This document shows positions 1-64,000 of a DNA stretch of 64,000 bases, piece by piece. Each line of letters starts with the position of its first letter. Position 1 is the stretch's first letter. The DNA comes from Sphingobacterium sp. (GTDB lineage: Bacteria; Bacteroidota; Bacteroidia; Sphingobacteriales; Sphingobacteriaceae): NCBI GenBank assembly GCA_031286695.1, contig JAITTY010000018.1, forward strand, positions 55,934 through 119,933, read 5' to 3'. The notes beneath the pieces were generated by a model. The model was not told where the DNA came from, did not search any database, and saw only the letters and a list, made by a program, of their open reading frames with translations. A program made the position numbers and the translations under genes.

Positions 1-2
1 GT

Positions 3-749
3 TGTTTGATCGTGATCATGTTACTATTTTATGCCTATTGGCAGCGTTCAAAGGCATTGAAGCAAAAGGAACATTTGCATGAACTTGAAATAGAAAAGAA
101 TAATCAGCAACATGCAATTAAAAATCTAACTGCGATGCTCGCAGGAGAGGAGAAAGAGCGTACCCGCCTTGCACGGGATTTACATGACGGCCTGGGTGGT
201 TTATTGTCAAGCACGAAATTGGGCTTATCGTCTATCAGTAAAACTACCTTGGAACAGGAATCCGTAAAGGAAGGAATCGATAAAAGTATTGATTTGTTGG
301 ATGGTGCTGTCGATGAACTTCGTCGGCTCGCTCATAATCTTATGCCTGATTTAATCGTAAAATATGGATTGAAAGAGGCTTTAAGGGATTATGCGAGTCG
401 GATGAGTCAGTCTAAATGTCAAGTTGAATGTGAATTTTTGCAATTCGAATCAAGTTTAAGCACTGAACAGGAGATTTCTTTATACAGAATTATCCAGGAA
501 TTGGTCAATAATGCCTTAAAGCATGCCGATGCTTCAACTATTTTAATACAACTTTCTGCACATAAAGAACGTTTACATATCACTATTGAAGATGATGGCA
601 AGGGTTTTGATATGGAAAGTATCGATTTGCAGCATTCTGCTGGAATGCACAATGTGAGATCAAGACTTTCATTTCTACAAGGAGAAATGAAGGTTATCTC
701 GGAAAACGGAGCGGGCACAACAATAGAATTGGAACTGCCCATGATTTAA
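3..749 (+). CDS. Sensor histidine kinase, NarL-partner type (5'-truncated by window edge)
   Basis: C-terminal part of a membrane sensor kinase of the HisKA_3 class, which autophosphorylates on His and passes phosphate to a LuxR/NarL-type regulator. The visible part starts with a hydrophobic segment (about residues 1-12), then a basic coiled-coil stretch, then the H-box RDLHDGLGG with the phosphorylated His near residue 60. An HATPase_c domain follows, with N-box ELVNNALKH, G1 DDGKGFD and a G2-like region before the end. The frame stays open to the window start, so the true start lies upstream and any sensor domain is not visible. The response regulator begins 10 bases downstream, so the two form an operon. 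Confidence 0.9.
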   Translation, partial: CLIVIMLLFYAYWQRSKALKQKEHLHELEIEKNNQQHAIKNLTAMLAGEEKERTRLARDLHDGLGGLLSSTKLGLSSISKTTLEQESVKEGIDKSIDLLDGAVDELRRLAHNLMPDLIVKYGLKEALRDYASRMSQSKCQVECEFLQFESSLSTEQEISLYRIIQELVNNALKHADASTILIQLSAHKERLHITIEDDGKGFDMESIDLQHSAGMHNVRSRLSFLQGEMKVISENGAGTTIELELPMI

Positions 750-759
750 ATTTTTGAAA

Positions 760-1392
760 ATGATTAAAATAGCAATTACAGACGATCATCCTTTGCTTCT
801 TGAAGGATTGAAAAATATTATAAATGCCCACGAAGATTTTGAAGTTGTGGGAATGTATTCCAGTGCAAGTGAGTTATTCAACAATATTGCGGCTGATACA
901 CCTGCGGTATTGTTGTTGGATATTAATCTTCCTGATGCCAATGGAATAGACTTAGTTAAAGGCTTGAAAGAAACGAATACGGATTTGAAAATCATTGCAT
1001 TTAGCGTTCACAATGAATTTGCGGTGATCAATAGTATTTTGAATGAGGGTGCCAATGCCTATTTGCAGAAAAATGCAAATGGCGATGAAATACTGGCCGC
1101 AATATCCACTGTTCTTGTCGGAAAACGATATATCTGTGCGAAAACTCAGGCTATCTTAAATAAAAAAGCAGAAATGGGCCTGAAACAGGTGCCAAAATTA
1201 ACGCGTCGGGAAAAAGAAGTTCTTTCTTTTGTGGCCCGGGGAATGACGACCAATCAAATTGCGGATTCCCTGTTTATCAGTTCGCATACAGTGGAAAGCC
1301 ACCGGAAAAACCTAATGGAAAAATTTCAGACCAAGAGTGTGACTGCAGCAGTAAAATCTGCCATAGAGTATGGATTGATCCGGGAAGCTTAG
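760..1392 (+). CDS. NarL/FixJ-family response regulator
   Basis: Two-component response regulator of about 210 residues. The receiver domain (1-120) has the acidic pair at residues 8-9 and the phosphoacceptor Asp near 54 in LLLDINLPDANG. The C-terminal LuxR HTH (about 148-205) shows LTRREKEVLSFVARG and SSHTVESHRKNLMEKF. It is the cognate partner of the kinase that ends 10 bases upstream. An in-frame TTG at 754 would add two residues. I prefer ATG 760 because the protein then starts MIKIAITDDHP, as the family normally does. Target genes cannot be told from sequence. Confidence 0.92.
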   Translation: MIKIAITDDHPLLLEGLKNIINAHEDFEVVGMYSSASELFNNIAADTPAVLLLDINLPDANGIDLVKGLKETNTDLKIIAFSVHNEFAVINSILNEGANAYLQKNANGDEILAAISTVLVGKRYICAKTQAILNKKAEMGLKQVPKLTRREKEVLSFVARGMTTNQIADSLFISSHTVESHRKNLMEKFQTKSVTAAVKSAIEYGLIREA

Positions 1393-1536
1393 TTAAATCC
1401 CTCAATTCCCTGAATTCAGGGATAAAGAAATGGACTTGCATTTGATACTTTTGACATTGTTGATTTAAAAAGAAATTATAAAGGATTTCACCAGATGGAT
1501 TTTCAAAAATTGACTATTCAATTGAGGTAACTGAGG

Positions 1537-2817
1537 ATGATAAAAAAAATAATAATTTGGACGATAAGTGTCATTATATTTTCGGCAGTAGTTGCTTGGG
1601 GATGGTATATAGTTCGGCAGCAGCAGTCTTACAAATCATTGGTCCATAAAAAAAGCAAGTCTTTATTGACCGTATCATTGGACGATATTCTGTTGAACCA
1701 ATTTTTCGATAAATGGCAGACAGCACAGAAAGAAGGACAGGATTTTGGTAAAAAATTAAGTAAACTCAGAGACAACGGGATTGATATCAAAGCGAATGTA
1801 TTCCTTTTTGCTTTGGAAGACCATCCAAAAAACTTTTATGCTTTTTTCCAGCTGAAAGATAGGCAACAATTTTTACAGTTTTTAAAGGAGGCAATACAGG
1901 TTGATACTATGGAGACAAATCTTGCTCCGGGTGTGAGTTATGCCTATCATCAAAAGAATAACATTGCATTTGCCTGGAAAGGGGACGACTTGTTGATAAG
2001 CTTGGGCTTTGATCTTGATAGAAAGAAGAATGAGATGATTCAGCTCATTCAGTCAAAAGACAATTGGGTGACCATAGAACAATTTATCAGTCATCCAAGT
2101 ACACTGACACGTAAATCATTGCGCTATAGTGATGTTTCTACGCCAAATTTTATCGAACTTGAATTGAAAGGAGATCGCGTCGATGTTACGGGTGAATTTT
2201 TCTCAAAAGACTGGAACTTTCCAAAGGATTATCTTGTTCGTGAACTTGTATCCGCAAATTACATTGGGAAAGGCTGGACCAACATCCCGAATATCCAGCT
2301 GAAAAATAAGTTAAAACAAGTGCTTCAGGAATTTCCTATTGCTGCTGATTCTCTGATGTCACATTTGGATGGAAATTATGTGGACATCGAGATTTTGAAA
2401 AATAAAGTTGTTCAAACCGATACCATCATTAATTATGCTGTTGATGAGAATTTCGAAACGGTGGAAGAGAAGACTCCTTATGAAACGAAAGTTCCCGATG
2501 TTAGAATAGCTATGCGTGGTGATCACTACCTTTCCAACTTCCTTCCAAATAAACTATTCTATCAATGGTTTCAAAAGCGGGATAATGAATTCAGTATTTT
2601 ATCAACATCGAAGGATATGGATAAAATTCAGCCAAAATACAATAAGACTGTAGAGCTGTCTAATGTGGCACTCCGTTTGGCGGATTGGCCCGATGAAGTG
2701 AAGATATCGCCTATTCTATTATTAAAGGCTCTCGCTTCGGATATTAATCTCAGTCTGAAGGTGGCTGGACATGATCATTTGGTTCTCCAGGGAACGATTG
2801 AGGACTATTCACATTAA
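1537..2817 (+). CDS. Membrane-anchored protein of unknown function
   Basis: I do not recognise the family with confidence. The 426-residue protein has a single N-terminal membrane segment (about 4-24, IIIWTISVIIFSAVVAW). A long soluble, mostly polar domain follows that should face the periplasm. There are no Cys clusters, HExxH or nucleotide-binding motifs. A GAGG-like sequence precedes the ATG at good distance. It stands alone between the two-component pair and the BrkB gene. A DUF4836-like architecture is conceivable, but that is a guess. Confidence 0.7.
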   Translation: MIKKIIIWTISVIIFSAVVAWGWYIVRQQQSYKSLVHKKSKSLLTVSLDDILLNQFFDKWQTAQKEGQDFGKKLSKLRDNGIDIKANVFLFALEDHPKNFYAFFQLKDRQQFLQFLKEAIQVDTMETNLAPGVSYAYHQKNNIAFAWKGDDLLISLGFDLDRKKNEMIQLIQSKDNWVTIEQFISHPSTLTRKSLRYSDVSTPNFIELELKGDRVDVTGEFFSKDWNFPKDYLVRELVSANYIGKGWTNIPNIQLKNKLKQVLQEFPIAADSLMSHLDGNYVDIEILKNKVVQTDTIINYAVDENFETVEEKTPYETKVPDVRIAMRGDHYLSNFLPNKLFYQWFQKRDNEFSILSTSKDMDKIQPKYNKTVELSNVALRLADWPDEVKISPILLLKALASDINLSLKVAGHDHLVLQGTIEDYSH

Positions 2818-2885
2818 AACGCTCTAAAAACAAACTTTCTTCCCTTGTAAACGGTTTGTTCTTGTGTATAACAAAGCACAGGAAT

Positions 2886-3896
2886 ATGGATATAAGAACA
2901 AAAAGTAGAAATAAGTTAAAAACATATTGGCGAATTTTGAAGAGCACTGTCTCAGGATTTCTAAATGAGGATTCGATGAAGTACAGCGCATCATTATCTT
3001 ATTATACTGTTTTCTCGATTGGTCCGATATTAGTTTTAATGATTGCACTGGCAGGAATTTTTTATGGAGAAGACGCTATTGAGGGAAAGGTGTTTATGGA
3101 ACTGCGCGGTTTTGTGGGAAATAGTGCTGCTAAACAGATCCAGGAAGTTATTCAGAATTTACAGCTTTCCGGAAAATCAAATCTGGCTTTGCTTATCAGT
3201 GCGATTACGCTGATTTTAGGAGCGACGACAGTCTTTGGGGATATCCAAAATTCAATTAACAAGATTTGGCATGTACGTGCAAAGCCTAAAAAAGGGTGGC
3301 TAAAACTAATTCAGGACAGGCTGTTGTCTTCCTCATTGGTTATTGGTTTAGGGTTTTTGTTGGTCGTTACGCTCATAGTCAATGGTGTAATTTTAGCGGC
3401 GACAGATCAGCTACAGCGCTATTTTCCGGACATGACGGTGATGTTGATGGATGGGATTAACTTTACCTTATCCTTTGGGATTATATTTTTGTTATTTAGT
3501 GTGATATTTAAAGTGCTTCCGGATGTCAATATACATTGGCGGACCGTACGGGCCGGTGCTTTATTCACCTCAATTTTATTTGTACTGGGGCGGTATTTAA
3601 TTGGAGTTTATCTGGAGCATTCAGCGACACAAGATACCTATGGTGCCGCAGGTTCATTTGTATTGATCCTGCTCTGGGTCTATTATACAGCTGCAATTTT
3701 ATATTTTGGTGCAATTTATACCAGGGAATATGCTACAGTCATGGGCATTCCGATTGAACCTTCGCAATATGCTGTTCATGTCGAAACTCAGGAGATTGAA
3801 AGAAACGTAACCGAAATTCCTCCGGCTCCGCTGACACAGGAGGAACAGACGATAACGATAGACGAAGATCAGGGGCATCATTCCGATAAGTCGTAG
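2886..3896 (+). CDS. YihY/BrkB-family inner-membrane protein
   Basis: Polytopic inner-membrane protein of the YihY/BrkB (formerly RNase BN-like) family, 336 residues. About six hydrophobic helices are visible between residues 30 and 290. The family signatures are the N-terminal ALSYYTVFSIGPILVLMIAL region, the GATTVFGDIQNSINKIWHV loop and the late TYGAAGSFVLILLWVYYTA helix. The C-terminal 50 residues are hydrophilic and Glu/Thr/Pro-rich. The start is taken at ATG 2886; an upstream in-frame TTG at 2856 gives an unlikely leader. The molecular function of the family is unsettled; it is not a nuclease. Confidence 0.88.
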   Translation: MDIRTKSRNKLKTYWRILKSTVSGFLNEDSMKYSASLSYYTVFSIGPILVLMIALAGIFYGEDAIEGKVFMELRGFVGNSAAKQIQEVIQNLQLSGKSNLALLISAITLILGATTVFGDIQNSINKIWHVRAKPKKGWLKLIQDRLLSSSLVIGLGFLLVVTLIVNGVILAATDQLQRYFPDMTVMLMDGINFTLSFGIIFLLFSVIFKVLPDVNIHWRTVRAGALFTSILFVLGRYLIGVYLEHSATQDTYGAAGSFVLILLWVYYTAAILYFGAIYTREYATVMGIPIEPSQYAVHVETQEIERNVTEIPPAPLTQEEQTITIDEDQGHHSDKS

Positions 3897-3959
3897 AAAC
3901 TGAATTTACACAATTATTAATCCTTAATTCTGTAAATTTGGTCAGAGGATCAAACTATT

Positions 3960-4502
3960 ATGATGAGCAAATTGCAGTTATTACGGGAGAAGCATAATCT
4001 GACTCAGGAAGATGTCGCACAAAGATCGGGCATTTCTGTTAGAACGATTCAACGGATTGAAGCAGGGCAGGCACCCAAAGGTTATACGCTTCGTGCTTTG
4101 GCCCAGGCGTTAGACGTTGATGAGTCGGAGCTTTCTTCTCCTGGCACAGGCGTGGAATCGGAAAACTTGCTGTGGGTTAAGATCATCAACCTTTCCTCTT
4201 TGCCGTTTTCTATCCTGCCACCATTAAATGTTTTGGTTCCAATTGCGATTATGCTATTAAAAAAACAGAATTCTCACAAGATTCGCCAGCTTATTTCTAT
4301 TCAGATTTTATCCACATTAATTGCTGTTATATTGTTGCTTGCGGTATTTATCCTCAATGATTGGTTGGGTGTTGAAAGTAATGTGAAATTATTGATTCCA
4401 CTATTTTGGATTCTTGCAAATGTGATTGTTATACTACGCAATGCCATCGCATTAAATAAAGATGTAAATAAACGTATTTTGCCGGATGTTAGTATTCTGT
4501 AG
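3960..4502 (+). CDS. XRE-type HTH protein with C-terminal membrane helices
   Basis: Residues 1-60 form a classic Cro/C1 helix-turn-helix (LREKHNLTQEDVAQRSGIS, then VRTIQRIEAGQAPKGYTL). After a short linker come three hydrophobic segments at about 72-98, 107-130 and 142-165. The protein is therefore predicted to be a DNA-binding domain tethered to the inner membrane, a layout common in Bacteroidota with DUF4870-like C-termini. ATG codons at 3960 and 3963 are both possible. The target and signal are unknown. It follows the BrkB gene by 63 bases but probably has its own promoter. Confidence 0.8.
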   Translation: MMSKLQLLREKHNLTQEDVAQRSGISVRTIQRIEAGQAPKGYTLRALAQALDVDESELSSPGTGVESENLLWVKIINLSSLPFSILPPLNVLVPIAIMLLKKQNSHKIRQLISIQILSTLIAVILLLAVFILNDWLGVESNVKLLIPLFWILANVIVILRNAIALNKDVNKRILPDVSIL

Positions 4503-4608
4503 GCGTCTTCAAGCAATTGTCGGGTACCTGTCGGGACATTGTCAGGTAATAGACTAGCCTTCTTCTTTTGCGATTTGTTTTCTTTGATTTTGACAAAAAA
4601 GCAAAATT

Positions 4609-5835
4609 ATGAAAGCAATAAACTATCAAAAAATCCAGGGTGATGTAGCCCGCCTAACTCTTGTTATTATTTTTGTTTTTTCAGCCGTATGGAACAGCTT
4701 CTCCCAAGTTAAAATCCCTCTCATTAAAGCCTCATCTGAGAAAGTAGTTATTAAAGATGGCGCCCATTGTCGCGTTGACTGGAAATTAGATCCTCTAACA
4801 AAACCAGATACCTATTTCGTCAATATTCCGTCAAAGAAGAGCACAGTTGTTTTCAAAACAGATCAGGAAGAATTGGCCGTTGCAACTGAACCGGGCAAAT
4901 CTTATGATTTTGTGGTTCTATTGAATAACAGAGATACCTGTTATGTTCGCATAAGTGCTCAGCTGCCGCCAGATCTACCTTCAATGGATAGCACGCTTCA
5001 ATATCCTATTCGAATACCTTTTAGGCTCATTGGTTCCCGAATTTTCCTGAATGGGTCAATTAACAAAAAAGAGGTAAGTATACAGTTTGATTTGGGCGCT
5101 GGAACCGGTGTTGTTAACAGGAATAGCTCAGAACGGCTAGATTTATCATTTTCTTCGTTTACTACGGTTTCAAATACAGAGGGGGTGAATAGCGAACGCA
5201 CAAGTTTGGAAAATCAGTTGAACATCGGTTCGATTGATTGGAAAGGTGTTTCGTTAACAGAAGTTGGTAATATGAAGCCTTTTGAAGATCTTATTATTGG
5301 TAACAGTTTCTTTCGAAATCACATTATTGAAATCGATTATGACAAAATGGAATTGGTAATTCATAACGATCTCCCCGCTAAAGCAAAAGAGTATACAAAA
5401 CTTCCGGTATTCTATGAGCAAAACCGACCTAAGTTTGAAGCTGCTTTTAGACATAATAAACGGCAATATGATTTCTGGTTTCTTTTTGATACCGGACGTG
5501 ATGGCACTATGCTTCTAGGGGAAGATTTTACAGGAAAAGGCAATATTTGGAGTGAGTTAATGCCACTGACAGTGATCAATAATCGTAAGATCATTCGTTT
5601 AGACGCTACGATTGCTGGTGTAGAATTTAAAGATATTGTGACTAATGCGGCTGATCCGACCAAACCTAACGGAAGATCGAGCTTGTTTGGCAATCAGATT
5701 CTCAACCATTTCAATGTAATTTTGGACAATAGAGCTGGATTTCTGTATCTAAAACCAAACGGAAGGACCAAGGAACCCTATTCAAACTATGAAAGTTATT
5801 TAAATCAAATACCGCCATCTATCAAGAAGAACTAG
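4609..5835 (+). CDS. Secreted retropepsin-like aspartyl protease-fold protein
   Basis: A 408-residue exported protein. It has an N-terminal hydrophobic signal or anchor (about 15-32, LTLVIIFVFSAVWNSFSQ) and two repeats resembling retropepsin halves. The first carries FDLGAGTGVV with Asp near 161. The second carries FDTGRDGTMLL with Asp near 294. Each is followed by an ILG-like segment (IIGNSFF and LFGNQIL). The second motif is the canonical DTG; in the first, Thr is replaced by Leu. I infer a periplasmic aspartyl protease or a proteolytically weak relative. Transcription probably ends at the hairpin 8 bases downstream. Confidence 0.75.
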   Translation: MKAINYQKIQGDVARLTLVIIFVFSAVWNSFSQVKIPLIKASSEKVVIKDGAHCRVDWKLDPLTKPDTYFVNIPSKKSTVVFKTDQEELAVATEPGKSYDFVVLLNNRDTCYVRISAQLPPDLPSMDSTLQYPIRIPFRLIGSRIFLNGSINKKEVSIQFDLGAGTGVVNRNSSERLDLSFSSFTTVSNTEGVNSERTSLENQLNIGSIDWKGVSLTEVGNMKPFEDLIIGNSFFRNHIIEIDYDKMELVIHNDLPAKAKEYTKLPVFYEQNRPKFEAAFRHNKRQYDFWFLFDTGRDGTMLLGEDFTGKGNIWSELMPLTVINNRKIIRLDATIAGVEFKDIVTNAADPTKPNGRSSLFGNQILNHFNVILDNRAGFLYLKPNGRTKEPYSNYESYLNQIPPSIKKN

Positions 5836-5842
5836 AAATAGG

Positions 5843-5882
5843 ACCGATGTGGTTGGTATTCGAGCAGAAAAACCACATCGGT
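5843..5882. terminator. Bidirectional hairpin terminator
   Basis: Perfect 12-bp stem ACCGATGTGGTT (5843-5854) with its complement at 5871-5882 and a 16-base loop. It sits between the convergent retropepsin gene (ends 5835) and the oxidoreductase gene (ends at 5903). It is flanked by A-rich and T-rich bases, so it can serve both directions. Confidence 0.8.
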
Positions 5883-5902
5883 TATTTACTATATGCTGGT
5901 AT

Positions 5903-7060
5903 TTAAATTAAAAAATCGGTCCATTTTTGTTCTGATTTTCCTGAAGCTATTACCGTTTCTAGAAATTTCATGCCACGAACGCCATCTGCAACAGTTGGAA
6001 AATCCGTATCTTCTTCCGTCGGCTCTATGCCTTGCATGGTAGCCAAAAGAGAGACCGCAAAATTTCTATAGATATTTGCAAAAGCCTCAATATAGCCTTC
6101 TGGGTGACCGGCAGGCAAACGAATATTGTGTTTTGCACTTGAAGAAAGATATTGTTGACCTGCCCGAAATATTTGCGTTGGTGCCTCGAGCTGTTTAAAT
6201 AAGAGTGTGTTAGCATCCTGTTGGTTCCATTCCAATCCCCCATGTTCACCATATATTCTAATTTTTAGCGCATTCTCTTCTCCCGCAGCGACCTGAGAGG
6301 CCGATAGTACGCCAGTAGCACCATTTTCAAAGCCAAGTAATATATTACCGTCATCTTCAAGTTTTCTTCCTGCTACGAAGGTTTGAAGATCGGCACACAT
6401 TTTAGTGATTTTCAAGCCTGAAATATATTCTGCCAAATGTGCTGCGTGTGTTCCGATGTCACCCATGCAACCACTTTTTCCACTCTTTTCGGGATCTGTC
6501 CGCCAAAAGGCTAGTGAAAGTCCATTTTCGATCATTTTACTCAGCCAGCCTTGAGGATACTCGACCATAATTTTTCTAATAGTACCTAATTGGCCGTCTC
6601 TAACAAGCTGACGGGCTTGCTTTACCATTGGATAAGCAGAGTAGGTATAAGTAACGCAGAGCATCAGTCCCGTTTCTTCTACCTTTTTCTGTAGCAGCAG
6701 CGCCTGTTCCAGCGTAAAAGTCATAGGCTTTTCCAGCACAACATGAAAACCATATTCCAGAGCCATCATTGCGGGTTCGAAATGAGCAAAATTGGGTGTG
6801 ACAATGCTGACGAAATTCATGCGGTCATCTGGAGAAAGTTCACTTTCCCGCACAATCATTTCCCGGTAACTAGCATAAACCCTTTCTTTTGGAAGTCCCA
6901 GGAGTTCACCGGATTCTTTTGCAACAAGAGGGTCAGAACTCAATGCGCCGCAACATAATTCAATGTGGCCATCGATTCCCGCAGCCATGCGATGTACCGC
7001 ACCTATAAAGGCATTTTTCCCCCCGCCAATCATTCCCATTTTTAGTTTCATATTGCTCAT
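5903..7060 (-). CDS. Gfo/Idh/MocA-family NAD(P)-dependent oxidoreductase
   Basis: 385-residue sugar or polyol dehydrogenase of the Gfo/Idh/MocA family. The N-terminal Rossmann fold has GMIGGGKNAFIGAVHR (residues 8-23). The catalytic EKPMTFT motif is near residue 110, and the C-terminal alpha/beta domain carries GCMGDIGTHAAHL, whose Asp and His are the usual substrate residues. The family oxidises or reduces hydroxyls on sugars and inositols using bound NAD(P). The sugar isomerase gene ends only 31 bases upstream on the same strand, so both should be co-transcribed from the promoter region around 8.15-8.3 kb. The substrate is unknown. Confidence 0.9.
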   Translation of the reverse strand: MSNMKLKMGMIGGGKNAFIGAVHRMAAGIDGHIELCCGALSSDPLVAKESGELLGLPKERVYASYREMIVRESELSPDDRMNFVSIVTPNFAHFEPAMMALEYGFHVVLEKPMTFTLEQALLLQKKVEETGLMLCVTYTYSAYPMVKQARQLVRDGQLGTIRKIMVEYPQGWLSKMIENGLSLAFWRTDPEKSGKSGCMGDIGTHAAHLAEYISGLKITKMCADLQTFVAGRKLEDDGNILLGFENGATGVLSASQVAAGEENALKIRIYGEHGGLEWNQQDANTLLFKQLEAPTQIFRAGQQYLSSSAKHNIRLPAGHPEGYIEAFANIYRNFAVSLLATMQGIEPTEEDTDFPTVADGVRGMKFLETVIASGKSEQKWTDFLI

Positions 7061-7091
7061 AAAGTTAAATTTATAATGACGGTATCATTGT

Positions 7092-8144
7092 TTACAGACC
7101 CAATAGTTTGCGATTAAGACTGTCATTTGTTTCGACAGCAGCAAAATTATCGAATGCTTTATCGGTAACACGAATAATATAGTCTTTTATATGCAAAGCG
7201 CCTTCCCGTGCACCGTCCTCGGAATTTTTGAACGCACATTCCCATTCCAGTACTGCCCAGCCTTGAAAGTCATATTGCGTGAGTTTGGTAAATATAGATT
7301 TAAAATCAACCTGTCCGTCGCCAATTGATCTGAATCGGCCAGCTCTTGATTGCCAGCTCTGAAAGCCACCATAGACGCCCTGGCGGCCAGAAGGAGTAAA
7401 CTCAGCATCTTTGACATGAAACATTTTAATTCGCTCGTGATAGATATCGATGAACTGAAGGTAGTCAAGACATTGAAGGACAAAGTGGGAGGGATCATAG
7501 AGAATGTTTGCACGTTTGTGGTAATTTACATTTGCTAAAAATAGATCGAAAGTGACGCCATCATGGAGATCCTCGCCGGGGTGTAGTTCATAACAAAGGT
7601 CGACATCGTACACTTCACATTCATCAAGAATGGGTAGCCATAATTTTGCAAGTTCGGCAAATCCGGTTTCAATCAGATTAGCAGGTCTTTGCGGCCAAGG
7701 GTATATAAATGGCCATAGAAAGGCTCCACTAAAGGTGGCCAGTGCTTTAAGCCCGAGATTGTGGGAAGCTTGTACGGCATATTTTAATTGCTGGATCGCC
7801 CACTGTTGTCGTGCTTGAGGATTACCATGTAAATGCTGTGGCGCAAAAGCATCAAATAGATCATCGAAACTTGGATTTACGGCTACTAATTGCCCTTGTA
7901 GATGAGTTGAAAGCTCGGTGATTTCCAATCCAAAAGACTGAACTTTAGCTTTTAGATCAAGTGCATAGCTTTTATCGAGTGCTGCTTTTTCTAGATCGAT
8001 AAAACGGGCATCCAAGGTTGGAAGTTGTATACCCTTATAGCCAAGTGCAGCAGCCCACTGGCAGATAGAGTCCAAGGAGTTAAATGGAGCTTCATCGCCA
8101 ATAAACTGTGCGAGGAAGATGGCAGGACCTTTAATTGTTGTCAT
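7092..8144 (-). CDS. Sugar phosphate isomerase/epimerase (AP-endonuclease-2 fold)
   Basis: 350-residue TIM-barrel protein of the IolE/xylose-isomerase-like family, expected to isomerise or epimerise a sugar or keto-sugar with a divalent metal. Likely metal ligands are visible in order: the Glu of CYELHPGEDLHD, the Asp/His of ILYDPSHFVLQ, the His of FHVKDAEF and the Glu of VLEWECAF. It is the first gene of a two-gene minus-strand unit with the Gfo/Idh/MocA oxidoreductase. It lies divergent from the GMC oxidoreductase across a region with a LacI-type palindrome. Cytoplasmic; no signal peptide. Confidence 0.88.
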   Translation of the reverse strand: MTTIKGPAIFLAQFIGDEAPFNSLDSICQWAAALGYKGIQLPTLDARFIDLEKAALDKSYALDLKAKVQSFGLEITELSTHLQGQLVAVNPSFDDLFDAFAPQHLHGNPQARQQWAIQQLKYAVQASHNLGLKALATFSGAFLWPFIYPWPQRPANLIETGFAELAKLWLPILDECEVYDVDLCYELHPGEDLHDGVTFDLFLANVNYHKRANILYDPSHFVLQCLDYLQFIDIYHERIKMFHVKDAEFTPSGRQGVYGGFQSWQSRAGRFRSIGDGQVDFKSIFTKLTQYDFQGWAVLEWECAFKNSEDGAREGALHIKDYIIRVTDKAFDNFAAVETNDSLNRKLLGL

Positions 8145-8493
8145 ATGTATTGCGTTTAGAAAAAGACTATGTTCTGTACAAAACAGCTCAACATTCCAAT
8201 TCGTTTGAAGAAATGGCTCCGTCTGTCGTTTATACTATTATAATTTGGTTATCCAAGCTACCTGCTTGTTTAATACAATATTACAAAAATTTGCAACCGG
8301 TTGCAATAAAATCAAAAAAAAACCTTAAACTTGTTTAGATGATCGATTTTTACGCTTTCCAAAATATAAGAATAGGTCGTCTAAACAAGGTAAAACTGTC
8401 AGGCATCTTTGTGGCGCTTGATCGTAGAGGAGACTTGATTTGAACCGGAAAATTTTCCCTCGAGTAATAACCAAATAAACCAATTATAAATAA
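8145..8493. other. Divergent regulatory region of the sugar-oxidation locus
   Basis: 349 bases without a convincing gene, between the minus-strand isomerase gene and the plus-strand GMC gene. It carries the palindrome described separately and A-rich tracts. An open frame of 67 codons over 8135-8338 has no family features and I discount it. No other hairpin or RNA is evident. Confidence 0.6.
8291..8306. promoter_or_regulatory. LacI/GalR-type operator candidate
   Basis: Perfect 16-bp palindrome TTGCAACCGGTTGCAA with the central CG step typical of LacI/GalR-family sites. It lies 147 bases before the isomerase start and 188 bases before the GMC start, in a position to control both directions. 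No LacI-type gene is in the window, so the regulator would be encoded elsewhere. Confidence 0.6.
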
Positions 8494-10182
8494 ATGGCAA
8501 ATAATGTTTATGATGCAATTGTCATCGGGTCTGGGATCACAGGTGGCTGGGCAGCCAAGGAACTAACAGAGCGTGGACTTAAAACCATTATGTTAGAAAG
8601 AGGACGCAATATTGAGCATATCAAAGATTACCCATCGCCAAACAAAGATCCATGGGATTTTCCGCATCGGGGTCGGGTGCCCTTGGACCGTGCCCAGCAC
8701 TACTTACCTTTTGGAATTAAAAATCAATGGATGAACGAAGGGAACATCGACTTTTGGACCAATGAGACAGAAAGTCCATATAAGGAAATAAAACCTTTCA
8801 ATTGGTTCCGGGGCTATCACGTTGGCGGGCGTTCGCTTATGTGGGGACGACAGAGTTATCGTTGGTCGGATGTTGATTTTGAAGCGAATAGCAAAGATGG
8901 GCATGGCATTGATTGGCCCGTACGCTATAAAGATATAGCACCTTGGTATAGTCACGTTGAAAAATTTGCCGGTATTTCGGGTAATAGAGACGGTATACCG
9001 GTGCTGCCTGATGGCGAATTTATGCCGCCAATGGACATGAATATTGTTGAAAAAGATCTTGCTGCGCGCTTGAAATCGCATTATCAGGGAAAACGACACT
9101 TTATAATTGGCCGGGTCGCCAACATTACAGTGCCCCACCATGGTCGTGTTAATTGCCAATACCAAAACAAATGTTGGCTGGGGTGCAATTTCGGCGCTTA
9201 CTTTAGTACACAGTCTGCAACGTTGCCCGCAGCAATGAAGACAGGGAAACTTACCCTACGACCATTTTCAATTGTAAAGAGTATTATTTACGATCGGGAT
9301 ACGCAGAAAGCTAAAGGAGTAGAAATTGTAGATGCGGAGACGAATCAAACCTATGAGTATTTTGCTAAAATTGTCTTCGTATGTGCTTCGACTTTAAATT
9401 CCACCTGGGTATTAATGAATTCAGCTACCGATGTATGGGAAGGTGGGCTCGGGAGCAGTAGTGGTGAACTGGGACATAATCTGATGGATCACATGTTAAA
9501 TAGTGGGGCTGGGGGAAGAGTAGAAGGATTTGAGGATAAATATATTTTTGGACGACGGGCCAATGGATTATATGTACCCCGATTTGCTAATCTTGCCGGC
9601 GATACCAAGAAGAGAGATTACATACGTGGTTTTGGCTACCAGGGCGGAGCTTCAAGGGGACAGTGGTCTGGTAAGGTCGATAATAGGAGCGTGGGCGGGG
9701 CTTGGAAAGATGCGATTGCTGAGCCCGGAAGCTGGGGTGTAGGTTTTACTTCATTTGGCGAAATACTTCCATATCACGAAAATAAAGTCCTATTGGATTC
9801 ATCTGTAAAAGATAAGTGGGGGCTTCCTGTATTGGCCATAGATGCAGAGATTAAGGATAATGAGCGGAAAATACGGGTTGATGCAAGCAATGAGATGATG
9901 GAAATGTTAGAGTCGATTGGCGTAAAAGATGTAAAAAGCTACGACAATGGGTTTAGCATGGGGCAGGGAATTCATGAAATGGGAACAGCGCGGATGGGTA
10001 AGGATCCGAAAACCTCAGTATTAAACAAGTTTAACCAAGTATGGGATGCTAAAAATGTTTTTGTGACAGATGGGGCCTTTATGACGTCTTCTTCCTGTGT
10101 GAATCCATCGCTTACCTATATGGCATTTACTGCAAGGGCAGTAGATTTTGCTGTAAATGAATTAAAAAAAGGGAATCTTTAA
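8494..10182 (+). CDS. GMC-family FAD-dependent oxidoreductase (sugar dehydrogenase large subunit)
   Basis: 562-residue GMC oxidoreductase. The N-terminal FAD-binding motif is AIVIGSGITGGWAAKEL (about 8-24). The C-terminal GMC_oxred_C part has IHEMGTARMG and SSCVNPSLTYMAFTARA, which supply the expected catalytic His and Asn. It resembles the large subunit of gluconate/glucoside 3-dehydrogenase complexes, which oxidise sugar hydroxyls and pass electrons to a cytochrome. The gene for the gluconate 2-dehydrogenase subunit 3-like protein follows after 20 bases, confirming a heteromeric enzyme. No signal peptide is present; export could ride on the Tat signal of the small subunit (inference). No cytochrome c gene is adjacent. 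Confidence 0.92.
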   Translation: MANNVYDAIVIGSGITGGWAAKELTERGLKTIMLERGRNIEHIKDYPSPNKDPWDFPHRGRVPLDRAQHYLPFGIKNQWMNEGNIDFWTNETESPYKEIKPFNWFRGYHVGGRSLMWGRQSYRWSDVDFEANSKDGHGIDWPVRYKDIAPWYSHVEKFAGISGNRDGIPVLPDGEFMPPMDMNIVEKDLAARLKSHYQGKRHFIIGRVANITVPHHGRVNCQYQNKCWLGCNFGAYFSTQSATLPAAMKTGKLTLRPFSIVKSIIYDRDTQKAKGVEIVDAETNQTYEYFAKIVFVCASTLNSTWVLMNSATDVWEGGLGSSSGELGHNLMDHMLNSGAGGRVEGFEDKYIFGRRANGLYVPRFANLAGDTKKRDYIRGFGYQGGASRGQWSGKVDNRSVGGAWKDAIAEPGSWGVGFTSFGEILPYHENKVLLDSSVKDKWGLPVLAIDAEIKDNERKIRVDASNEMMEMLESIGVKDVKSYDNGFSMGQGIHEMGTARMGKDPKTSVLNKFNQVWDAKNVFVTDGAFMTSSSCVNPSLTYMAFTARAVDFAVNELKKGNL

Positions 10183-10202
10183 TATTTTATGATGCAATAG
10201 TT

Positions 10203-10772
10203 ATGAATAGACGAGAAGCAATACAACGTGTAGCCATGCTCATGGGAGGAACAGTTATTGGCGCTTCGTTATTTTTGGAAGGATGCCAACGGTCTGCTTC
10301 GAAAGACATAGAAATGCTATTTGATTCAAAATCAATAGACTTTTTGGGAGATCTCGCTGAGGCCATTCTTCCTAAAACCACTACTCCGGGAGCGAAGGAA
10401 GCTGGTGTAGGTTCTGAGATTCCCGTTTTGGTGCGAGACTGCTATAAACCTGAAGAACAGCAGGTCTTTCTGACCGGAACAGCCGGAATTGACGAACGTG
10501 CCAAGAAAGAATTTGGGCGTAATTTTCAGCAACTCGAAAAGAAAGACCAAACTGCCTTTGTTGATATTTTGGACAAGGAAGCGCAGGATTATGATGAAAA
10601 GAAAAAAGCAGGCGAATTGCCTCATTTTTTTACGATGTTTAAGCAGCTTACCCTTCTTACGTTTTTTAACTCAAAATTGGGTGCAACCGAAGTGTTCCGT
10701 TATGTGAAAATTCCAGGGAAATATGATGGCGATTTCCCTTATCAAAAGGGTGATCATGCCTGGGCAACATAG
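10203..10772 (+). CDS. Gluconate 2-dehydrogenase subunit 3-family protein, Tat lipoprotein
   Basis: 189-residue small subunit paired with the GMC oxidoreductase. The N-terminus MNRREAIQRVAMLMGG looks like a twin-arginine signal. LFLEGCQ near residues 22-28 fits a lipobox with Cys27 or so, so the protein is probably a Tat-exported lipoprotein that anchors the catalytic subunit. The rest (about 35-185) matches the subunit 3 family, with FLGDLAEAILPKTTTPGAKEAG. It is the last gene before a strong terminator. The role is structural and export-related rather than catalytic, by analogy with known three-subunit dehydrogenases. Confidence 0.88.
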   Translation: MNRREAIQRVAMLMGGTVIGASLFLEGCQRSASKDIEMLFDSKSIDFLGDLAEAILPKTTTPGAKEAGVGSEIPVLVRDCYKPEEQQVFLTGTAGIDERAKKEFGRNFQQLEKKDQTAFVDILDKEAQDYDEKKKAGELPHFFTMFKQLTLLTFFNSKLGATEVFRYVKIPGKYDGDFPYQKGDHAWAT

Positions 10773-10795
10773 CTAACAAATCGTATAAATCTGAT

Positions 10796-10832
10796 ATTGA
10801 CCCCCTTGCGCTTAATTGGCAGCGGGGTCAAT
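10796..10832. terminator. Bidirectional terminator overlapping a stop codon
   Basis: ATTGACCCC (10796-10804) pairs perfectly with GGGGTCAAT (10824-10832). The loop contains the stop codon of the minus-strand gene (10812-10814), and the distal arm lies inside that gene's last codons. It separates the convergent subunit-3 gene and the secreted 179-residue protein. Confidence 0.7.
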
Positions 10833-11351
10833 TAAAGAGGTTGTCAAGCTCATGAACTTTAACAGATTTTTGCTATCAAAAAGTAAGGTGGTAAAATGTG
10901 TTCCCGTTTTCATCGTTAGTCTGGTACCTTCAGGAAAAGAGCTCCCAGCATCAAGTTTTTCTCTTTTTACATCGTGACGACTGAATTTTGATAGCGCCTC
11001 GTTGAGCGTTGTTTTATTGATTGCTAGATCGAAGGGCAATCCTTCAACAACCAGGAACTTGTCTTCCGGAATATCAAAAAAGATCTCATTAACGGATTTA
11101 TCAGCTTGGTAATTGCTATAGAGTTCTAAACCGGATTTAGTGATCCATTTCGCATACTTTTCGTCATTGGCATCTTCATAGAAGATCGTTTTTACGTTCA
11201 AGGCTTGAGCAATTTTATCCACTGTCTGTGGAAAGATAAATTCTCGGTTTTTATTTAACAGCGATTTTAACGCTGCATTCTGCTGCGCAAAGGTCGTCAC
11301 CGCAAATAGGAAAAGGAAAATAGTTAGGGTAAACGCTTTTATCTTCATCAT
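10812..11351 (-). CDS. Secreted protein of unknown function
   Basis: 179 residues with a clear signal peptide (MMKIKAFTLTIFLFLFAVTTFAQ, cleavage expected after the AQ-type site near 22). The mature part is mixed alpha/beta with no recognised motif. Segments such as VEGLPFDLAINKTTLNEALSKF suggest a small periplasmic domain. It is monocistronic, convergent with the GMC locus and about 150 bases downstream of the LytTR gene on the same strand, so it could be a read-through partner of that operon. I cannot assign a function. Confidence 0.7.
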   Translation of the reverse strand: MMKIKAFTLTIFLFLFAVTTFAQQNAALKSLLNKNREFIFPQTVDKIAQALNVKTIFYEDANDEKYAKWITKSGLELYSNYQADKSVNEIFFDIPEDKFLVVEGLPFDLAINKTTLNEALSKFSRHDVKREKLDAGSSFPEGTRLTMKTGTHFTTLLFDSKNLLKFMSLTTSLIDPAAN

Positions 11352-11502
11352 GATTTTGAGATATGTATGTCAGTACTTGTTCAATGAGATTAAAATTAAT
11401 TAAACGAATAAAAATATACAATAGTATTATATACTTGTTTTAATGGTTTGCTTAGCGACCACCTAAAGAGGTTTGATCAAATAAGCAATTTCTAAAATTG
11501 AT

Positions 11503-12213
11503 CTAATTTAATCCCAAAAGTGAATAGAGTAGTTCTTTTTTATTGCTTGCTATAGGAATGATTTTCCCATTTGAAAGCTGAACGATATTTCCATTTAGTG
11601 ACTGTATACGGTCGGTGTTGACGATGAACGCCCTGTGAATTCGAAAGAAATTGGAGTGATGTAAAATTTCTTCCATTGCTTTAAGAGTAGATAGTGTCTG
11701 ACTTGTACCAGCATCAGTGACAATGTGCAAATAGTTTCCCTGAGCCTCCATATATATAATATCGCTAAGCATTATTTTAATAAATTTACTCTCGCTTTTT
11801 ATAAAAATACGATCGTTTTTTATCGCTCTGGAAGTTAGCTTGTTAATGACGTCTAGTTGTTCTTTTACTCTATTTACAGCTTTTAAAAATCGTTCAAAAC
11901 GGACGGGTTTAATGAGGTAATCTGCGGCTCCTTTTTCAAATCCGTCAATGGCAAAATGACGATGCGCAGTAATAAAAATAAAATAGGGTTGCCGCTCTAG
12001 TGTTTCCAAAAGATCCAAGCCCGTTAGCCGGGGCATCTCAATATCGCTAAACACGAGATCGATTGAATTATTCTGCAGGTAAGTCATCGCTTCAACAGGT
12101 TTTCTAAATATCTTTTTGAGCTCCAGAAAAGGCACTTGGCTGACGAAATCTGTAATGAGTTCTATACCTAAGGGTTCGTCATCAATGACGATGCAACTGT
12201 ATTTTTCAATCAT
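11503..12213 (-). CDS. LytTR-family response regulator
   Basis: Two-component regulator with an N-terminal receiver (Asp in LVFSDIEMPRLTGLDLL near residue 55, acidic pair in CIVIDDEPLG) and a C-terminal LytTR DNA-binding domain (about 130-235; IYMEAQGNYLHIV and FFRIHRAFIVN). Start chosen at ATG 12213 (MIEKYSCIVIDD). A longer form would need TTG 12225. The start overlaps the end of the kinase gene by 8 bases, which indicates translational coupling. It is third in an operon after the beta-barrel protein and kinase, so it probably responds to an envelope or peptide signal. Confidence 0.93.
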   Translation of the reverse strand: MIEKYSCIVIDDEPLGIELITDFVSQVPFLELKKIFRKPVEAMTYLQNNSIDLVFSDIEMPRLTGLDLLETLERQPYFIFITAHRHFAIDGFEKGAADYLIKPVRFERFLKAVNRVKEQLDVINKLTSRAIKNDRIFIKSESKFIKIMLSDIIYMEAQGNYLHIVTDAGTSQTLSTLKAMEEILHHSNFFRIHRAFIVNTDRIQSLNGNIVQLSNGKIIPIASNKKELLYSLLGLN

Positions 12214-13381
12214 GTTGTAATGCAATATTTAATGAAACTTTAAATTCACCTTGGCCGTCTGTGATTTGGAGATCACTCTTAGTTGGGTAAATTAGATGTA
12301 AACGCTTCTTTAAATTCTTAATTCCAATACCCCTGGATCGGGATGTTATTGTTTTATCTAAAATATCTCTGTCATTTTTAATTTCAAAAACAAATTGATC
12401 TTTGGTAATATTAATTATCAGTATAACAAAGGATTCTTCCTCGTTTTTCAGACCATACTTAAATGCATTTTCAATAAGAGTAAAGGTTAGTAATGGAGCG
12501 ATGGTCAAGTAAGTAGCGTGTTCACGACCTTCTATCTGCAGGTTAATCTCATAAGATTTTGGGTACCGCATTTTTTCTAACGAGAAGTAGTTCTCGATAA
12601 AATCCAGTTCTTTTGTCAATGATACATATTCAGCATCCGAATCGTATAACGTATATCCCATAATTTCGGACAAATTTAATACAACCTCAGGTGCCGTATT
12701 ATCTTTTTTTATAGCGAGACGATAAAGATTATTCAGTGTGTTGAATAGGAAATGTGGATTGAGCTGGGCTTTTAAAAAATCCTTCTCCACTTTGATATTT
12801 TCCAATGCTAATTTTGACCTCTGGTCCTGGATTCGAAGACGATCCTTATTTATTCTCCTGATATCAATTAATATTTTTGTAAAGAAAAATGGGGACAAGG
12901 AATAAATAACAGATAGGGCATTTAATATGACTGCTTTAAAGCTGAACACAGACCACAAGGTAGGTATGAAATTCTTTTCCTTGCCCATTAAGGGGTATAA
13001 ATTTGATATGTCAAAACCATATCGATAGGCTAGTACATAAAATAAATTATTAATGAACAGCCAAATAAGAATACATATAGGGGCAGCTAAGAATGGTATT
13101 ATCCATAATTTTGATCCCCTGGCGTAAGGGATGACCAAATAGAAAAAAAGATAAAATATAACAAGAGAAGAAACTAAAACACGGACTGATAGAAACAAGG
13201 ATTGGTTGATCGAAATTCCGATCACATCATAGTAATTGCTAAATAGAAGTATGGTAAACATAAGCCACATGCCAAAATGCATTATGATGCGGACTTTTGA
13301 TGTATAAAGGCTGTCGAAATCCTGCTTCTTAAAAAATGAATTTACTTTAGTGATAATTTGATCAGGTCTAATTTTTTTCAT
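12206..13381 (-). CDS. LytS/YehU-type sensor histidine kinase
   Basis: 391-residue kinase with four hydrophobic segments in the first 165 residues and no obvious extracytoplasmic sensor. A coiled linker leads to the His_kinase domain (FLKAQLNPHFLFNTLNNLY, phospho-His near 210). The HATPase-like C-terminus contains FTLIENAFKYG and SRGIGIKNLKKRL. It phosphorylates the LytTR regulator encoded immediately downstream, with an 8-base overlap. The outer-membrane barrel gene ends 62 bases upstream. The signal is likely perceived in the membrane. Confidence 0.92.
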   Translation of the reverse strand: MKKIRPDQIITKVNSFFKKQDFDSLYTSKVRIIMHFGMWLMFTILLFSNYYDVIGISINQSLFLSVRVLVSSLVIFYLFFYLVIPYARGSKLWIIPFLAAPICILIWLFINNLFYVLAYRYGFDISNLYPLMGKEKNFIPTLWSVFSFKAVILNALSVIYSLSPFFFTKILIDIRRINKDRLRIQDQRSKLALENIKVEKDFLKAQLNPHFLFNTLNNLYRLAIKKDNTAPEVVLNLSEIMGYTLYDSDAEYVSLTKELDFIENYFSLEKMRYPKSYEINLQIEGREHATYLTIAPLLTFTLIENAFKYGLKNEEESFVILIINITKDQFVFEIKNDRDILDKTITSRSRGIGIKNLKKRLHLIYPTKSDLQITDGQGEFKVSLNIALQHD

Positions 13382-13443
13382 AAATCATTTGATATGTTGA
13401 GATAGCGGCTCATTGAGCCGCAAATATAAAAATAGTCGAGCAT

Positions 13444-15891
13444 TTATAACCTTCCTTTCTCCTCCATATTGCTGGATTCTATTCGTTTTGTTTTAAAAGC
13501 GGAGCCAGTTTTAAAATTATATATTAAAGAAAGGGAGCTTACCCGCGATTGTTCCTTATGGCTTATCCAAATTTTAGTATTGTTAAAATAACTTGTGGCC
13601 TTGTAATTATTTGTGTAAAAGATATCGCTTACGTTTGCTTTCGCAATAAGCTGATCTTTAAGAAATTTTTTCTGGATTCCTAAATCCACAGTTCCGATGG
13701 CTTTCGTGATAATATTTCCAAGTAGCATTTGAGGTGTATAAAATGCATTCAGATTTATACTGTAACCTTTGCCACATGAGATTTCTTGGTCGGTTTGTAA
13801 TACAAAAGAAGCTTTTTGTAAATTAAAATAAGGTGAAGTGGAGTGGGTATGCGTGAATAAAAGAGTATTCGTACTTGTCCACCAGGATACCCATGAAACA
13901 GGTGCGCTTAAAGTGACTGTCCATATTTTGTTCGTTCCAGCGTTGTCCTTAATAACCGTCAACAGTTCGTCTTCGACATTGTTGCGTATAATCTGTGCAA
14001 TCGCATTTTTAGTATGTGAATAGCTCAAAGCGGTATAATATTTTTCTTTCCACAGTCCGCCCATCTCAACTGAATTTGTAAATTGTGGTTTCAAATGAGG
14101 ATTTCCCGTTTGTACAGAATAATTATCAATGTAATATTTATATGGATTTAAATCAAAATAGGAGGGTCGCCTTATTCTGCTGTTGTAGGAAAGTGAGAGG
14201 TAGTTGCTTCCCTGTGTATTTAGATTCTTCTTTAAAAAAATACTTGGAAACCAATTGAAATAATTTTGCGATAGGCTGGCATTTTGATTTCCCAAAAGTT
14301 GTCCATGGACATCTGACTTTTCAGCTCTTAAGCCCAGTTGATAGTCAATTTTTGCCCATTTCCCGGTATAGTTTGCATAGGTAGCATAGATTCTTTCTTG
14401 ATAATCGAATTGGAAATCAAGTGTGGGTATGGGTAACCAATCTTGCTGAAAAACTTCATAGTTATTGGTATTCATGATATCTGTTGCTGTCGCCTTAAGA
14501 CCCACTGATAAATTGCTTCCGGTTTTAGCTATCCAATTGTATTTGGCATCAGCGGTAAAAATTTTCGCTGTGCTGGGATAAGCTAATCTAAATAAAGTAT
14601 CAGCTATTATATGGCCACTTGCATCGATATCTGTACTGTTGCTAACACTATTTCCTGTCCGTTGATTGAGTGTGTAGTCAGCCACAATGGTAAATTTGGA
14701 GTGTAGAATGTCCGTTTCAATGGAGTAGTTTAATCCGAAGTTTTGATAATTGGATTTTGATTCTGAAGGAAATCTTCCTGATGAAGTCATGTTTTTAGTC
14801 GGATCGGGATAATTGATTGTCGAATGGGCCAGGGATGGCCCAATAAAACGACTGTATTGACCTGTATAGGAAAATCCTAAAAATTCTCTTCCAGAGATAT
14901 CGTAAGTAGCAGCTGCTCTTATCCGGTTATTCCTGTTTGTTTGGGTATTTTCTGTTGCTTGGTTATATGTACCAAGGTTTGGAAAGTTCCGTTGCTGCTT
15001 CAGTTCCTCATATGACTTAGCATGGGTATATGAATAGCTCGTCATTAGGCCAATTTTGCCCTTTCGATAATTTAAAGCTGTATAAGGGTTGTATGTCGCG
15101 TATTTTCCAAGACCAAGGGCATAGTCATTGCCAACATGGCCATTGATGCCTTGTATATTATGTTTTTTTAATATGATATTGATGATACCTCCACTACCCT
15201 CAGCATCGAATTCTGCTGAGGGGTGTGCTATAATCTCAATGGATTGGATATCATTAGAACGCAATGTTTGAAGGTAGTTTTTGAGATCATTTCCTGCTAG
15301 ATTGAGGCTTTTGCCATCCACAAGAATACGTGTCCCCATAATGCCATTAATGGAAATTTGCCCATTATTAACAAATACTCCCGGTGCTATTTTAAATAGA
15401 TCTAAGGCTGATTTTCCTACAGCGTTGGCTGTTTGTGCAACATTCATGACAAGACGGTCAATTTTTCGCTGTATCATAGGTTTCCCTTTGCTTACAGTTA
15501 CTTCATTTAATATCTGGTTGGTTAATAGTGATTTGGGTATAATAAATTCTAATGTCTCTTTAGATTCCTTTATTTCGATTTTCCGCTGTATTTTAAGAAC
15601 ATTTTCAACGTGAATAGAAACAAGGTAGAGACCTTTTTCGGTGAGAGCTAAGTCGAAGTTGCCGTACTCGTCTGTGATTTTTTCAATTATCGTATCTTTC
15701 TTTGTTTTCAATGCTTGAAAGGATACTGTAGCATAGTGGAAGGGCGCACCATATTGATCAGAAACTTTTCCAGTGACCGCGCTTTGAGCAAATGAAAAGC
15801 TATTGATAAAAATTGTGGTAAGACTAATGGTAATTAATTTGATCATAAATTTTGAATAGTTATCCAAAACTATGTTCATATATATTTTCAT
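13444..15891 (-). CDS. Outer-membrane beta-barrel family protein with carboxypeptidase-regulatory domain
   Basis: 815-residue outer-membrane protein. After a signal peptide (MIKLITISLTTIFINSFSFAQ) come a CarboxypepD-regulatory-like domain (VTGKVSDQYGAPFHYATVSF), a plug-like region (about 145-240, GIMGTRILVDGKSLNL and EIIAHPSAEFDAEGSGGIINI) and a long beta-strand-rich barrel of the OMP_b-brl_3 type to the C-terminus. It resembles TonB receptors but lacks an evident TonB box. ATG codons at 15891, 15879 and 15846 are in frame; 15846 gives the most compact signal peptide. It leads an operon with the LytS/LytTR pair, suggesting a peptide- or envelope-responsive transport or sensing system. Confidence 0.88.
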   Translation of the reverse strand: MKIYMNIVLDNYSKFMIKLITISLTTIFINSFSFAQSAVTGKVSDQYGAPFHYATVSFQALKTKKDTIIEKITDEYGNFDLALTEKGLYLVSIHVENVLKIQRKIEIKESKETLEFIIPKSLLTNQILNEVTVSKGKPMIQRKIDRLVMNVAQTANAVGKSALDLFKIAPGVFVNNGQISINGIMGTRILVDGKSLNLAGNDLKNYLQTLRSNDIQSIEIIAHPSAEFDAEGSGGIINIILKKHNIQGINGHVGNDYALGLGKYATYNPYTALNYRKGKIGLMTSYSYTHAKSYEELKQQRNFPNLGTYNQATENTQTNRNNRIRAAATYDISGREFLGFSYTGQYSRFIGPSLAHSTINYPDPTKNMTSSGRFPSESKSNYQNFGLNYSIETDILHSKFTIVADYTLNQRTGNSVSNSTDIDASGHIIADTLFRLAYPSTAKIFTADAKYNWIAKTGSNLSVGLKATATDIMNTNNYEVFQQDWLPIPTLDFQFDYQERIYATYANYTGKWAKIDYQLGLRAEKSDVHGQLLGNQNASLSQNYFNWFPSIFLKKNLNTQGSNYLSLSYNSRIRRPSYFDLNPYKYYIDNYSVQTGNPHLKPQFTNSVEMGGLWKEKYYTALSYSHTKNAIAQIIRNNVEDELLTVIKDNAGTNKIWTVTLSAPVSWVSWWTSTNTLLFTHTHSTSPYFNLQKASFVLQTDQEISCGKGYSINLNAFYTPQMLLGNIITKAIGTVDLGIQKKFLKDQLIAKANVSDIFYTNNYKATSYFNNTKIWISHKEQSRVSSLSLIYNFKTGSAFKTKRIESSNMEEKGRL

Positions 15892-16039
15892 TCAATTTTT
15901 TGGGATATAAGATGCTGCTTTAGGGATGAAAGGGGTAGATTTCATGATGAGCTATTTTGTAGTTGGCAGATTCATTTTTGCTAAAAATGAAAAGGATAAA
16001 AAATCATTGTTCCGAAAACAATTTGAAGTATTGGACAGT

Positions 16040-16055
16040 TACAATTTAAATTGTA
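16040..16055. promoter_or_regulatory. Perfect palindrome upstream of the bestrophin gene
   Basis: 16-bp perfect palindrome TACAATTTAAATTGTA, 41 bases before the bestrophin ATG and in the divergent interval shared with the beta-barrel operon. TTGGAC at 16031 and TACTTTC at 16054 are loosely like Bacteroidota -33 and -7 elements, which would put the palindrome on the promoter. The binding protein is unknown. Confidence 0.4.
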
Positions 16056-16096
16056 CTTTCATAACGTTTTTTAATAAGGGGAGATATTGATATTTT

Positions 16097-17119
16097 ATGA
16101 TCACAACCAAGTATTTTAACTATCGACAAATATTCAATTTAGCTGGGGCGCATTTGATATGGCTTACGTTATGGTGTTCCTTGGTGGCGGTCATTTATTA
16201 TTTTTTTAATTGGCAGTGGATGATAATTCCATGGGTTCCCTTGGCATTGATTGGAACTGCAGAGGCATTTTACGTTGGTTTTAAAAATAATCAAGCTTAT
16301 GACCGACTTTGGGAAGCCCGAAAGATTTGGGGCGGAATCGTCAATTCGAGTCGTTCTTTTACGGCGATGTTGTATGCATTTGATACCGAAGATGGCGATC
16401 ATACAGATTTAGAGGAGAGAAGAAAAAGGATTGCTTACCGCCACATTGCCTGGCTGTATACTTTTCGTGAGCAATTGCTCGTCCCGACGGAATGGGAGCA
16501 TATCAGTTTAAAAAAACACTTTGGTTCAATGAATGTTAAAAGGAATAGACTGATAAAAGCGGGCTTTCCAGATTACAGTAGAACATCTATTTTTTTGCAT
16601 AAATATCTTCCTACAGAAGAACTTAAACTACAGCGCGAATACAAGAATTTTGCGACTTATTTGATTTCGAAGCAAGCCAAGGAAGTCAATGCGTTGAAGA
16701 ATGATAGAATTATTTCGGATTTCAACCAAACTCAATTGCAGAATTGTCTCAATCAGTTTTACGATTATCAAGGACAGGCAGAAAGAATAAAAAAATTTCC
16801 TTCACCAAGACAGTTTGCCAGTACAGCATTTGTCTTTAATGTTATCCTCATTATTCTGCTTCCATTGGGGCTAGTGAACGAATTTGCAAAATTGGGGGAT
16901 TGGGGAATATGGACCAGCATTCCTTTTTGTGTGGTCATTGGATGGATCTATATTGTGATGGAATTGGTAGGGGATTATACCGAGAATCCTTTTGGAGGAC
17001 TTATGTTTGACATTCCTATGCTATCCATTTGTAGAACAATAGAAATTGATGTATTGCAAATGATAGGTGATAAGGATCTTCCAGAACCCATTGCATCGAA
17101 AAATGGTGTACTGGTTTAA
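16097..17119 (+). CDS. Bestrophin-family anion channel
   Basis: 340-residue integral membrane protein of the bestrophin/RFP-TM family, which forms pentameric chloride or anion channels. Hydrophobic helices lie near 20-65 and 240-290. Family signatures include FKNNQAYDRLWEARKIWGG, with the SSRSF segment after it, and the late VVIGWIYIVMELVGDYTENPFG region, where the Glu/Asp-rich turn is typical. Its length is close to other bacterial bestrophins. Monocistronic, convergent with the lrp gene that ends 4 bases beyond it. Confidence 0.9.
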   Translation: MITTKYFNYRQIFNLAGAHLIWLTLWCSLVAVIYYFFNWQWMIIPWVPLALIGTAEAFYVGFKNNQAYDRLWEARKIWGGIVNSSRSFTAMLYAFDTEDGDHTDLEERRKRIAYRHIAWLYTFREQLLVPTEWEHISLKKHFGSMNVKRNRLIKAGFPDYSRTSIFLHKYLPTEELKLQREYKNFATYLISKQAKEVNALKNDRIISDFNQTQLQNCLNQFYDYQGQAERIKKFPSPRQFASTAFVFNVILIILLPLGLVNEFAKLGDWGIWTSIPFCVVIGWIYIVMELVGDYTENPFGGLMFDIPMLSICRTIEIDVLQMIGDKDLPEPIASKNGVLV

Positions 17120-17123
17120 GTTT

Positions 17124-17582
17124 CTATAGACCTATTGCTATTGTGTTTTTTACTTCAGCGATCATAAAGGAGCTATGGGTGCTTGCGATATGCTGTAGAT
17201 TTGTTAGTTTTGTTAGCATAAAATTACGGTAATCTGCCATGTCCTGAACACATATCTTCAGAATATAGTCGTAATCACCACTAACATGGAAGCATTCCGT
17301 TACCTCCTGAAGATTTATTACCTCTTTTTCAAATTCCAGGATAAACTCCTTTTTGTGTTGTGCTAGTTTAACATGACATAATACCAAAAAATCTTTGGCT
17401 ATTTTCTGTCTATCGAGTATTGCGACATAACTTTTGATAATTCCTGTATTTTCGAGCTTACGCACACGTTCGTAGACTGCTGTTACGGATAAATTGAGTT
17501 TATGGGAAAGTTCTTTAGTGGTTTGTTTTGCGTCTTCCTGTAGAAAAAGCAATAATTTACGGTCAATTTCGTCGAGCTGCAT
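17124..17582 (-). CDS. Lrp/AsnC-family transcriptional regulator
   Basis: 152 residues: an N-terminal winged HTH (LDEIDRKLLLFLQEDAKQTT, then LSVTAVYERVRKLENTGIIK) and a C-terminal RAM/AsnC effector-binding domain (about 65-150, including ECFHVSGDYDYILKI). Such proteins bind amino acids as octamers. It is divergent from a methionine gamma-lyase gene with 144 bases between the starts, so it is probably the local regulator responding to methionine or a related amino acid (inference from position). Full length. Confidence 0.92.
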   Translation of the reverse strand: MQLDEIDRKLLLFLQEDAKQTTKELSHKLNLSVTAVYERVRKLENTGIIKSYVAILDRQKIAKDFLVLCHVKLAQHKKEFILEFEKEVINLQEVTECFHVSGDYDYILKICVQDMADYRNFMLTKLTNLQHIASTHSSFMIAEVKNTIAIGL

Positions 17583-17653
17583 AGATTTTTTTTTGGTTTT
17601 CTCTAATTATTTTTACTTAAGTTAGTTCTTTTAACTAGATATTGTTGTTATAA

Positions 17654-17668
17654 TAGATTTATAATCTA
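17654..17668. promoter_or_regulatory. Inverted repeat between lrp and methionine gamma-lyase
   Basis: TAGATT, three bases, AATCTA: perfect 6-bp arms inside an AT-rich interval. It lies between divergent starts (lrp at 17582, lyase at 17727). It is a plausible Lrp/AsnC binding site, and the surrounding TATAAT-like and AATCTAAT repeats fit such sites. Assignment is by position only. Confidence 0.35.
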
Positions 17669-17726
17669 ATATATGTATAATTCCTTGTAATCTAATTTGA
17701 AATATCCCAATTTTAAAGATAAAAAC

Positions 17727-18932
17727 ATGGAAGATTTTAATGCAGCAAATGAAATCCAAGATTTGCAATATTTCGGTGAGTTTGGAGGGGTAAATCCATC
17801 AATATCTGATAGTTCTACTTATACGTTTCTTTCCGCTAAAACAATGTTTGATACATTTGAAGGAAATGCGGAAGGCTGTTATCTCTATTCAAGGCATTCA
17901 TCGCCAATGAATTTATATTTGGCGCAGGCCTTAGCGAAAATGGAGAATACAGCTGCAGCCAATGTAACCTCTTCAGGCATGGGGGCGATTACAACAGTTC
18001 TTCTTCAGCTTTGTAAAAGTGGTGACCATATTATTTCCAGCAGGACGATCTACGGTGGAACTTATGCTTTTCTCAAAAATTTTCTTCCGCCGTTTCAGAT
18101 TGAAACAACGTTTTTGGACATTAATGATTTTGAGACACTCGAGAACTCAATAAGGCCCAATACAAAAATTGTGTACTGCGAAAGTGTGAGCAATCCTTTG
18201 TTGCATGTGGCAAATCTAAGGAGATTATCGGCGATATGTAAAAAGTATAAGCTAAAATTGATTGTTGACAATACGTTTTCTCCACTTTCTATTTCACCAA
18301 TACGCCTGGGGGCAGATATTGTTATTCATAGTTTAACCAAGTTTATCAACGGCAGCAGTGATACAGTGGGCGGGGTTTATTGTGCGAGTCAGGAGCTTAT
18401 CGATGACACTAAAAATGTGAACACAGGAGCATCTATGCTGTTGGGGCCAACCATGGACAGTTTGCGTTCGGCGAGTATCTTGAAGAATCTACGTACACTT
18501 CATATACGGATGAAACAGCATAGCCATAATGCCATGTATCTCGCTGAGAGGTTTGAGAGAGACGGGTTAAAGGTTTCTTATCCGGGATTGCCATCTCATC
18601 GGGATCATGAATTAATGAAAAGCATGATGCACGAGGCCTATGGTTTTGGTGGTTTGATGACTTTGGATGTGGAAACAACTGAAAGAGCCAATGCATTGAT
18701 GGAGTTGATGCAGTCTGAAAATTTGGGATATCTTGCCGTAAGCTTAGGGTTTTATAAGACATTGTTTTCCTGCTCAGGTAGTTCAACATCGTCGGAAATT
18801 CCCGAGCAGGAACGTCTAAAGATGGGGATTTCAGATGGATTGATTCGATTTTCTATTGGCTTGGATCAGGATATCGAACGGACATATCAAAAGATGCGAA
18901 CATGTATGCAGAAGACCGGGGTTCTGAAATAA
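17727..18932 (+). CDS. Trans-sulfuration-type PLP lyase, probable methionine gamma-lyase
   Basis: Cys/Met-metabolism PLP enzyme of about 401 residues. Most likely methionine gamma-lyase (methionine to methanethiol, ammonia and 2-oxobutyrate). Visible marks are YSRHSSPMNLYLAQALA, the VTSSGMGAITT phosphate-binding region, IVDNTFSPL with the PLP-pyridine Asp, and the Schiff-base Lys in VIHSLTKFINGSSD. Start taken at ATG 17727; a TTG at 17697 would add ten residues of unlikely leader. The divergent Lrp-type gene suggests control by amino-acid supply. Cystathionine gamma-synthase or beta-lyase activity cannot be excluded from sequence. Confidence 0.85.
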   Translation: MEDFNAANEIQDLQYFGEFGGVNPSISDSSTYTFLSAKTMFDTFEGNAEGCYLYSRHSSPMNLYLAQALAKMENTAAANVTSSGMGAITTVLLQLCKSGDHIISSRTIYGGTYAFLKNFLPPFQIETTFLDINDFETLENSIRPNTKIVYCESVSNPLLHVANLRRLSAICKKYKLKLIVDNTFSPLSISPIRLGADIVIHSLTKFINGSSDTVGGVYCASQELIDDTKNVNTGASMLLGPTMDSLRSASILKNLRTLHIRMKQHSHNAMYLAERFERDGLKVSYPGLPSHRDHELMKSMMHEAYGFGGLMTLDVETTERANALMELMQSENLGYLAVSLGFYKTLFSCSGSSTSSEIPEQERLKMGISDGLIRFSIGLDQDIERTYQKMRTCMQKTGVLK

Positions 18933-19132
18933 TATGGATCATGTATTCAGACCTAGAATAAGACATCTTGACATGTATGGCCTGATCGTATCCATGCTTT
19001 ACTATCTGTTGCGGATTAAAATAGTTCCAATTGTCACAGGGACATCAGTATTTAGAGTAGAACGGTTTAAGAATCTAAAAAATAGATCTTTTGGCATATC
19101 ATTAGCAATTTTAAATCAATACGTTATACGAT

Positions 19133-20317
19133 ATGGCAAAGCGACTTTTACTGATATTATCCCTATTTGCGTTAGGTGACATCTATTTTTTTCAGGCTTT
19201 CAGTACTGTTATTCAAGGTTCAATCTGGCACAACATGTATTGGTGGTTAGATGTACTGTTGTTGTTTGGGGTTTTTACCCTAATTTTTCTGCGAAGGGCG
19301 GGATATGATGTTCAGCATACAGCGACCAGTCTGATCACCGCATTTTTGATTGTCTTTATACCGAAACTGCTTGCTATTCCGTTTTTATTTATAGAAGATC
19401 TTACTCGTATTTTTCGTTCCTTTCCACCACGGAGCATTTTTTTAAGTGAGATTGTACTTCTTTTGGGCGGAGCGATGTTATTGCTTATTTTTTTCGGCTT
19501 AACGAGAGGCCGTCATTTTTATAGGGTTCGGGAAGAGGTATTAAGTTTTCCAGATCTTCCGGAGGAATTTGATGGGTTTAAAATTACACAGCTTTCGGAT
19601 ATCCATTCGGGAAGTTTATCTGATATCAAAGGAGTTCGTAAAGGTATCGAATTAGCAAACGCACAACACAGTGACCTTGTATTATTTACGGGGGATTTGG
19701 TGAATAATAAAGCTTCAGAAATGGAACCCTGGATTTCGGACTTTAACCGGTTGAAAGCTCCGGCAGGTAAATTTTCGGTACTTGGAAACCACGATTATGG
19801 AGATTATGTGCAGTGGGAAAGTGCCGAATCGAAAACTTCAAATTTGAATAGGCTGAAAGAAATACATCATGAAATGGGATTTAAGTTGCTGTTAAATGAA
19901 TCTATTGCGATTGAGAAGCAAGGAGCCCGAATTTCATTAATTGGTGTTGAAAATTGGGGAAAAGGTGGGTTTCACCAATACGGCGATCTAGCAAAGGCAA
20001 CCCTTGGATTAGCCAAAGATACGTTCAAAATATTGATGTCTCACGACCCTTCACATTGGGATCATGTTACACTGGGGCATGATCAGCATGTTCATCTAAC
20101 CTTGGCCGGGCATACACACGGTATGCAGTTTGGAATAGAATTGTTTGGCTTTAAATGGAGTCCGATCCAATATTTTTATAAACAGTGGGCCGGACTTTAT
20201 CAAAAAGAAGGAAAATACCTATATGTCAACCGTGGTTTTGGTTTTCATGGCCTAAAAGGCAGGGTAGGTGTTTGGCCTGAAATTACTGTTATTACATTGA
20301 AAAAAAGTATTACCTGA
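19133..20317 (+). CDS. Membrane metallophosphoesterase (YaeI/YkuE type)
   Basis: 394 residues. The N-terminal third has four hydrophobic helices. The C-terminal domain is a calcineurin-like phosphoesterase with the metal motifs in order: ITQLSDIHSGS, LVLFTGDLVNN, VLGNHDYGDY, MSHDPSHW and LAGHTHGMQFG. The family includes UDP-diacylglucosamine or lipid-linked phosphohydrolases, but the substrate is not determined by these motifs. The active site probably lies on one face of the inner membrane. An unrelated-looking open frame (18934-19179) overlaps the start and is not credible. Monocistronic. Confidence 0.9.
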   Translation: MAKRLLLILSLFALGDIYFFQAFSTVIQGSIWHNMYWWLDVLLLFGVFTLIFLRRAGYDVQHTATSLITAFLIVFIPKLLAIPFLFIEDLTRIFRSFPPRSIFLSEIVLLLGGAMLLLIFFGLTRGRHFYRVREEVLSFPDLPEEFDGFKITQLSDIHSGSLSDIKGVRKGIELANAQHSDLVLFTGDLVNNKASEMEPWISDFNRLKAPAGKFSVLGNHDYGDYVQWESAESKTSNLNRLKEIHHEMGFKLLLNESIAIEKQGARISLIGVENWGKGGFHQYGDLAKATLGLAKDTFKILMSHDPSHWDHVTLGHDQHVHLTLAGHTHGMQFGIELFGFKWSPIQYFYKQWAGLYQKEGKYLYVNRGFGFHGLKGRVGVWPEITVITLKKSIT

Positions 20318-20351
20318 CTTTCTGGCACATGATAGGGTATTCAGTTTAACT

Positions 20352-20756
20352 TCAATCAATGAGGTTCATTTCCTTTAACTGCTGAAAGATAAGTTGATCC
20401 ACGGCAGAGGTTCTATCTTTGTCCATATAGGTTAACCATTCAAATGTTTCAATTTCATTGGCTGGAAGCAATACTCCTTCGAAATCAGAAAAGTAGCAGA
20501 TCATTCTTACGAGCGTATCTTGATTTCGTCCATCGGCGATTGCTTCAAAGGTGCCCAAAAGGCGCATTGATTCTTCGACTATGTGCACAGAAAGCTCCTC
20601 CAATATTTCTCTTTTTAAACAGGTAATATCGGATTCATTATTCTCTCGTTTACCACCGGGAAAGTAAAATTTTGTTTTAGTCTTGGATCGTGTACTCAGG
20701 ATTTTCCTATCTTTAATGTTAATTAAAGCAACTTTGTCTATTATTTTATGCTGCAT
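20352..20756 (-). CDS. NUDIX hydrolase
   Basis: 134-residue NUDIX protein. The Nudix box starts at the GG of FYFPGGKRENNESDI and continues with CLKREILEELSV, giving the REUXEE core that binds the metal-pyrophosphate. The N-terminal beta strand DKVALINIKDRKILSTRSK is typical of MutT-like folds. It hydrolyses some nucleoside diphosphate-linked compound, substrate unknown. Monocistronic and convergent with the metallophosphoesterase gene. Confidence 0.9.
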   Translation of the reverse strand: MQHKIIDKVALINIKDRKILSTRSKTKTKFYFPGGKRENNESDITCLKREILEELSVHIVEESMRLLGTFEAIADGRNQDTLVRMICYFSDFEGVLLPANEIETFEWLTYMDKDRTSAVDQLIFQQLKEMNLID

Positions 20757-20854
20757 GTTACAAAACTAGCCATTGAGAATGAAAAATCAGATAGCATGGT
20801 GAAATACTTCTTGAAATTTTATTCAAATTTGAGTATTTAAAAGAAGATGAACCT

Positions 20855-21532
20855 TTATATTCCTGATGTTAGTATCTTAACAATTTCATTGAAGCCTCTT
20901 TGTTTTGCGTGTTGCAAAGGGCTTGTGCCATTAAAATCAGGAATATCCAATTTTGCTCCAGCATCTTTGAGAATCCGAACGATTTCCTGATATTTTTTAC
21001 TTCCGTCACCGAGTACGATTGCTTCCATCAAGGCAGTCCAACCTAAACGATTCACATGGTCCAAGGGGAAATTTTTTGTATTGGCTAATAATTTTACCGT
21101 TTCGACGTGACCGCGCTCGCATGCAGGGATCAAAGCTGTGCCGTTATATCTATTAAATAGATCAAAACGAGCTCCGTGATCTAAGAATAGTTTGACAAGT
21201 TCTATCTGCCCGATTGCACCCGCATATAAAAATGGGCTATCCATATTGTCCGCTTGAAGGTTGACGTCGGCACCATATTTTACCAATAATTTTGCCATTT
21301 CAAGATGTCCATTGTTTGTTGCAATAAGCAGGAGAGAGCGTTTGTTTGCATCTTTACTATTCACGTCGATATTGTTTTCCAACGCATTTCTGACCCCTTG
21401 TATGTCATTCTTGTTGACCAATTTAATAATATCTTCCTGCGGCGCAGCTTCAGTAGCGGGGCTTTCTGTGAATGCTGAGCGACACGAGTTGGTTAAAGTC
21501 ATCATGATGAGGAATATTAAAGTTGTTTTCAT
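20855..21532 (-). CDS. Ankyrin-repeat lipoprotein
   Basis: 225 residues. The signal MKTTLIFLIMMTLTNSC ends in a lipobox-like LTNSC, so the protein is probably lipid-anchored. From about residue 38 on there are five ankyrin repeats, e.g. KRSLLLIATNNGHLEMAKLL and TALIPACERGHVETVKLL, then GWTALMEAIVLGDG and SPLQHAKQRGFNEIVKIL. Ankyrin repeats mediate protein binding, and a periplasmic or outer-membrane partner is expected. No catalytic motif. No operon partner. Confidence 0.85.
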   Translation of the reverse strand: MKTTLIFLIMMTLTNSCRSAFTESPATEAAPQEDIIKLVNKNDIQGVRNALENNIDVNSKDANKRSLLLIATNNGHLEMAKLLVKYGADVNLQADNMDSPFLYAGAIGQIELVKLFLDHGARFDLFNRYNGTALIPACERGHVETVKLLANTKNFPLDHVNRLGWTALMEAIVLGDGSKKYQEIVRILKDAGAKLDIPDFNGTSPLQHAKQRGFNEIVKILTSGI

Positions 21533-21877
21533 CTTTTTTTGATTAGTGCAATTTCATCAATAAGCAGTTGAAGAAATTCCGATACCTTTCACAAAAATAG
21601 TAGATAACAGCATTGCTGCAATGTAGTTTTCATCTCATCCGTTGGAGAATTTATTCCAGCGACATATTAGGAGATTCATTATTCACGTCATTTTTAGATA
21701 ATCGTTAACACCTCGTTTTCCAGTCGTTTGGTCGGCTATTGTTGTTTAAAGCGAACGCTGTGATAAATTGTTCAAGTATCGGGATGTATTCTGCAAAGCA
21801 TCCGAGGGAAACATTGCGACCTTTGTTCAGCAAACAGATGCCATTTCTATTGTCTTATCGTTTATTGATGACCGGAA
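21533..21877. other. Intergenic region, divergent promoters, no gene seen
   Basis: 345 bases between the ankyrin gene (minus) and the amidohydrolase gene (plus). It holds only a weak inverted repeat (GGATG at 21782-21786 and CATCC near 21799). There is no convincing open frame, RNA or clear -33/-7 pair. Confidence 0.5.
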
Positions 21878-23110
21878 ATGGCTTTTATCAAAATAAATAT
21901 GAAAGCTAAAACATATCGTTTAAAAAATGTATTACTGGAGACTGGTTTTGAGTATGAAGGTAATGAAGTTGTAAGGACAAACACCGCTTTACATACCGTC
22001 GAAGTTGAAGATGATAAGATAAAATTGCTTAAACCCAATGATCCAAATGTAAATGCTATTGACGCAAAAGGACATCTAATGCTACCGGCCTTTAAAGATA
22101 TGCATGCACATTTGGACAAAATGTTATTTGGTTTGCCTTGGGAAGCAGTATCTCCAACACGACATACCGTGAAGGATATGATCGCCTATGAACAAAAAAT
22201 GATTCCCACATGGCTAAATACTTCTGTAGAAAGAACGGGTAGAATGCTGGATTTTTTGCAGGCCTATGGAACCGATTTTATTCGATCACATTTCAATGTT
22301 GATCCAACATCAGGACTGAAATCTCTATCGAACTTAGAAAAAGCACTTGCTTCAAAAGAAGGTACTGTGGAAGCTGAGCTGGTTGCTTTTCCACAGCATG
22401 GTCTCTACTATACGGAGACATTACCTATTTTAAAAGATGTTGCAAAATTGGATGCAGTAAGTTTTATCGGTGGAGTAGATCCATACTCCCTAGATGGAAG
22501 CATAGAAAGAACCATGGAACAGATTACCAAGTTGGCGCTCGATAATAAAAAAGGGATCGATATACATCTCCATGAGATGGGAGAAAGTGGTATAAAGACA
22601 ATTGAGTTTTTGATCGATCGAACGTTAGAAAATCCAGCATTGAAAGGAAAAGCTTTTGTAAGCCATGCTTTTGCACTTAGTCGTCTCACCAATGTGGAGG
22701 CAGAGAAAATAGCAGCACGCCTTGCAGAGGCAGGAGTTGGGATTGTTTCCTCAGTGCCTTTTGGCAACATGATTATGCCAATACCAACACTGCGAAAACA
22801 CGGTGTGGAAGTATTGGTTGGTAACGACAATATTCAAGACCATTGGAATACTTTTGGATCTGGTAATATGCTTCAAAAAGCGAATCTTATTGCAGAGCTA
22901 TATGGTTATGGGACGGAATTTGGTTTATCAAGAGCGCTTGCTTTTGCCACGCGTTATAAATTACCTTTGGATAATCAGGGTAATCAGCAGTGGCCAAAAA
23001 TAGGGGATGAAGCAAGCGTGGTTTTTGTCGATGCAAGTTGTTCGGCAGAAGCAGTTTCGCGTATTTCGCCTGTGACATCACTATTGCACAAAGGAAATAT
23101 TGTATTTTAA
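21878..23110 (+). CDS. Amidohydrolase-superfamily deaminase (cytosine-deaminase-like)
   Basis: 410-residue metal-dependent hydrolase. Metal ligands are visible as KDMHAHLDKMLFG (HxH after strand 1), GIDIHLHEMGESG, FVSHAFALS and the Asp in VLVGNDNIQDHWN. The QDHW segment and the overall layout resemble CodA-type cytosine/isocytosine deaminases. The true substrate is not fixed by sequence. ATG 21878 and ATG 21899 (MKAKTYRLK) are both usable; the shorter form looks more natural. Monocistronic, with a good terminator about 90 bases downstream. Confidence 0.85.
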   Translation: MAFIKINMKAKTYRLKNVLLETGFEYEGNEVVRTNTALHTVEVEDDKIKLLKPNDPNVNAIDAKGHLMLPAFKDMHAHLDKMLFGLPWEAVSPTRHTVKDMIAYEQKMIPTWLNTSVERTGRMLDFLQAYGTDFIRSHFNVDPTSGLKSLSNLEKALASKEGTVEAELVAFPQHGLYYTETLPILKDVAKLDAVSFIGGVDPYSLDGSIERTMEQITKLALDNKKGIDIHLHEMGESGIKTIEFLIDRTLENPALKGKAFVSHAFALSRLTNVEAEKIAARLAEAGVGIVSSVPFGNMIMPIPTLRKHGVEVLVGNDNIQDHWNTFGSGNMLQKANLIAELYGYGTEFGLSRALAFATRYKLPLDNQGNQQWPKIGDEASVVFVDASCSAEAVSRISPVTSLLHKGNIVF

Positions 23111-23197
23111 TGGGATTCTTATAGCGCTATAAAGCAAGTATCTCCTTATTGCATATCGTAACAGAAATATTGGAAAAGAAAGAACAATTATGTGTGG

Positions 23198-23228
23198 GAG
23201 CCAGTTATTATAAATGACTGGCTCTTTT
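23198..23228 (+). terminator. Rho-independent terminator after the amidohydrolase gene
   Basis: GAGCCAGT (23198-23205) pairs with ACTGGCTC (23217-23224), followed by TTTTG. It stands about 90 bases after the amidohydrolase stop. Confidence 0.75.
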
Positions 23229-23322
23229 GTTATCTTGATATAACAAGATTGAAAGCTAGAATATAGCTATTATTGGGTTTGAATATAGATGATCACTGAG
23301 GATCAGGTTTAAACATTTAAAT

Positions 23323-24066
23323 ATGGAATTTTCACCATTTAATCATGTTGTAAAGCTTTGCATACAAGGAATGCGTATGGAAGAAGAAGGCAAAGCTGAT
23401 GAAGCATTAGATTTTTTTATGCAGGCTTGGGCAGAAGCTGCTGATGACCATGAGAAGTTAATTTCGGCCTATTTTGTAGCAAGACAACAAAAAACGGCGC
23501 CTGATCGCTTACATTGGCTTCAGATAGCCTTAGATCACGCTTTGGTAATAGAAGATGATCGGGGAAGGAGCGCGCTACCTGGACTCTATTCGAAAATTTC
23601 CACCACCTATACAGACTTAAGGGAAGAAGCAATGGCGTCTGAATATGCTAGGTTGGCATCTTCCTATAGGAATAATCTGGTTGATAAGGGCCCTTTCTAC
23701 CATGGTACAAAAGCAAACGCGCAAATTGGAGATTTATTGACACCTGGATTCAATTCCAATTATAAGGCTGAATTTAAAATGAACCACATTTATTTTACAG
23801 CCATGATTACTGGAGCCGGATTAGCAGCGACGCTAGCAAAAGGCGATGGCAAGGAGCGGGTATTTATGGTTGAACCTACAGGTGATTACGAGAACGATCC
23901 GAATCTGACCGACCAGAAATTTCCAGGCAATCCAACTCGTTCCTACCGATCGGAATCTCCATTAAAGATTATAGGTGAGGTTGCTGAATGGGCAAAACCA
24001 GGTGTTCAGGAACTTGAAAAATTTCGTGATAAACTAGATCTGAATGGTGGCGAGATTATCAATTAA
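23323..24066 (+). CDS. arr: NAD(+)-rifampin ADP-ribosyltransferase with helical N-terminal domain
   Basis: 247 residues. Residues from about 123 on form an Arr enzyme, which inactivates rifamycins by ADP-ribosylation. Marks are PFYHGTKANAQIGDLL, the MNHIYFTAM segment with ALAKGDG, and DPNLTDQKFPGNPTRSYRS followed by IIGEVAEW. Residues 1-120 are an added TPR-like helical region (GMRMEEEGKADEALDFFMQA and similar) not found in the short ~140-residue Arr proteins but, as I recall, usual in Bacteroidota homologues. The function of that extension is unknown. No other resistance gene or mobile element is adjacent, so it looks like an ordinary chromosomal gene. Confidence 0.88.
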   Translation: MEFSPFNHVVKLCIQGMRMEEEGKADEALDFFMQAWAEAADDHEKLISAYFVARQQKTAPDRLHWLQIALDHALVIEDDRGRSALPGLYSKISTTYTDLREEAMASEYARLASSYRNNLVDKGPFYHGTKANAQIGDLLTPGFNSNYKAEFKMNHIYFTAMITGAGLAATLAKGDGKERVFMVEPTGDYENDPNLTDQKFPGNPTRSYRSESPLKIIGEVAEWAKPGVQELEKFRDKLDLNGGEIIN

Positions 24067-24098
24067 GAAACCAGGAGCGGTTGCTCCGGCAATCGGAA

Positions 24099-24683
24099 TT
24101 ATGTCTTACTGATAACAATCTTACTGATGACTTCAAAATCTGAAATTCGATAATCGTCGTCAAAAAATAACCCGTTGATATAACGTTGTATAGGATAGAA
24201 CAGATCGGCCGGTGTATCCCCGAAAAACGTTTTGAAATCGTTCGGAATAGAATACAGATAATTGTATTGCCCTTTACCCAAACTGATACCGCCGATCTTT
24301 TTGAGATAACCCGTTATCTTATGTTTATTTTTGTTGGAGAATGCTTCTTTCGTCTCTATAAAATAATCTTCAATGTAAAAATTACGGATATCTTGAAGAT
24401 TAAGTATGCTGTTTGGAGCAGGTTTGATACGTCTTGAATAGGATACATCAACCAAAATACAACTGGCTTTATGCGCTTTTGAGAGATCAATAAAGTAGCC
24501 TTCATCGACCATAAGGTGTTTACTGTCTTTATATACACCGAGCAGCATTTCATTGATCTCCCGATCCGAATAATCGGATATATTAGAAGATCTTCCCAAC
24601 TTTTCAAATGCGAGATCACTTTCACTCCAATTTTTTCTAATTCTATTAAGCTCGTGCTGTTGAAAAGTTTTTATTTTCTCCAT
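24099..24683 (-). CDS. Protein of unknown function, cytoplasmic
   Basis: 194 residues, no signal peptide or membrane segment. The N-terminus is charged and helical, while the rest alternates short beta segments (ASCILVDVSYSRR, NFYIEDYFIETK). No motif that I recognise. Codon use and a normal ATG support expression. It is monocistronic and convergent with arr. A weak hairpin (GGAGC/GCTCC near 24075) lies between the two stops. Confidence 0.6.
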   Translation of the reverse strand: MEKIKTFQQHELNRIRKNWSESDLAFEKLGRSSNISDYSDREINEMLLGVYKDSKHLMVDEGYFIDLSKAHKASCILVDVSYSRRIKPAPNSILNLQDIRNFYIEDYFIETKEAFSNKNKHKITGYLKKIGGISLGKGQYNYLYSIPNDFKTFFGDTPADLFYPIQRYINGLFFDDDYRISDFEVISKIVISKT

Positions 24684-25008
24684 ATATAATTTGTCTAACC
24701 TTACTTTAGCGAGTTTAAAGATAATTTTAAAACTTTACTTTCATCAATCTTATGGCTTGCAAAGTGCAATTTGAATCAAATCTAATTTAATAGAGTCTTT
24801 GTTTAATGCTGTCGTACTGCGCTAATGCGCTATTTCTGAGGAAGGATAAGTGTAATAATTATTGGATTTTCCGTGTCGATATGAGGTGACATCACAGCTT
24901 TAAGTAACCCGTGTGTCAAATCATTTTGAGTAAATCGCGTTGATTCTCGGCACGATTACGTAGTGAAGAAAGAGCCACCTGTATTAACAAATGGCTCCTA
25001 CGAATTTT
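24684..25008. other. Intergenic region with terminator only
   Basis: 325 bases upstream of the unknown minus-strand gene and downstream of the YceI gene. Apart from the terminator listed separately I see no gene, RNA or repeat. Confidence 0.5.
24972..24997 (-). terminator. Terminator of the YceI gene
   Basis: GAGCCA/TGGCTC arms (24972-24977 and 24992-24997) with a 14-base loop. Read on the minus strand, the hairpin follows the YceI stop (25009) and is followed by TTTCTT. Confidence 0.6.
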
Positions 25009-25575
25009 TTATTTTACCGCCTTAAGCACGATATCTAAGGTGAATTCATCATCGATGGCGCGATTGCCTAAGTCGGAGAAAAAGCTTGCTGAACGATACT
25101 GTATATCAAAGTCCAGTCGATTTACCTTAACTCCTATAGCTTCAGCAGAAAGTCCGTCTGCAGTTGTGGTGACTTTTGCTGGAAAGGAGATCGATTTTGT
25201 TTTATTCTTAATCGTCAGATTACCCGTTATGATTGGATTACCTTTGCTATTATCAACTTTACTGATGACAAATTTACTGCTGGGGTAGGTAGGCACATTG
25301 AAGAAATCTTCATTTTTTAGATGCCCGGTCAATTTGGGAGCATCAGTACAAGCCATGGAATTCATATCTATGGTAAAACCACCGCCGGTAATTTTCCCCT
25401 TTTCTGTCTGTACCGTTCCTTCTTGTATATTGATTGTTCCCACATGTCCCCCGACAACTTTTTTCGCATTCCATTTGATCGTTGAATTTTGCGTGTTCAC
25501 TTTGTAGCTTATCTTTTGGGCGAATGCCATTGATGTTAAGCAAATAATTGCTAGCGTTAGACTGGTTCTTTTCAT
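25009..25575 (-). CDS. YceI-family periplasmic lipocalin-like protein
   Basis: 188 residues with a signal peptide (MKRTSLTLAIICLTSMAFAQ). The mature part matches YceI/polyisoprenoid-binding proteins: YKVNTQNSTIKWNAKKVVGG at the start, the conserved DFFNVPTYPSSKFVIS block and the terminal DEFTLDIVLKAVK strand. The family forms a beta-barrel that binds isoprenoid or quinone-like lipids, and a role in stress or respiration is often proposed. Monocistronic. Confidence 0.93.
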   Translation of the reverse strand: MKRTSLTLAIICLTSMAFAQKISYKVNTQNSTIKWNAKKVVGGHVGTINIQEGTVQTEKGKITGGGFTIDMNSMACTDAPKLTGHLKNEDFFNVPTYPSSKFVISKVDNSKGNPIITGNLTIKNKTKSISFPAKVTTTADGLSAEAIGVKVNRLDFDIQYRSASFFSDLGNRAIDDEFTLDIVLKAVK

Positions 25576-25774
25576 TGAAGTGATTTATATCAACTCAAAT
25601 ATACATGGTCTCGTGCGGATACTTCTATGTTTAAACTTGTTTTTTTGTTTGCGCAATGTCAATATTATACTCGACTTCTTTATCAGTCGGCAATAGCGAC
25701 TAACTTAGCACAAAGTAAATCGTGGATCGAAGATATTTTCGTATCCGAATTTTGGTCTATAAAAAAAAGATAAT

Positions 25775-26830
25775 ATGATTAAATCGAAAGGTTATGCGGC
25801 AAAAGACAGTAGTTCTCCACTTGAGTACTGGGAATTTGAAAGAAGGGAGCTTGGTGCAAACGATGTTTTAATAGATATCTTGTATAGTGGGATCTGTCAC
25901 TCCGATATTCATCAAGTGCATGATGAATGGGGGGGAACACAATACCCGATTGTGCCTGGTCATGAAATTGTAGGCCGCATCAGCGCAGTTGGTCCTGAAG
26001 TGACTAAGTTTAAAAAAGGTGATCTAGCTGGTGTGGGCTGCATGGTTGCCTCTTGTGGAGAGTGTGACAACTGCAAGTCGGATCAACAACAGTTCTGTTC
26101 AGAAAAGAAGACCGTCTGGACCTATAATAGCAAGGATGTGATGCATGATCACAGCTATACATTTGGTGGGTACAGCAATAATATTGTTGCGGATGCAGAT
26201 TTTGTGCTTCATGTGCCCGAATCCTTGGATATCAAAAAGGTTGCACCGTTGCTTTGTGCTGGGATTACGACTTATTCGCCATTAAAAAGATGGAATGTAA
26301 GCAAAGGTCATAAGGTAGGGGTACTGGGTTTAGGTGGATTAGGGCATATGGCGGTCAAAATTGCAGTAGCCATGGGAGCAGAGGTTACCATGATAAGTCA
26401 CTCGCCGCGAAAAAAGGACGACGCAGCTTTGCTTGGCGCACATAAGTTCTTGAATACACATGAAGCGGATGAAATAAAAGAGTTCTCATCGTATTTTGAT
26501 TTCATCATCGATACCGTATCCGCACCCCACGACTACAACCTCTATTTAGCATTGCTGAAAACAAAAGGTGTTTACATTTGTGTGGGAATTCCTGCTGCTC
26601 CTATGGAGATTAATGGACGCTCCATCATGGGAGGAAATAAGATTCTAACAGCTTCTAGTATTGGAGGAATACAAGAAACACAGGACATGCTTGATTTCTG
26701 TGCTGAACATAGTATTCTTCCCGAGACAGAAATGATTGACATTGATTACGTCAACGAGGCTTATCAACGCGTATTGGACAGTGATGTAAAATATCGATTT
26801 GTAATCGATATGGCATCTATCGAAAAGTAG
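25775..26830 (+). CDS. Zinc-dependent NAD(P) alcohol dehydrogenase (YahK/CAD type)
   Basis: 351-residue medium-chain dehydrogenase. The catalytic zinc site is in SGICHSDIHQVHDEWG and PGHEIVGRISAVG. The structural zinc site is four Cys in MVASCGECDNCKSDQQQFC. The Rossmann motif is GVLGLGGLGHMAVKIA (about 184-199). It resembles broad-range aldehyde reductases such as YahK and cinnamyl-alcohol dehydrogenases. Cytoplasmic, single-gene unit closed by a strong hairpin. Confidence 0.92.
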   Translation: MIKSKGYAAKDSSSPLEYWEFERRELGANDVLIDILYSGICHSDIHQVHDEWGGTQYPIVPGHEIVGRISAVGPEVTKFKKGDLAGVGCMVASCGECDNCKSDQQQFCSEKKTVWTYNSKDVMHDHSYTFGGYSNNIVADADFVLHVPESLDIKKVAPLLCAGITTYSPLKRWNVSKGHKVGVLGLGGLGHMAVKIAVAMGAEVTMISHSPRKKDDAALLGAHKFLNTHEADEIKEFSSYFDFIIDTVSAPHDYNLYLALLKTKGVYICVGIPAAPMEINGRSIMGGNKILTASSIGGIQETQDMLDFCAEHSILPETEMIDIDYVNEAYQRVLDSDVKYRFVIDMASIEK

Positions 26831-26833
26831 GAG

Positions 26834-26870
26834 AAAAACAGGTTGACTCCTTCGAGCAGCCTGTTTTTAT
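26834..26870. terminator. Hairpin terminator between convergent genes
   Basis: AAAAACAGG (26834-26842) pairs with CCTGTTTTT (26860-26868). It lies 4 bases after the alcohol dehydrogenase stop and just before the end of the convergent GNAT gene, and carries A and T tracts on both sides. Confidence 0.8.
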
Positions 26871-27311
26871 CTAAACATCTTTTGAATATTTCATTAAATA
26901 AGAGTCGTGACTTTCTTCCATAATTTTAAATCCAAGCTTTATGTATAGTCTTTGTGCTTTATTGACTTTTAAAACCTGTAATGTAATTGATCTCTTCTCG
27001 GAATTTGCTTCATTTATGATCTGTTCAAAGATCTTTTTTCCGATTCCTCTGCCTTGGTATAGCGGATCGATCTGAATTTGTATCAACTCGATACTATCCT
27101 GTTTTCTTTCTATTTTTAAGAGTCCAATTGATGTTCTATTATATTCAATGATGGAGGCATGTTCGAATTTATATTTTACTCTCAGCATATGTGAGTCGAC
27201 GGTTGTCGAAAGAGAAGATGCTATTAAATGGGGATTCATAGTTTTTGTTCTTAAATCCAAAAGAAAATTCAAATCACTTTCCAGTGCTGTTCGATATGTT
27301 AATTGGGACAT
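26871..27311 (-). CDS. GNAT-family N-acetyltransferase
   Basis: 146 residues of the acetyl-CoA-dependent GNAT fold. The acetyl-CoA pyrophosphate loop is QIDPLYQGRGIGKKIFEQII (about 84-103), followed by ITLQVLKVNKAQRLYIKLGF, the usual motif B. The acceptor substrate is unknown. Convergent with the alcohol dehydrogenase gene and monocistronic. Confidence 0.88.
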   Translation of the reverse strand: MSQLTYRTALESDLNFLLDLRTKTMNPHLIASSLSTTVDSHMLRVKYKFEHASIIEYNRTSIGLLKIERKQDSIELIQIQIDPLYQGRGIGKKIFEQIINEANSEKRSITLQVLKVNKAQRLYIKLGFKIMEESHDSYLMKYSKDV

Positions 27312-27660
27312 TACTATGTTGATGTTTTAACGGTTTAATCTATTTAGTTTGATGGGGCATATTCTGCTTAACCATAAACTCAGAATACAAGTTTCTGTAA
27401 TGAGGTGATGAATCAGATGATAAATCGCCCAGGGAAATTATCCTGCAATTTAGCATATTCTTATCATATCTGTATCTTCTCATTCCTACGGCTTTGCCTA
27501 AAGGCTGAATAACTCGGTTGTTTTAGATTTTTTTTATGACAATTTTATGTGACGGTTTTTGAGCCTGTCTCGCTGTGAATAGCGTAACTTTAGTGTAGTT
27601 TTTACACATATTATGTGATAAATATTTTTTATTCAATGAGACAATAAATAAATAATTTCA
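27312..27660. other. Divergent intergenic region
   Basis: 349 bases between the GNAT (minus) and aldo/keto reductase (plus) genes. No gene is seen. TAACTTTAG near 27585 resembles a Bacteroidota -7 box and could serve the reductase, but no -33 element lies at the usual distance. A GTGT/ACAC mini-hairpin with a T5 loop follows near 27593-27609. Confidence 0.4.
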
Positions 27661-28605
27661 ATGAAAAAGGTAGAAATACAACACACAGATTTGCAGATAG
27701 CACCTATTAATTTTGGTGGAAATGTTTTTGGATGGACTTTGGACCAACAGCAGTCATTTGAGATTTTAGATAAATTTGTAGGGGAAGGATTTAATTTTAT
27801 TGATACGGCCGATACCTATTCATGGTGGGTAAATGGCACAGGGGGACAATCAGAAGAAATTATTGGCAAATGGCTGAAGAGCCGTGGTAATCGTCAGGAT
27901 ATGGTGATTGCAACAAAAGTTGGCTCGGAAACCAAGGAGCACGGCTACGATATATCAAAAAAGCATATTCTGAAATCTGCAGATGAATCTTTAAAAAGGT
28001 TGGGAGTAGATCATATTGATTTATACTATACCCATTTTGACGATAAAGTAACACCGGTGGAGGAGACGCTATCTGCTTATGATGAATTGATTAAAGCGGG
28101 CAAGGTTAGGTATATTGCAGCTTCTAATTTGTCTCCAGCACGATTAATCGAAAGCTTTGATGTTGCAGAGAAAAACGGTCTACCCAAATATGTCGCATTA
28201 CAGCCACATTACAATCTTGTTGAACGGGCAGGTTTTGAAACAGATTATGCTTCGTTGGTTGAAAGATATGGCTTGAGTGTATTTCCTTATTGGTCGCTTG
28301 CTGCCGGATTTCTGACAGGTAAATATCGCACTGAAGCAGATTTTGATAAAACAGCCAGAGGGGGAGGAATTAAGAAGTATTTTGATGAGAAAGGAAAAGC
28401 TGTTTTGAAAGCACTGGATTCCATCTCTGAGAAACATGAGGCGAAACAGGCGACGGTAGCGCTAGCTTGGTTGTTGGCCAACCCCCTTATCACGGCACCG
28501 ATTGTAAGTGCTACAAGTGAAAATCAATTGGAAACATTGTTTGCTGCTCCGGCGCTAAAATTGGATACAGAGGACATTGAATTGTTGAATGAAGTGAGTA
28601 AATGA
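27661..28605 (+). CDS. Aldo/keto reductase
   Basis: 314-residue NADPH-dependent (beta/alpha)8 oxidoreductase. The catalytic tetrad is visible: Asp and Tyr in FIDTADTYSWW, Lys in MVIATKVGSE and His in DLYYTHFDD. The C-terminal cofactor region contains ITAPIVSATSENQLETL. It resembles the YajO/Tas-like group acting on small aldehydes or keto-sugars. Monocistronic and followed by a terminator. Confidence 0.92.
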   Translation: MKKVEIQHTDLQIAPINFGGNVFGWTLDQQQSFEILDKFVGEGFNFIDTADTYSWWVNGTGGQSEEIIGKWLKSRGNRQDMVIATKVGSETKEHGYDISKKHILKSADESLKRLGVDHIDLYYTHFDDKVTPVEETLSAYDELIKAGKVRYIAASNLSPARLIESFDVAEKNGLPKYVALQPHYNLVERAGFETDYASLVERYGLSVFPYWSLAAGFLTGKYRTEADFDKTARGGGIKKYFDEKGKAVLKALDSISEKHEAKQATVALAWLLANPLITAPIVSATSENQLETLFAAPALKLDTEDIELLNEVSK

Positions 28606-28657
28606 TGATTTTATAATTATCCAGTGATCACTTATTAGATCCCAACCATCATACAGA

Positions 28658-28688
28658 AATCCTCACCTTTGGTGGGGATTTTTTATTT
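28658..28688 (+). terminator. Terminator after the aldo/keto reductase gene
   Basis: AATCCTCACC, loop TTT, GGTGGGGATT: a 10-bp stem with one G-T pair, then a T tract (28681-28684). It lies 52 bases after the stop. Confidence 0.85.
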
Positions 28689-28824
28689 CTGTCTGGAAGA
28701 TAAGAAATAAAAAAATACGTATGCTAATAAGCGTTGTATAAAACAAAACAATGGACCAGGACAAGAGGAGGTTATTTCTATACTTTAAGAAGTTTATTGT
28801 AAATTAGGTTGATAAATTGATCTT

Positions 28825-30540
28825 ATGAAAAAAATCTTGATACTCTTTTTGGTATTGCTTTCCGGTAGAGGTTATTCCCAGACGCTTACACCATATGAAC
28901 AAGGCAATGGTAATCAGACGACAACTTTTGATGAAATGCGTAGATACTATCAGGGATTAGCACAGCAATACGCATCTGTCAGTTATGAACCAAAGGGGCA
29001 AGATGATAACAATAAACCAATCGATGTCGTTATATTTAATCCTTCAGGAAATACTTTGGAGGAGTCGAGAAAAGAGAAGTGTATTTTATTTGTTAATAAT
29101 GGCATTCATCCTGGAGAGCCAGATGGGATCGACGCGACTATGATGCTTATGAGGGATTTGGCAACAGGAAAAATTAAACCGCCAAAAAATGTAATTGTCG
29201 TTGCGCTCGCGAGTTATAATGTCAGTGGAATGTTGAATAGAGGTAGTTTTTCCAGGGCCAATCAAAATGGTCCTGAGGAGTATGGTTTCCGAGGAAATGC
29301 TAGAAATTACGACTTAAATAGAGATTTTATCAAAACGGACACCAAAAACTCACGTAGTTTCCAGCAGATTTTTCACTGGATCAAACCTGATGTTTTTATT
29401 GATAACCATGTCAGCAACGGTGCAGATTATCAATACACATTCACGTATATTTCAACAAATAAAGAACGTTTGGGAAACGTTTTGGGAAACTACTTTAACG
29501 GCCAAATGCAGAAAACCTTGCTAAAGGATCTTCAGGGAAAAGGATTTATTTCTGTTCCCTATGTTAACATCCATAACGACGTTCCAGATGGTGGATTTCC
29601 AGCTTTTATGGACTCACCGAGATATGCAACGGGTTACACCAGTTTATTTAATGTAATTGGAACGGTTGTAGAAACGCACATGTTGAAGCCTTATAAAGAA
29701 CGGGTTAAAGTGACTTATGATTATATGCTTTGTAACCTCAATTTTATGGAGGAGAATTGGAAGATCATCAAGCAGAAGAGATCTGAAAACCTGGATCAAT
29801 ATAAAATAGGGAATAAATACGCCATTGGATGGAAGCTTGATTCCTCCAGGTATGAAACGATGGACTTTAAAGGCTTTGAAGCAAAATATAAACCGAGTGA
29901 TGTTTCTTCCAAAGATAGATTGTGGTATGATAGGGAAGCAAAATTTTCAAAGCAAGTTAAACTGTACAATACGTATATGCCAACAAAAGAAATCACTATT
30001 CCAAAGTATTATGTAATACCGCAGTCCGAATGGAAAATTATTGATTTGTTAAAGCTCAACCAAATCAAATTGATATGTATCAATAAGGATACTGTTATTA
30101 CAGTGGAGCAATACAGGATTAAGGACTTCAAGACAACTTCAAGCCCCTATGAGGGACATTATTTGCATTTTGATACCGATCTTCTTCGGGAAGTTAACAA
30201 GGTCAAATTTAGCGCTGGCGATTGTTTGGTACCATTGAATCAAGAAGGCGTGAAATTTTTGCTGGAAACTTTAGAGCCTGAAGCTATTGATTCCTATTTC
30301 AACTGGAATTTCTTTGATGCAATCTTAGGCCAGAAAGAGTATTATTCAGCCTATGTTTTTGAAGACACGGCAGCTAAGCTTCTAAAAGAGGATAAAGAAT
30401 TAGGAGCTGCATTTGAAAGAGAAAAAATGACCAATCCTAAATTTGCCGAAAATGGAAAAGCACAGTTAGACTGGATATACAGACATTCTCCTTATTATGA
30501 GGGATCTCATCTTCTTTATCCTATTTGTCGCATCAATTGA
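28825..30540 (+). CDS. Secreted M14-family metallocarboxypeptidase
   Basis: 571 residues with a signal peptide (MKKILILFLVLLSGRGYSQ). An M14 zinc carboxypeptidase domain follows: NNGIHPGEPDG supplies His and Glu, IDNHVSNGADYQY supplies the second His, and GTVVETHMLKPY supplies the general-base Glu. NYDLNRDFIK carries the substrate-binding Arg region. The C-terminal ~230 residues form an additional domain of unknown function, making the protein longer than a bare catalytic unit. Likely periplasmic or surface peptidase for nutrient peptides or cell-wall peptides. Monocistronic. Confidence 0.88.
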   Translation: MKKILILFLVLLSGRGYSQTLTPYEQGNGNQTTTFDEMRRYYQGLAQQYASVSYEPKGQDDNNKPIDVVIFNPSGNTLEESRKEKCILFVNNGIHPGEPDGIDATMMLMRDLATGKIKPPKNVIVVALASYNVSGMLNRGSFSRANQNGPEEYGFRGNARNYDLNRDFIKTDTKNSRSFQQIFHWIKPDVFIDNHVSNGADYQYTFTYISTNKERLGNVLGNYFNGQMQKTLLKDLQGKGFISVPYVNIHNDVPDGGFPAFMDSPRYATGYTSLFNVIGTVVETHMLKPYKERVKVTYDYMLCNLNFMEENWKIIKQKRSENLDQYKIGNKYAIGWKLDSSRYETMDFKGFEAKYKPSDVSSKDRLWYDREAKFSKQVKLYNTYMPTKEITIPKYYVIPQSEWKIIDLLKLNQIKLICINKDTVITVEQYRIKDFKTTSSPYEGHYLHFDTDLLREVNKVKFSAGDCLVPLNQEGVKFLLETLEPEAIDSYFNWNFFDAILGQKEYYSAYVFEDTAAKLLKEDKELGAAFEREKMTNPKFAENGKAQLDWIYRHSPYYEGSHLLYPICRIN

Positions 30541-30576
30541 TAATTATTTTTTTGATAGAACCATATCGTAGGACTG

Positions 30577-31308
30577 TTATTTTGCAAATATGTCCAATGT
30601 GATACCGATGCAAAGTATGACTATAGAGTATGTTGTAAAGCCTAATATTAAGACCATGAATGCTTTGAAATAATTGATCATTTTAGATTTATCAAAAAAT
30701 TGGCCTATTGCCCAAGAATAATAGACAAAGCTTAATACAGTTGCATGCACTATTAAACTAATATGGGTCACCCCCTCCATAATGGCAAACAGTGCATAAA
30801 TTAACATGGTCATCCCCATAATAAAACACAAAAGTATGAGGATCTCGAAAAGGTTATAATCGTATTTTTTGAAGAATATTCTAGTCCAGAGTGCGATAAA
30901 GAATCCCATAATGATATTCGCATAGCCGTAATGATTTTGTAGCCACTGGAAGATTTTGGTTGTTATAATTAGTTTTTTTTCAATGGAGTGTGTGTCGATT
31001 GACTGCATGTATCTTTCTTCTGTATGGAAGAAATGCGAAATGATAGAATACAGCAATGATGTCACAATAACGAAAATGATTGGTTTCACTAGGCGGCTTC
31101 GGTTTTCAGAAATATAGTTTCGTACATTCAGTCCGGGAGCAGTCACCAGTTCTCGAATAGTATAGAGTATGCCGCGTTCAAAGTGAAGTACGTGCTCTAT
31201 TTCATGGGCAACATAATGGGCGTCTATTCTTTTAAGAACCGCAGGCTGACCACAATCGGGACAGAATTTTGATGTCATGTCCGTACCACAGTTTTTGCAA
31301 TTTATCAT
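30577..31308 (-). CDS. DUF3667-type zinc-ribbon membrane protein
   Basis: 243 residues. The N-terminus is a zinc ribbon (INCKNCGTDMTSKFCPDCGQ, four Cys). The characteristic HYVAHEIEHVLHFERGILYT and LVTAPGLNVRNYI segments follow, then four or five membrane helices. This order fits the DUF3667 family of Bacteroidota. Function unknown. It is co-oriented with the DUF5694-like gene 83 bases upstream but need not be in one transcript. Confidence 0.8.
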   Translation of the reverse strand: MINCKNCGTDMTSKFCPDCGQPAVLKRIDAHYVAHEIEHVLHFERGILYTIRELVTAPGLNVRNYISENRSRLVKPIIFVIVTSLLYSIISHFFHTEERYMQSIDTHSIEKKLIITTKIFQWLQNHYGYANIIMGFFIALWTRIFFKKYDYNLFEILILLCFIMGMTMLIYALFAIMEGVTHISLIVHATVLSFVYYSWAIGQFFDKSKMINYFKAFMVLILGFTTYSIVILCIGITLDIFAK

Positions 31309-31391
31309 ATTTACGTGTTTCTTTAGTTAAAGGTTAGTCTTCCTTTTTTAAGGTGGAGGACGTCAAAAGGAGATCGTCATTCCCGATTGGA

Positions 31392-32198
31392 TTAATTAAG
31401 ATATTCCGCAGCTTCTTTGAGTTGATATTTAGGACTCCTTTTTATAAACTCATGCAGAAAAGCGGCGTGAGCGGCGCCCGAGATAATAAAAATGCGATCT
31501 TGTTCTGTTACCGGAATTTGATTGAGGTTGGAGAATATTCTTAAATTTCTCCGATAGAACTTACTAGCTTCATCTGCTCCCTCAAAATTGCCTTTGGTAC
31601 TGCTATATGTGAGTATATCCGCGTTTATGTTAATAAATTTTTGTAAAGTCTCTTGCTGATTAAATAGTTTTAATTTATTGAGTGTTGAAAGTTCTTCAAT
31701 GCTGGAAAATTCCTTCATTATATTTTTAATATAGTTTTTGGAGGTTACGCTGTCTACCTGGTTGTCTAGTTCTGTTCCGATGTTGTAATTATAAAGAGCG
31801 GTTTCCTGCTCATCAATTCCATAAATTTTTTTTACCCCTGCAAGTTTGCCAACTTCATAAGCGATTAAGGCTACTTCGCCGCCAAACTTGGTTTTATAGG
31901 CTTTATCATTAATAAAAGAAGTATAATCTATGTTTAATTCTTTATTTTTTTGTGGGACAATTTCCACACAGATAATTGTTGGTTTAAACGCAGCTAATAA
32001 TTTGGCTATTTTAAGGGTTTCATCTCTATTTTTTTTATCCTTTTCATCGAAATCCACTTTATGAGCATCAGGTGTGTAGCTCATGTGAAATGTCGCAAAA
32101 TTCAGAACCTCTATTTTTTTCTGGGCATAGGAGTTTCCATAGAGTAAGACCCCGAGGATTATCCCAATATTTCTAAGGTGGATGGCGTTAATGAACAT
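31392..32198 (-). CDS. Secreted DUF5694-like protein
   Basis: 268 residues with a signal peptide (IGIILGVLLYGNSYAQ). Early in the mature part VLNFATFHMSYTPDAHKVDF and PTIICVEIVPQK resemble the DUF5694/TraB-like group. FIISGAAHAAFLHEFIKRSP closes the domain, as the GxGHxxxL-type ending does in those proteins. These conserved His and Glu residues suggest a metal-binding hydrolase-like fold, but no activity is established. Divergent from the LuxR-family gene. Confidence 0.65.
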   Translation of the reverse strand: MFINAIHLRNIGIILGVLLYGNSYAQKKIEVLNFATFHMSYTPDAHKVDFDEKDKKNRDETLKIAKLLAAFKPTIICVEIVPQKNKELNIDYTSFINDKAYKTKFGGEVALIAYEVGKLAGVKKIYGIDEQETALYNYNIGTELDNQVDSVTSKNYIKNIMKEFSSIEELSTLNKLKLFNQQETLQKFININADILTYSSTKGNFEGADEASKFYRRNLRIFSNLNQIPVTEQDRIFIISGAAHAAFLHEFIKRSPKYQLKEAAEYLN

Positions 32199-32289
32199 TG
32201 TGCTATTATACGATTATATGTTTTTCAGTTATGTTGGCTAGTTTTTTAGCTGTTTTTTCCAAAAGTATTACAGTTTGTCTAATTAAAAG

Positions 32290-32313
32290 CTACACTTGAG
32301 TGTAGTTTTTTTT
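32290..32313 (+). promoter_or_regulatory. Hairpin with T-tract in the leader of the LuxR gene
   Basis: CTACACT, TG, AGTGTAG (32290-32305) is followed directly by eight T and lies 25 bases before the LuxR-family ATG. As RNA it would form a short stem with a U tract, i.e. a terminator-like attenuator. As DNA it is a 7-bp inverted repeat that could be an operator. Confidence 0.4.
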
Positions 32314-32337
32314 AACTTCGGGATTTAGAATTTTGAT

Positions 32338-33093
32338 ATGGATTTTAACGCGTTGTTTTCTCAAAAAAATACGGTAGATAAACTTTCAGAGAAGGACCTA
32401 TCACAAGCCTATGGTTACATCGAGCTCGTCAAAGCATTTTCACGAGTTACTTACCAAAGTATTTACGTGATAGATTATCAAGCTAAAAGTTTTGAGTTTG
32501 TATCAGATAATCCATTGTTTTTGGCAGGTTTAACAGCTACTGAAGTGATGGAAATGGGGTATAGCTTTTATCAAAAATATGTTTCACCAGAAGACTTCCA
32601 GATGCTCATCAATATTAACGAAGCGGGTTTTAGCTTTTACGAAAAAATCCCCATGGAGGAAAGAAAGCTTCATATTATATCTTATGATTTTCAGATACAA
32701 AACGCCTACAATAAATTTATTCTAATCAACCATAAATTGACGCCTATTTTTTTGACAGAAGAAGGTAAAATATGGAAAGCAATCTGTATCGTATCACTGT
32801 CAACGAAGGTATCTTCAGGTAACGTGACAATCGAAAAACTGCATTCTGATTCGTTATGGGAGCTAGATCTCTTGACCGGTAAGTGGAATTCGCAAAAAAA
32901 GATCAATCTTACGGAACGCGAGGTAGAGATCTTACGTTTTTATCATCGTGGTCTGACAATTCACGAAACTTCAGAGAAAATATTCGTTTCGATAGATACG
33001 GTGAAATTTCATCGACGGAAATTATTTGAAAAGTTGGGTGTGAGTAATATGAATGAAGCACTGGTCATTGCGTTGAACAATAGATTATTGTAG
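32338..33093 (+). CDS. LuxR-family transcriptional regulator with PAS-like N-terminus
   Basis: 251 residues. Residues about 185-250 are a LuxR/GerE HTH (NLTEREVEILRFYHRGLTIH, then VSIDTVKFHRRKLFEKLGV). The N-terminal ~150 residues look like a PAS fold (IYVIDYQAKSFEFVSDNPLF). There is no receiver domain, so it is a one-component regulator sensing an unknown ligand. It has an unusual hairpin in its leader and a terminator after the stop. Monocistronic. Confidence 0.85.
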   Translation: MDFNALFSQKNTVDKLSEKDLSQAYGYIELVKAFSRVTYQSIYVIDYQAKSFEFVSDNPLFLAGLTATEVMEMGYSFYQKYVSPEDFQMLININEAGFSFYEKIPMEERKLHIISYDFQIQNAYNKFILINHKLTPIFLTEEGKIWKAICIVSLSTKVSSGNVTIEKLHSDSLWELDLLTGKWNSQKKINLTEREVEILRFYHRGLTIHETSEKIFVSIDTVKFHRRKLFEKLGVSNMNEALVIALNNRLL

Positions 33094-33124
33094 CGGAGCG
33101 AGGAATTGATCCTGTTTTAATATA

Positions 33125-33146
33125 AGCGCCCCCGTAAGGAGGCGCT
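33125..33146. terminator. Hairpin terminator between convergent genes
   Basis: AGCGCCCCC, loop GTAA, GGAGGCGCT: near-perfect GC-rich stem. It lies between the stops of the LuxR regulator (33093) and the Msr fusion (33153), with a T-rich stretch following on the plus strand. Confidence 0.8.
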
Positions 33147-33152
33147 ATTTAG

Positions 33153-34256
33153 CTATTTTTTTACCAATAAGGGCAGGTACTTTTCGTAGCCCTCTGCTTT
33201 CATCTTATCTTTTGGAACAAAACGCAGTGAAGCACTGTTGATGCAGTAGCGCAAACCACCTTTGTCGGCTGGTCCATCATTAAAAACGTGACCGAGATGA
33301 GCGTCTCCAGTTTTACTGCGTACTTCCGTTCTTCGCATTCCATAAGAATTGTCTGAGAGTTCCTGAATCAGGCTATCATTAATCGGTTTAGAGAAACTTG
33401 GCCAGCCACAGCCAGATTCAAATTTATCCGTGGAAACAAATAAGGGTTCTCCTGTAGTAACATCGACATATATCCCTTCCCTGAATTCATCATTGTATTC
33501 ATTGTCGAATGCGCGCTCAGTTGCACCGTTTTGTGTGACATTAAATTGTAATGGTGTTAACTCCTTCTTCAAGGTTTCCTTGTCTGCTTTTTTAAATGAT
33601 TTTTCGGAATTCAATGCCGTCTTTTCTGGGTTCGCCTTTCGGGCAAGTTCAAATAAATCCGGACTTATATGACAATAGCCACCTGGGTTTTTGTCCAAGT
33701 ATTTTTGATGGTAGGCTTCTGCATCATAGTAGTTCTGTAAAGGTTCTACTTCGACAACTATTTTGCCCGAATATTGACCTGCCAATTTAGCGATCTGTTC
33801 TTTGATGATAGCGGCATCTTCCACATTATTGTAATAGATACCTGTGCGGTACTGTGTGCCTATATCATTACCTTGTTTATTGACTGAGGTTGGATCAATA
33901 GTTTTGAAGAAAAGGTCAACAAGCAGTCTGAGGTCTACAGCCTGAGGATCGTAGCTTACCTTTACTGTTTCTGCAAAACCAGTCTTTCCTGTAGAAACTT
34001 GTGTGTAAGAGGGATTTTGAAGATTTCCATTGGCGTAGCCAACCTCGGTTGCAGTAACCCCTCGAACTTGTTTAAAGAAATGTTCCGTTCCCCAGAAGCA
34101 GCCTCCTGCAAAATAGATGACATGATCTTTTTGATGTGTAGTATTCATAGTATTTTGTGTTGACGATTTTAAATCTTTTCCTTTTTGTGAAAAACAAACC
34201 TTACTGATCAGAAATAGACCGATGGCTATAGCAAGGAGGATAAATAAGTGTTTCAT
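33153..34256 (-). CDS. msrAB: Bifunctional peptide-methionine sulfoxide reductase MsrA-MsrB
   Basis: 367 residues. A signal or anchor segment ([20 protein letters not shown], about 3-22) directs it to the periplasm. MsrA follows (about 45-205) with its reactive Cys in [14 protein letters not shown]. MsrB comes last (about 225-365) with [18 protein letters not shown] and the catalytic Cys in [12 protein letters not shown]. The zinc-binding CxxC pairs of many MsrB proteins are absent, as is usual in fused forms. It repairs both S- and R-methionine sulfoxide in exported proteins. Start taken at ATG 34256; a longer frame to 34310 would put residues before the signal. Confidence 0.93.
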
Positions 34257-34535
34257 AATATGAATTGCTAAGCGAAAGAAACATAATTGTTTCTTTATGT
34301 CAATTAACAAACACCGTACCTTTCTACGCTGTTTCGCTCGGAGATATCAGCAGTCATTAAATCTTAGTACTCTTTTTACAATTGAAAGACGAAGTCGTTA
34401 AATCAAACTTGGATACTGACAAAAAGACCACTCTGGCGACAATCGAGCGTGGAATGTTTGACAGTATAATTCTTATCCTGTCAATAGCTTCTATGGCGCA
34501 TCGGAGATGAATGATCAAGTGAAAATAGGACAGTT

Positions 34536-36461
34536 TTAATAACGAGATACACTGTTGGCTGATAAGGAAGCTACGTTGTCATAAAACTGTCTTATTACTG
34601 CGATTATAGCTTCCTTGTCATAAGCATAGAGTCTATGAAGTTCTTCTTGGGTGCCCTGGACCGCAAAAGTATCAGGTAGTCCCAGTCTTTTTAAACGGGC
34701 CTTATAACCCTGATCGACCATAAATTCCATGATAGCGCTGCCCACGCCACCTGCTATACATCCATCTTCGACAGTAATGACATAAGGATATGTTTGGAAT
34801 ACTTCATGTAAGAGTTCTTCGTCGAGGGGTTTAAAGAACCTTAAATCATAATGAGCAATAGATATTCCTTCGTTGAGCAATTCGCTGCAGGCTTCCATAG
34901 CATATTGGCCGACCGGGCCGAGAGAAAGTATTGCAATATCTTTACCGACGCAGAGTTTTCTTCCTTTTCCGATTTCAAGTTTGGTGAATCTATTGGTATG
35001 CTGATCCTGAATGCCAAAACCTTTTGGGTAGCGGATTGCAAATGGCCCTTCAACAGGGCCGGCCTGTGCGGTAAATAGTAAGTTTCTAAGATCCGTCAGT
35101 GTCATAGGGGAAGCCCCCACGATATTGGGTATGCAACGGAGAAAAGCAATGTCAAATGCACCCTGGTGAGTGGGGCCATCGGGACCGACTACGCCAGCTC
35201 TGTCAATACAGAGCACGATCTGTAATTTTTGCAATGCGACATCATGGATCAGCTGATCGTATGCGCGCTGTAAAAATGTCGAATAGATGACACAGAAAGG
35301 CAGCAATCCATCGGTGGCAAGACCCGCAGAAAAAGTAACAGCGTGCTGTTCGCAGATACCAACGTCAAAAACACGATGGGGCATCGCTTGTTTCATTGAA
35401 GTCAACTTACTGCCCGAGAGCATGGCTGGACTAATGGCCACGATACGGTTATTGCTCTGGGCCAATTTGGTCAGCGTTTCCCCAAATACCTCCTGAAATG
35501 TGTTCCTATAAAGCTGAGAAGACTTGTTTTCTAAACGCATGCCCGTCAGCTTATCGAATTTTCCGGTTGCATGCCACAGTTCTTTGTTTAGCATTGCTGG
35601 CGCAAAGCCTTTTCCCTTTTGTGTTACACAGTGTAATATTTTGGGCCCGGGGATCTGTTTTAGCTGTTCGAATACTTTGATTAATTTTGGAAGATTATGA
35701 CCATCAATCGGTCCAAAATAGCGGATATTTAGAGCTTCGAAAAGATTGCTCGAAGCAAGTAAGCCTGTCTTCATAAGTTTTTCCAATTTTCGGATTGTAG
35801 CGATAGACCAGCCTGCCCGCTGTTTAGTCGACAAGAGCTTTTTAATGTGAGCTTTTAATTTATTATAAGTGTGCCCCGATATTAGGTCAACCAGATAGTT
35901 CTGCAACGCCCCGGTACCAGCATCAATAGACATATTGTTGTCATTTAAAACAATAAGTACGTTAGGCTGTTCGAATCCTATATTATTTAAAGCTTCGAAC
36001 GCCAGACCAGCCGTCAACGCACCGTCGCCAATCACAGCAATATGCTGACGATTGTGGTCCCCTCTATAGCTGGCTGCACATGCCATACCCAAAATTGCAG
36101 AAAGAGAAGTTGATGAATGGCCGGTGCCGAAGGCGTCAAATTCATTTTCTTCCATGGAAGGAAATCCGCTGATACCTCCTAAAAGCCTATTCGAGTGAAA
36201 GAGGGGAGCTCTTCCTGTTAGTAATTTATGTACATAAGCTTGATGCCCTACGTCCCAGATCAATTTGTCTTTAGGAGTGTTAAATACGTAATGCAATGCG
36301 ATGGTAAGCTCCACAACACCAAGGCTTGAACTAAAGTGGCCACCATACATAGCGATATGGTCAATTAAAAAAGTGCGTAGATTCTGGCTCAATTGCGGTA
36401 ATACATGGGGTGGAAGCTCCCGTAATTCTTCGGGGTTGTTTATTTGGTAATTGCTTGTCAT
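34536..36461 (-). CDS. dxs: 1-deoxy-D-xylulose-5-phosphate synthase
   Basis: 641-residue thiamine-diphosphate enzyme that condenses pyruvate and glyceraldehyde-3-phosphate to DXP, the precursor of MEP isoprenoids, thiamine and DXP-dependent pyridoxal phosphate. Domain marks: GGHFSSSLGVVELTIALHYV, DVGHQAYVHKLLTGR, the ThDP motif GDGALTAGLAFEALNN to VLNDNNMSI, and DRAGVVGPDGPTHQGAFDI in the transketolase domain. Start at ATG 36461; an upstream TTG at 36476 is less likely. It is divergent from a MocR-type PLP-dependent regulator. Whether this is the only dxs copy cannot be judged here. Confidence 0.93.
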   Translation of the reverse strand: MTSNYQINNPEELRELPPHVLPQLSQNLRTFLIDHIAMYGGHFSSSLGVVELTIALHYVFNTPKDKLIWDVGHQAYVHKLLTGRAPLFHSNRLLGGISGFPSMEENEFDAFGTGHSSTSLSAILGMACAASYRGDHNRQHIAVIGDGALTAGLAFEALNNIGFEQPNVLIVLNDNNMSIDAGTGALQNYLVDLISGHTYNKLKAHIKKLLSTKQRAGWSIATIRKLEKLMKTGLLASSNLFEALNIRYFGPIDGHNLPKLIKVFEQLKQIPGPKILHCVTQKGKGFAPAMLNKELWHATGKFDKLTGMRLENKSSQLYRNTFQEVFGETLTKLAQSNNRIVAISPAMLSGSKLTSMKQAMPHRVFDVGICEQHAVTFSAGLATDGLLPFCVIYSTFLQRAYDQLIHDVALQKLQIVLCIDRAGVVGPDGPTHQGAFDIAFLRCIPNIVGASPMTLTDLRNLLFTAQAGPVEGPFAIRYPKGFGIQDQHTNRFTKLEIGKGRKLCVGKDIAILSLGPVGQYAMEACSELLNEGISIAHYDLRFFKPLDEELLHEVFQTYPYVITVEDGCIAGGVGSAIMEFMVDQGYKARLKRLGLPDTFAVQGTQEELHRLYAYDKEAIIAVIRQFYDNVASLSANSVSRY

Positions 36462-36497
36462 TTCTTTTTTGTACAAATTTAGATTGATTAGATTTGT

Positions 36498-36509
36498 GGT
36501 ACAGGTACA
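36498..36509. promoter_or_regulatory. Tandem GGTACA repeat, candidate MocR/PdxR site
   Basis: GGTACAGGTACA forms two direct hexamers within the 73-base interval between the divergent dxs and MocR starts. PdxR/MocR proteins commonly bind direct repeats in this kind of position. TTTG at 36493 and TATATG at 36511 flank it. Assignment rests on position and repeat form. Confidence 0.35.
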
Positions 36510-36534
36510 GTATATGTAAAAGTGATCAATACAG

Positions 36535-37950
36535 ATGAAGAGTTACAAATTTGAAATCTTTACACAAACAATCGAGAAAAATATCAGATCGGGCACCTAT
36601 AAGCCCGGTCAAAAGCTACCTTCGGTACGTGAATTGAAAGATTACTATGGTTTTAGTATGAGTACAATACAAGCTGGCTATGAGTATCTCGTTATTCGTG
36701 GTTTGGTAGAAAGTGTTCCAAAATCGGGATACTACGTTAGCACGAAGAGTGAAATAGTGATCGAAACCGGTCGGGTTACACGTCGGCCAGTAGCAAGAGA
36801 TGCGGTCTTTGAACAGGGGATTGGTCTGACGACTTCCTCTCGAGGAACTCGCCATTTTTCGGAATTTAACGTTGCTGCACCGGGAGATCTTCTTATACCT
36901 CAAAAATTGCTACTTCGGACTATGCAGCAGGTCATTCGGGAAGAGGGGGCCAGATTATTGCGCTACTATCCATCCAATGGTTCGCTGCAATTGAAAGAAA
37001 ACATTGTCAGACGTGCCGCCTCACATCAGATGTCGCTGCATCCAGATGAATTGCTGATTACAGATGGTGCTCTTCAAGCATTATATATTGCCTTAGCCTC
37101 TGTATGTAAATGTGGGGATGTAGTTGCAGTGGAAAGCCCATGTGTGTTTTCTGTATTGGAAGTCATTCGGGTGCTAAAACTACGTGTCATTGAAATTCCT
37201 GTTCTTGGTAATGATGGATTTGATATAGACTTTTTTAGCCAAGCCTGCCAGGGCAATGTGCTAAAAGCAGTAGTCCTTACACCCAACTTTCATAATCCAA
37301 CAGGTATTTTGCTCTCAGACGAACAGAAAGTTGCTTTACTGGAGATTGCTTATCGATATAACATTGCAGTTATTGAGAATGATATCTATGGTGATCTGAA
37401 TTTTCAAGGGAATAGACCATCTACGATAAAACAATTTGATGAAAGTGGACTGGTTATGACATTTTCGTCTTATTCAAAAACACTGGCACCTGGTATTCGA
37501 CTGGGCTGGTTGAGTACGGGGAGATTTCTGAAAGATGCCGAGCAAATTAAGTTTGCGTTAGGGAGCACAGTTTCACCTTTGAATCAGGAAACGGTAAACC
37601 GTCTGATTGGCAACAATAGTTATGATCGGCACATTCGATCGCTGCGGATGCAATTGGCGAAAAATTCTTATCAGGCTATCAATCTTATTACTTCCAGTTT
37701 TCCCGAGAAGACCGCGGTTATCGGACCTGCTGGCGGTTATAATCTTTGGGTGAAGATGCCAGGAAATATAAATATGAACGATTTTTACACACAGTGTGAA
37801 AGAATCGGAGCAAAGTTTACTCCTGGATATACATTCTCTTTTTCGAATACCTTCGGACACTATTTCAGAATGGTCATCGCAGACAAATTCTCTGATAAAC
37901 GTGTAAAAGCTATTGAGCTTATAGGCCAGTATTTATGTGGGATTATTTAG
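36535..37950 (+). CDS. MocR/PdxR-like regulator (GntR HTH fused to aminotransferase domain)
   Basis: 471 residues. The winged GntR HTH (about 10-75) shows GTYKPGQKLPSVRELKDYYG and IQAGYEYLVIRGLVE. The fold-type-I aminotransferase domain (about 110-465) has TPNFHNPTGILLSDEQK, AVIENDIYGDL and the PLP-Lys in SSYSKTLAPGIRLGW. Such proteins sense PLP or amino-acid adducts and control vitamin B6 or amino-acid genes. Its divergence from dxs is suggestive because DXP feeds PLP synthesis in the PdxA/PdxJ pathway (inference). It may autoregulate through repeats in the intergenic region. Confidence 0.9.
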   Translation: MKSYKFEIFTQTIEKNIRSGTYKPGQKLPSVRELKDYYGFSMSTIQAGYEYLVIRGLVESVPKSGYYVSTKSEIVIETGRVTRRPVARDAVFEQGIGLTTSSRGTRHFSEFNVAAPGDLLIPQKLLLRTMQQVIREEGARLLRYYPSNGSLQLKENIVRRAASHQMSLHPDELLITDGALQALYIALASVCKCGDVVAVESPCVFSVLEVIRVLKLRVIEIPVLGNDGFDIDFFSQACQGNVLKAVVLTPNFHNPTGILLSDEQKVALLEIAYRYNIAVIENDIYGDLNFQGNRPSTIKQFDESGLVMTFSSYSKTLAPGIRLGWLSTGRFLKDAEQIKFALGSTVSPLNQETVNRLIGNNSYDRHIRSLRMQLAKNSYQAINLITSSFPEKTAVIGPAGGYNLWVKMPGNINMNDFYTQCERIGAKFTPGYTFSFSNTFGHYFRMVIADKFSDKRVKAIELIGQYLCGII

Positions 37951-38038
37951 CATCTGTATCGATTGTAAATGCAGAATGTGTACCGAATAATAGTCATTTA
38001 AAGGGTTTACATTTGAGTTTTTAAATGTAGATGCAAAT

Positions 38039-38554
38039 ATGAATATAATCACAAAATTTACAGTCGCAACAGAACAAGGCATTGAAGCGCTGTTGATGCT
38101 CACCAAAACATTGGCTATACAAAAATTTACTCAACTATTGAAACCAGTTGAATTGGAACATTATATTATTGAAAATTTTAATGCGCAAACCCTCGTCAGC
38201 GAAATAAACAGTATGTCAAATCAATGGTTGGTGGTATATGTTGACGACCAGCCGATAGGATATGCAAGAATTACGTCAAAAGGCCAGAAACCGATCGCTG
38301 TGGAAGGTAAACGCGCCATCCGAGTGGCGGACTTTGGTGTTTGCCAGCATCAAGCTCAACAGCAAATAATGACATCATTAATTGATAAATGTCTTACAGT
38401 ATGCAGTACTTACGAAGCGATTTGGATCAACGAACCCATAGGAAGTTCCTTCACAGGGCTTTTTGAACAGAAAGGTTTTATCAGGCAACCGGGAACGAGC
38501 CGATTCGATAAGTTGCCGTTGGAATCAGCCTTATATCTTAAGATCAATTTGTAA
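38039..38554 (+). CDS. GNAT-like acetyltransferase
   Basis: 171 residues. The central WLVVYVDDQPIGYARITSK strands and the later FTGLFEQKGFIRQPGTSRF resemble GNAT motifs, but the acetyl-CoA loop (Q/RxxGxG/A) is poorly conserved, so this is a divergent member. The substrate is unknown. It follows the MocR gene by 88 bases on the same strand and could be co-regulated. A strong terminator ends the unit. Confidence 0.65.
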   Translation: MNIITKFTVATEQGIEALLMLTKTLAIQKFTQLLKPVELEHYIIENFNAQTLVSEINSMSNQWLVVYVDDQPIGYARITSKGQKPIAVEGKRAIRVADFGVCQHQAQQQIMTSLIDKCLTVCSTYEAIWINEPIGSSFTGLFEQKGFIRQPGTSRFDKLPLESALYLKINL

Positions 38555-38560
38555 ACAAAC

Positions 38561-38589
38561 AAAAAACGCACGCCATCAGTGCGTTTTTT
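38561..38589 (+). terminator. Rho-independent terminator
   Basis: AAAAAACGCAC, a short loop, then GTGCGTTTTTT. It is a near-perfect stem with a U tract, placed 7 bases after the GNAT-like stop. Confidence 0.9.
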
Positions 38590-38721
38590 ATTTAGTTATG
38601 GATACGTTAATATTAAAATTTGTAATTTGAGCTATCGAAAAGAAAATATTGATGTGATTTCTGCCCTAATAGCTTATGGGGTAGAAAGCTGTATTTTATA
38701 ACCTGCTTTTAAATCTGTGTA

Positions 38722-40017
38722 ATGAAGAAATTGTTAATTGTTGTTCCCGGTCTATTACTAAGCGCAATCGCATTCGGGCAAGAATCTGAGGAGGTAAAGT
38801 TAGACAGTATTGTGCAATATTTTAGTGAAATTAAAACTGCAACTAAAAGATCTTTTAGTTTGTGGGACAGGGATCTATATGGTAATGTTGTTTTAGTTGA
38901 TCCAAGCACACGACAACTCTTTAGTAACAACTCCGGCACAGATAATTCTTTCATAAAGTATAAAAATATCTATGTGGGCAAATTACCGGATAGTGTCAAT
39001 ATTGCCAACACATCTTTAAAATGGAATGGTCATACCTGGGCGATGGTTATGTTGCCTTTGTCCAAAGATTATTACGCACGTATAAATTTATTGGCGCATG
39101 AATTGTTCCATTCCGTACAGTCCTCTTTAGGATTTGTTCAAAATAACTACGAAAGCAATCATCTCGACCAGCAAAATGGACGTATATTCTTACGTTTAGA
39201 GCTAGAAGCACTTAAAAAGGCTTTTGATACAGATTCACAAGACAAGCAAAACAAACATTTGACGAACGCATTGATCTTTCGGAGATATCGAAATTCACTT
39301 TTCCCAGGATCTGCCCAAATTGAAAATCAATTGGAACTTAATGAAGGTATAGCTGAATATACGGGCGTAATGATTAGTGGCAGAGGCAAAGAGAGGACTA
39401 AAAAACATTTCATTGATGCAATAGATAGTTTTTTCTTAAATCCAACTTATGTCAGGTCTTTTGCATATAATACTACAGCACTCTATGGTTATTTGCTGCG
39501 TTTAAAGCATCCGTTTTGGAATCAGAATATTTCCGCGAATACAGATTTGACTGATTTTTTCATTCGGGAATTTAGTATTGAGCTTCCTGAGGATTTAGCC
39601 TCTGCGGCAGAAGGCCTCGCACCTGATTATAATGGAAACAAGATTTTCGCTGAGGAACAAGTACGAGCAGATAAAATAAAAGAGCAGATCGGGTTATATC
39701 ACTCATTGTTCGTTGATCAGCCCCATGTGATCCTAAAATTTGAGAAGATGAATATATCTTTTGACCCAAGAAATATTCTTCCTATTGCAGATCTGGGGAC
39801 TGTCTATCCGAACATTAGGGTCACAGATAATTGGGGAATTCTCGAAGTTAAAAATGGAGCACTCATGAGTCCCAATTGGGATAAGATAACGGTTAGTATA
39901 CCGACAAAAATCGAAGGACAGCGAGTAGAAGGAGAAGGTTGGGTACTACAGCTCAAAGAGCCCTATGCCCTCCATAGGGACGAATTATTGAATAATTATA
40001 AATTGATTAAAAGATAG
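38722..40017 (+). CDS. Secreted putative zinc metallopeptidase (gluzincin-like)
   Basis: 431 residues with a signal peptide (KKLLIVVPGLLLSAIAFGQ). Residues around 130 read LLAHELFHSVQSSLGF, an HExxH zinc-binding helix. About 85 residues later LELNEGIAEYTGVM offers the downstream Glu of a gluzincin (NExxAE pattern). I do not recognise the exact family; many Bacteroidota have similar uncharacterised proteins. The C-terminal ~100 residues contain beta-rich segments and may be a separate domain. Predicted periplasmic or outer-surface. Monocistronic, with no substrate clue. Confidence 0.65.
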   Translation: MKKLLIVVPGLLLSAIAFGQESEEVKLDSIVQYFSEIKTATKRSFSLWDRDLYGNVVLVDPSTRQLFSNNSGTDNSFIKYKNIYVGKLPDSVNIANTSLKWNGHTWAMVMLPLSKDYYARINLLAHELFHSVQSSLGFVQNNYESNHLDQQNGRIFLRLELEALKKAFDTDSQDKQNKHLTNALIFRRYRNSLFPGSAQIENQLELNEGIAEYTGVMISGRGKERTKKHFIDAIDSFFLNPTYVRSFAYNTTALYGYLLRLKHPFWNQNISANTDLTDFFIREFSIELPEDLASAAEGLAPDYNGNKIFAEEQVRADKIKEQIGLYHSLFVDQPHVILKFEKMNISFDPRNILPIADLGTVYPNIRVTDNWGILEVKNGALMSPNWDKITVSIPTKIEGQRVEGEGWVLQLKEPYALHRDELLNNYKLIKR

Positions 40018-40073
40018 CTCCCTTCAATCGAGACTTTTAGTCGTTTTGGAGTTTTGCCCCTAAACAAATTGTA

Positions 40074-40475
40074 TCAGATATAATCCAGTGAGTTTAAAGC
40101 TCTAAATTTTCGTGGACTAAGGCCTGTATGCTTTTTTATAAACCTTGTTAAAGAAGCCGATGAACTGAAACCATAGCGAGATGTCAATTCTTTAATTGGA
40201 ATTTCAGTAGAAGCTAGCTTCTTGGCAATCTCATTTGCTACAATATCCTTAACGATCATGCTTGGAGGTGCTTCATTGTTGGAAACCGTCAATCGATGTA
40301 AAGTTAATCTTGATACGTTAAGCTTTTTCAAATAGAACTGGAGATCCCAATGATTCTGAGGGTATTGGTGTATTAGATTTTTAAACTCTGCTAGGATGGG
40401 GTGTTCAGTTAGCAATGCTGAATTTTGATCCAATTGATTTAATGTTTCTTTTTGTTTTGGAATGTCGTTTTTCAT
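40074..40475 (-). CDS. Stand-alone AraC-type DNA-binding domain protein
   Basis: 133 residues from ATG 40475 (MKNDIPKQKET); the longer frame to 40565 begins at TTG. The whole protein is essentially the two-HTH AraC DNA-binding module: WDLQFYLKKLNVSRLTLHRL gives the first HTH and PIKELTSRYGFSSSASLTRF, then HTGLSPRKFR, the second. No sensing domain is present, so it may act like MarA/SoxS-type small regulators or be a remnant of a larger AraC protein. Convergent with the preceding metallopeptidase gene. Confidence 0.7.
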   Translation of the reverse strand: MKNDIPKQKETLNQLDQNSALLTEHPILAEFKNLIHQYPQNHWDLQFYLKKLNVSRLTLHRLTVSNNEAPPSMIVKDIVANEIAKKLASTEIPIKELTSRYGFSSSASLTRFIKKHTGLSPRKFRALNSLDYI

Positions 40476-41313
40476 GTTTTCAGATAATTTGCCCTGTTGC
40501 CGTCCCGCATTGCGCGGCCTCAATATTTTGGTTAGGTGTTTAATCAATCTTATTGAATGAACCAAAATTAGTATATTAATTTCATAGTCTACTTTTCGAA
40601 ATTAACGATTCGCTTTTTAAAATTATAATTTTTTGTGGTTGATCAACCTAAAACTGACACACTGGCGACTATTATTGAAAAAATCGGAAAGTAATGCTCG
40701 ATGGAAAATATTAAGTGGAAAATCCCAAGTGCTGTTCCGATTTGGTAATTGATTTATTTTGCTTATATTTTTATTATTACTCTTTGTAATTTAGGTTTTT
40801 ATGGGTTTTAAATTTATTAAATATTTAAGTGGTAAAATGCAGTGTTATAACTTTAGGTTATAGTATGTTTTAAGTGTTTTTAGATGTCCACACACAGTGT
40901 GTTCGCGCGTCACACCAAAAAATCTATATGCTAATGAATGATAAGAATGCAGAAAATTTAACTTGCTCCTAATTTCAACCTATATGATTGCACCATACTA
41001 AAAGGAGAAGGTCTTGCTTTCCGTGGGACAGAAAAGTCAATTAAGCGGAGTTCCATCGGAATAATTAGTTCGAATGACATCTACAGCCCATATTAAAGTT
41101 GATGAATCGATATATATAGAGTTAAGGAATTTGCATGCTTTAACACAGGATATATCCGCTTTAAGAGATTAGGCCGATGAATTACTGCACTATACGCCCA
41201 ATTTTGTTACTAAAAAAATTAATCATTGTTTTACAATAAAAACATTGAAAAGTATTATCTTTAGTATGGAAGTTAATTCCAATAACCACGTATTTATTTA
41301 ATTAATTGAGAAA
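40476..41313. other. Long intergenic region with an interrupted small frame and palindromes
   Basis: 838 bases. It contains a short coding-like tail (40635-40694, ending TDTLATIIEKIGK), an inverted repeat ACACAC-A-GTGTGT at 40890-40902 and an interrupted frame at 41074-41301 (listed separately). A TATCTTTAG element at 41256 resembles a -7 box for the YegP gene. The region is AT-rich; nothing else is evident. Confidence 0.5.
41074..41301 (+). pseudogene. Possible small gene interrupted by an in-frame stop
   Basis: From ATG 41074 the frame reads MTSTAHIKVDESIYIELRN to a TAG at 41170-41172. It then stays open for another 42 codons, beginning ADELLHYTPNFVTKK, up to TAA at 41299-41301. The first 45 or so codons look protein-like. 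The end overlaps the probable YegP promoter and is AT-rich, which argues against it. A chance open frame is quite possible. Confidence 0.2.
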
Positions 41314-41643
41314 ATGGGTAAATTTGAAGTAAAAACAAGAAAAAATGGAGAATTCCAGTTTAATTTAAAGGCTGGAAATGGACAGGTAATTTTAAGCAGT
41401 GAAGGTTATACAACCAAAGCCAACTGTTTGAATGGAATTGAATCTGTTAAGAAGAATGCTCAGGATGATAATAAATTTGATCGTAAAACTTCCACGAATG
41501 GCAAGCATTACTTCAATCTCAAAGCTACTAACGGCCAAATTATTGGGACTAGTGAGATGTATGAAAGCGCAAGTGGCATGGAGAATGGTATTGAATCTGT
41601 CAAAAAGAACGCACCTGATGCTACAGTTGAGGAAATAGCTTAA
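41314..41643 (+). CDS. YegP-family (DUF1508) protein
   Basis: 109 residues composed of two DUF1508 repeats: FEVKTRKNGEFQFNLKAGNG with SSEGYTTKANCLNGIESVKK, and a second copy DRKTSTNGKHYFNLKATNG with ENGIESVKKNAPD. This is the normal length and layout of YegP. Members are small cytoplasmic proteins of unclear, possibly stress-related, function. The start is well supported, and a strong terminator follows. Confidence 0.95.
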   Translation: MGKFEVKTRKNGEFQFNLKAGNGQVILSSEGYTTKANCLNGIESVKKNAQDDNKFDRKTSTNGKHYFNLKATNGQIIGTSEMYESASGMENGIESVKKNAPDATVEEIA

Positions 41644-41669
41644 AGAGTAAAGCTTATGATTTGATAATA

Positions 41670-41698
41670 AAAGAGCCGGTTTTTATCCGGCTCTTTTT
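41670..41698. terminator. Bidirectional terminator
   Basis: AAGAGCCGG (41671-41679) pairs with CCGGCTCTT (41687-41695) and is followed by a T tract. It separates the convergent YegP and GAF/PAS kinase genes. Confidence 0.85.
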
Positions 41699-41701
41699 AG
41701 T

Positions 41702-43822
41702 TTATTTTTGTGCTGTCGGAAGAGGAATGGAAAACCAGAAACTGCTTCCTTGGCCTATAGTACTATCGACACCAATCTCACCAGCATGTTTTTTTATAAT
41801 CTCAGAGGAGATGTAAAGTCCGAGTCCAAGGCCTGAATAGGATTTACCCTCATGATTAGCCCGGTAATATCTATCGAATATAAAAGGTTGTACAGCTGGA
41901 TTAATACCTTCGCCTTTGTCTATAACGGTTATTTTTATTTGATCTTGTAATTGTTCAACGACAATATTGATTTCTTTTGATTCCGGGGCGTACTTAACAG
42001 CATTGTTGACGAAATTAACAAGAACCTGTTCTAATCGCTGTTCGTCTGCAAATATATCTGCATCAAGATCTCCCGTAATGTTGACTTGATGGTTACCTTG
42101 CGATATAATATTGTGACAACTCGACGTAAGTATCTTTAATGCCTTGAAAGTTGTCTTTTCGAGATGGAGCTGCCCCTCACTGATTCGATGCATATTAAGT
42201 AAATCGTCAACAAGTGTAACAATCTTTTTGATATTAACAGCGGACTGATCAATAAGCCTTGAAATAACGTCACTTCCGGTCTTGTCTTTGAATCGCTCCA
42301 GGAGCTGAATGGTGCCTTTTAAACCTGTGACAGGGGTTTTTAATTCATGACTCGCAATACCAAGGAAGTCATCTTTTTGAGATTCATAATTTTTCCTTTT
42401 TGTAATGTCTGCGACTACGCCAATGAGGTGAGTGGCGTTACCTTCTGCATCGTATTTGGGAAGTCCAGAGGCATTGATCCAATGCAGTGATCCATCTGGC
42501 CAACGGATAAGATATTCAGCGTGATAGGTCTTCCTGTTTTGGATTGCTTCCTGAACTTTTCTGTAGACCATTTCACGATGCTCAGGAATGATGCTTTGCA
42601 TAAGGTCTTCATAATCAAAGCTATCTTTTTTAGTGAGGCCAAAATTTAGTTTGCAGGTTTCAGAGCAATCCATTTTCCCAGTTCTGATATCGCGATTGTA
42701 AGAGCCAAGTTCACCAGCTTTTAGTGCAATCTCTAACTGGTGATTGAGCGCTTCGAGATGTTCATTTCTTTTAATACGCTCAGTAACTTCATTTGCTATA
42801 ACAATAATAGATTCGGTTTCACCTTCATCATTTTTCAAAGGCTCATAAGTGAAATCGAAGTAATGATCACCTAAGACGCCTTTCGACTCAAGCTTCGCAT
42901 AGGCGGTATCTCCAATATAATTTTGGCCTGTCGTAAAAACGTCGTCCAATATTCCCAGATAGGGTTGTCCTTGCAGTTCAGGGAGTGCCTGAACGAGTGG
43001 TTTGCCAATGATAGCTTCTGTCTTACGCCAGAGTTTAAGCATCATATCGTTGGCTACTTCTATATATAAATCACGGCCTGTCAAAATAGCAAAAGCGATG
43101 GGAGCTTTATCTATAAAGGATCTGAATCGACGTTCGCTCTTTTTGAGGTTTTTGTTGAGTAGAACTGTCAAATCGTAGGATTTATTCAGCTGGCTATTAG
43201 TACGATAGAGTTCGTCATTGGCAAGTTCCATCTCATCGTTAAGTTCGATGAGTCGTTGTTGCATGGTTGCCATTGTAATATTTAGTCCCTCGAGCTCATC
43301 AATTTTATCTATGGAAGAGCTCCGAAGCTCAATTTGATCCATTGCTGTTCGTGCAAGACCCTCCAGTATCTGTCGGTCACTGCGCGTGAAGGTGCGTGGA
43401 TGCTTGTCGATAACACATAACGATCCGATCATAAATCCATCGTGAGTAATGAGGGGAGCGCCTGCGTAAAACCGCAAGCCAAAATCACCTATCACATTTG
43501 GATTGGCCAGCAATATGTCCTCCTTTAGAGCATCTTCGAAAACTGTTACTTTCTTGTTCAGAATAGCCAGACTACATAAGCTTTTACCTCGATTCGTTTC
43601 TTTTGTGGCACCCATGCCAATATTTGCTTTGAAATAGACAGATTCAGCGTCAACCAACGATAGCAACGCAATAGGAGCATTGAATATTTGTGTGGCTAAT
43701 TTTGCGATTCCATCGAAGCTAGCTTCGGAAGGCGTACCGGTAATTTTATAGCGTCTAAGTGCATTCAGTCGGTCATGTTCATTTTTTTGCAAAATATCCA
43801 TTCCAAACGTATTCTGTATCAT
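41702..43822 (-). CDS. GAF-PAS-PAS sensor histidine kinase
   Basis: 706-residue soluble hybrid-free kinase. Order of domains: GAF (about 25-170, with IALLSLVDAESVYFKA and GSLCVIDKHPR), a coiled coil (170-235), PAS1 (about 235-350), PAS2 with PAC (about 360-480), HisKA (FLGIASHELKTPVTGLKG, His near 490) and HATPase_c (FVNNAVKYAPES, VIDKGEGI, GLGLGLYISSEII). There is no membrane segment, so a cytoplasmic signal (redox, light or small molecule) is likely. No response regulator lies next to it. A second ATG at 43801 (MDILQKNEH) is an alternative start. Confidence 0.92.
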   Translation of the reverse strand: MIQNTFGMDILQKNEHDRLNALRRYKITGTPSEASFDGIAKLATQIFNAPIALLSLVDAESVYFKANIGMGATKETNRGKSLCSLAILNKKVTVFEDALKEDILLANPNVIGDFGLRFYAGAPLITHDGFMIGSLCVIDKHPRTFTRSDRQILEGLARTAMDQIELRSSSIDKIDELEGLNITMATMQQRLIELNDEMELANDELYRTNSQLNKSYDLTVLLNKNLKKSERRFRSFIDKAPIAFAILTGRDLYIEVANDMMLKLWRKTEAIIGKPLVQALPELQGQPYLGILDDVFTTGQNYIGDTAYAKLESKGVLGDHYFDFTYEPLKNDEGETESIIVIANEVTERIKRNEHLEALNHQLEIALKAGELGSYNRDIRTGKMDCSETCKLNFGLTKKDSFDYEDLMQSIIPEHREMVYRKVQEAIQNRKTYHAEYLIRWPDGSLHWINASGLPKYDAEGNATHLIGVVADITKRKNYESQKDDFLGIASHELKTPVTGLKGTIQLLERFKDKTGSDVISRLIDQSAVNIKKIVTLVDDLLNMHRISEGQLHLEKTTFKALKILTSSCHNIISQGNHQVNITGDLDADIFADEQRLEQVLVNFVNNAVKYAPESKEINIVVEQLQDQIKITVIDKGEGINPAVQPFIFDRYYRANHEGKSYSGLGLGLYISSEIIKKHAGEIGVDSTIGQGSSFWFSIPLPTAQK

Positions 43823-43965
43823 AGTGACCGTGTAATTCTTTTCATAAAGATAAAGTTTTAATTACAAAAGCAATGATGCTTTTTCTCTATTTCATGTTTG
43901 AAAGAACGGGTAACATGGATTGTGTAAGACATGGTGGTCGCCAGTTGTCGAAAGAATAAACAATT

Positions 43966-44484
43966 TTAGGAATCAAATAGCGTCGGTGTGCGGCATCGTT
44001 GTTCAAGATCAAGCAGGATAGATTTATTACGGAGGCCTCCGGCAAAGCCCACGAGCTTACCTGATTTGCCAATTATCCGATGGCATGGAGCAATAATGGC
44101 AATGGGGTTTTTATTCAATGCACCGCCGACAGCCCTGACGGCTTTGATGTCACCTAATTGCTGCGCGAGCTGGCCGTAAGTGATGGTCGTGCCGTAGGGG
44201 ATTTGTAAAAGTGCTTTCCAGACCTTGACCTGAAATGCTGTTCCTTTAAAATCCAGCGGAACATCAAATACCTTTCTTTGCTTTGCAAAGTATTCCTTCA
44301 GTTGCAGTTCTGTCTGTATTAGAATTGGCGCCTGTTCGTCATAGTTTGCAGTAGGAAGCTTTGTGCGTATATAGTTTTCGCCCTCCCAAAGCAGACCTGA
44401 AAGTCCCTTTTCTGTAGCAACAATGTGGATGAGCCCAACAGGCGTGTTGATTTCCTTGTATACAAATCTATCGTTAACTTCCAT
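43966..44484 (-). CDS. ogt: Methylated-DNA--protein-cysteine S-methyltransferase
   Basis: 172-residue repair protein that transfers alkyl groups from O6-alkylguanine to its own Cys. The active-site segment is IAPCHRIIGKSGKLVGFAGG with the acceptor Cys. The DNA-binding HTH region is YGTTITYGQLAQQLG, then AVRAVGGALNKNP. Start at ATG 44484; the longer frame starts at TTG 44499. It is a single-domain Ogt/MGMT type without the Ada N-terminal domain. Monocistronic. Confidence 0.93.
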   Translation of the reverse strand: MEVNDRFVYKEINTPVGLIHIVATEKGLSGLLWEGENYIRTKLPTANYDEQAPILIQTELQLKEYFAKQRKVFDVPLDFKGTAFQVKVWKALLQIPYGTTITYGQLAQQLGDIKAVRAVGGALNKNPIAIIAPCHRIIGKSGKLVGFAGGLRNKSILLDLEQRCRTPTLFDS

Positions 44485-44652
44485 ATCTCTGTTTATCAAT
44501 GCAGGGTTTGGATAAATCTACAAAAATGAATAGGTATCGAAAAATGTTAAGTTGACTTGTCTAGTGGATAAATCCAAGATTTTTTAACTCAATAATTTCA
44601 AAAGCTGCTCCTCTGCTAAAAAATACCTATTTTTATAGCTATTCTATTTTCA

Positions 44653-45693
44653 ATGAAGATGAAAAAGCTTTTTCTGCTGTTGCTGATTACTTTTTTTTGC
44701 CAAAGCTTGTTTGCCAAAAAGATAAACGAACTTAAAATCTTGCAGATCAATATCTGGCAAGAGGGCACTGTCGTACCCAACGGTTTTCCGGCTATTGCTG
44801 ATGAGATTATTGCTAAGCAAGCAGATGTCGTATTATTTAGCGAGGTCCGAAATTATAAGAATACAGATTTTGTTCAACATATTTTAGCCGAACTGCGGGC
44901 AAAAGGAGCAAGTTATTTCGGAAAGTCAAGCGATGAAAAGCTGGATGTGGGTTTCATTTCCAAATATCCAGTGAGAGAGCAAAATGCGCTCTACGAAAAA
45001 AATAGTGATATGGGAGGGGTACTTAAGAGCAAGATTAAAGTCGGAAGGCGCAATTTTGTATTCTACTCTTTGCATCTTGATTACACCAATTATGCTTGTT
45101 ATATGCCACGGGGCTATGATGGAGTAACTTGGGAGAAACTGACGAATCCAATTACAGATGTTTCAACCATAATCGCTGCAAATCGGAAAAGCAAACGCGA
45201 TGAAGCGATCCGTGATATTATCAAAGATGTGGAAAAAGAGGATCAGTCACAATCTTTTGTTGTCGCTGGGGATTTCAACGAGCCCTCACATCTGGATTGG
45301 ACGAATGAAACAAAAGATCTTTTTGATCATAGGGGAGCTGTGGTTCCATGGGATTGTTCAGTTCTGCTACAAAGGGCTGGATTTACGGATAGTTTTCGTC
45401 AAAAGTATCCCAATCCGGTCAGGTATCCGGGATTTACTTATCCTGCATATAACAAGGATGTATCAATCAATAAATTGGCATGGGCACCAACAGCAGATGA
45501 TCGTGATCGGATAGACTATATATATTATCGCAGTAGACTGCCCTTTCAACCGATCGAAGTGCATATAGTGGGTCCGGTTGAAACGGTCAAATATGGGCAA
45601 AAACAAGATAAAGATAGCGAAGATCATTTTTTAGTACCCAAGGGTATTTGGCCTACAGACCATAAAGCATTGCTCGTTTCCTTTAAATTCTAG
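44653..45693 (+). CDS. Secreted endonuclease/exonuclease/phosphatase-family protein
   Basis: 346 residues with a signal peptide (KLFLLLLITFFCQSLFAKK). The catalytic core is EEP-like: LQINIWQEG, VVLFSEVRN (metal Glu), SLHLDYTNYA, VVAGDFNEPSHLDW (Asp and Asn) and the terminal PTDHKALLVSF (Asp-His). Members cleave phosphodiesters in DNA, inositol phosphates or sphingolipids; the exported location favours phosphodiesterase activity on external substrates. Monocistronic. Confidence 0.88.
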   Translation: MKMKKLFLLLLITFFCQSLFAKKINELKILQINIWQEGTVVPNGFPAIADEIIAKQADVVLFSEVRNYKNTDFVQHILAELRAKGASYFGKSSDEKLDVGFISKYPVREQNALYEKNSDMGGVLKSKIKVGRRNFVFYSLHLDYTNYACYMPRGYDGVTWEKLTNPITDVSTIIAANRKSKRDEAIRDIIKDVEKEDQSQSFVVAGDFNEPSHLDWTNETKDLFDHRGAVVPWDCSVLLQRAGFTDSFRQKYPNPVRYPGFTYPAYNKDVSINKLAWAPTADDRDRIDYIYYRSRLPFQPIEVHIVGPVETVKYGQKQDKDSEDHFLVPKGIWPTDHKALLVSFKF

Positions 45694-45709
45694 CCGATCA
45701 GTTTTTGTG

Positions 45710-47074
45710 CTAACAGCACGTGGGTTCTTCTAGCTTGACCTGTGGTGTATTGCTTGGGCAGGAGGGTAGCCCCACGCTAAAAACTGAACCCTTGTTGGGC
45801 GTACTCTGGATGTTCACAACACCTTTGTTCCGTTCAATAAGATCCTTGCATAGGACAAGCCCCACACCTGACCCCGGTTCGTCTTCGGTACCAAAGGACT
45901 TTTGCTGAATCTCGTTAAATAATAAGGCGGATTTCGAGGGGTTGATGCCTACTCCTTCATCCTGAATATGGATATGTGTATAGAGGTCGTCTACGCTAGC
46001 ATAGATGTTGATATTCCCATTAGCATAACTGAATTTGATTGCATTACTGATTAAGTTGCGCAAAATAATTATTGTATGATCCCTATTGGCAATTATTTGC
46101 GTCTCAGTAGGTATATTGATATTGATTTTTAGTTGTTTAGATAATGTGTTCTCCTTAAAACCTTTAATGATCTGCTGGATCATGGGTTTGATTAATAATG
46201 CTGACGCCTTGGTATCCATTCCCTGCATGCTGCTGCTGCCCCATTGCAATAGGTCATCTAATGCTTGATTCTGCTGCCTAATCTGCTGATAGATTTGTTG
46301 AATATATTCCTGTGAGGTGGTACTGTCAAGCATTTGGTTGCGAAACATGAATACCAATGCCTCAAGGTTGGCAAAAGGACTTTTAATGTCGTGCGCAATA
46401 ATGGAGAAAATTTTTTCTTTGTCTCGATTCAAGGATTCTAAATGATGACGTTGACGTTCGATCTTTTTCATATTCTTATAAATGATATCAAGAAAGAAGT
46501 TGACCGCAACAACCATAAAAGCAAGTGCATTGATAATGTTGAAAACAGACCTAGAGCGAGGGACTTGCTGATTCAGAGGAAGAATATCCGGGAGCAGATA
46601 TAAAAGCGAAATCAAGAAAGCTACGGTAAGGCAAAGAATAATATGAATTTTTCTATTGTCATACATCAGCATGGAGACAATCAATGTGCACAATAAAAAG
46701 TATTCGCCCCCATTTTTATAGAGGAGAGCCCCTAAGAAGAAAAATACCGAATTGCTTGTCAGCAACGTAGCCTTAGCGATATTGTGTTTTCCATAATATT
46801 GAAGTAAAAGGACGGTAAACGCACATATTGAATTGGAGAAATTAATCGCTGATAAAATATAGCGGTGGTCAATAAGATTGAGGACTGAAAAGAAAATTGT
46901 CGGAAATAAACATAATAATGCAATCAGGTTTATCATGTAGACGCGTTTGAAATCGATGTACGACATCTCATGATGTGCACCAATATGGGAAAAAAAATTC
47001 CAATATTTACGAAAATGATTCATAGGGACGCGTCTGAATTTTCTTACAATTTCTGAATAGTCAAAATTAGCCAT
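45710..47074 (-). CDS. Membrane sensor histidine kinase (HisKA type)
   Basis: 454 residues. About six membrane helices lie within residues 40-190. A coiled linker then leads to HisKA (SIIAHDIKSPFANLEALVF, His near 229) and HATPase_c (LRNLISNAIKFSYANG, IQDEGVGINP and GSGVGLVLCKDLIERNKG). It has no PAS or periplasmic domain, resembling the 7TM/5TM-type orphan kinases of Bacteroidota. No regulator gene is adjacent. An alternative start (MNHFRKYW) lies 17 codons in. Convergent with the EEP gene, 16 bases between stops. Confidence 0.88.
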   Translation of the reverse strand: MANFDYSEIVRKFRRVPMNHFRKYWNFFSHIGAHHEMSYIDFKRVYMINLIALLCLFPTIFFSVLNLIDHRYILSAINFSNSICAFTVLLLQYYGKHNIAKATLLTSNSVFFFLGALLYKNGGEYFLLCTLIVSMLMYDNRKIHIILCLTVAFLISLLYLLPDILPLNQQVPRSRSVFNIINALAFMVVAVNFFLDIIYKNMKKIERQRHHLESLNRDKEKIFSIIAHDIKSPFANLEALVFMFRNQMLDSTTSQEYIQQIYQQIRQQNQALDDLLQWGSSSMQGMDTKASALLIKPMIQQIIKGFKENTLSKQLKININIPTETQIIANRDHTIIILRNLISNAIKFSYANGNINIYASVDDLYTHIHIQDEGVGINPSKSALLFNEIQQKSFGTEDEPGSGVGLVLCKDLIERNKGVVNIQSTPNKGSVFSVGLPSCPSNTPQVKLEEPTCC

Positions 47075-47168
47075 AAATCAGGAGTCCAACAATGATTTTT
47101 CTCGAATAGAATATATCGTAGACAGCGTCGGTAATTAAAAGGAGATCTATTGAATTGGGCGGGCACCC

Positions 47169-48263
47169 TTAATTCGGAAAAAACAGGCGTATTTCGGTCC
47201 CTTGATTTTCCTGGCTAAAGATAGCCATCTGTGCTTTCAGTCTTTCCAGAAGTTCCTGGACGATAAACAATCCGATACCCTTTCCCTGGTAATCCATAGA
47301 GTTGGAGCCACGAAGTCTTTCCATGCGGATATTTTCGAGTTCGTGTTGCGGAATGCCTATGCCATTATCTCTGATAATATATAACACGCCATTGGTTACT
47401 TTCTCACTGTAAATGTGTACCTGCGCATTTTTATTGGCCGATGAGTATTTAATAGCATTATTGACCAGGTTGGTGAAGATCTGGTAAATCCCATTCTGAT
47501 CGCTGTTTACTGAAAAAAGATCGCCGAAAATAAGTTCCGTATGGGGGCTACGATATAATAATTTGGCCTCTCGGCACCAATTGGGAAGCGTGAGATCTAA
47601 ACGGATGTTTTGTTTCTGTAGCTTATTGATCGGAGCAAGACTCAGTTCTACCGTTTTGTCAATAATATCTGCAATGTTTTCAAGCGATTGGTCGATCACA
47701 TCGTACAGCTCCATCCGTCGATTGGATTGCATGTCTAAATGTTCTTTCAGCACACCTATCCCCAGTTTAGCGAGAGCTAATGGATTCTTGGCATCGTGAG
47801 AAAGCGTGTAAGAGATCATTCGCAGGTTTGTTGCGGGGTTGATCGCGGTATTTTCTTGATCCTTTTGTTTTTCTTCCTGTATTTTATGGGTAACATCTGT
47901 GGCTGTATGCAGGATAGAATATGTCCGACCACGCTTATCAAACAGCGGTTTATATTCAAAATCAAAATATCGTTTAATTTTAAAGTCACGGTCAGTGATT
48001 GTTGCTGGCGTATCAAAGGCCTTATAGGTTACACCGCTATCCCAAACATTACGCAGTATATCGGTAAATCCTTCTTGCGTAAATATGGGAAATACCTCTG
48101 CGAAAGAATGTCCGAATATCTCATTTTCAGTACGCCACATGCTTAACATACGCGAATTGGCAAATGCGATATTGAGGTTTGAATTATCATAAATGGCCGT
48201 TGCAATCGGCATCTGATTTAATGCTTCAAAAAAAATCGGAACATCCTTTTGAGGTTTTCGCAT
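47169..48263 (-). CDS. PAS-domain sensor histidine kinase
   Basis: 364-residue soluble kinase: a PAS domain (about 12-130, with the PAC-like YFDFEYKPLFDKRGRTYSIL), a HisKA-like dimerisation helix (ISYTLSHDAKNPLALAKLGI, His near 155) and HATPase_c (FTNLVNNAIKYSSAN, RDNGIGIPQ and GKGIGLFIVQELLERL). It stands 94 bases upstream of the membrane kinase on the same strand; the two are probably one unit. Orphan, since no regulator is nearby. Confidence 0.9.
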   Translation of the reverse strand: MRKPQKDVPIFFEALNQMPIATAIYDNSNLNIAFANSRMLSMWRTENEIFGHSFAEVFPIFTQEGFTDILRNVWDSGVTYKAFDTPATITDRDFKIKRYFDFEYKPLFDKRGRTYSILHTATDVTHKIQEEKQKDQENTAINPATNLRMISYTLSHDAKNPLALAKLGIGVLKEHLDMQSNRRMELYDVIDQSLENIADIIDKTVELSLAPINKLQKQNIRLDLTLPNWCREAKLLYRSPHTELIFGDLFSVNSDQNGIYQIFTNLVNNAIKYSSANKNAQVHIYSEKVTNGVLYIIRDNGIGIPQHELENIRMERLRGSNSMDYQGKGIGLFIVQELLERLKAQMAIFSQENQGTEIRLFFPN

Positions 48264-48399
48264 ATTGGATATCTAATGATGGCCTGCTTACTGCAGTGCT
48301 GCGCTAAAATTACTCAAAAATCAAGCCAATAGGCAATTATTTTTGCGCTTTTTAGTTTCATTCCGAATTATCTTTTAGCTAAATTTAAAGGACATAGAT

Positions 48400-48660
48400 A
48401 TGGAAGATACAATTGGTTTTAAGATTTATGATCCTTTTAAAAGACAGACTTTTCCTTTTACGTATAAAGGACAGGATTATCAAGTCAGATTACTAAAAAG
48501 AGATGTAGCGAAAGAACAGGAGGAAGTGGAAATACTATTGGATGGCGTCATTCAGAACATTGTCAAAAAAAATAGCAAGTGGTCCTTTGATCGTATTGAT
48601 GAAGACCAAGATTTTGCAAATGATATATGGCGGGCCATTTCATTACGTTATAGACTGTAA
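48400..48660 (+). CDS. Small conserved-looking protein of unknown function
   Basis: 86 residues, acidic/basic mixed, no signal or membrane segment. It starts MEDTIGFKIYDPFKRQTFPF and has beta-strand-like blocks such as YKGQDYQVRLLKRD. A clear ATG with GGAC-like spacing and normal codon use support it. I have no family name. Not in an operon. Confidence 0.55.
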   Translation: MEDTIGFKIYDPFKRQTFPFTYKGQDYQVRLLKRDVAKEQEEVEILLDGVIQNIVKKNSKWSFDRIDEDQDFANDIWRAISLRYRL

Positions 48661-48841
48661 TTTAATCAACAGACAAAAGAAAATTTAGCCAGTCGTACGT
48701 TTGGGATACTTGGAAAATACAATACTATTAGACTTTTTTATAGTAAGCTGACCTAATAAAAACACAAAATATTATTATATTTAATAAGCGTCAGGAATTT
48801 TAAAATTAAGAAATGGATAGGAATTTGTAATCATATTACAT

Positions 48842-49297
48842 ATGGATAAGTATCTGGAAATTAGAGAATATGATGTTCAGGATAGAAGTAAACTGATTGA
48901 TATTCTCCGTATGAATGTACCGAAATATTTTGCGCCGAATGAGGTCGCAGACTTTAAGGAATATCTTGACCAGGAGGTGGAAAGATATTTTGTTGCTCTT
49001 GTTAATGGACAAATTATTGGTGGTGGCGGAATCGGTTTTTCGGATGATGAACGGATAGGATTTCTTAGCTGGAGTTTTTTAAATCCAAAATATCACGGAT
49101 TTGGTTTTGGTAAAGCCTTATTGCACCATCGTATCGATTTTCTCTACAGCCATGGCAGTGTCGAAACAATAGAAGTTGGAACCTCCCAGTTTACATTCGG
49201 ATTCTACAAGAAAAACGGATTTATATTGAGGGAAATTCACAAAGATTACTGGGCTGAAGGATTTGATCTATACGATATGGTTCATACAAGGCAATAG
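48842..49297 (+). CDS. GNAT-family N-acetyltransferase
   Basis: 151 residues. GNAT motifs are visible: ALVNGQIIGGGGIGFSDD, FLNPKYHGFGFGKALLHHRI (acetyl-CoA loop) and EVGTSQFTFGFYKKNGFILR. The acceptor substrate is unknown. Monocistronic. Confidence 0.88.
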   Translation: MDKYLEIREYDVQDRSKLIDILRMNVPKYFAPNEVADFKEYLDQEVERYFVALVNGQIIGGGGIGFSDDERIGFLSWSFLNPKYHGFGFGKALLHHRIDFLYSHGSVETIEVGTSQFTFGFYKKNGFILREIHKDYWAEGFDLYDMVHTRQ

Positions 49298-49350
49298 GCT
49301 ATACTTGATTAAGCCTAGTTAGATTGGGAGACTATAGGTAAAGGATAATA

Positions 49351-49872
49351 TCATTTATTTAGTATCGTGAGATTTGCTTTGATCTGATTAAGGTGATGTA
49401 TCGGATGATAGCTCATCAGGTAAAACATTTCGCGTATACTGAGCTTTCCCAGTAGAGGATGGGGTAGAGCCAGGCGATCAAGTTCATCTTCCTTGTATAA
49501 GGCAAGAAGCTGACTAATTGTTTCTAAAGTCTCTTCCGTTTGTGCTATCAGGAGCTCTTTTTGTTCGGTTGCAATCTCTTCAGGCAAAAATTGTTTTGGC
49601 GCCTGACGGCTTGTTTTTAGATAGTTATTGCGTACAGCATCGTAATCCCAGCGCGCGCGCTCCAGCGTGCCGAATTTTTCGGAAATGAAATCTTTTGACT
49701 GAAGTACCTTAGGAAAAGGCAGTAGCGTTAGTAAAATATGTTTTAGCTGCTGACCGGCAGCCCATTTTTCATTGTGGCGAAAGGAAAAATGTGATTCAGG
49801 TAATGCCTGTATATAAGAAATAGCCGTATAATGATTGTCAGAAAAAGTTTTGATCAGCTCTTGTTTAGTCAT
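49351..49872 (-). CDS. DinB-family protein
   Basis: 173 residues from ATG 49872 (MTKQELIKTFSDNHY); an upstream start at 49938 would add 22 residues with no homologous look. It is a four-helix DinB/YfiT-like bundle. Candidate metal His residues sit in WAAGQQLKHILLTLLPFP and YLMSYHPIHHLNQIKANL. The family includes damage-inducible proteins and thiol-transferases for mycothiol or bacillithiol; the actual activity here is unknown. Separated from the metzincin gene by a terminator. Confidence 0.88.
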   Translation of the reverse strand: MTKQELIKTFSDNHYTAISYIQALPESHFSFRHNEKWAAGQQLKHILLTLLPFPKVLQSKDFISEKFGTLERARWDYDAVRNNYLKTSRQAPKQFLPEEIATEQKELLIAQTEETLETISQLLALYKEDELDRLALPHPLLGKLSIREMFYLMSYHPIHHLNQIKANLTILNK

Positions 49873-50003
49873 AAAATTTTTATCTGTAATTGGTGTTTCT
49901 GCTTTGTTTAACGGAACATCCCCAACAGATGCTAGCATATAGCAGGTATTAAAAATAACAAATTATTTGTGAATGTCTATTATTTCGCTGTAATCAAAGC
50001 TAA

Positions 50004-50035
50004 AAACGGTCGGTATTTCACTATACCGGCCGTTT
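50004..50035 (-). terminator. Terminator of the metzincin gene
   Basis: AAACGGTCGGTAT (50004-50016) pairs with ATACCGGCCGTTT (50023-50035), a 13-bp stem with one G-T pair and a 6-base loop. Read on the minus strand it follows the metalloprotease stop and leads into TTTTTAG. Confidence 0.85.
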
Positions 50036-50085
50036 ATTTAATCATCCAAGGTTTATTTTCTTCTTTGAAAGAGGCTATCTAGCTT

Positions 50086-51666
50086 TTAATAAGCACCAAA
50101 ATCAGCAAGATGAGAATAAAAGAAATCGCCCCAGGAACTAGTAGATTCTATTTTAAAATACTGGGTACTAATTGATGTGTTAAGATCAACATTGATCCAG
50201 GATCCGGAAACTTTAATCAATTGAGCTGTTTTAATCAACGTCCAATTTATGCCGTTTGTACTTGAATAAATATTGATATCCTTCATCGCTCCATTTAAAT
50301 TGTCGCGGTTACGGAAAGCAACTCCTTTCACTGTACGTATTGCACCCATATTGACGGAGAAGAAATGTGGCTGCGGGGTTTGGGTAGAAGACCAAGGCGT
50401 ATGCCAAACCGTACTTCTGTTCATATCCAGGACATTGCTTGCCGGTGAACCAGGTTCGTTGCTATCGCTGGCGATAATTGACCAGCCTGTGGTCGGTAAT
50501 AATTTATAAGTAACCACTTTGGATAGATCGGGTATATTATTAACGAAATTATAGGCGTAGCCTAAAGTTGTGCGGCTTCCGTTGACATGCATAAATCCGA
50601 TTCGCATTTCGTAATTGCCTGTGAGATCATAGAAATCAGCTAATGGACATTCAAATCGAAAACTATCCTGACCGATTATTTTTGTAGCCCACTGTACCGC
50701 ATCATAATCGTTATTTACACCGAAAGGTTCTCTATCGTGCCAAACAACAATGTCATTCACTGGTTTTGTTGCTGTAAACTTTCCAGAAACAATAATCTTG
50801 TTATTTACGAAGCTTGAGGACAATGAAGTGATTTCTGCAGATGCAGATGCATACCAGTCACTTCTTGCCACAGGGCTGAATACCTGGCTATTGTTGAATG
50901 TTGCTGCAGTGGTACTTGTCAATGAGGTAGTGGAGATTCCGTAAGTTGAGTTGCCTGAACCCATTAATGCAGTACCTAAGGTTGGAGCTAATGTTTTGTT
51001 CATTCTATTATGACTTGCATTTAAGCCATGGCCCAGTTCATGAATCATTCCGCCGATCCATACGGTCGCCTTCCAGCCAATATCACCGCCTATTCCGAGG
51101 TTCTTAGCGTCCAGATTTACATAATCCAAGGCGTAGCAACTCGTACCTGTGCCATAGAATGGAGGTCCTCCAGGATTTGCTGGATCGGTATCATAAGTTG
51201 GGATAATGATTAGATTATGTTCACTTTTTTTCGCGGAAGGATTTTGACTAAAATAACTGTCTACTTCCGTCTTCACAGCCCCGCTGCCTCCCGAATAAGG
51301 GTAAGTAGCTTTACCATATTTTCCAGCTATGTAATGGATATTAATTAGGCTGTCGTTGAGGAGATCCAGTCCAAAAGATCTTCGGCCAAAGCCTTCACGA
51401 TCCATATTGTTGGCAAACATATTTTGTGCGTCTAGCAGGATCTTGCTGAGCCGTTTTCTGAAATTGGGAATAGAGTCTACATCATTTGGAACGAAATAGA
51501 TGACGTTCAGTTTATAGGGGTTACTATTCCATTCGTTCGTTACTGTGGCAGTAGATGCTTTCGCTTTGAGAGTTCCGACGGATTCTTCGGTGTTTACCAG
51601 CGTCTTGCTACAGGACGCAGCTCCTATGGTGAGGGCCATAAGCATTAAATTTAGAAGTTTTCTCAT
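50086..51666 (-). CDS. Metzincin-like lipoprotein with C-terminal discoidin (F5/8 type C) domain
   Basis: 526 residues. A lipoprotein signal ends in LTIGAASCSK (Cys near 19). The catalytic region holds GGMIHELGHGLNASHNRM, an HExxHxxxxxH zinc motif, followed by a likely Met-turn in GTALMGSG. These two features define a metzincin-type protease. Position 8 of the zinc motif is Asn rather than the usual Gly. The last ~145 residues form an F5/8 type C domain (SPASNVLDMNRSTVWHTPW, VKGVAFRNRDN) that usually binds glycans. Predicted surface lipoprotein acting on glycoprotein or mucin-like substrates (inference). Confidence 0.85.
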   Translation of the reverse strand: MRKLLNLMLMALTIGAASCSKTLVNTEESVGTLKAKASTATVTNEWNSNPYKLNVIYFVPNDVDSIPNFRKRLSKILLDAQNMFANNMDREGFGRRSFGLDLLNDSLINIHYIAGKYGKATYPYSGGSGAVKTEVDSYFSQNPSAKKSEHNLIIIPTYDTDPANPGGPPFYGTGTSCYALDYVNLDAKNLGIGGDIGWKATVWIGGMIHELGHGLNASHNRMNKTLAPTLGTALMGSGNSTYGISTTSLTSTTAATFNNSQVFSPVARSDWYASASAEITSLSSSFVNNKIIVSGKFTATKPVNDIVVWHDREPFGVNNDYDAVQWATKIIGQDSFRFECPLADFYDLTGNYEMRIGFMHVNGSRTTLGYAYNFVNNIPDLSKVVTYKLLPTTGWSIIASDSNEPGSPASNVLDMNRSTVWHTPWSSTQTPQPHFFSVNMGAIRTVKGVAFRNRDNLNGAMKDINIYSSTNGINWTLIKTAQLIKVSGSWINVDLNTSISTQYFKIESTSSWGDFFYSHLADFGAY

Positions 51667-51919
51667 AATGGTTTATATTGTGTGCCAATAAATATAAATG
51701 ATACACCTTTTATTGGTGTGTAAAGAAATAAACTTTTACCATAATTAGTTTAGTCAATCGATTGATTAATCAACTCTGAAAAATGTTTTGTAACATTTTG
51801 TTTTTTATCATGAATCCGCTTAATTATGAATCAATAAATAACTTGATAAAATTTAAGGTCGTTTTTGCTGATTTTCCTAGCGGTCTTATTACATTTGAGT
51901 GTTTGAAGCATTAAATCGG

Positions 51920-52411
51920 ATGGAAAAAATTAAAAACCTGATATTATTACTAGGCGCACCCAATGATGAGCAGGGGAATCTTAGCGTTATGGCATTAAAT
52001 CGAAATGAATGTGCCTATAATTTCTATTGCCACAATGAAGGGACTGCAATTTTATGTACGGGCGGCATAGGTGAACATTTCAATCGGACAGAAAAACCGC
52101 ATGGAGCTTATGCCAAAGCCTATTTGGCGGAAAGAGGTGTCGCTGAGAGAGATTTACTTTCGTGCGTACTATCCACAAATACTTACGAAGATTTCATGCT
52201 ATCAAAGGAGATCATCAAACAGATTTCTCCTGATCTCTTCATCGTGATTACATCTGATTTTCATATGAAGAGAGCAAGATTATTGCAAGAAAAACTGATT
52301 GGCTATCCTAATGTAATATTTATAGCAGCAAAGTCGACTGTTAGTTCTGAAGAATTTGATTTGCTGTCATTGCATGAACAAAAGGCTATTCAGCGGATAC
52401 TGGAAAGTTAA
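51920..52411 (+). CDS. YdcF/DUF218-family protein
   Basis: 163 residues from ATG 51920 (MEKIKNLILLLGAPND); the longer frame starts with GTG 51899. DUF218 marks: LILLLGAPNDEQG, ILCTGGIGEH, STNTYEDFMLSKEII and ITSDFHMKRARLLQEKL with the conserved TSDFH. Members bind S-adenosylmethionine or act in envelope metabolism; the function is unsettled. There is no N-terminal membrane anchor, unlike SanA-type members. Followed by the SRPBCC gene 59 bases on. Confidence 0.85.
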   Translation: MEKIKNLILLLGAPNDEQGNLSVMALNRNECAYNFYCHNEGTAILCTGGIGEHFNRTEKPHGAYAKAYLAERGVAERDLLSCVLSTNTYEDFMLSKEIIKQISPDLFIVITSDFHMKRARLLQEKLIGYPNVIFIAAKSTVSSEEFDLLSLHEQKAIQRILES

Positions 52412-52470
52412 AGAGTCATATTGTTTTTAGCGATTGATCCCTTATGCCGCAGTGTTAATTATACAATGAA

Positions 52471-52971
52471 ATGGATAGAACGATTAAATTAGATACTTTT
52501 TTACCTTATGACCAAGATCTTGTGTGGCGTGCTCTGACGGATGCAGATCTTCTTGGAAAATGGTTTATGCTAAATAATATCAAAGCGGAAACGGGGCATT
52601 ATTTTACTTTTAGGATGAAAGCCCAAAAAGGCTGGGATGGTATTACCCATTGCGAGATTATTTCTGCCATACCCCAGCAGTATCTTGCTTATACCTATCG
52701 GGGTGAAGCTACTGGGGAGAAAGCATTGGCCTGCGCCGGAATTCATTCGGATAAGGCAGATAAACTAACCAAAGGGATCTTTACAAAATTGGATACGGTA
52801 TTGAGTTTTTCATTGGAACCTACATGCGGCGGGACTCTATTGAAGGTGAAACAGTCCGGGTATAAAGGCATTAAGCTTGTCTTGATTAGTTTTATTATGG
52901 AAATGGGCTGGAAAAAGCAGTTGCGCAAGAAGTTACCCAATCTCTTGCAAAAGCTCAATCCAGACCTATAG
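52471..52971 (+). CDS. SRPBCC/AHSA1-family protein
   Basis: 166-residue START-like protein. Typical segments are LPYDQDLVWRALTDADLLGKWFM near the N-terminus and SFSLEPTCGGTLLKVKQSGY in the C-terminal half. The fold makes a hydrophobic ligand pocket; the ligand is unknown. Cytoplasmic. It runs towards the acyltransferase gene, whose stop lies 10 bases beyond its own. Confidence 0.88.
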   Translation: MDRTIKLDTFLPYDQDLVWRALTDADLLGKWFMLNNIKAETGHYFTFRMKAQKGWDGITHCEIISAIPQQYLAYTYRGEATGEKALACAGIHSDKADKLTKGIFTKLDTVLSFSLEPTCGGTLLKVKQSGYKGIKLVLISFIMEMGWKKQLRKKLPNLLQKLNPDL

Positions 52972-52980
52972 AAGCCATGA

Positions 52981-54093
52981 TTAGCCCATTTTTTTTCTGA
53001 GCCATTTGCGAACAGGTTCATCATACCATTTCAAGCTGGCATAGGCTAGCGCAATACTTGTTACAAGAATCAATATGGCGTAAGGTAAGGCCTGTACAAT
53101 GGTCACATCCTTATTGTTGCTGATCCAGGCAACATAAAAATAGACAAAAGGGTAGTGTACGAGATATAACGGGTAGGAGATGTCACCCAGAAATTTACAG
53201 AGATTATTCTCTATTTTGCTGGTTGATATGTTGCCTGTCCCTAGGTAAACAATCAGGGGGAATACAATTATAATGCATACCGACTCATATATTCCATTCA
53301 TCCAGAGTTTTTCTGCTCCACCTATACGAGGCATATATAACACAATAGCGATTAAAATACTACAGTACAAAAATGCATGCCGGATACGGCTCGGACTTGT
53401 TATTCTCGATAGGAGGAGCCCTGCAAAGAAAGGATACATCGTCCGGGTGATTCCTATCCGCACTTGCTCAGTATTTAATGTCCAGCCTCCGCTAACATCT
53501 CCGTTGGGACTTGTGATTGCTAAATGGGCGAGTGCCACAGCTGCTATAAAGACCAAAATGCTTAATGCTGTTTTAGATAATTTTCGAATACCTATGGCAT
53601 ATAAAATATTAGCAATATATTCAAAAAACAAAGACCAGCCGACACTATTGAGTGGGTGCATTTCCTGCCAGCCACGAATGTCCAATGAAAGGGGAACGGG
53701 GAGAATCGTATAACCGATGAGCATTACCAGAAGCATTTTCCAGAGTGGAACGGTGTGAATAAGTGGCCAGATTGTGGAATCTGTAAAGTAAAAGCCGATT
53801 GCGCCAAGGGTCATGCCCAGTATAACCATGGGTTGAAGTCGTTCAATACGGCGTTTAAAGAAGGTGCCAATCGTCATTTTAGGCCAGCGATCATCATAGG
53901 CATAACCGATCACAAATCCAGATAAAAGAAAGAAAAAGTCAACTGCTAAATAGCCATGATTGACCAAGATATCGAGATGCCCTGTCCCCAGTGGCTCCGT
54001 GAGATGAAAGGTGACAACGATAATTGCTGCTACTCCTCTTAGTCCGTCTAAAATGGGATAGTGTGGCTTTGTAGAAAGGTTTTTATTGTTCAT
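52981..54093 (-). CDS. Acyltransferase-3 (OafA/YrhL-type) membrane protein
   Basis: 370 residues with about ten membrane helices. The N-terminal signature PILDGLRGVAAIIVVTFHLTEP with its active-site His and the FFFLLSGFVIGYAYDDRWP segment are typical of acyltransferase family 3, which acetylates exported polysaccharides, lipids or antibiotics. There is no fused SGNH domain. No polysaccharide cluster is adjacent, so the acceptor is unknown. Confidence 0.92.
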   Translation of the reverse strand: MNNKNLSTKPHYPILDGLRGVAAIIVVTFHLTEPLGTGHLDILVNHGYLAVDFFFLLSGFVIGYAYDDRWPKMTIGTFFKRRIERLQPMVILGMTLGAIGFYFTDSTIWPLIHTVPLWKMLLVMLIGYTILPVPLSLDIRGWQEMHPLNSVGWSLFFEYIANILYAIGIRKLSKTALSILVFIAAVALAHLAITSPNGDVSGGWTLNTEQVRIGITRTMYPFFAGLLLSRITSPSRIRHAFLYCSILIAIVLYMPRIGGAEKLWMNGIYESVCIIIVFPLIVYLGTGNISTSKIENNLCKFLGDISYPLYLVHYPFVYFYVAWISNNKDVTIVQALPYAILILVTSIALAYASLKWYDEPVRKWLRKKMG

Positions 54094-54469
54094 GGCTTCT
54101 GATCGTATTTCGAAGATGTCTATGGACTTGCTAATTGTTTATAAATATTATAGCGAATGGGTGAAAATAATGAAATAACAGGTTTGAATTTGATCAAATC
54201 GTATCAAAATCCCGATGGTTAGTCTCATTTTTCATATTGCAGCGAACAGTTTATACGGATTCACAATTCTTGTTACTGGTATATACAGCTACCCAACTTA
54301 TTTTCTTATTGATTATGCATTGCGGGATTCAATGCTCCAAATTTTTTATATCTTGCTGCCCGATTCACAAAGGCTTTCTTTGACCTTAAGTTTACGAAAG
54401 AAGGAAAAGAAGCTCACTTTGCGCATTGAAAATCCTATTGAGCATTTATAAACATAAATAATAGAAGAG
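54094..54469. other. Intergenic region with palindrome and a doubtful frame
   Basis: 376 bases between the acyltransferase and the ABM-like gene. It contains the perfect 12-bp palindrome ATTTGATCAAAT at 54188-54199, 15 bases before the doubtful frame at 54215-54451. Nothing else is seen. Confidence 0.4.
54215..54451 (+). CDS. Doubtful small open frame
   Basis: 78 codons beginning MVSLIFHIAANSLYGF and ending in a basic tail SLRKKEKKLTLRIENPIEHL. It has hydrophobic and basic parts but no family signature and no clear ribosome-binding site. It ends 18 bases before the ABM-like gene, so it could be a small leader protein or a remnant of a regulator. It may equally be noise. Confidence 0.2.
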   Translation: MVSLIFHIAANSLYGFTILVTGIYSYPTYFLIDYALRDSMLQIFYILLPDSQRLSLTLSLRKKEKKLTLRIENPIEHL

Positions 54470-54775
54470 ATGATTGTTGTTAAAGTAACCTATAGTGTCC
54501 ATGATGACTATATACATACGAATAAACAAATGATTGAAAGCTTTCTCAAAGATTTCAGAAAGTTAGATGGAACACAATTCCTATATACTATTTTACAGAG
54601 CGGTGAAAGCAATACCTTCGTGCATATTTCCCAGTATAAGAATAGAGAGATACAGGATCAATTGTTGAAAGTACCCAGCTTTCTCCATTTTCAGGAACAA
54701 AGAGATAAAAACCTTGCTACTGAACCCAAAATCGAGTTTATGAACTTTATAGGAAGCTCAAAGAATCAGTTTTAG
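54470..54775 (+). CDS. Antibiotic-biosynthesis-monooxygenase-like (dimeric alpha-beta barrel) protein
   Basis: 101 residues with the pattern of ABM/dimeric alpha-beta barrel proteins: a strand at the start (MIVVKVTYSVHDDY), a helix (NKQMIESFLKDFRKL), the YTILQSGESNTFVHISQYKN hairpin and the PSFLHFQEQRDKNL helix. Function unknown; members act as small oxygenases or structural binding proteins. Preceded by AGAAGAG, a fair ribosome-binding site. Confidence 0.75.
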   Translation: MIVVKVTYSVHDDYIHTNKQMIESFLKDFRKLDGTQFLYTILQSGESNTFVHISQYKNREIQDQLLKVPSFLHFQEQRDKNLATEPKIEFMNFIGSSKNQF

Positions 54776-54807
54776 CGAAGACGAAACTGCTTCCTAAAAA
54801 GATATAT

Positions 54808-55107
54808 TTAATCGCTATACGCAATCAAACCACTTTGTTTGGTATTTGCAATGTCAAGAATTTGGCTTAAGCTTTTTATGTCAGTATCCATGTGCAGTCC
54901 CTTGCTTAATATAATTTGCTGCATTTGTTTAATCAGAGCAGTATCCAGCCTGAAATCTGTATAATAGTCAAATCGTTTGGCGATTATTCCTTTTTGCTGA
55001 AGGTTACAGAAAGTTTTTTCATCAAGTTGTCCAGCAAAAACCAGCCCTGCCTTTTCGGGGAAATCTGGTTTTGGTTGTTTATCATCAATCGTATAAAAGT
55101 CTAACAT
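54808..55107 (-). CDS. Small protein coupled to the NadR-like ATPase
   Basis: 99 residues from ATG 55107 (MLDFYTIDDKQPKPDFPE). The longer frame to 55215 would overlap the ATPase gene and is unlikely. It contains KAGLVFAGQLDEKTFCNLQQ and a late IKSLSQILDIANTKQSGLI. No signature is recognised. The ATPase gene stops one base before its start, so the two are translationally coupled and probably work together. Confidence 0.65.
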   Translation of the reverse strand: MLDFYTIDDKQPKPDFPEKAGLVFAGQLDEKTFCNLQQKGIIAKRFDYYTDFRLDTALIKQMQQIILSKGLHMDTDIKSLSQILDIANTKQSGLIAYSD

Positions 55108-55108
55108 G

Positions 55109-55621
55109 TTAAGATTTAAGTTTAGCAAGTATCTGGTTACATCGACTCGATGGTGTACCGTGTACTTCAATGACCTGTATGCCGAGATCGTCAATCCAAT
55201 CGAGGAGTAAATCATTTACTTGAGATCTAAGTTTTGGTAGATCCGACTTTTGGCAATGTATCAAATCAGGTTCTTCGATGGGGACAAACACCAAAATATC
55301 AATTTCAGCCAAAACTGTAATGGTTTTTTCAAAAAGGGACTGAATATTTTTCTTAGGATCAAGAATATGCAGATACGCCAAGATGTCGAGTACACATCTG
55401 TCGAATATCACATCCTCTCCACTTTGGGAAATTAGCCGGGCAGAGTAGTTAAATTGTTCAACGAAATCTTCAGCAGTGGGTTCTTCAAGGAATTCATGCC
55501 CCGATGATTCCAGCTGATAGTAGGGTTCTACTTCTAGTGTATACTCGGGAAGCTTTTCTAGGAGCTCCTCTGCTAAGGTGGTTTTACCTACTTTGTGCGT
55601 GCCAAATAAAGCAATTCTCAT
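55109..55621 (-). CDS. NadR/Ttd14-like AAA ATPase (P-loop kinase)
   Basis: 170 residues. The Walker A motif GTHKVGKTTLAEELLEKL lies at residues about 7-24. VIFDRCVLDILAYL fits the lid or nucleotide-monophosphate region, and IDILVFVPIEEPDLI may act as Walker B-like strand. This layout resembles the AAA_28/NadR-kinase group, which phosphorylates small substrates. It is followed with no gap by a 99-residue gene. The substrate is unknown. Confidence 0.8.
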   Translation of the reverse strand: MRIALFGTHKVGKTTLAEELLEKLPEYTLEVEPYYQLESSGHEFLEEPTAEDFVEQFNYSARLISQSGEDVIFDRCVLDILAYLHILDPKKNIQSLFEKTITVLAEIDILVFVPIEEPDLIHCQKSDLPKLRSQVNDLLLDWIDDLGIQVIEVHGTPSSRCNQILAKLKS

Positions 55622-55727
55622 TTTTCAAATATATTTGTGGAGTAGGTAATTCAGGTGTTACGATAATGGTGTAAACTCAAAAAGTGGATTTTTTGATTCT
55701 CTTTTTGAGCGTTTCCTACGTTTTTGC

Positions 55728-56474
55728 TTATTGTAAATTTGGGAAAGGCAATCTATAAGATAAAGAATATTTTTCTCCATTAATTTCAACGGCTTGCTTT
55801 TCCTTCATGGTTTGTAATAACTTAGTGAAGTCACCAAAAAATTTTTTGTCTAAATAAATACTGTATAAGTCATCACTTCTTTTAATCGTCGAACTGCTTT
55901 TTATATCATTCCAGTACTCGTTCCATTTCAATGGTTCTTCAGGCGAATAACTATACTTTGTCGCCATAACTTCAAAGGTATCCGGTAGCCATTCTTTTGC
56001 TTTACTATCTTTGTAATTGACCATGCGATCAAATACAGTTAAGAAGTCTTTTGGGGTATTTTGGCGGTCTTTACTATTAATTTCCCTTATTTGGCCATAT
56101 ACACTGATTTCTTTTAGTGTATCAAAGTTAAAAATAATAATATTGGTCGGTTGGTCTGTTTTACTTGAAGCTTCAATAAAGTCTTCTTGTTTTATTAAAT
56201 TGTCTGTGATTCCAAGTGATTTAATTATTTCCTGCGCTGTCGTTCTGTCATTTGACACTTCATAGTATTTCCATTGTTTATTGACTATTTTTTTGTAAAT
56301 GATTTGCCCACTTTCATATAAGGCAAAAGTAGGGACGTCAGAACCGATAACCATTAGCCAAGGGTCTGTTTCAATTAAAACAACAATGGGTTTTCCATAT
56401 TTTTCATTAAAGGTTTGTCCGAATGTAACCGTCAAATTCAAGGTTAGTAATATTGTCAAAATCTTTTTTATCAT
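55728..56474 (-). CDS. Secreted protein of unknown function
   Basis: 248 residues from ATG 56474 with a signal peptide (MIKKILTILLTLNLTVTFGQ). The upstream extension to 56513 precedes the signal and is unlikely. The mature part is hydrophilic and rich in aromatic and charged residues, for example DPWLMVIGSDVPTFALYES and DDLYSIYLDKKFFGDFTKL. No motif recognised. Monocistronic. Confidence 0.65.
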   Translation of the reverse strand: MIKKILTILLTLNLTVTFGQTFNEKYGKPIVVLIETDPWLMVIGSDVPTFALYESGQIIYKKIVNKQWKYYEVSNDRTTAQEIIKSLGITDNLIKQEDFIEASSKTDQPTNIIIFNFDTLKEISVYGQIREINSKDRQNTPKDFLTVFDRMVNYKDSKAKEWLPDTFEVMATKYSYSPEEPLKWNEYWNDIKSSSTIKRSDDLYSIYLDKKFFGDFTKLLQTMKEKQAVEINGEKYSLSYRLPFPNLQ

Positions 56475-56862
56475 ATCAGTTGTATTTTTTAAGTGATAAA
56501 CAAAGTCAAGCAATTATGCTTTAATAAGCTGATTGGAGATGATTCCATTCCTCGGTCTCACGAATTACCCAGAATGATAGCTACATAATTGTTGGAGAGC
56601 ATTTCGTCAAGTCGAACTTAATAAAAAATAGTGTACTTCATACAGTGAAAATGAAATTTTTTAGGTGTAGAACTTAGGCTGCAAAGGATCATCATTTCTA
56701 GGGGTGATGAACTGTCTTATGCAAAAAATATTTTCGTCTCGAAAAGGTTTTCGTAGAAAGAACAAACGTTTGTTTGTGAAAAAGAAGTAAAAGTAAAAGA
56801 AACTTTTATTTACATTGGATAGACATTCCTAAATAGAGGAAATAAAAGAACCAATATAAATT
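56475..56862. other. Interval with the first copy of the 126-bp repeat
   Basis: 388 bases. It contains the repeat copy A (56740-56865, listed separately) and a 27-codon basic frame (56707-56790) that overlaps the repeat. No gene is supported in 56475-56706. Confidence 0.5.
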
Positions 56863-56865
56863 ATG
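56740..56865 (+). repeat. 126-bp dispersed direct repeat, copy A
   Basis: About 92% identical to 62966-63091 with one single-base insertion relative to that copy. It contains the perfect 14-bp palindrome AACAAACGTTTGTT at 56761-56774 and a weak TAAAAG/CTTTTA hairpin. It ends at an ATG (56863) just before a C39/VKOR-like gene remnant. Part of it reads as the tail of a protein ending in KRNFYLHWIDIPK before a TAG, but the frame is broken by the extra base (in AAAAAGAAGT). Confidence 0.8.
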
Positions 56866-57113
56866 ATAAGTATTCCTTTTTTTTGAAGAATAGATTGTCT
56901 AATGGTCTCCTTGAAAGTTGTTCTGAATTATTAAATCATTATAATATAAAATATACGCGGAACAAATTGAGTGAATTTTTGGAATCTCATGTGGAATATC
57001 CCTCACTTCTTGCCATTGAAGGATACCCTAAATTAATTGATGAAAGTTCGTATTATCTATTTGGTTATTTTATTTTTCATAGACGACATTCAAAGGTGGG
57101 CTATGGCATTTGA
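56863..57113 (+). pseudogene. Truncated C39-peptidase-like/VKOR gene, copy A
   Basis: The natural start is ATG 56863 (MISIPFF). The 8-T run (56877-56884) then throws the frame into a TGA; one more T would join it to the open frame that continues at 56883 (KNRLSNGLLESCSELLNHYN). Residues such as NIKYTRNKLSEFLESHVE and PSLLAI match the start of the longer protein at 63117. After about 50 codons the sequence switches at about 57018 into DNA like the start of the gene at 59301. So this is a dead, chimeric 5' fragment. Confidence 0.6.
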
Positions 57114-57132
57114 TAAAAATTTACGGTTTTGA
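57018..57132 (+). pseudogene. 5' scar of an MG2/plug-type gene
   Basis: 57030-57077 is nearly identical (about 4 differences in 48) to 59291-59338, which spans the ribosome-binding region and first codons of the second MG2/plug gene. In the matching frame ATG 57040 reads MKVRIIYLVILFF and then stops at 57130-57132. The shared segment shows that 5' ends of these paralogues have recombined here. Confidence 0.55.
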
Positions 57133-59240
57133 AGGTTAATAAATTTTTTCGTTATATCTATAATATACTTATTATTATTCTTTTGATCGGGGGGGCTGTC
57201 AGCCGGACTTTTGGTCAACAATCTGTTTCACAAATCTACCTACATACAGACCGAGCAGCGTATTTCCCCGGAGATACAGTCTGGTTTAAAGGGTATATAT
57301 TGAGGGGAGGAAAGTTAGATAGCTCGATTCGTAATCTCTATATCGATTGGGGAGATCAAACAAAAAATATCATTCAACATGATGTGTACTTAGCTGGAGA
57401 TGGGTTTTCCGTAGGACAATTCAAGATTCCGGAAAACTACAATCAGGAGGAACTTCAATTAAATGCATTCTCTTCTAAAATGGAAGGAAATGGAACAGAA
57501 GGATATTATAAATCTATTGGAATCATATATCCGAATGGCAGACAGCAGACTGCCAAAGCAGAGGAAGATCTAGCAGAGAAGACCTTGCCGATATATTCAC
57601 CGGCAACGCAAGGAGGACGAGAAAGAAATAGTTCGATGTTTATGGTTAAAACAGTTGCTGACACAACAGTGATACAGGTCAATCCTGTGACATTAAAAAA
57701 TAGATCCGTTCACCTGATTGGTATATTTCACCATAAAGAAGTTTTGAATAGAGAGATAACCCTCCGAACAGATAATATGTTAGAGCCTATTGAGGTAATG
57801 ACAAAAGGATGGGGATATGGACTTTTGCAGTTACAGATAAAAGATCATACAGGAGCAATATTAAATTTTCAGAATATCCCGATTGGGATAGACAATGTCG
57901 TTATACCACAATTGGCCACTAGCGAGGATTCCCTTTTGGTCACGCTGCCCGATGGAATATTTGGTAATATATCGCTATCTGTTACCCATAAAATAGCCCC
58001 AATTGATAGTGTACATCACATTGTCGCTGATTTATTGTTGGGTAACAATTGGAAAGCTCCATTTCCTACGATAGATATCTTAAAAGCTTCTTCTACAAGC
58101 CTAATCGGAATGTTACAAGAAAAAAGTCCTTCATACAATGATTACCTGGCGTTCACCCCACATGAAGACAAACTTTTATATCTCAGGGGCAAACTGCTTT
58201 TTAACAAGAAACAACTTGCTCGTTTTCAGCAAGAATACCATAAGCTAAAAGTAAAAAATAAAAATGTAAAGGGGATTTCTTTTGGATATAAAGAATCAAA
58301 GGACATACAGTTCCGCTATGAAACACTTTCTCTGGATACAGCTTTTCAATTTGAAGTCCCTCAATTGACTTTTTTCGATTCTCTTAAGGTTCGGCTTACA
58401 CAGATTGAACCAACATTGAGATCAATTCCATTTCAGGTGACTTATACTTTTAATCCCATGAAACCTAACGCACAACTATATACTCCATCATGGAAAAAGT
58501 GGAAAACGGAAAAGTTTTTTAAAAATGAGGAGTGGGTGCAATGGTACGGAACCTATTTGAAAAACACCAAAGAAATTCGGTTAGAGGAAGTTCAAATAAA
58601 GCGGCAAATTAGAGATCAAAGTATAACGAAATTGGAAAAAGAACATGCTATTAGCGGTATTTTTTCGGGAATTAATGCCATGAGCATAGCTGTCGAAGAT
58701 GATCCCCGTGCAGAATCCGAAATAAATATTTTTACTTATCTCCAAAATCAACTTCCATCATTAAGGATCAATACTACCGATCCACTGAGGCCACAGGTTA
58801 AAAATAATCGCGGAGGAGGAATATCTTTTTTTCTCAATGGAAGTCCATGTACCAATTTGATGGATTTGGCATTGATTCCGACAGCAGACATTTCATATGT
58901 TAAATATTTTTATCCTCCTTTTGTAGGAGATCCAAAGGGAGGAGCTGCCATTGCCGTGTATAGCAAGAAAGGAAATCCAAGAACTCGTACCCCCGATGGT
59001 GAGATTTCAGAAACATATGTGAGAGGTTATGTTAATCCGCTACCTTTTTATAAAAATAATAATTTATTGACTCCAACGCTTCTCTGGATGCCATTGCTCT
59101 TCTTATCTGCGAAAAGCGATACGATTCGAATTGGACTCGACAAATTGGACATTCAAGATGGATGGATTACTATACAAGGCGTTACAACCACAGGGAAACT
59201 TATTTTTATGCAGGAAAAGTTAAATATTTCGAATCGTTAA
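57129..59240 (+). CDS. MG2-like/TonB-plug-like exported protein, paralogue 1
   Basis: 703 residues. Signal or anchor (IYNILIIILLIGGAVSRTFGQ, about 10-30), then an MG2-like segment IYLHTDRAAYFPGDTVWFKG. A middle of immunoglobulin-like repeats follows, and near the C-terminus a plug-like block (EKEHAISGIFSGINAMSIAV, ISFFLNGSPCTNL, PPFVGDPKGGAAIAVYSKKG). There is no beta-barrel, so it is not a transporter by itself. The only available start is TTG 57129, so expression is less certain. Tandem paralogue of the next gene. Such proteins often accompany peptide-export clusters in Bacteroidota. Confidence 0.75.
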   Translation: MKVNKFFRYIYNILIIILLIGGAVSRTFGQQSVSQIYLHTDRAAYFPGDTVWFKGYILRGGKLDSSIRNLYIDWGDQTKNIIQHDVYLAGDGFSVGQFKIPENYNQEELQLNAFSSKMEGNGTEGYYKSIGIIYPNGRQQTAKAEEDLAEKTLPIYSPATQGGRERNSSMFMVKTVADTTVIQVNPVTLKNRSVHLIGIFHHKEVLNREITLRTDNMLEPIEVMTKGWGYGLLQLQIKDHTGAILNFQNIPIGIDNVVIPQLATSEDSLLVTLPDGIFGNISLSVTHKIAPIDSVHHIVADLLLGNNWKAPFPTIDILKASSTSLIGMLQEKSPSYNDYLAFTPHEDKLLYLRGKLLFNKKQLARFQQEYHKLKVKNKNVKGISFGYKESKDIQFRYETLSLDTAFQFEVPQLTFFDSLKVRLTQIEPTLRSIPFQVTYTFNPMKPNAQLYTPSWKKWKTEKFFKNEEWVQWYGTYLKNTKEIRLEEVQIKRQIRDQSITKLEKEHAISGIFSGINAMSIAVEDDPRAESEINIFTYLQNQLPSLRINTTDPLRPQVKNNRGGGISFFLNGSPCTNLMDLALIPTADISYVKYFYPPFVGDPKGGAAIAVYSKKGNPRTRTPDGEISETYVRGYVNPLPFYKNNNLLTPTLLWMPLLFLSAKSDTIRIGLDKLDIQDGWITIQGVTTTGKLIFMQEKLNISNR

Positions 59241-59280
59241 AAAAGAGACAGTACGTTTTTATTTATAAAATCAGATTCTA

Positions 59281-59287
59281 AAGGAGA
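59281..59287 (+). promoter_or_regulatory. Ribosome-binding site deciding the start of paralogue 2
   Basis: AAGGAGA at 59281-59287 is a near-perfect Shine-Dalgarno sequence, 13 bases before ATG 59301. It supports that ATG over the TTG at 59298. The homologous position in the scar near 57018 has lost this strength. Confidence 0.55.
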
Positions 59288-59300
59288 TAAAAATTAATTG

Positions 59301-61307
59301 ATGAAAGTTTTCATTATCTATTTGGCTATTTTATTTTTATGTGGAGCTACTTTTGGACAAGGTCTCAATGGAATTTATGTCCATACAGACCGAGCAGCCT
59401 ATTCGCCGGGTGATACCGTTTGGTTTAAGGGATATGTATTGAAGGATGGCCATTTAGACAGATCAGCAGTCAATCTATTTGTGGATTGGGCAGATAGTGA
59501 CACTATTATTCGGAATGACGTTTTTTTGGTTGGTGGGGGTGTTGCCCCAGGACAGTTTGTAATTCCAATAAATTACAGATATCCGATGTTGGAACTTAAT
59601 GCTTTTACCCGAAATATGGTAAGCCATAGGCACTTTGGATATTACAGGAGTCTTGTTGTGTTTCAGGACAGTCTAGAGACAGAAAATTTTCCACAGGATA
59701 CATTTCTTAAAAATTCGCTAACACCCAGTTCGGCAGATAAAAGTCATGTTGAAATGAATGTTCTTTTTCAACCGGATACGATTAAAATCTCGCTGAGATC
59801 ACTGGTTTCATATGACATACAGAATTTAATGCTGGAATGTATTTTTCAGTATGTAGAGGTTTTTTCAAATCAAATAGATCTTCAAAGTAGGGCAGAGATG
59901 ACTTTTAAGCTTCCGCGTTACGGGATTGACAGTGGCGTTTTGCAATTTCGTCTAATCAATGAAAAGAGTAGGATATTATGCCATTACGCCAAGCTTCTAA
60001 TTGATAGTTCACAAATGATTACGCCTAAGATAGGGTTCAACGGGACTGGAGAACCTACAGTCAGCCTACCGAATGGCGAGCTGGCGAACCTGTCCATCGC
60101 AATTACCAAGAAGAATACTGTAATTGGAAATTCAAAAAGCATGTATGGAGAACTGTTGTTGAATAATACGGCAGACAAAAGCTATCCCGACCTATACCAT
60201 GTCAATAACAAACAGGTCTGGCAATGGAATAACCAGGCTGAGATTCCTCAATTACGGGACAGTGTTCTTTATCTGAAAGGGAAACTGAACTTTTCAGAGA
60301 AAGTAAGCAGGCAATACGAGAAAGCACTTGCTAACCTTACCACTAAAAAGAAACGTGACTTGAGGGGACTCTCTGTGGGATTTCGTCCGCTAGCAGATAC
60401 TTTGATGCAATTTTCGGAATATACGCTAAACGTAGCCAATACCTTCGAGATACCAAATTTAACTTTTTTTGACAGTATCGAATTGCGAATCAAACAGATA
60501 GAGCCTTCTTTACAGTACTATCCGTTTGATGCTATTTGTAGTTTTTATCCTATTGAAAGACATAAAACAATATACCGTCCGTCTTGGGCAACTTTCGAAA
60601 ATCAAGAAAGCAGATTATTATCAATCGTAAATGGTAATGAGAGATCAGTAATAGAACGACGTTCTTTTCAAAATATGAGAAGATTACAAACTGTAGTTGT
60701 CAAACGAGATGTAAATACTCAACGAATTGCTTTGTTAGAAAAGGAACATGGTATTTCTGGCCCGTTCAAATCAGTCAATGCTTATGCTTTTGATGCTGCC
60801 AATGATCCGCTCATTTCCGTGTCGTCAGATGCGAGGTCTTATCTTTCCTCGAAGCTCCCCCATGTTAATATCGGTTCGGGAAGAATGAACCGTGGAGACA
60901 ATATTCGCCTTTTTATTAATGAAACACCAAGTGAATTTTCTGAATTGGAATATCTATTTGCCGATGATCTTTCTTATATAAAATTTTTCCAGCCTCCTTC
61001 AATATTAAATCCTTCCGGCGGGGCGGCCTTAGCGGTCTACACGAAAAAAGGAAATCAGTATAAGCGTAGCTCTTTGGCTAAAGCCTTCACTGCGAAGGTG
61101 ATGGGTTATACCGAACCATTGGCAAAAAGTATCAGTCTGAAAGAGGAGACAATCTATTGGCAGCCTATGGCTCTGTTGTCAGTTTTAAATCCTTATTTCA
61201 CGATTCCCTTAAATAAGAGCGAGCTTAAAAATACAACTCTTACAATAGAAGGGGTAACGGAATCGGGGAAAATAGTGTATTTACAAACAGAAATGGATAA
61301 GTTATAA
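59301..61307 (+). CDS. MG2-like/TonB-plug-like exported protein, paralogue 2
   Basis: 668 residues from ATG 59301. Signal peptide KVFIIYLAILFLCGATFGQ. IYVHTDRAAYSPGDTVWFKG is the MG2-like start. The same order of domains follows as in the gene upstream, including the plug-like EKEHGISGPFKSVNAYAFDA, IRLFINETPSEFSEL and PPSILNPSGGAALAVYTKKG. No barrel domain. About 60 bases after paralogue 1, so the two are probably one transcript. Predicted to act in the periplasm or outer membrane, perhaps as partner of an exported peptide system; the biochemical role is unknown. Confidence 0.85.
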   Translation: MKVFIIYLAILFLCGATFGQGLNGIYVHTDRAAYSPGDTVWFKGYVLKDGHLDRSAVNLFVDWADSDTIIRNDVFLVGGGVAPGQFVIPINYRYPMLELNAFTRNMVSHRHFGYYRSLVVFQDSLETENFPQDTFLKNSLTPSSADKSHVEMNVLFQPDTIKISLRSLVSYDIQNLMLECIFQYVEVFSNQIDLQSRAEMTFKLPRYGIDSGVLQFRLINEKSRILCHYAKLLIDSSQMITPKIGFNGTGEPTVSLPNGELANLSIAITKKNTVIGNSKSMYGELLLNNTADKSYPDLYHVNNKQVWQWNNQAEIPQLRDSVLYLKGKLNFSEKVSRQYEKALANLTTKKKRDLRGLSVGFRPLADTLMQFSEYTLNVANTFEIPNLTFFDSIELRIKQIEPSLQYYPFDAICSFYPIERHKTIYRPSWATFENQESRLLSIVNGNERSVIERRSFQNMRRLQTVVVKRDVNTQRIALLEKEHGISGPFKSVNAYAFDAANDPLISVSSDARSYLSSKLPHVNIGSGRMNRGDNIRLFINETPSEFSELEYLFADDLSYIKFFQPPSILNPSGGAALAVYTKKGNQYKRSSLAKAFTAKVMGYTEPLAKSISLKEETIYWQPMALLSVLNPYFTIPLNKSELKNTTLTIEGVTESGKIVYLQTEMDKL

Positions 61308-61440
61308 TAAAATTTGTGTGTAATTCTATTATTAAAAACTCCTTATAAAACAATAACAATTATTGCTGCTGCTTTTACAACCGGAGTTAGGATTGATCTC
61401 ATCTGTGGGACAATTATTATTTATAAAGTTTTTAAAATGA

Positions 61441-61480
61441 TCAAAGCAGGCAAAACTTATGGCTGCTTTGAATTTGGCCT
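61441..61480 (+). terminator. Possible terminator downstream of paralogue 2
   Basis: TCAAAGCAG (61441-61449) pairs perfectly with CTGCTTTGA (61463-61471), a 13-base loop between. The tail ATTTGGCCTTTT is only weakly U-rich, so efficiency is doubtful. It lies 134 bases after the stop. Confidence 0.5.
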
Positions 61481-61659
61481 TTTCGGTATCCTAAAATACA
61501 GTATAATGTATTAATCCAACTATGTTTCTATCGTCGAGAATAAAAGGTGCTGTATTGAGGGAGGGTTACCGATTTAAGTTTTCTCTTGTCGATATAGGGT
61601 TGCTGTCGCTTGCTCTAGTGTATCGTCCTGTTATGGGTTTACATAAATGAGAAGCCATC

Positions 61660-62093
61660 TCATAGGTTCCTGTATTGATCCTGCAGTTGCTTGCCGTCCA
61701 TCTGGAAGAATAATCCTACTAATTGGGAATTTACAGGATAGTTATCCAAATATCTTCTTTAAAAAAAACCCGAATTCAGTAGTCATTCGAGTCCCCTCAC
61801 GTACCAGGTTCCAATCTCTTGTGATAATCTGTCCCGTATCTAATAGTGTCCAGCGACGGGCGGATGTGTAGCGTAACTTTCTGACCTATAATAGGAAAAT
61901 CGGAAATCTCGGTGGAAGGCATAAAGCCCTTGGACTCTAACTTGCTATTCTCATAGCCCGCTGGAGCAATATTAAGCTCATCTAAATAAATGTGCAGCTG
62001 ATTGTCAACCTGATCGACTTCTAAAATCTGGAAATACTCTAAAAGCCCTTCGGGCATCAACAGGGATAGTAACTTACGTTCGGCCTCTTGCAA
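61660..62093 (-). mobile_element. Remnant of an ISAon1-type insertion sequence
   Basis: The minus strand encodes the N-terminal transposase ORF of ISAon1-type elements: LLSLLMPEGLLEYFQILEVD and the later FPIIGQKVTLHIR. At about 61858-61863 the expected HIRRRW reading is lost by a one-base shift. Restoring it gives WTLLDTGQIITRDWNLV, then EGTRMTTEF and FFLKKIFG to a stop at 61742. A partly overlapping second frame then reads YPVNSQLVGLFFQMDGKQLQ, the typical start of ORF2, and stops at 61660 after about 28 codons. The rest of ORF2, with the catalytic domain, is absent. The element is dead. Confidence 0.75.
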
Positions 62094-62265
62094 TGTTATA
62101 TGTATTAAAGTGGTTAAACTAGGAAATTTCTAGAATTCCCCCAAGAATTCTGCTTGATCCGCTTGTTCTCTATGTCCCAATTTTAAGGAAGAATAAAGAT
62201 ACCTGTGGTCAGTTCGCAGTACTTTCCTGAAACTGTGGTTTGGTAATTCTGAGAAGAGTGGTAAC

Positions 62266-62290
62266 GTTAAACAAACTTATTTTGTTTAAC
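62266..62290. repeat. Perfect 10-bp inverted repeat
   Basis: GTTAAACAAA, 5-base loop, TTTGTTTAAC. No T tail, so it is more likely an element end or protein site than a terminator. Confidence 0.5.
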
Positions 62291-62323
62291 CCTTTGATCA
62301 ATTTCACAAATAAATTATTACGC

Positions 62324-62368
62324 GGTTAGCAAATATATGCAATGGAACTGCTAACCGGAATGCTAACC
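62324..62368. repeat. GGTTAGCA/TGCTAACC repeats, candidate integrase arm sites
   Basis: GGTTAGCA at 62324-62331 and inverted copies TGCTAACC at 62349-62356 and 62361-62368. Such short repeats next to a tRNA fragment resemble arm-type binding sites of tyrosine integrases. No integrase gene is present. Confidence 0.35.
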
Positions 62369-62460
62369 ATTTAGTTTGTATTTGCGGATATTGGGGTGTA
62401 TTGAAAATCTTTAAATAGGCTGGAAAAAATACCGTTTAAACGAAAATAGTGCGCCTTTTG

Positions 62461-62486
62461 TGATCCCGCTAGAATTCGAACCCAGC
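62461..62486 (-). other. tRNA 3'-end-like fragment, candidate attachment-site scar
   Basis: The minus strand reads GGGTTCGAATTCTAGCGGG, like the T-arm (TTCGAAT loop) and acceptor 3' strand of a tRNA. No matching 5' acceptor strand, D-arm or anticodon arm lies upstream on that strand, so this is only a fragment. Integration of elements into tRNA genes leaves such copies. Confidence 0.35.
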
Positions 62487-62505
62487 CCGAAAATCCGCAA
62501 AATAA

Positions 62506-62800
62506 AGGGAGGAACGATATAGTGGTGGAATAACCAAGCTTTTATTGGGTATTATAGCTCAAAATCTTTTAATAGTGCTATGGCGGTTTGATCTATGAAT
62601 CTTCAAAACTATATGGTTCATTCTGTTAAAATGTTATGATCTTTGTCAATCTAGAGGATTAGAAAATATTAGTATTTCTTTTGATGAAAAATTAAGTGAT
62701 CGGATTTGTGATATCAACGAAGATAAATTACTTTGGAGATAGTTATTTATCTGATTTAGCTCGTTTTGGAAATGGGAGGAGCGATCTAATTGGCTATTAA
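62506..62800 (+). pseudogene. Coding traces of an unrecognised gene
   Basis: One frame is open from 62506 to 62742 except for a TGA at 62596. It reads for example CYDLCQSRGLENISISFDEK and LSDRICDINEDKLLW. A second frame continues from about 62720 as YFGDSYLSDLARFGNGRSDL up to 62800. Together they suggest a frameshifted remnant, but the DNA is AT-rich and no family is recognised. Confidence 0.2.
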
Positions 62801-62965
62801 AACTGTTTTGATAATTTTCTGATAGATATTGAATGAAAAATCATTTCCAAGGGGAGATAAGATAAATAATTTTTAGAAAAAAAATACCAAAATATTTTAA
62901 AAAACCTATCAATGGTTAATTTTATTTTTAATTTAGCACATCGTTCTCGAGATAAATTTCTGTAG

Positions 62966-63091
62966 CGAAAAGGTTTTCGTAGAAAGAACAAACGTTTGTT
63001 TTTGAAAAAAAGTAAAAGTAAAAGAAATTTTTATCTACATTGGGTAGACATTCCTAAATAAGGGAAAATAAAAGAACCAATGTAAATTATG
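62966..63091 (+). repeat. 126-bp dispersed direct repeat, copy B
   Basis: Second copy of the element at 56740-56865. It has the same palindrome AACAAACGTTTGTT (62987-63000) and ends at an ATG 26 bases before the VKOR-type gene start. Here the frame from 62966 stays open (RKGFRRKNKRLFLKKSKS, then KRNFYLHWVDIPK) up to TAA 63059-63061. A TAG stands directly before the repeat, so no full gene is present. Confidence 0.8.
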
Positions 63092-63116
63092 TTAAACAAC
63101 CAATTTCTCATATATT

Positions 63117-63914
63117 ATGAATCTATTCAAATCTATACATCCTTCTTATGAGGGAAATATTTTAAAAGTTTGCAGATCTGTACTGGATATTTTTGACGTA
63201 AGGTCTACCAAAACATTTATAAAAAAAATAATTGATAATCATTTAGATCCGGGTTCACTTTTGGCTGTAACAGACATATTGAGCGAATATGGCGTGGAAA
63301 CAGTAGCCGTAAAAAAAGGAGATTATCAGTATTCTGATTTTGAATTGCCTTTTATTTGTTGTATTCAGGAAGAAGGTTGGAGTCAAGCAGGTTTTGTTTT
63401 AGTCAAAGATGTAAATGGTGATAATATAAAATATCTTGATCCCAGTGATAATCATTTTAAATATCTCTCTTCGACGGGCTTTGAGAATATCGACAAAGGT
63501 ATTATTTTACTGTTGGATGAATCTAATAAAAGAGACGAAATTGATTATAGAAAACACTTAGAAAATGAGAGAACTTCTTATTGGATTTCAAAATTGCCTC
63601 TTTTATTAGTTTCTATGACTGTAATGTTTCCAATATGCTCAAAAATATTTTTGAGTGAGAGTATTCCTTGGGAAAGTCTGATATTTTTGGCAACTTCTTT
63701 GGTAGGGGCTTTTGTTTCCATATTGCTGTTATGGCATGAAGTCGATGCATTTAATCCTTTTATTAGAGAAGTATGTGGAGGATTAGGTAAGAAAACAAAT
63801 TGTCATGCTGTATTAGCCTCCAAAGGAGCTTCATTTTTAGGAGTCAGTTGGTCTATTTGGGGAGCTAGTTATTTCTTTACATTGACACTGTCTCATAAAG
63901 TGTGTAAGTTATAG
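63117..63914 (+). CDS. C39-like/VKOR-domain protein, copy B, apparently C-terminally truncated
   Basis: 265 residues. The N-terminus (about 10-150) has a C39-peptidase-like layout: DPGSLLAVTDILSEYGVETV, ELPFICCIQEEGWSQAGFVL and YLDPSDNHFKYLS. The His expected before the FVL strand is Gln or Ala here, so proteolysis is doubtful. Two membrane helices follow (about 157-215). Then comes the first half of a VKOR domain with its loop Cys pair (EVCGGLGKKTNCHAVL) and SWSIWGASYFFTLTLS. The CxxC of the last helix and any thioredoxin domain are missing; a stop and terminator follow directly. It may be a shortened or decayed relative of proteins that oxidise exported peptides. Confidence 0.7.
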   Translation: MNLFKSIHPSYEGNILKVCRSVLDIFDVRSTKTFIKKIIDNHLDPGSLLAVTDILSEYGVETVAVKKGDYQYSDFELPFICCIQEEGWSQAGFVLVKDVNGDNIKYLDPSDNHFKYLSSTGFENIDKGIILLLDESNKRDEIDYRKHLENERTSYWISKLPLLLVSMTVMFPICSKIFLSESIPWESLIFLATSLVGAFVSILLLWHEVDAFNPFIREVCGGLGKKTNCHAVLASKGASFLGVSWSIWGASYFFTLTLSHKVCKL

Positions 63915-63948
63915 AAATGCGGAGTTTACAAGGACTTCGCATTTTTTA
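63915..63948 (+). terminator. Terminator directly after the VKOR-type gene
   Basis: AAATGCGGAG (63915-63924) pairs with CTTCGCATTT (63935-63944) with one G-T pair, then more T. It starts at the base after the stop codon. Confidence 0.8.
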
Positions 63949-63968
63949 TTTATTAACTTTATAAGAGT

Positions 63969-64000
63969 ATGATTGACAAGGAGTCACTATTAAACGACAA
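63969..64000 (+). CDS. Possible start of a further gene (cut by window end)
   Basis: ATG 63969 reads MIDKESLLND to the window edge. Only ten codons are visible, and the spacing after the terminator fits a new gene. No identity can be given. Confidence 0.25.
   Translation, partial: MIDKESLLND

Follow-up and report, generated by a model that had tools for sequence, protein, structure and literature searches.

We describe here what is, judged by its gene content, the upstream end of a single RiPP/bacteriocin-type peptide maturation and export cluster in Sphingobacterium, interrupted by one insertion sequence. The stretch analysed (the window) comprises 64,000 nucleotides. The explanation that we favour overall, and regard as quite probable on sequence evidence, is that of an IS-split peptide cluster in which a C39-like/VKOR/DsbA-like oxidase would dock the leader of the peptide before an exporter cuts it. 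An apparently decaying island, as an earlier note on this DNA had described it, thereby becomes a cluster with one clear lesion.

The frame at 63117-63914 ends within a VKOR domain (Pfam VKOR positions 2-70 of 134), as the earlier note had observed; the cause, however, is not decay but the insertion of an IS, whose sequence forms the final codons of the frame (from 63884 on). The window ends inside this element, at the end of contig C20; contigs C4, C15 and C21 each have the last 117-119 bases of the window at one end, too, with 99-100% identity. The remainder of the IS was found at the end of contig C2, which, read in reverse, continues with the right repeat of the element, the octamer TTTACATT and then the missing half of the gene; 71 identical bases are common to C20 and C2. 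The element was assigned to the IS256 type by its Mutator-type transposase (400 aa, PF00872, E 3.5e-111), its terminal inverted repeats and its 8-bp target duplication. The two gene halves match adjoining stretches of a profile built from 14 intact relatives (window, positions 11-256; C2, positions 256-544), and the C2 half carries the VKOR CPLC, CGPC and the DsbA-like domain. The frame in the window is thus no full-length member of its own family (positions 11-256 of 544), and apart from the IS the gene is continuous. A Pfam VKOR search of the whole genome (E <= 0.001) returned one match, the window half; since the C2 half was missed by this search, another divergent VKOR may exist in the genome.

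On the sequence of both contig ends, then, the contig break is the IS256-type element in the oxidase gene, the adjacency of C20 and C2 in this draft assembly resting on the 8-bp duplication and on gene continuity. That the cell has an unbroken gene, to which the assembler wrongly joined an IS end, appears highly improbable: the window does end at a contig end within a multicopy IS, but the 8 bp duplicated on both flanks are what real transposition leaves, two other left/right pairs (C4/C8 and C15/C6, read by eye) show 8-bp duplications of their own, and the IS begins at the identical base in all four left ends seen. For the left end on C21 no right-end partner was found. The insertion in the oxidase gene is probably young, and because it interrupts this gene, the first enzyme gene of the cluster, this strain should either lack the product or make it unoxidised. 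IS copies also account for three contig breaks (C20/C2, C4/C8 and C15/C6), the 8-bp duplications giving the contig order.

Table 1. Coordinates of the features discussed (window positions unless a contig locus is given)
Feature	Position	Strand	Remarks
Leader copy 1	56740..56869	+	CGAAAA-GG-TTTTCG inverted repeat, palindrome AACAAACGTTTGTT, followed by an A-rich stretch; 92% to copy 2
C39-like N-terminal remnant, ~46 codons of the C39-like/VKOR family	56883..57032	+	Profile E 4.5e-11, positions 7-52
Start region of the second MG2-type gene, 48-bp copy	57030..57077	+	Abuts the C39 remnant; 92% to 59291-59338
MG2-type protein a, 703 aa	57129..59240	+	Other Sphingobacterium genomes encode homologues; Pfam MG2 match (E 1.8e-4) below cut-off
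MG2-type protein b, 669 aa	59298..61307	+	34% to protein a; Pfam MG2 E 7.2e-4, below cut-off
ISAon1-type transposase N-terminal protein, fragment	61797..62093	-	NF049916, 82.7 bits (cut-off 55)
Leader copy 2	62966..63095	+	Upstream of the C39-like/VKOR gene; motif also 5' of the C39-like/VKOR gene of G051 (S. detergens)
C39-like/VKOR/DsbA-like gene, 5' half	63117..63883	+	Profile positions 11-256 of 544
Target duplication, 8 bp, TTTACATT	63876..63883	+	Recurs on C2, directly beyond the right end of the IS
IS256-type element, left end	63884..64000	+	Element of ~1341 bp, a length that assumes the C2 copy to be the one inserted in this gene; intact 400-aa transposase frame on C2
C39-like/VKOR/DsbA-like gene, 3' half, contig C2	L017:17827-18705	-	Profile positions 256-544
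p501 + p286	L017:12591-14972		No useful Pfam match for either family

After the oxidase half, contig C2 carries, all as open frames, genes for a peptide precursor, a TlpA-type thioredoxin, a DUF5672 protein, a 173-aa protein, the p501 and p286 proteins, a GT2 protein, a GT10-like protein, a C39 peptidase-ABC exporter and an HlyD protein; the genes downstream of HlyD are, from a reading of their frames, of housekeeping type. The ABC transporter, HlyD protein, thioredoxin and double-glycine peptide for which the earlier note had suggested searching beyond position 64000 are therefore each present, and the precursor that it had failed to identify lies directly after the oxidase half: 81 aa, with the double-glycine leader MKKISLKNLNLKEVEQLSRVQLKSVLGG and a 53-aa core containing six Cys. 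BLAST comparison of this precursor with those of relatives gave 37-79% identity over 27-78 aa, mostly in the leader, and its TIGR04149 score (23.0 bits) fell below the cut-off of 25. The exporter matches Pfam C39 (E 1.2e-35) and ABC domains and possesses the catalytic Cys, His and Asp. A double-glycine precursor beside maturation genes and an exporter with catalytic residues are the features of a double-glycine RiPP/bacteriocin-type cluster.

The remaining C2 proteins are less readily classified. The TlpA-type thioredoxin has a DUF4369-like part below cut-off and, by eye, a signal-like start, and the Pfam GT10 match of the GT10-like protein is also below cut-off. Neither p501 nor p286 gave a useful Pfam match (weak, above E 0.04), the p501 profile returned no match when searched against PDB sequences, and the idea that p286 is a LanC-like protein found no support and was rejected. 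The p501 family contains a conserved YHDSD motif of glycosyltransferase-like appearance. Since p501 and p286 are unmatched and GT10 is below cut-off, glycosylation is suggested by the neighbouring genes only.

Intact counterparts of the interrupted gene, which the earlier note had proposed to seek in related genomes, were found within the genus. Matches to the N-terminal half at E <= 1e-10 were found in 16 of 119 genomes (this one included), all Sphingobacterium, among them S. multivorum, S. faecium and S. detergens. Sixteen genus stretches of 14-20 kb each were compared, a set that excludes the G003 site and the second G022 site; an intact gene of 527-550 aa is present in 14, and in the other two the gene is broken (G069) or a fragment (G042:C50). 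The oxidase homologue of G069 (S. alimentarium, L050) is, like that of our strain, a broken gene, its frame lying in three pieces.

A named set of 76 loci was drawn from 80 of 177 confirmed stretches, with a single non-Bacteroidota title (L126). In the 58 of these loci that span at least 15 kb, we found a GG leader in 46, an exporter in 50, and TlpA-like and HlyD proteins in 46 and 43, respectively, the last two being broad families whose counts stand without a random-region control. Other partners are scarcer in the same 58 loci: GT25 in 14, GT2 in 6, GT10 in 3, p501 and p286 in 8 each, an MG2-type gene in 4 and DUF5672 in none. Across all 76, p501 and p286 occur together, in the same eight loci (L076, L082, L084, L086, L089, L118, L123 and L148). 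With a leader profile made from genus precursors and applied at a lenient cut-off (E 0.5), 108 leader hits were obtained, of which 63, in 52 of the 76 loci, lie on the oxidase strand no more than 1.5 kb downstream and 9 lie within 1.5 kb upstream of the oxidase on either strand, the end of the oxidase gene being set to a typical value for many loci. Automatic cutting at GG yielded usable cores for 55 of the 63 downstream hits; the Cys number is even in 53 (six in 36, eight in 9, four in 4, ten in 3 and sixteen in 1) and odd in 2, counts that are not independent given the relatedness of the genomes. In another genome of the same class (L181), two separate frames, of 175 aa and 383 aa, encode the C39-like and the VKOR-DsbA part, respectively.

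The N-terminal domain of the oxidase deserves its earlier label of C39-like, and the family profile still matches the ComA peptidase (E 3.8e-6), but the catalytic residues are gone. When these domains and the exporters were aligned together, the catalytic Cys and His were each found in 0 of 89 VKOR-fused domains and the Asp in 39 of 89, the 89 rows being our own gene, 14 from the genus and 74 from the named set, with overlapping genomes (~83 distinct). In contrast, Cys, His and Asp are all present in 46 of 46 peptidase-ABC exporters in the same alignment, our own included. By its residues, therefore, the VKOR-fused domain is not an active C39 protease, with the qualification that a Cys within 4 columns of the catalytic one (4 of 89) or a His within 3 columns (8 of 89) could be a shifted catalytic residue. 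C39-like domains of HlyB-type exporters, which have the C39 fold with no catalytic Cys, recruit substrate without cutting it, according to the available part of one report (PMC6363468); those domains are fused to an ABC transporter, whereas the one described here is fused to a disulfide oxidase.

The seven Cys of the VKOR/DsbA-like part are all conserved in 74 of 74 named relatives, and both the VKOR loop Cys pair and the CxxC were recognized, divided in our own gene between the two halves. Six hydrophobic segments were derived from 12 of 14 aligned relatives after merging of overlapping windows, one more than in the VKOR/thioredoxin plan; the third of them (TM2, the second VKOR segment) is weakly hydrophobic, exceeding the threshold in 51 of 74, which makes the count of six uncertain. 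VKOR/thioredoxin fusions such as PDB 4nv6 share the VKOR core, the loop Cys pair, the CxxC and the thioredoxin-type domain behind, but differ in having neither the N-terminal C39-like domain nor the extra hydrophobic segment.

In all 74 fusions, Lys and Arg are denser on the CxxC loop than on the other three short loops. The same loop was the more positive in 15 of 15 C39 fusions in a joint alignment (13 of the 74 plus two further), as opposed to 1 of 27 VKORs of the same phylum that lack C39; these controls, taken from 30 loci, comprised 9 lone VKORs (the loop more positive in 1 and less so in 8), 13 VKOR-DsbA proteins (0 of 13), in which the charge pattern is thus opposite to that of the fusions, and 5 others (0 of 5). 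The separate-frame VKOR-DsbA of L181 falls marginally on the side of the fusions (0.059 versus 0.054), and our own protein shows a small exception to the pattern, with two Arg after the CPLC-bearing segment. Taken with the positive-inside rule, the charge pattern would place the CxxC, DsbA-like and C39-like domains in the cytoplasm. A standard topology, in which the VKOR site and the DsbA-like domain are periplasmic and either the C39-like domain lies on that side too or the first hydrophobic segment is not membrane-spanning, is a serious possibility, if short of probable. Well-studied bacterial VKOR/DsbA pairs work outside, the TlpA-type protein of the cluster has its signal-like start, and the weak second VKOR segment leaves room for a different segment count; against it stand the Lys and Arg enrichment in every fusion, its near absence from VKORs that lack C39 and an N-terminal domain in which no signal peptide was seen by eye. 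An archaeal VKOR, that of Aeropyrum pernix, reportedly acts in two compartments.

Combining these observations, we propose that the C39-like domain, devoid of protease residues, would hold the double-glycine leader, analogous to substrate recruitment by HlyB, while the VKOR and DsbA-like parts fused to it would draw on quinone to form the disulfides of the core, perhaps at the cytoplasmic face of the membrane. Sugars may be attached to the peptide by the glycosyltransferase-type proteins, and the exporter, with its intact protease residues, would cut after GG and export the product together with HlyD. A more specific version, which we put forward tentatively as possible rather than probable, is that the fusion is an inside-facing disulfide machine, widespread in Sphingobacteria/Chitinophagia, in which the leader is docked in the cytoplasm and the core oxidised by an inverted VKOR before export, and which in this strain is switched on or off by the young IS256-type insertion. 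If so, disulfides would be made ahead of transport rather than after it, the substrate class would be named as mostly six-Cys double-glycine peptides, and a family found in at least 76 loci would show a division of labour between a docking oxidase and a cutting exporter. It would be unusual in bacteria, to our knowledge, for disulfides to be formed on the cytoplasmic side in a step coupled to export. No published role for the C39-like/VKOR/DsbA-like fusion was found among the matches listed, in a search that covered little of the subscription literature.

The cluster resembles two known systems in part. Thermoglycocin, a glycocin, has a Gram-positive host. From the accessible portion of its description (PMC12457901), the likeness to glycocins lies in a glycosyltransferase, two thioredoxin-like proteins, a C39 exporter and three disulfides; thermoglycocin, however, has ThgS as its one glycosyltransferase, and its precursor lacks the usual double-glycine motif. 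The oxidase here differs from those of glycocins in being a C39-like/VKOR/DsbA-like fusion, and the GT2 protein scored 14.7 bits against a cut-off of 350 for the SunS-type S-glycosyltransferase that marks a glycocin. Bacteroidetocin regions, as far as covered by the available text of Coyne 2019 (PMC6671954), likewise combine a double-glycine leader, a Cys-paired core, a thiol oxidoreductase gene, whose deletion attenuates activity, and a peptidase-ABC exporter. In the same text the region consists of four genes, including one for a TM protein, with no glycosyltransferase, HlyD or C39-like/VKOR fusion named, and the mature peptide has 42 aa and four Cys, compared with the 53-aa core and six Cys found here. 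Bacteroidales clusters with C39 exporters and glycosyltransferases have also been reported, VKOR being absent from the part of that text available (PMC10352776).

Two leader copies, given as 126 bp in the earlier note, are indeed present, each of ~130 bp (92% identity over 131 columns, E 9.7e-49). Their palindrome we presume to resemble LacI-type sites. With up to 3 mismatches, the core motif CGAAAAGGTNTTCGTANNNAGANCAAACGTTTGT was found in 2 of 119 genomes, twice in our own (both in the window) and once in G051 (S. detergens), upstream of its C39-like/VKOR gene; a backward control pattern of the motif gave no matches in the 119 genomes. The motif looks like an operator, so far a putative one, and both leaders would be control elements of the peptide cluster, a proposal made within our preferred explanation. 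Copy 1 now precedes the C39-like remnant and the MG2-type genes. The leader as a general motif of such clusters was rejected, only those two genomes carrying the core motif; by blastn (E below 1e-3) it matched 1 of the 16 genus stretches, L038.

The first C39-like gene was correctly described in the earlier note as reduced to about 50 codons: against the 544-position intact-family profile the remnant matches positions 7-52 (E 4.5e-11, database size set to 14), which identifies it as a genuine C39-like N-terminus of ~46 residues. The further claim, that the whole C39/VKOR locus was segmentally duplicated and that both copies then decayed, is largely refuted for the genes, and we consider it unlikely overall. 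The near identity of the leaders, the one short C39-like remnant and the tandem MG2-type genes with their duplicated 48-bp start speak for it. Yet the two C39-like frames share only 24% identity over 37 aa, the remnant is nearer to genes of other species (with the S. multivorum homologue it shares 44% over 48 aa), and a single IS accounts for the break in the second copy. Similarity also ends sharply at the leader edges: 20-bp blocks inside the repeat are 85-100% identical, the block straddling the 3' edge 65% and those outside 35-50%. The remnant runs into the 48-bp copy of the MG2-type start, and a rearrangement therefore occurred here, yet no recent copying of the gene.

Between the leader copies lies the pair that had been termed MG2/plug paralogues. 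Two paralogues with 34% identity are present, but their Pfam MG2 scores (22.3 and 20.3) are below the 32.8-bit cut-off, and a Pfam search of both proteins matched no plug domain, so that "plug" was not confirmed. No other MG2-type matches were found in the genome at E <= 1e-20. The link between VKOR-C39 fusions and such outer-membrane proteins, drawn in the earlier note, is real but uncommon. Among the 58 long loci, the MG2-type gene lies directly after the precursor in L088 and L107, starts ~0.6 kb after the oxidase in L151, where the leader profile found no precursor in between, and is ~6 kb away in L104; the Sphingobacterium locus L045 (genome G043) also carries one, so the C39-like and MG2-type genes do co-occur. 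Both families are present in six genomes, adjacent in two (our own and G043) and on different contigs of draft assemblies in four (G010, G025, G051 and G063). The MG2-type genes were accordingly rejected as a typical partner of the cluster and retained as an occasional one; by inference, their products may be its outer-membrane partner. The ISAon1-type fragment that lies after the MG2-type genes and before leader copy 2 is a second mobile-element trace in the window.
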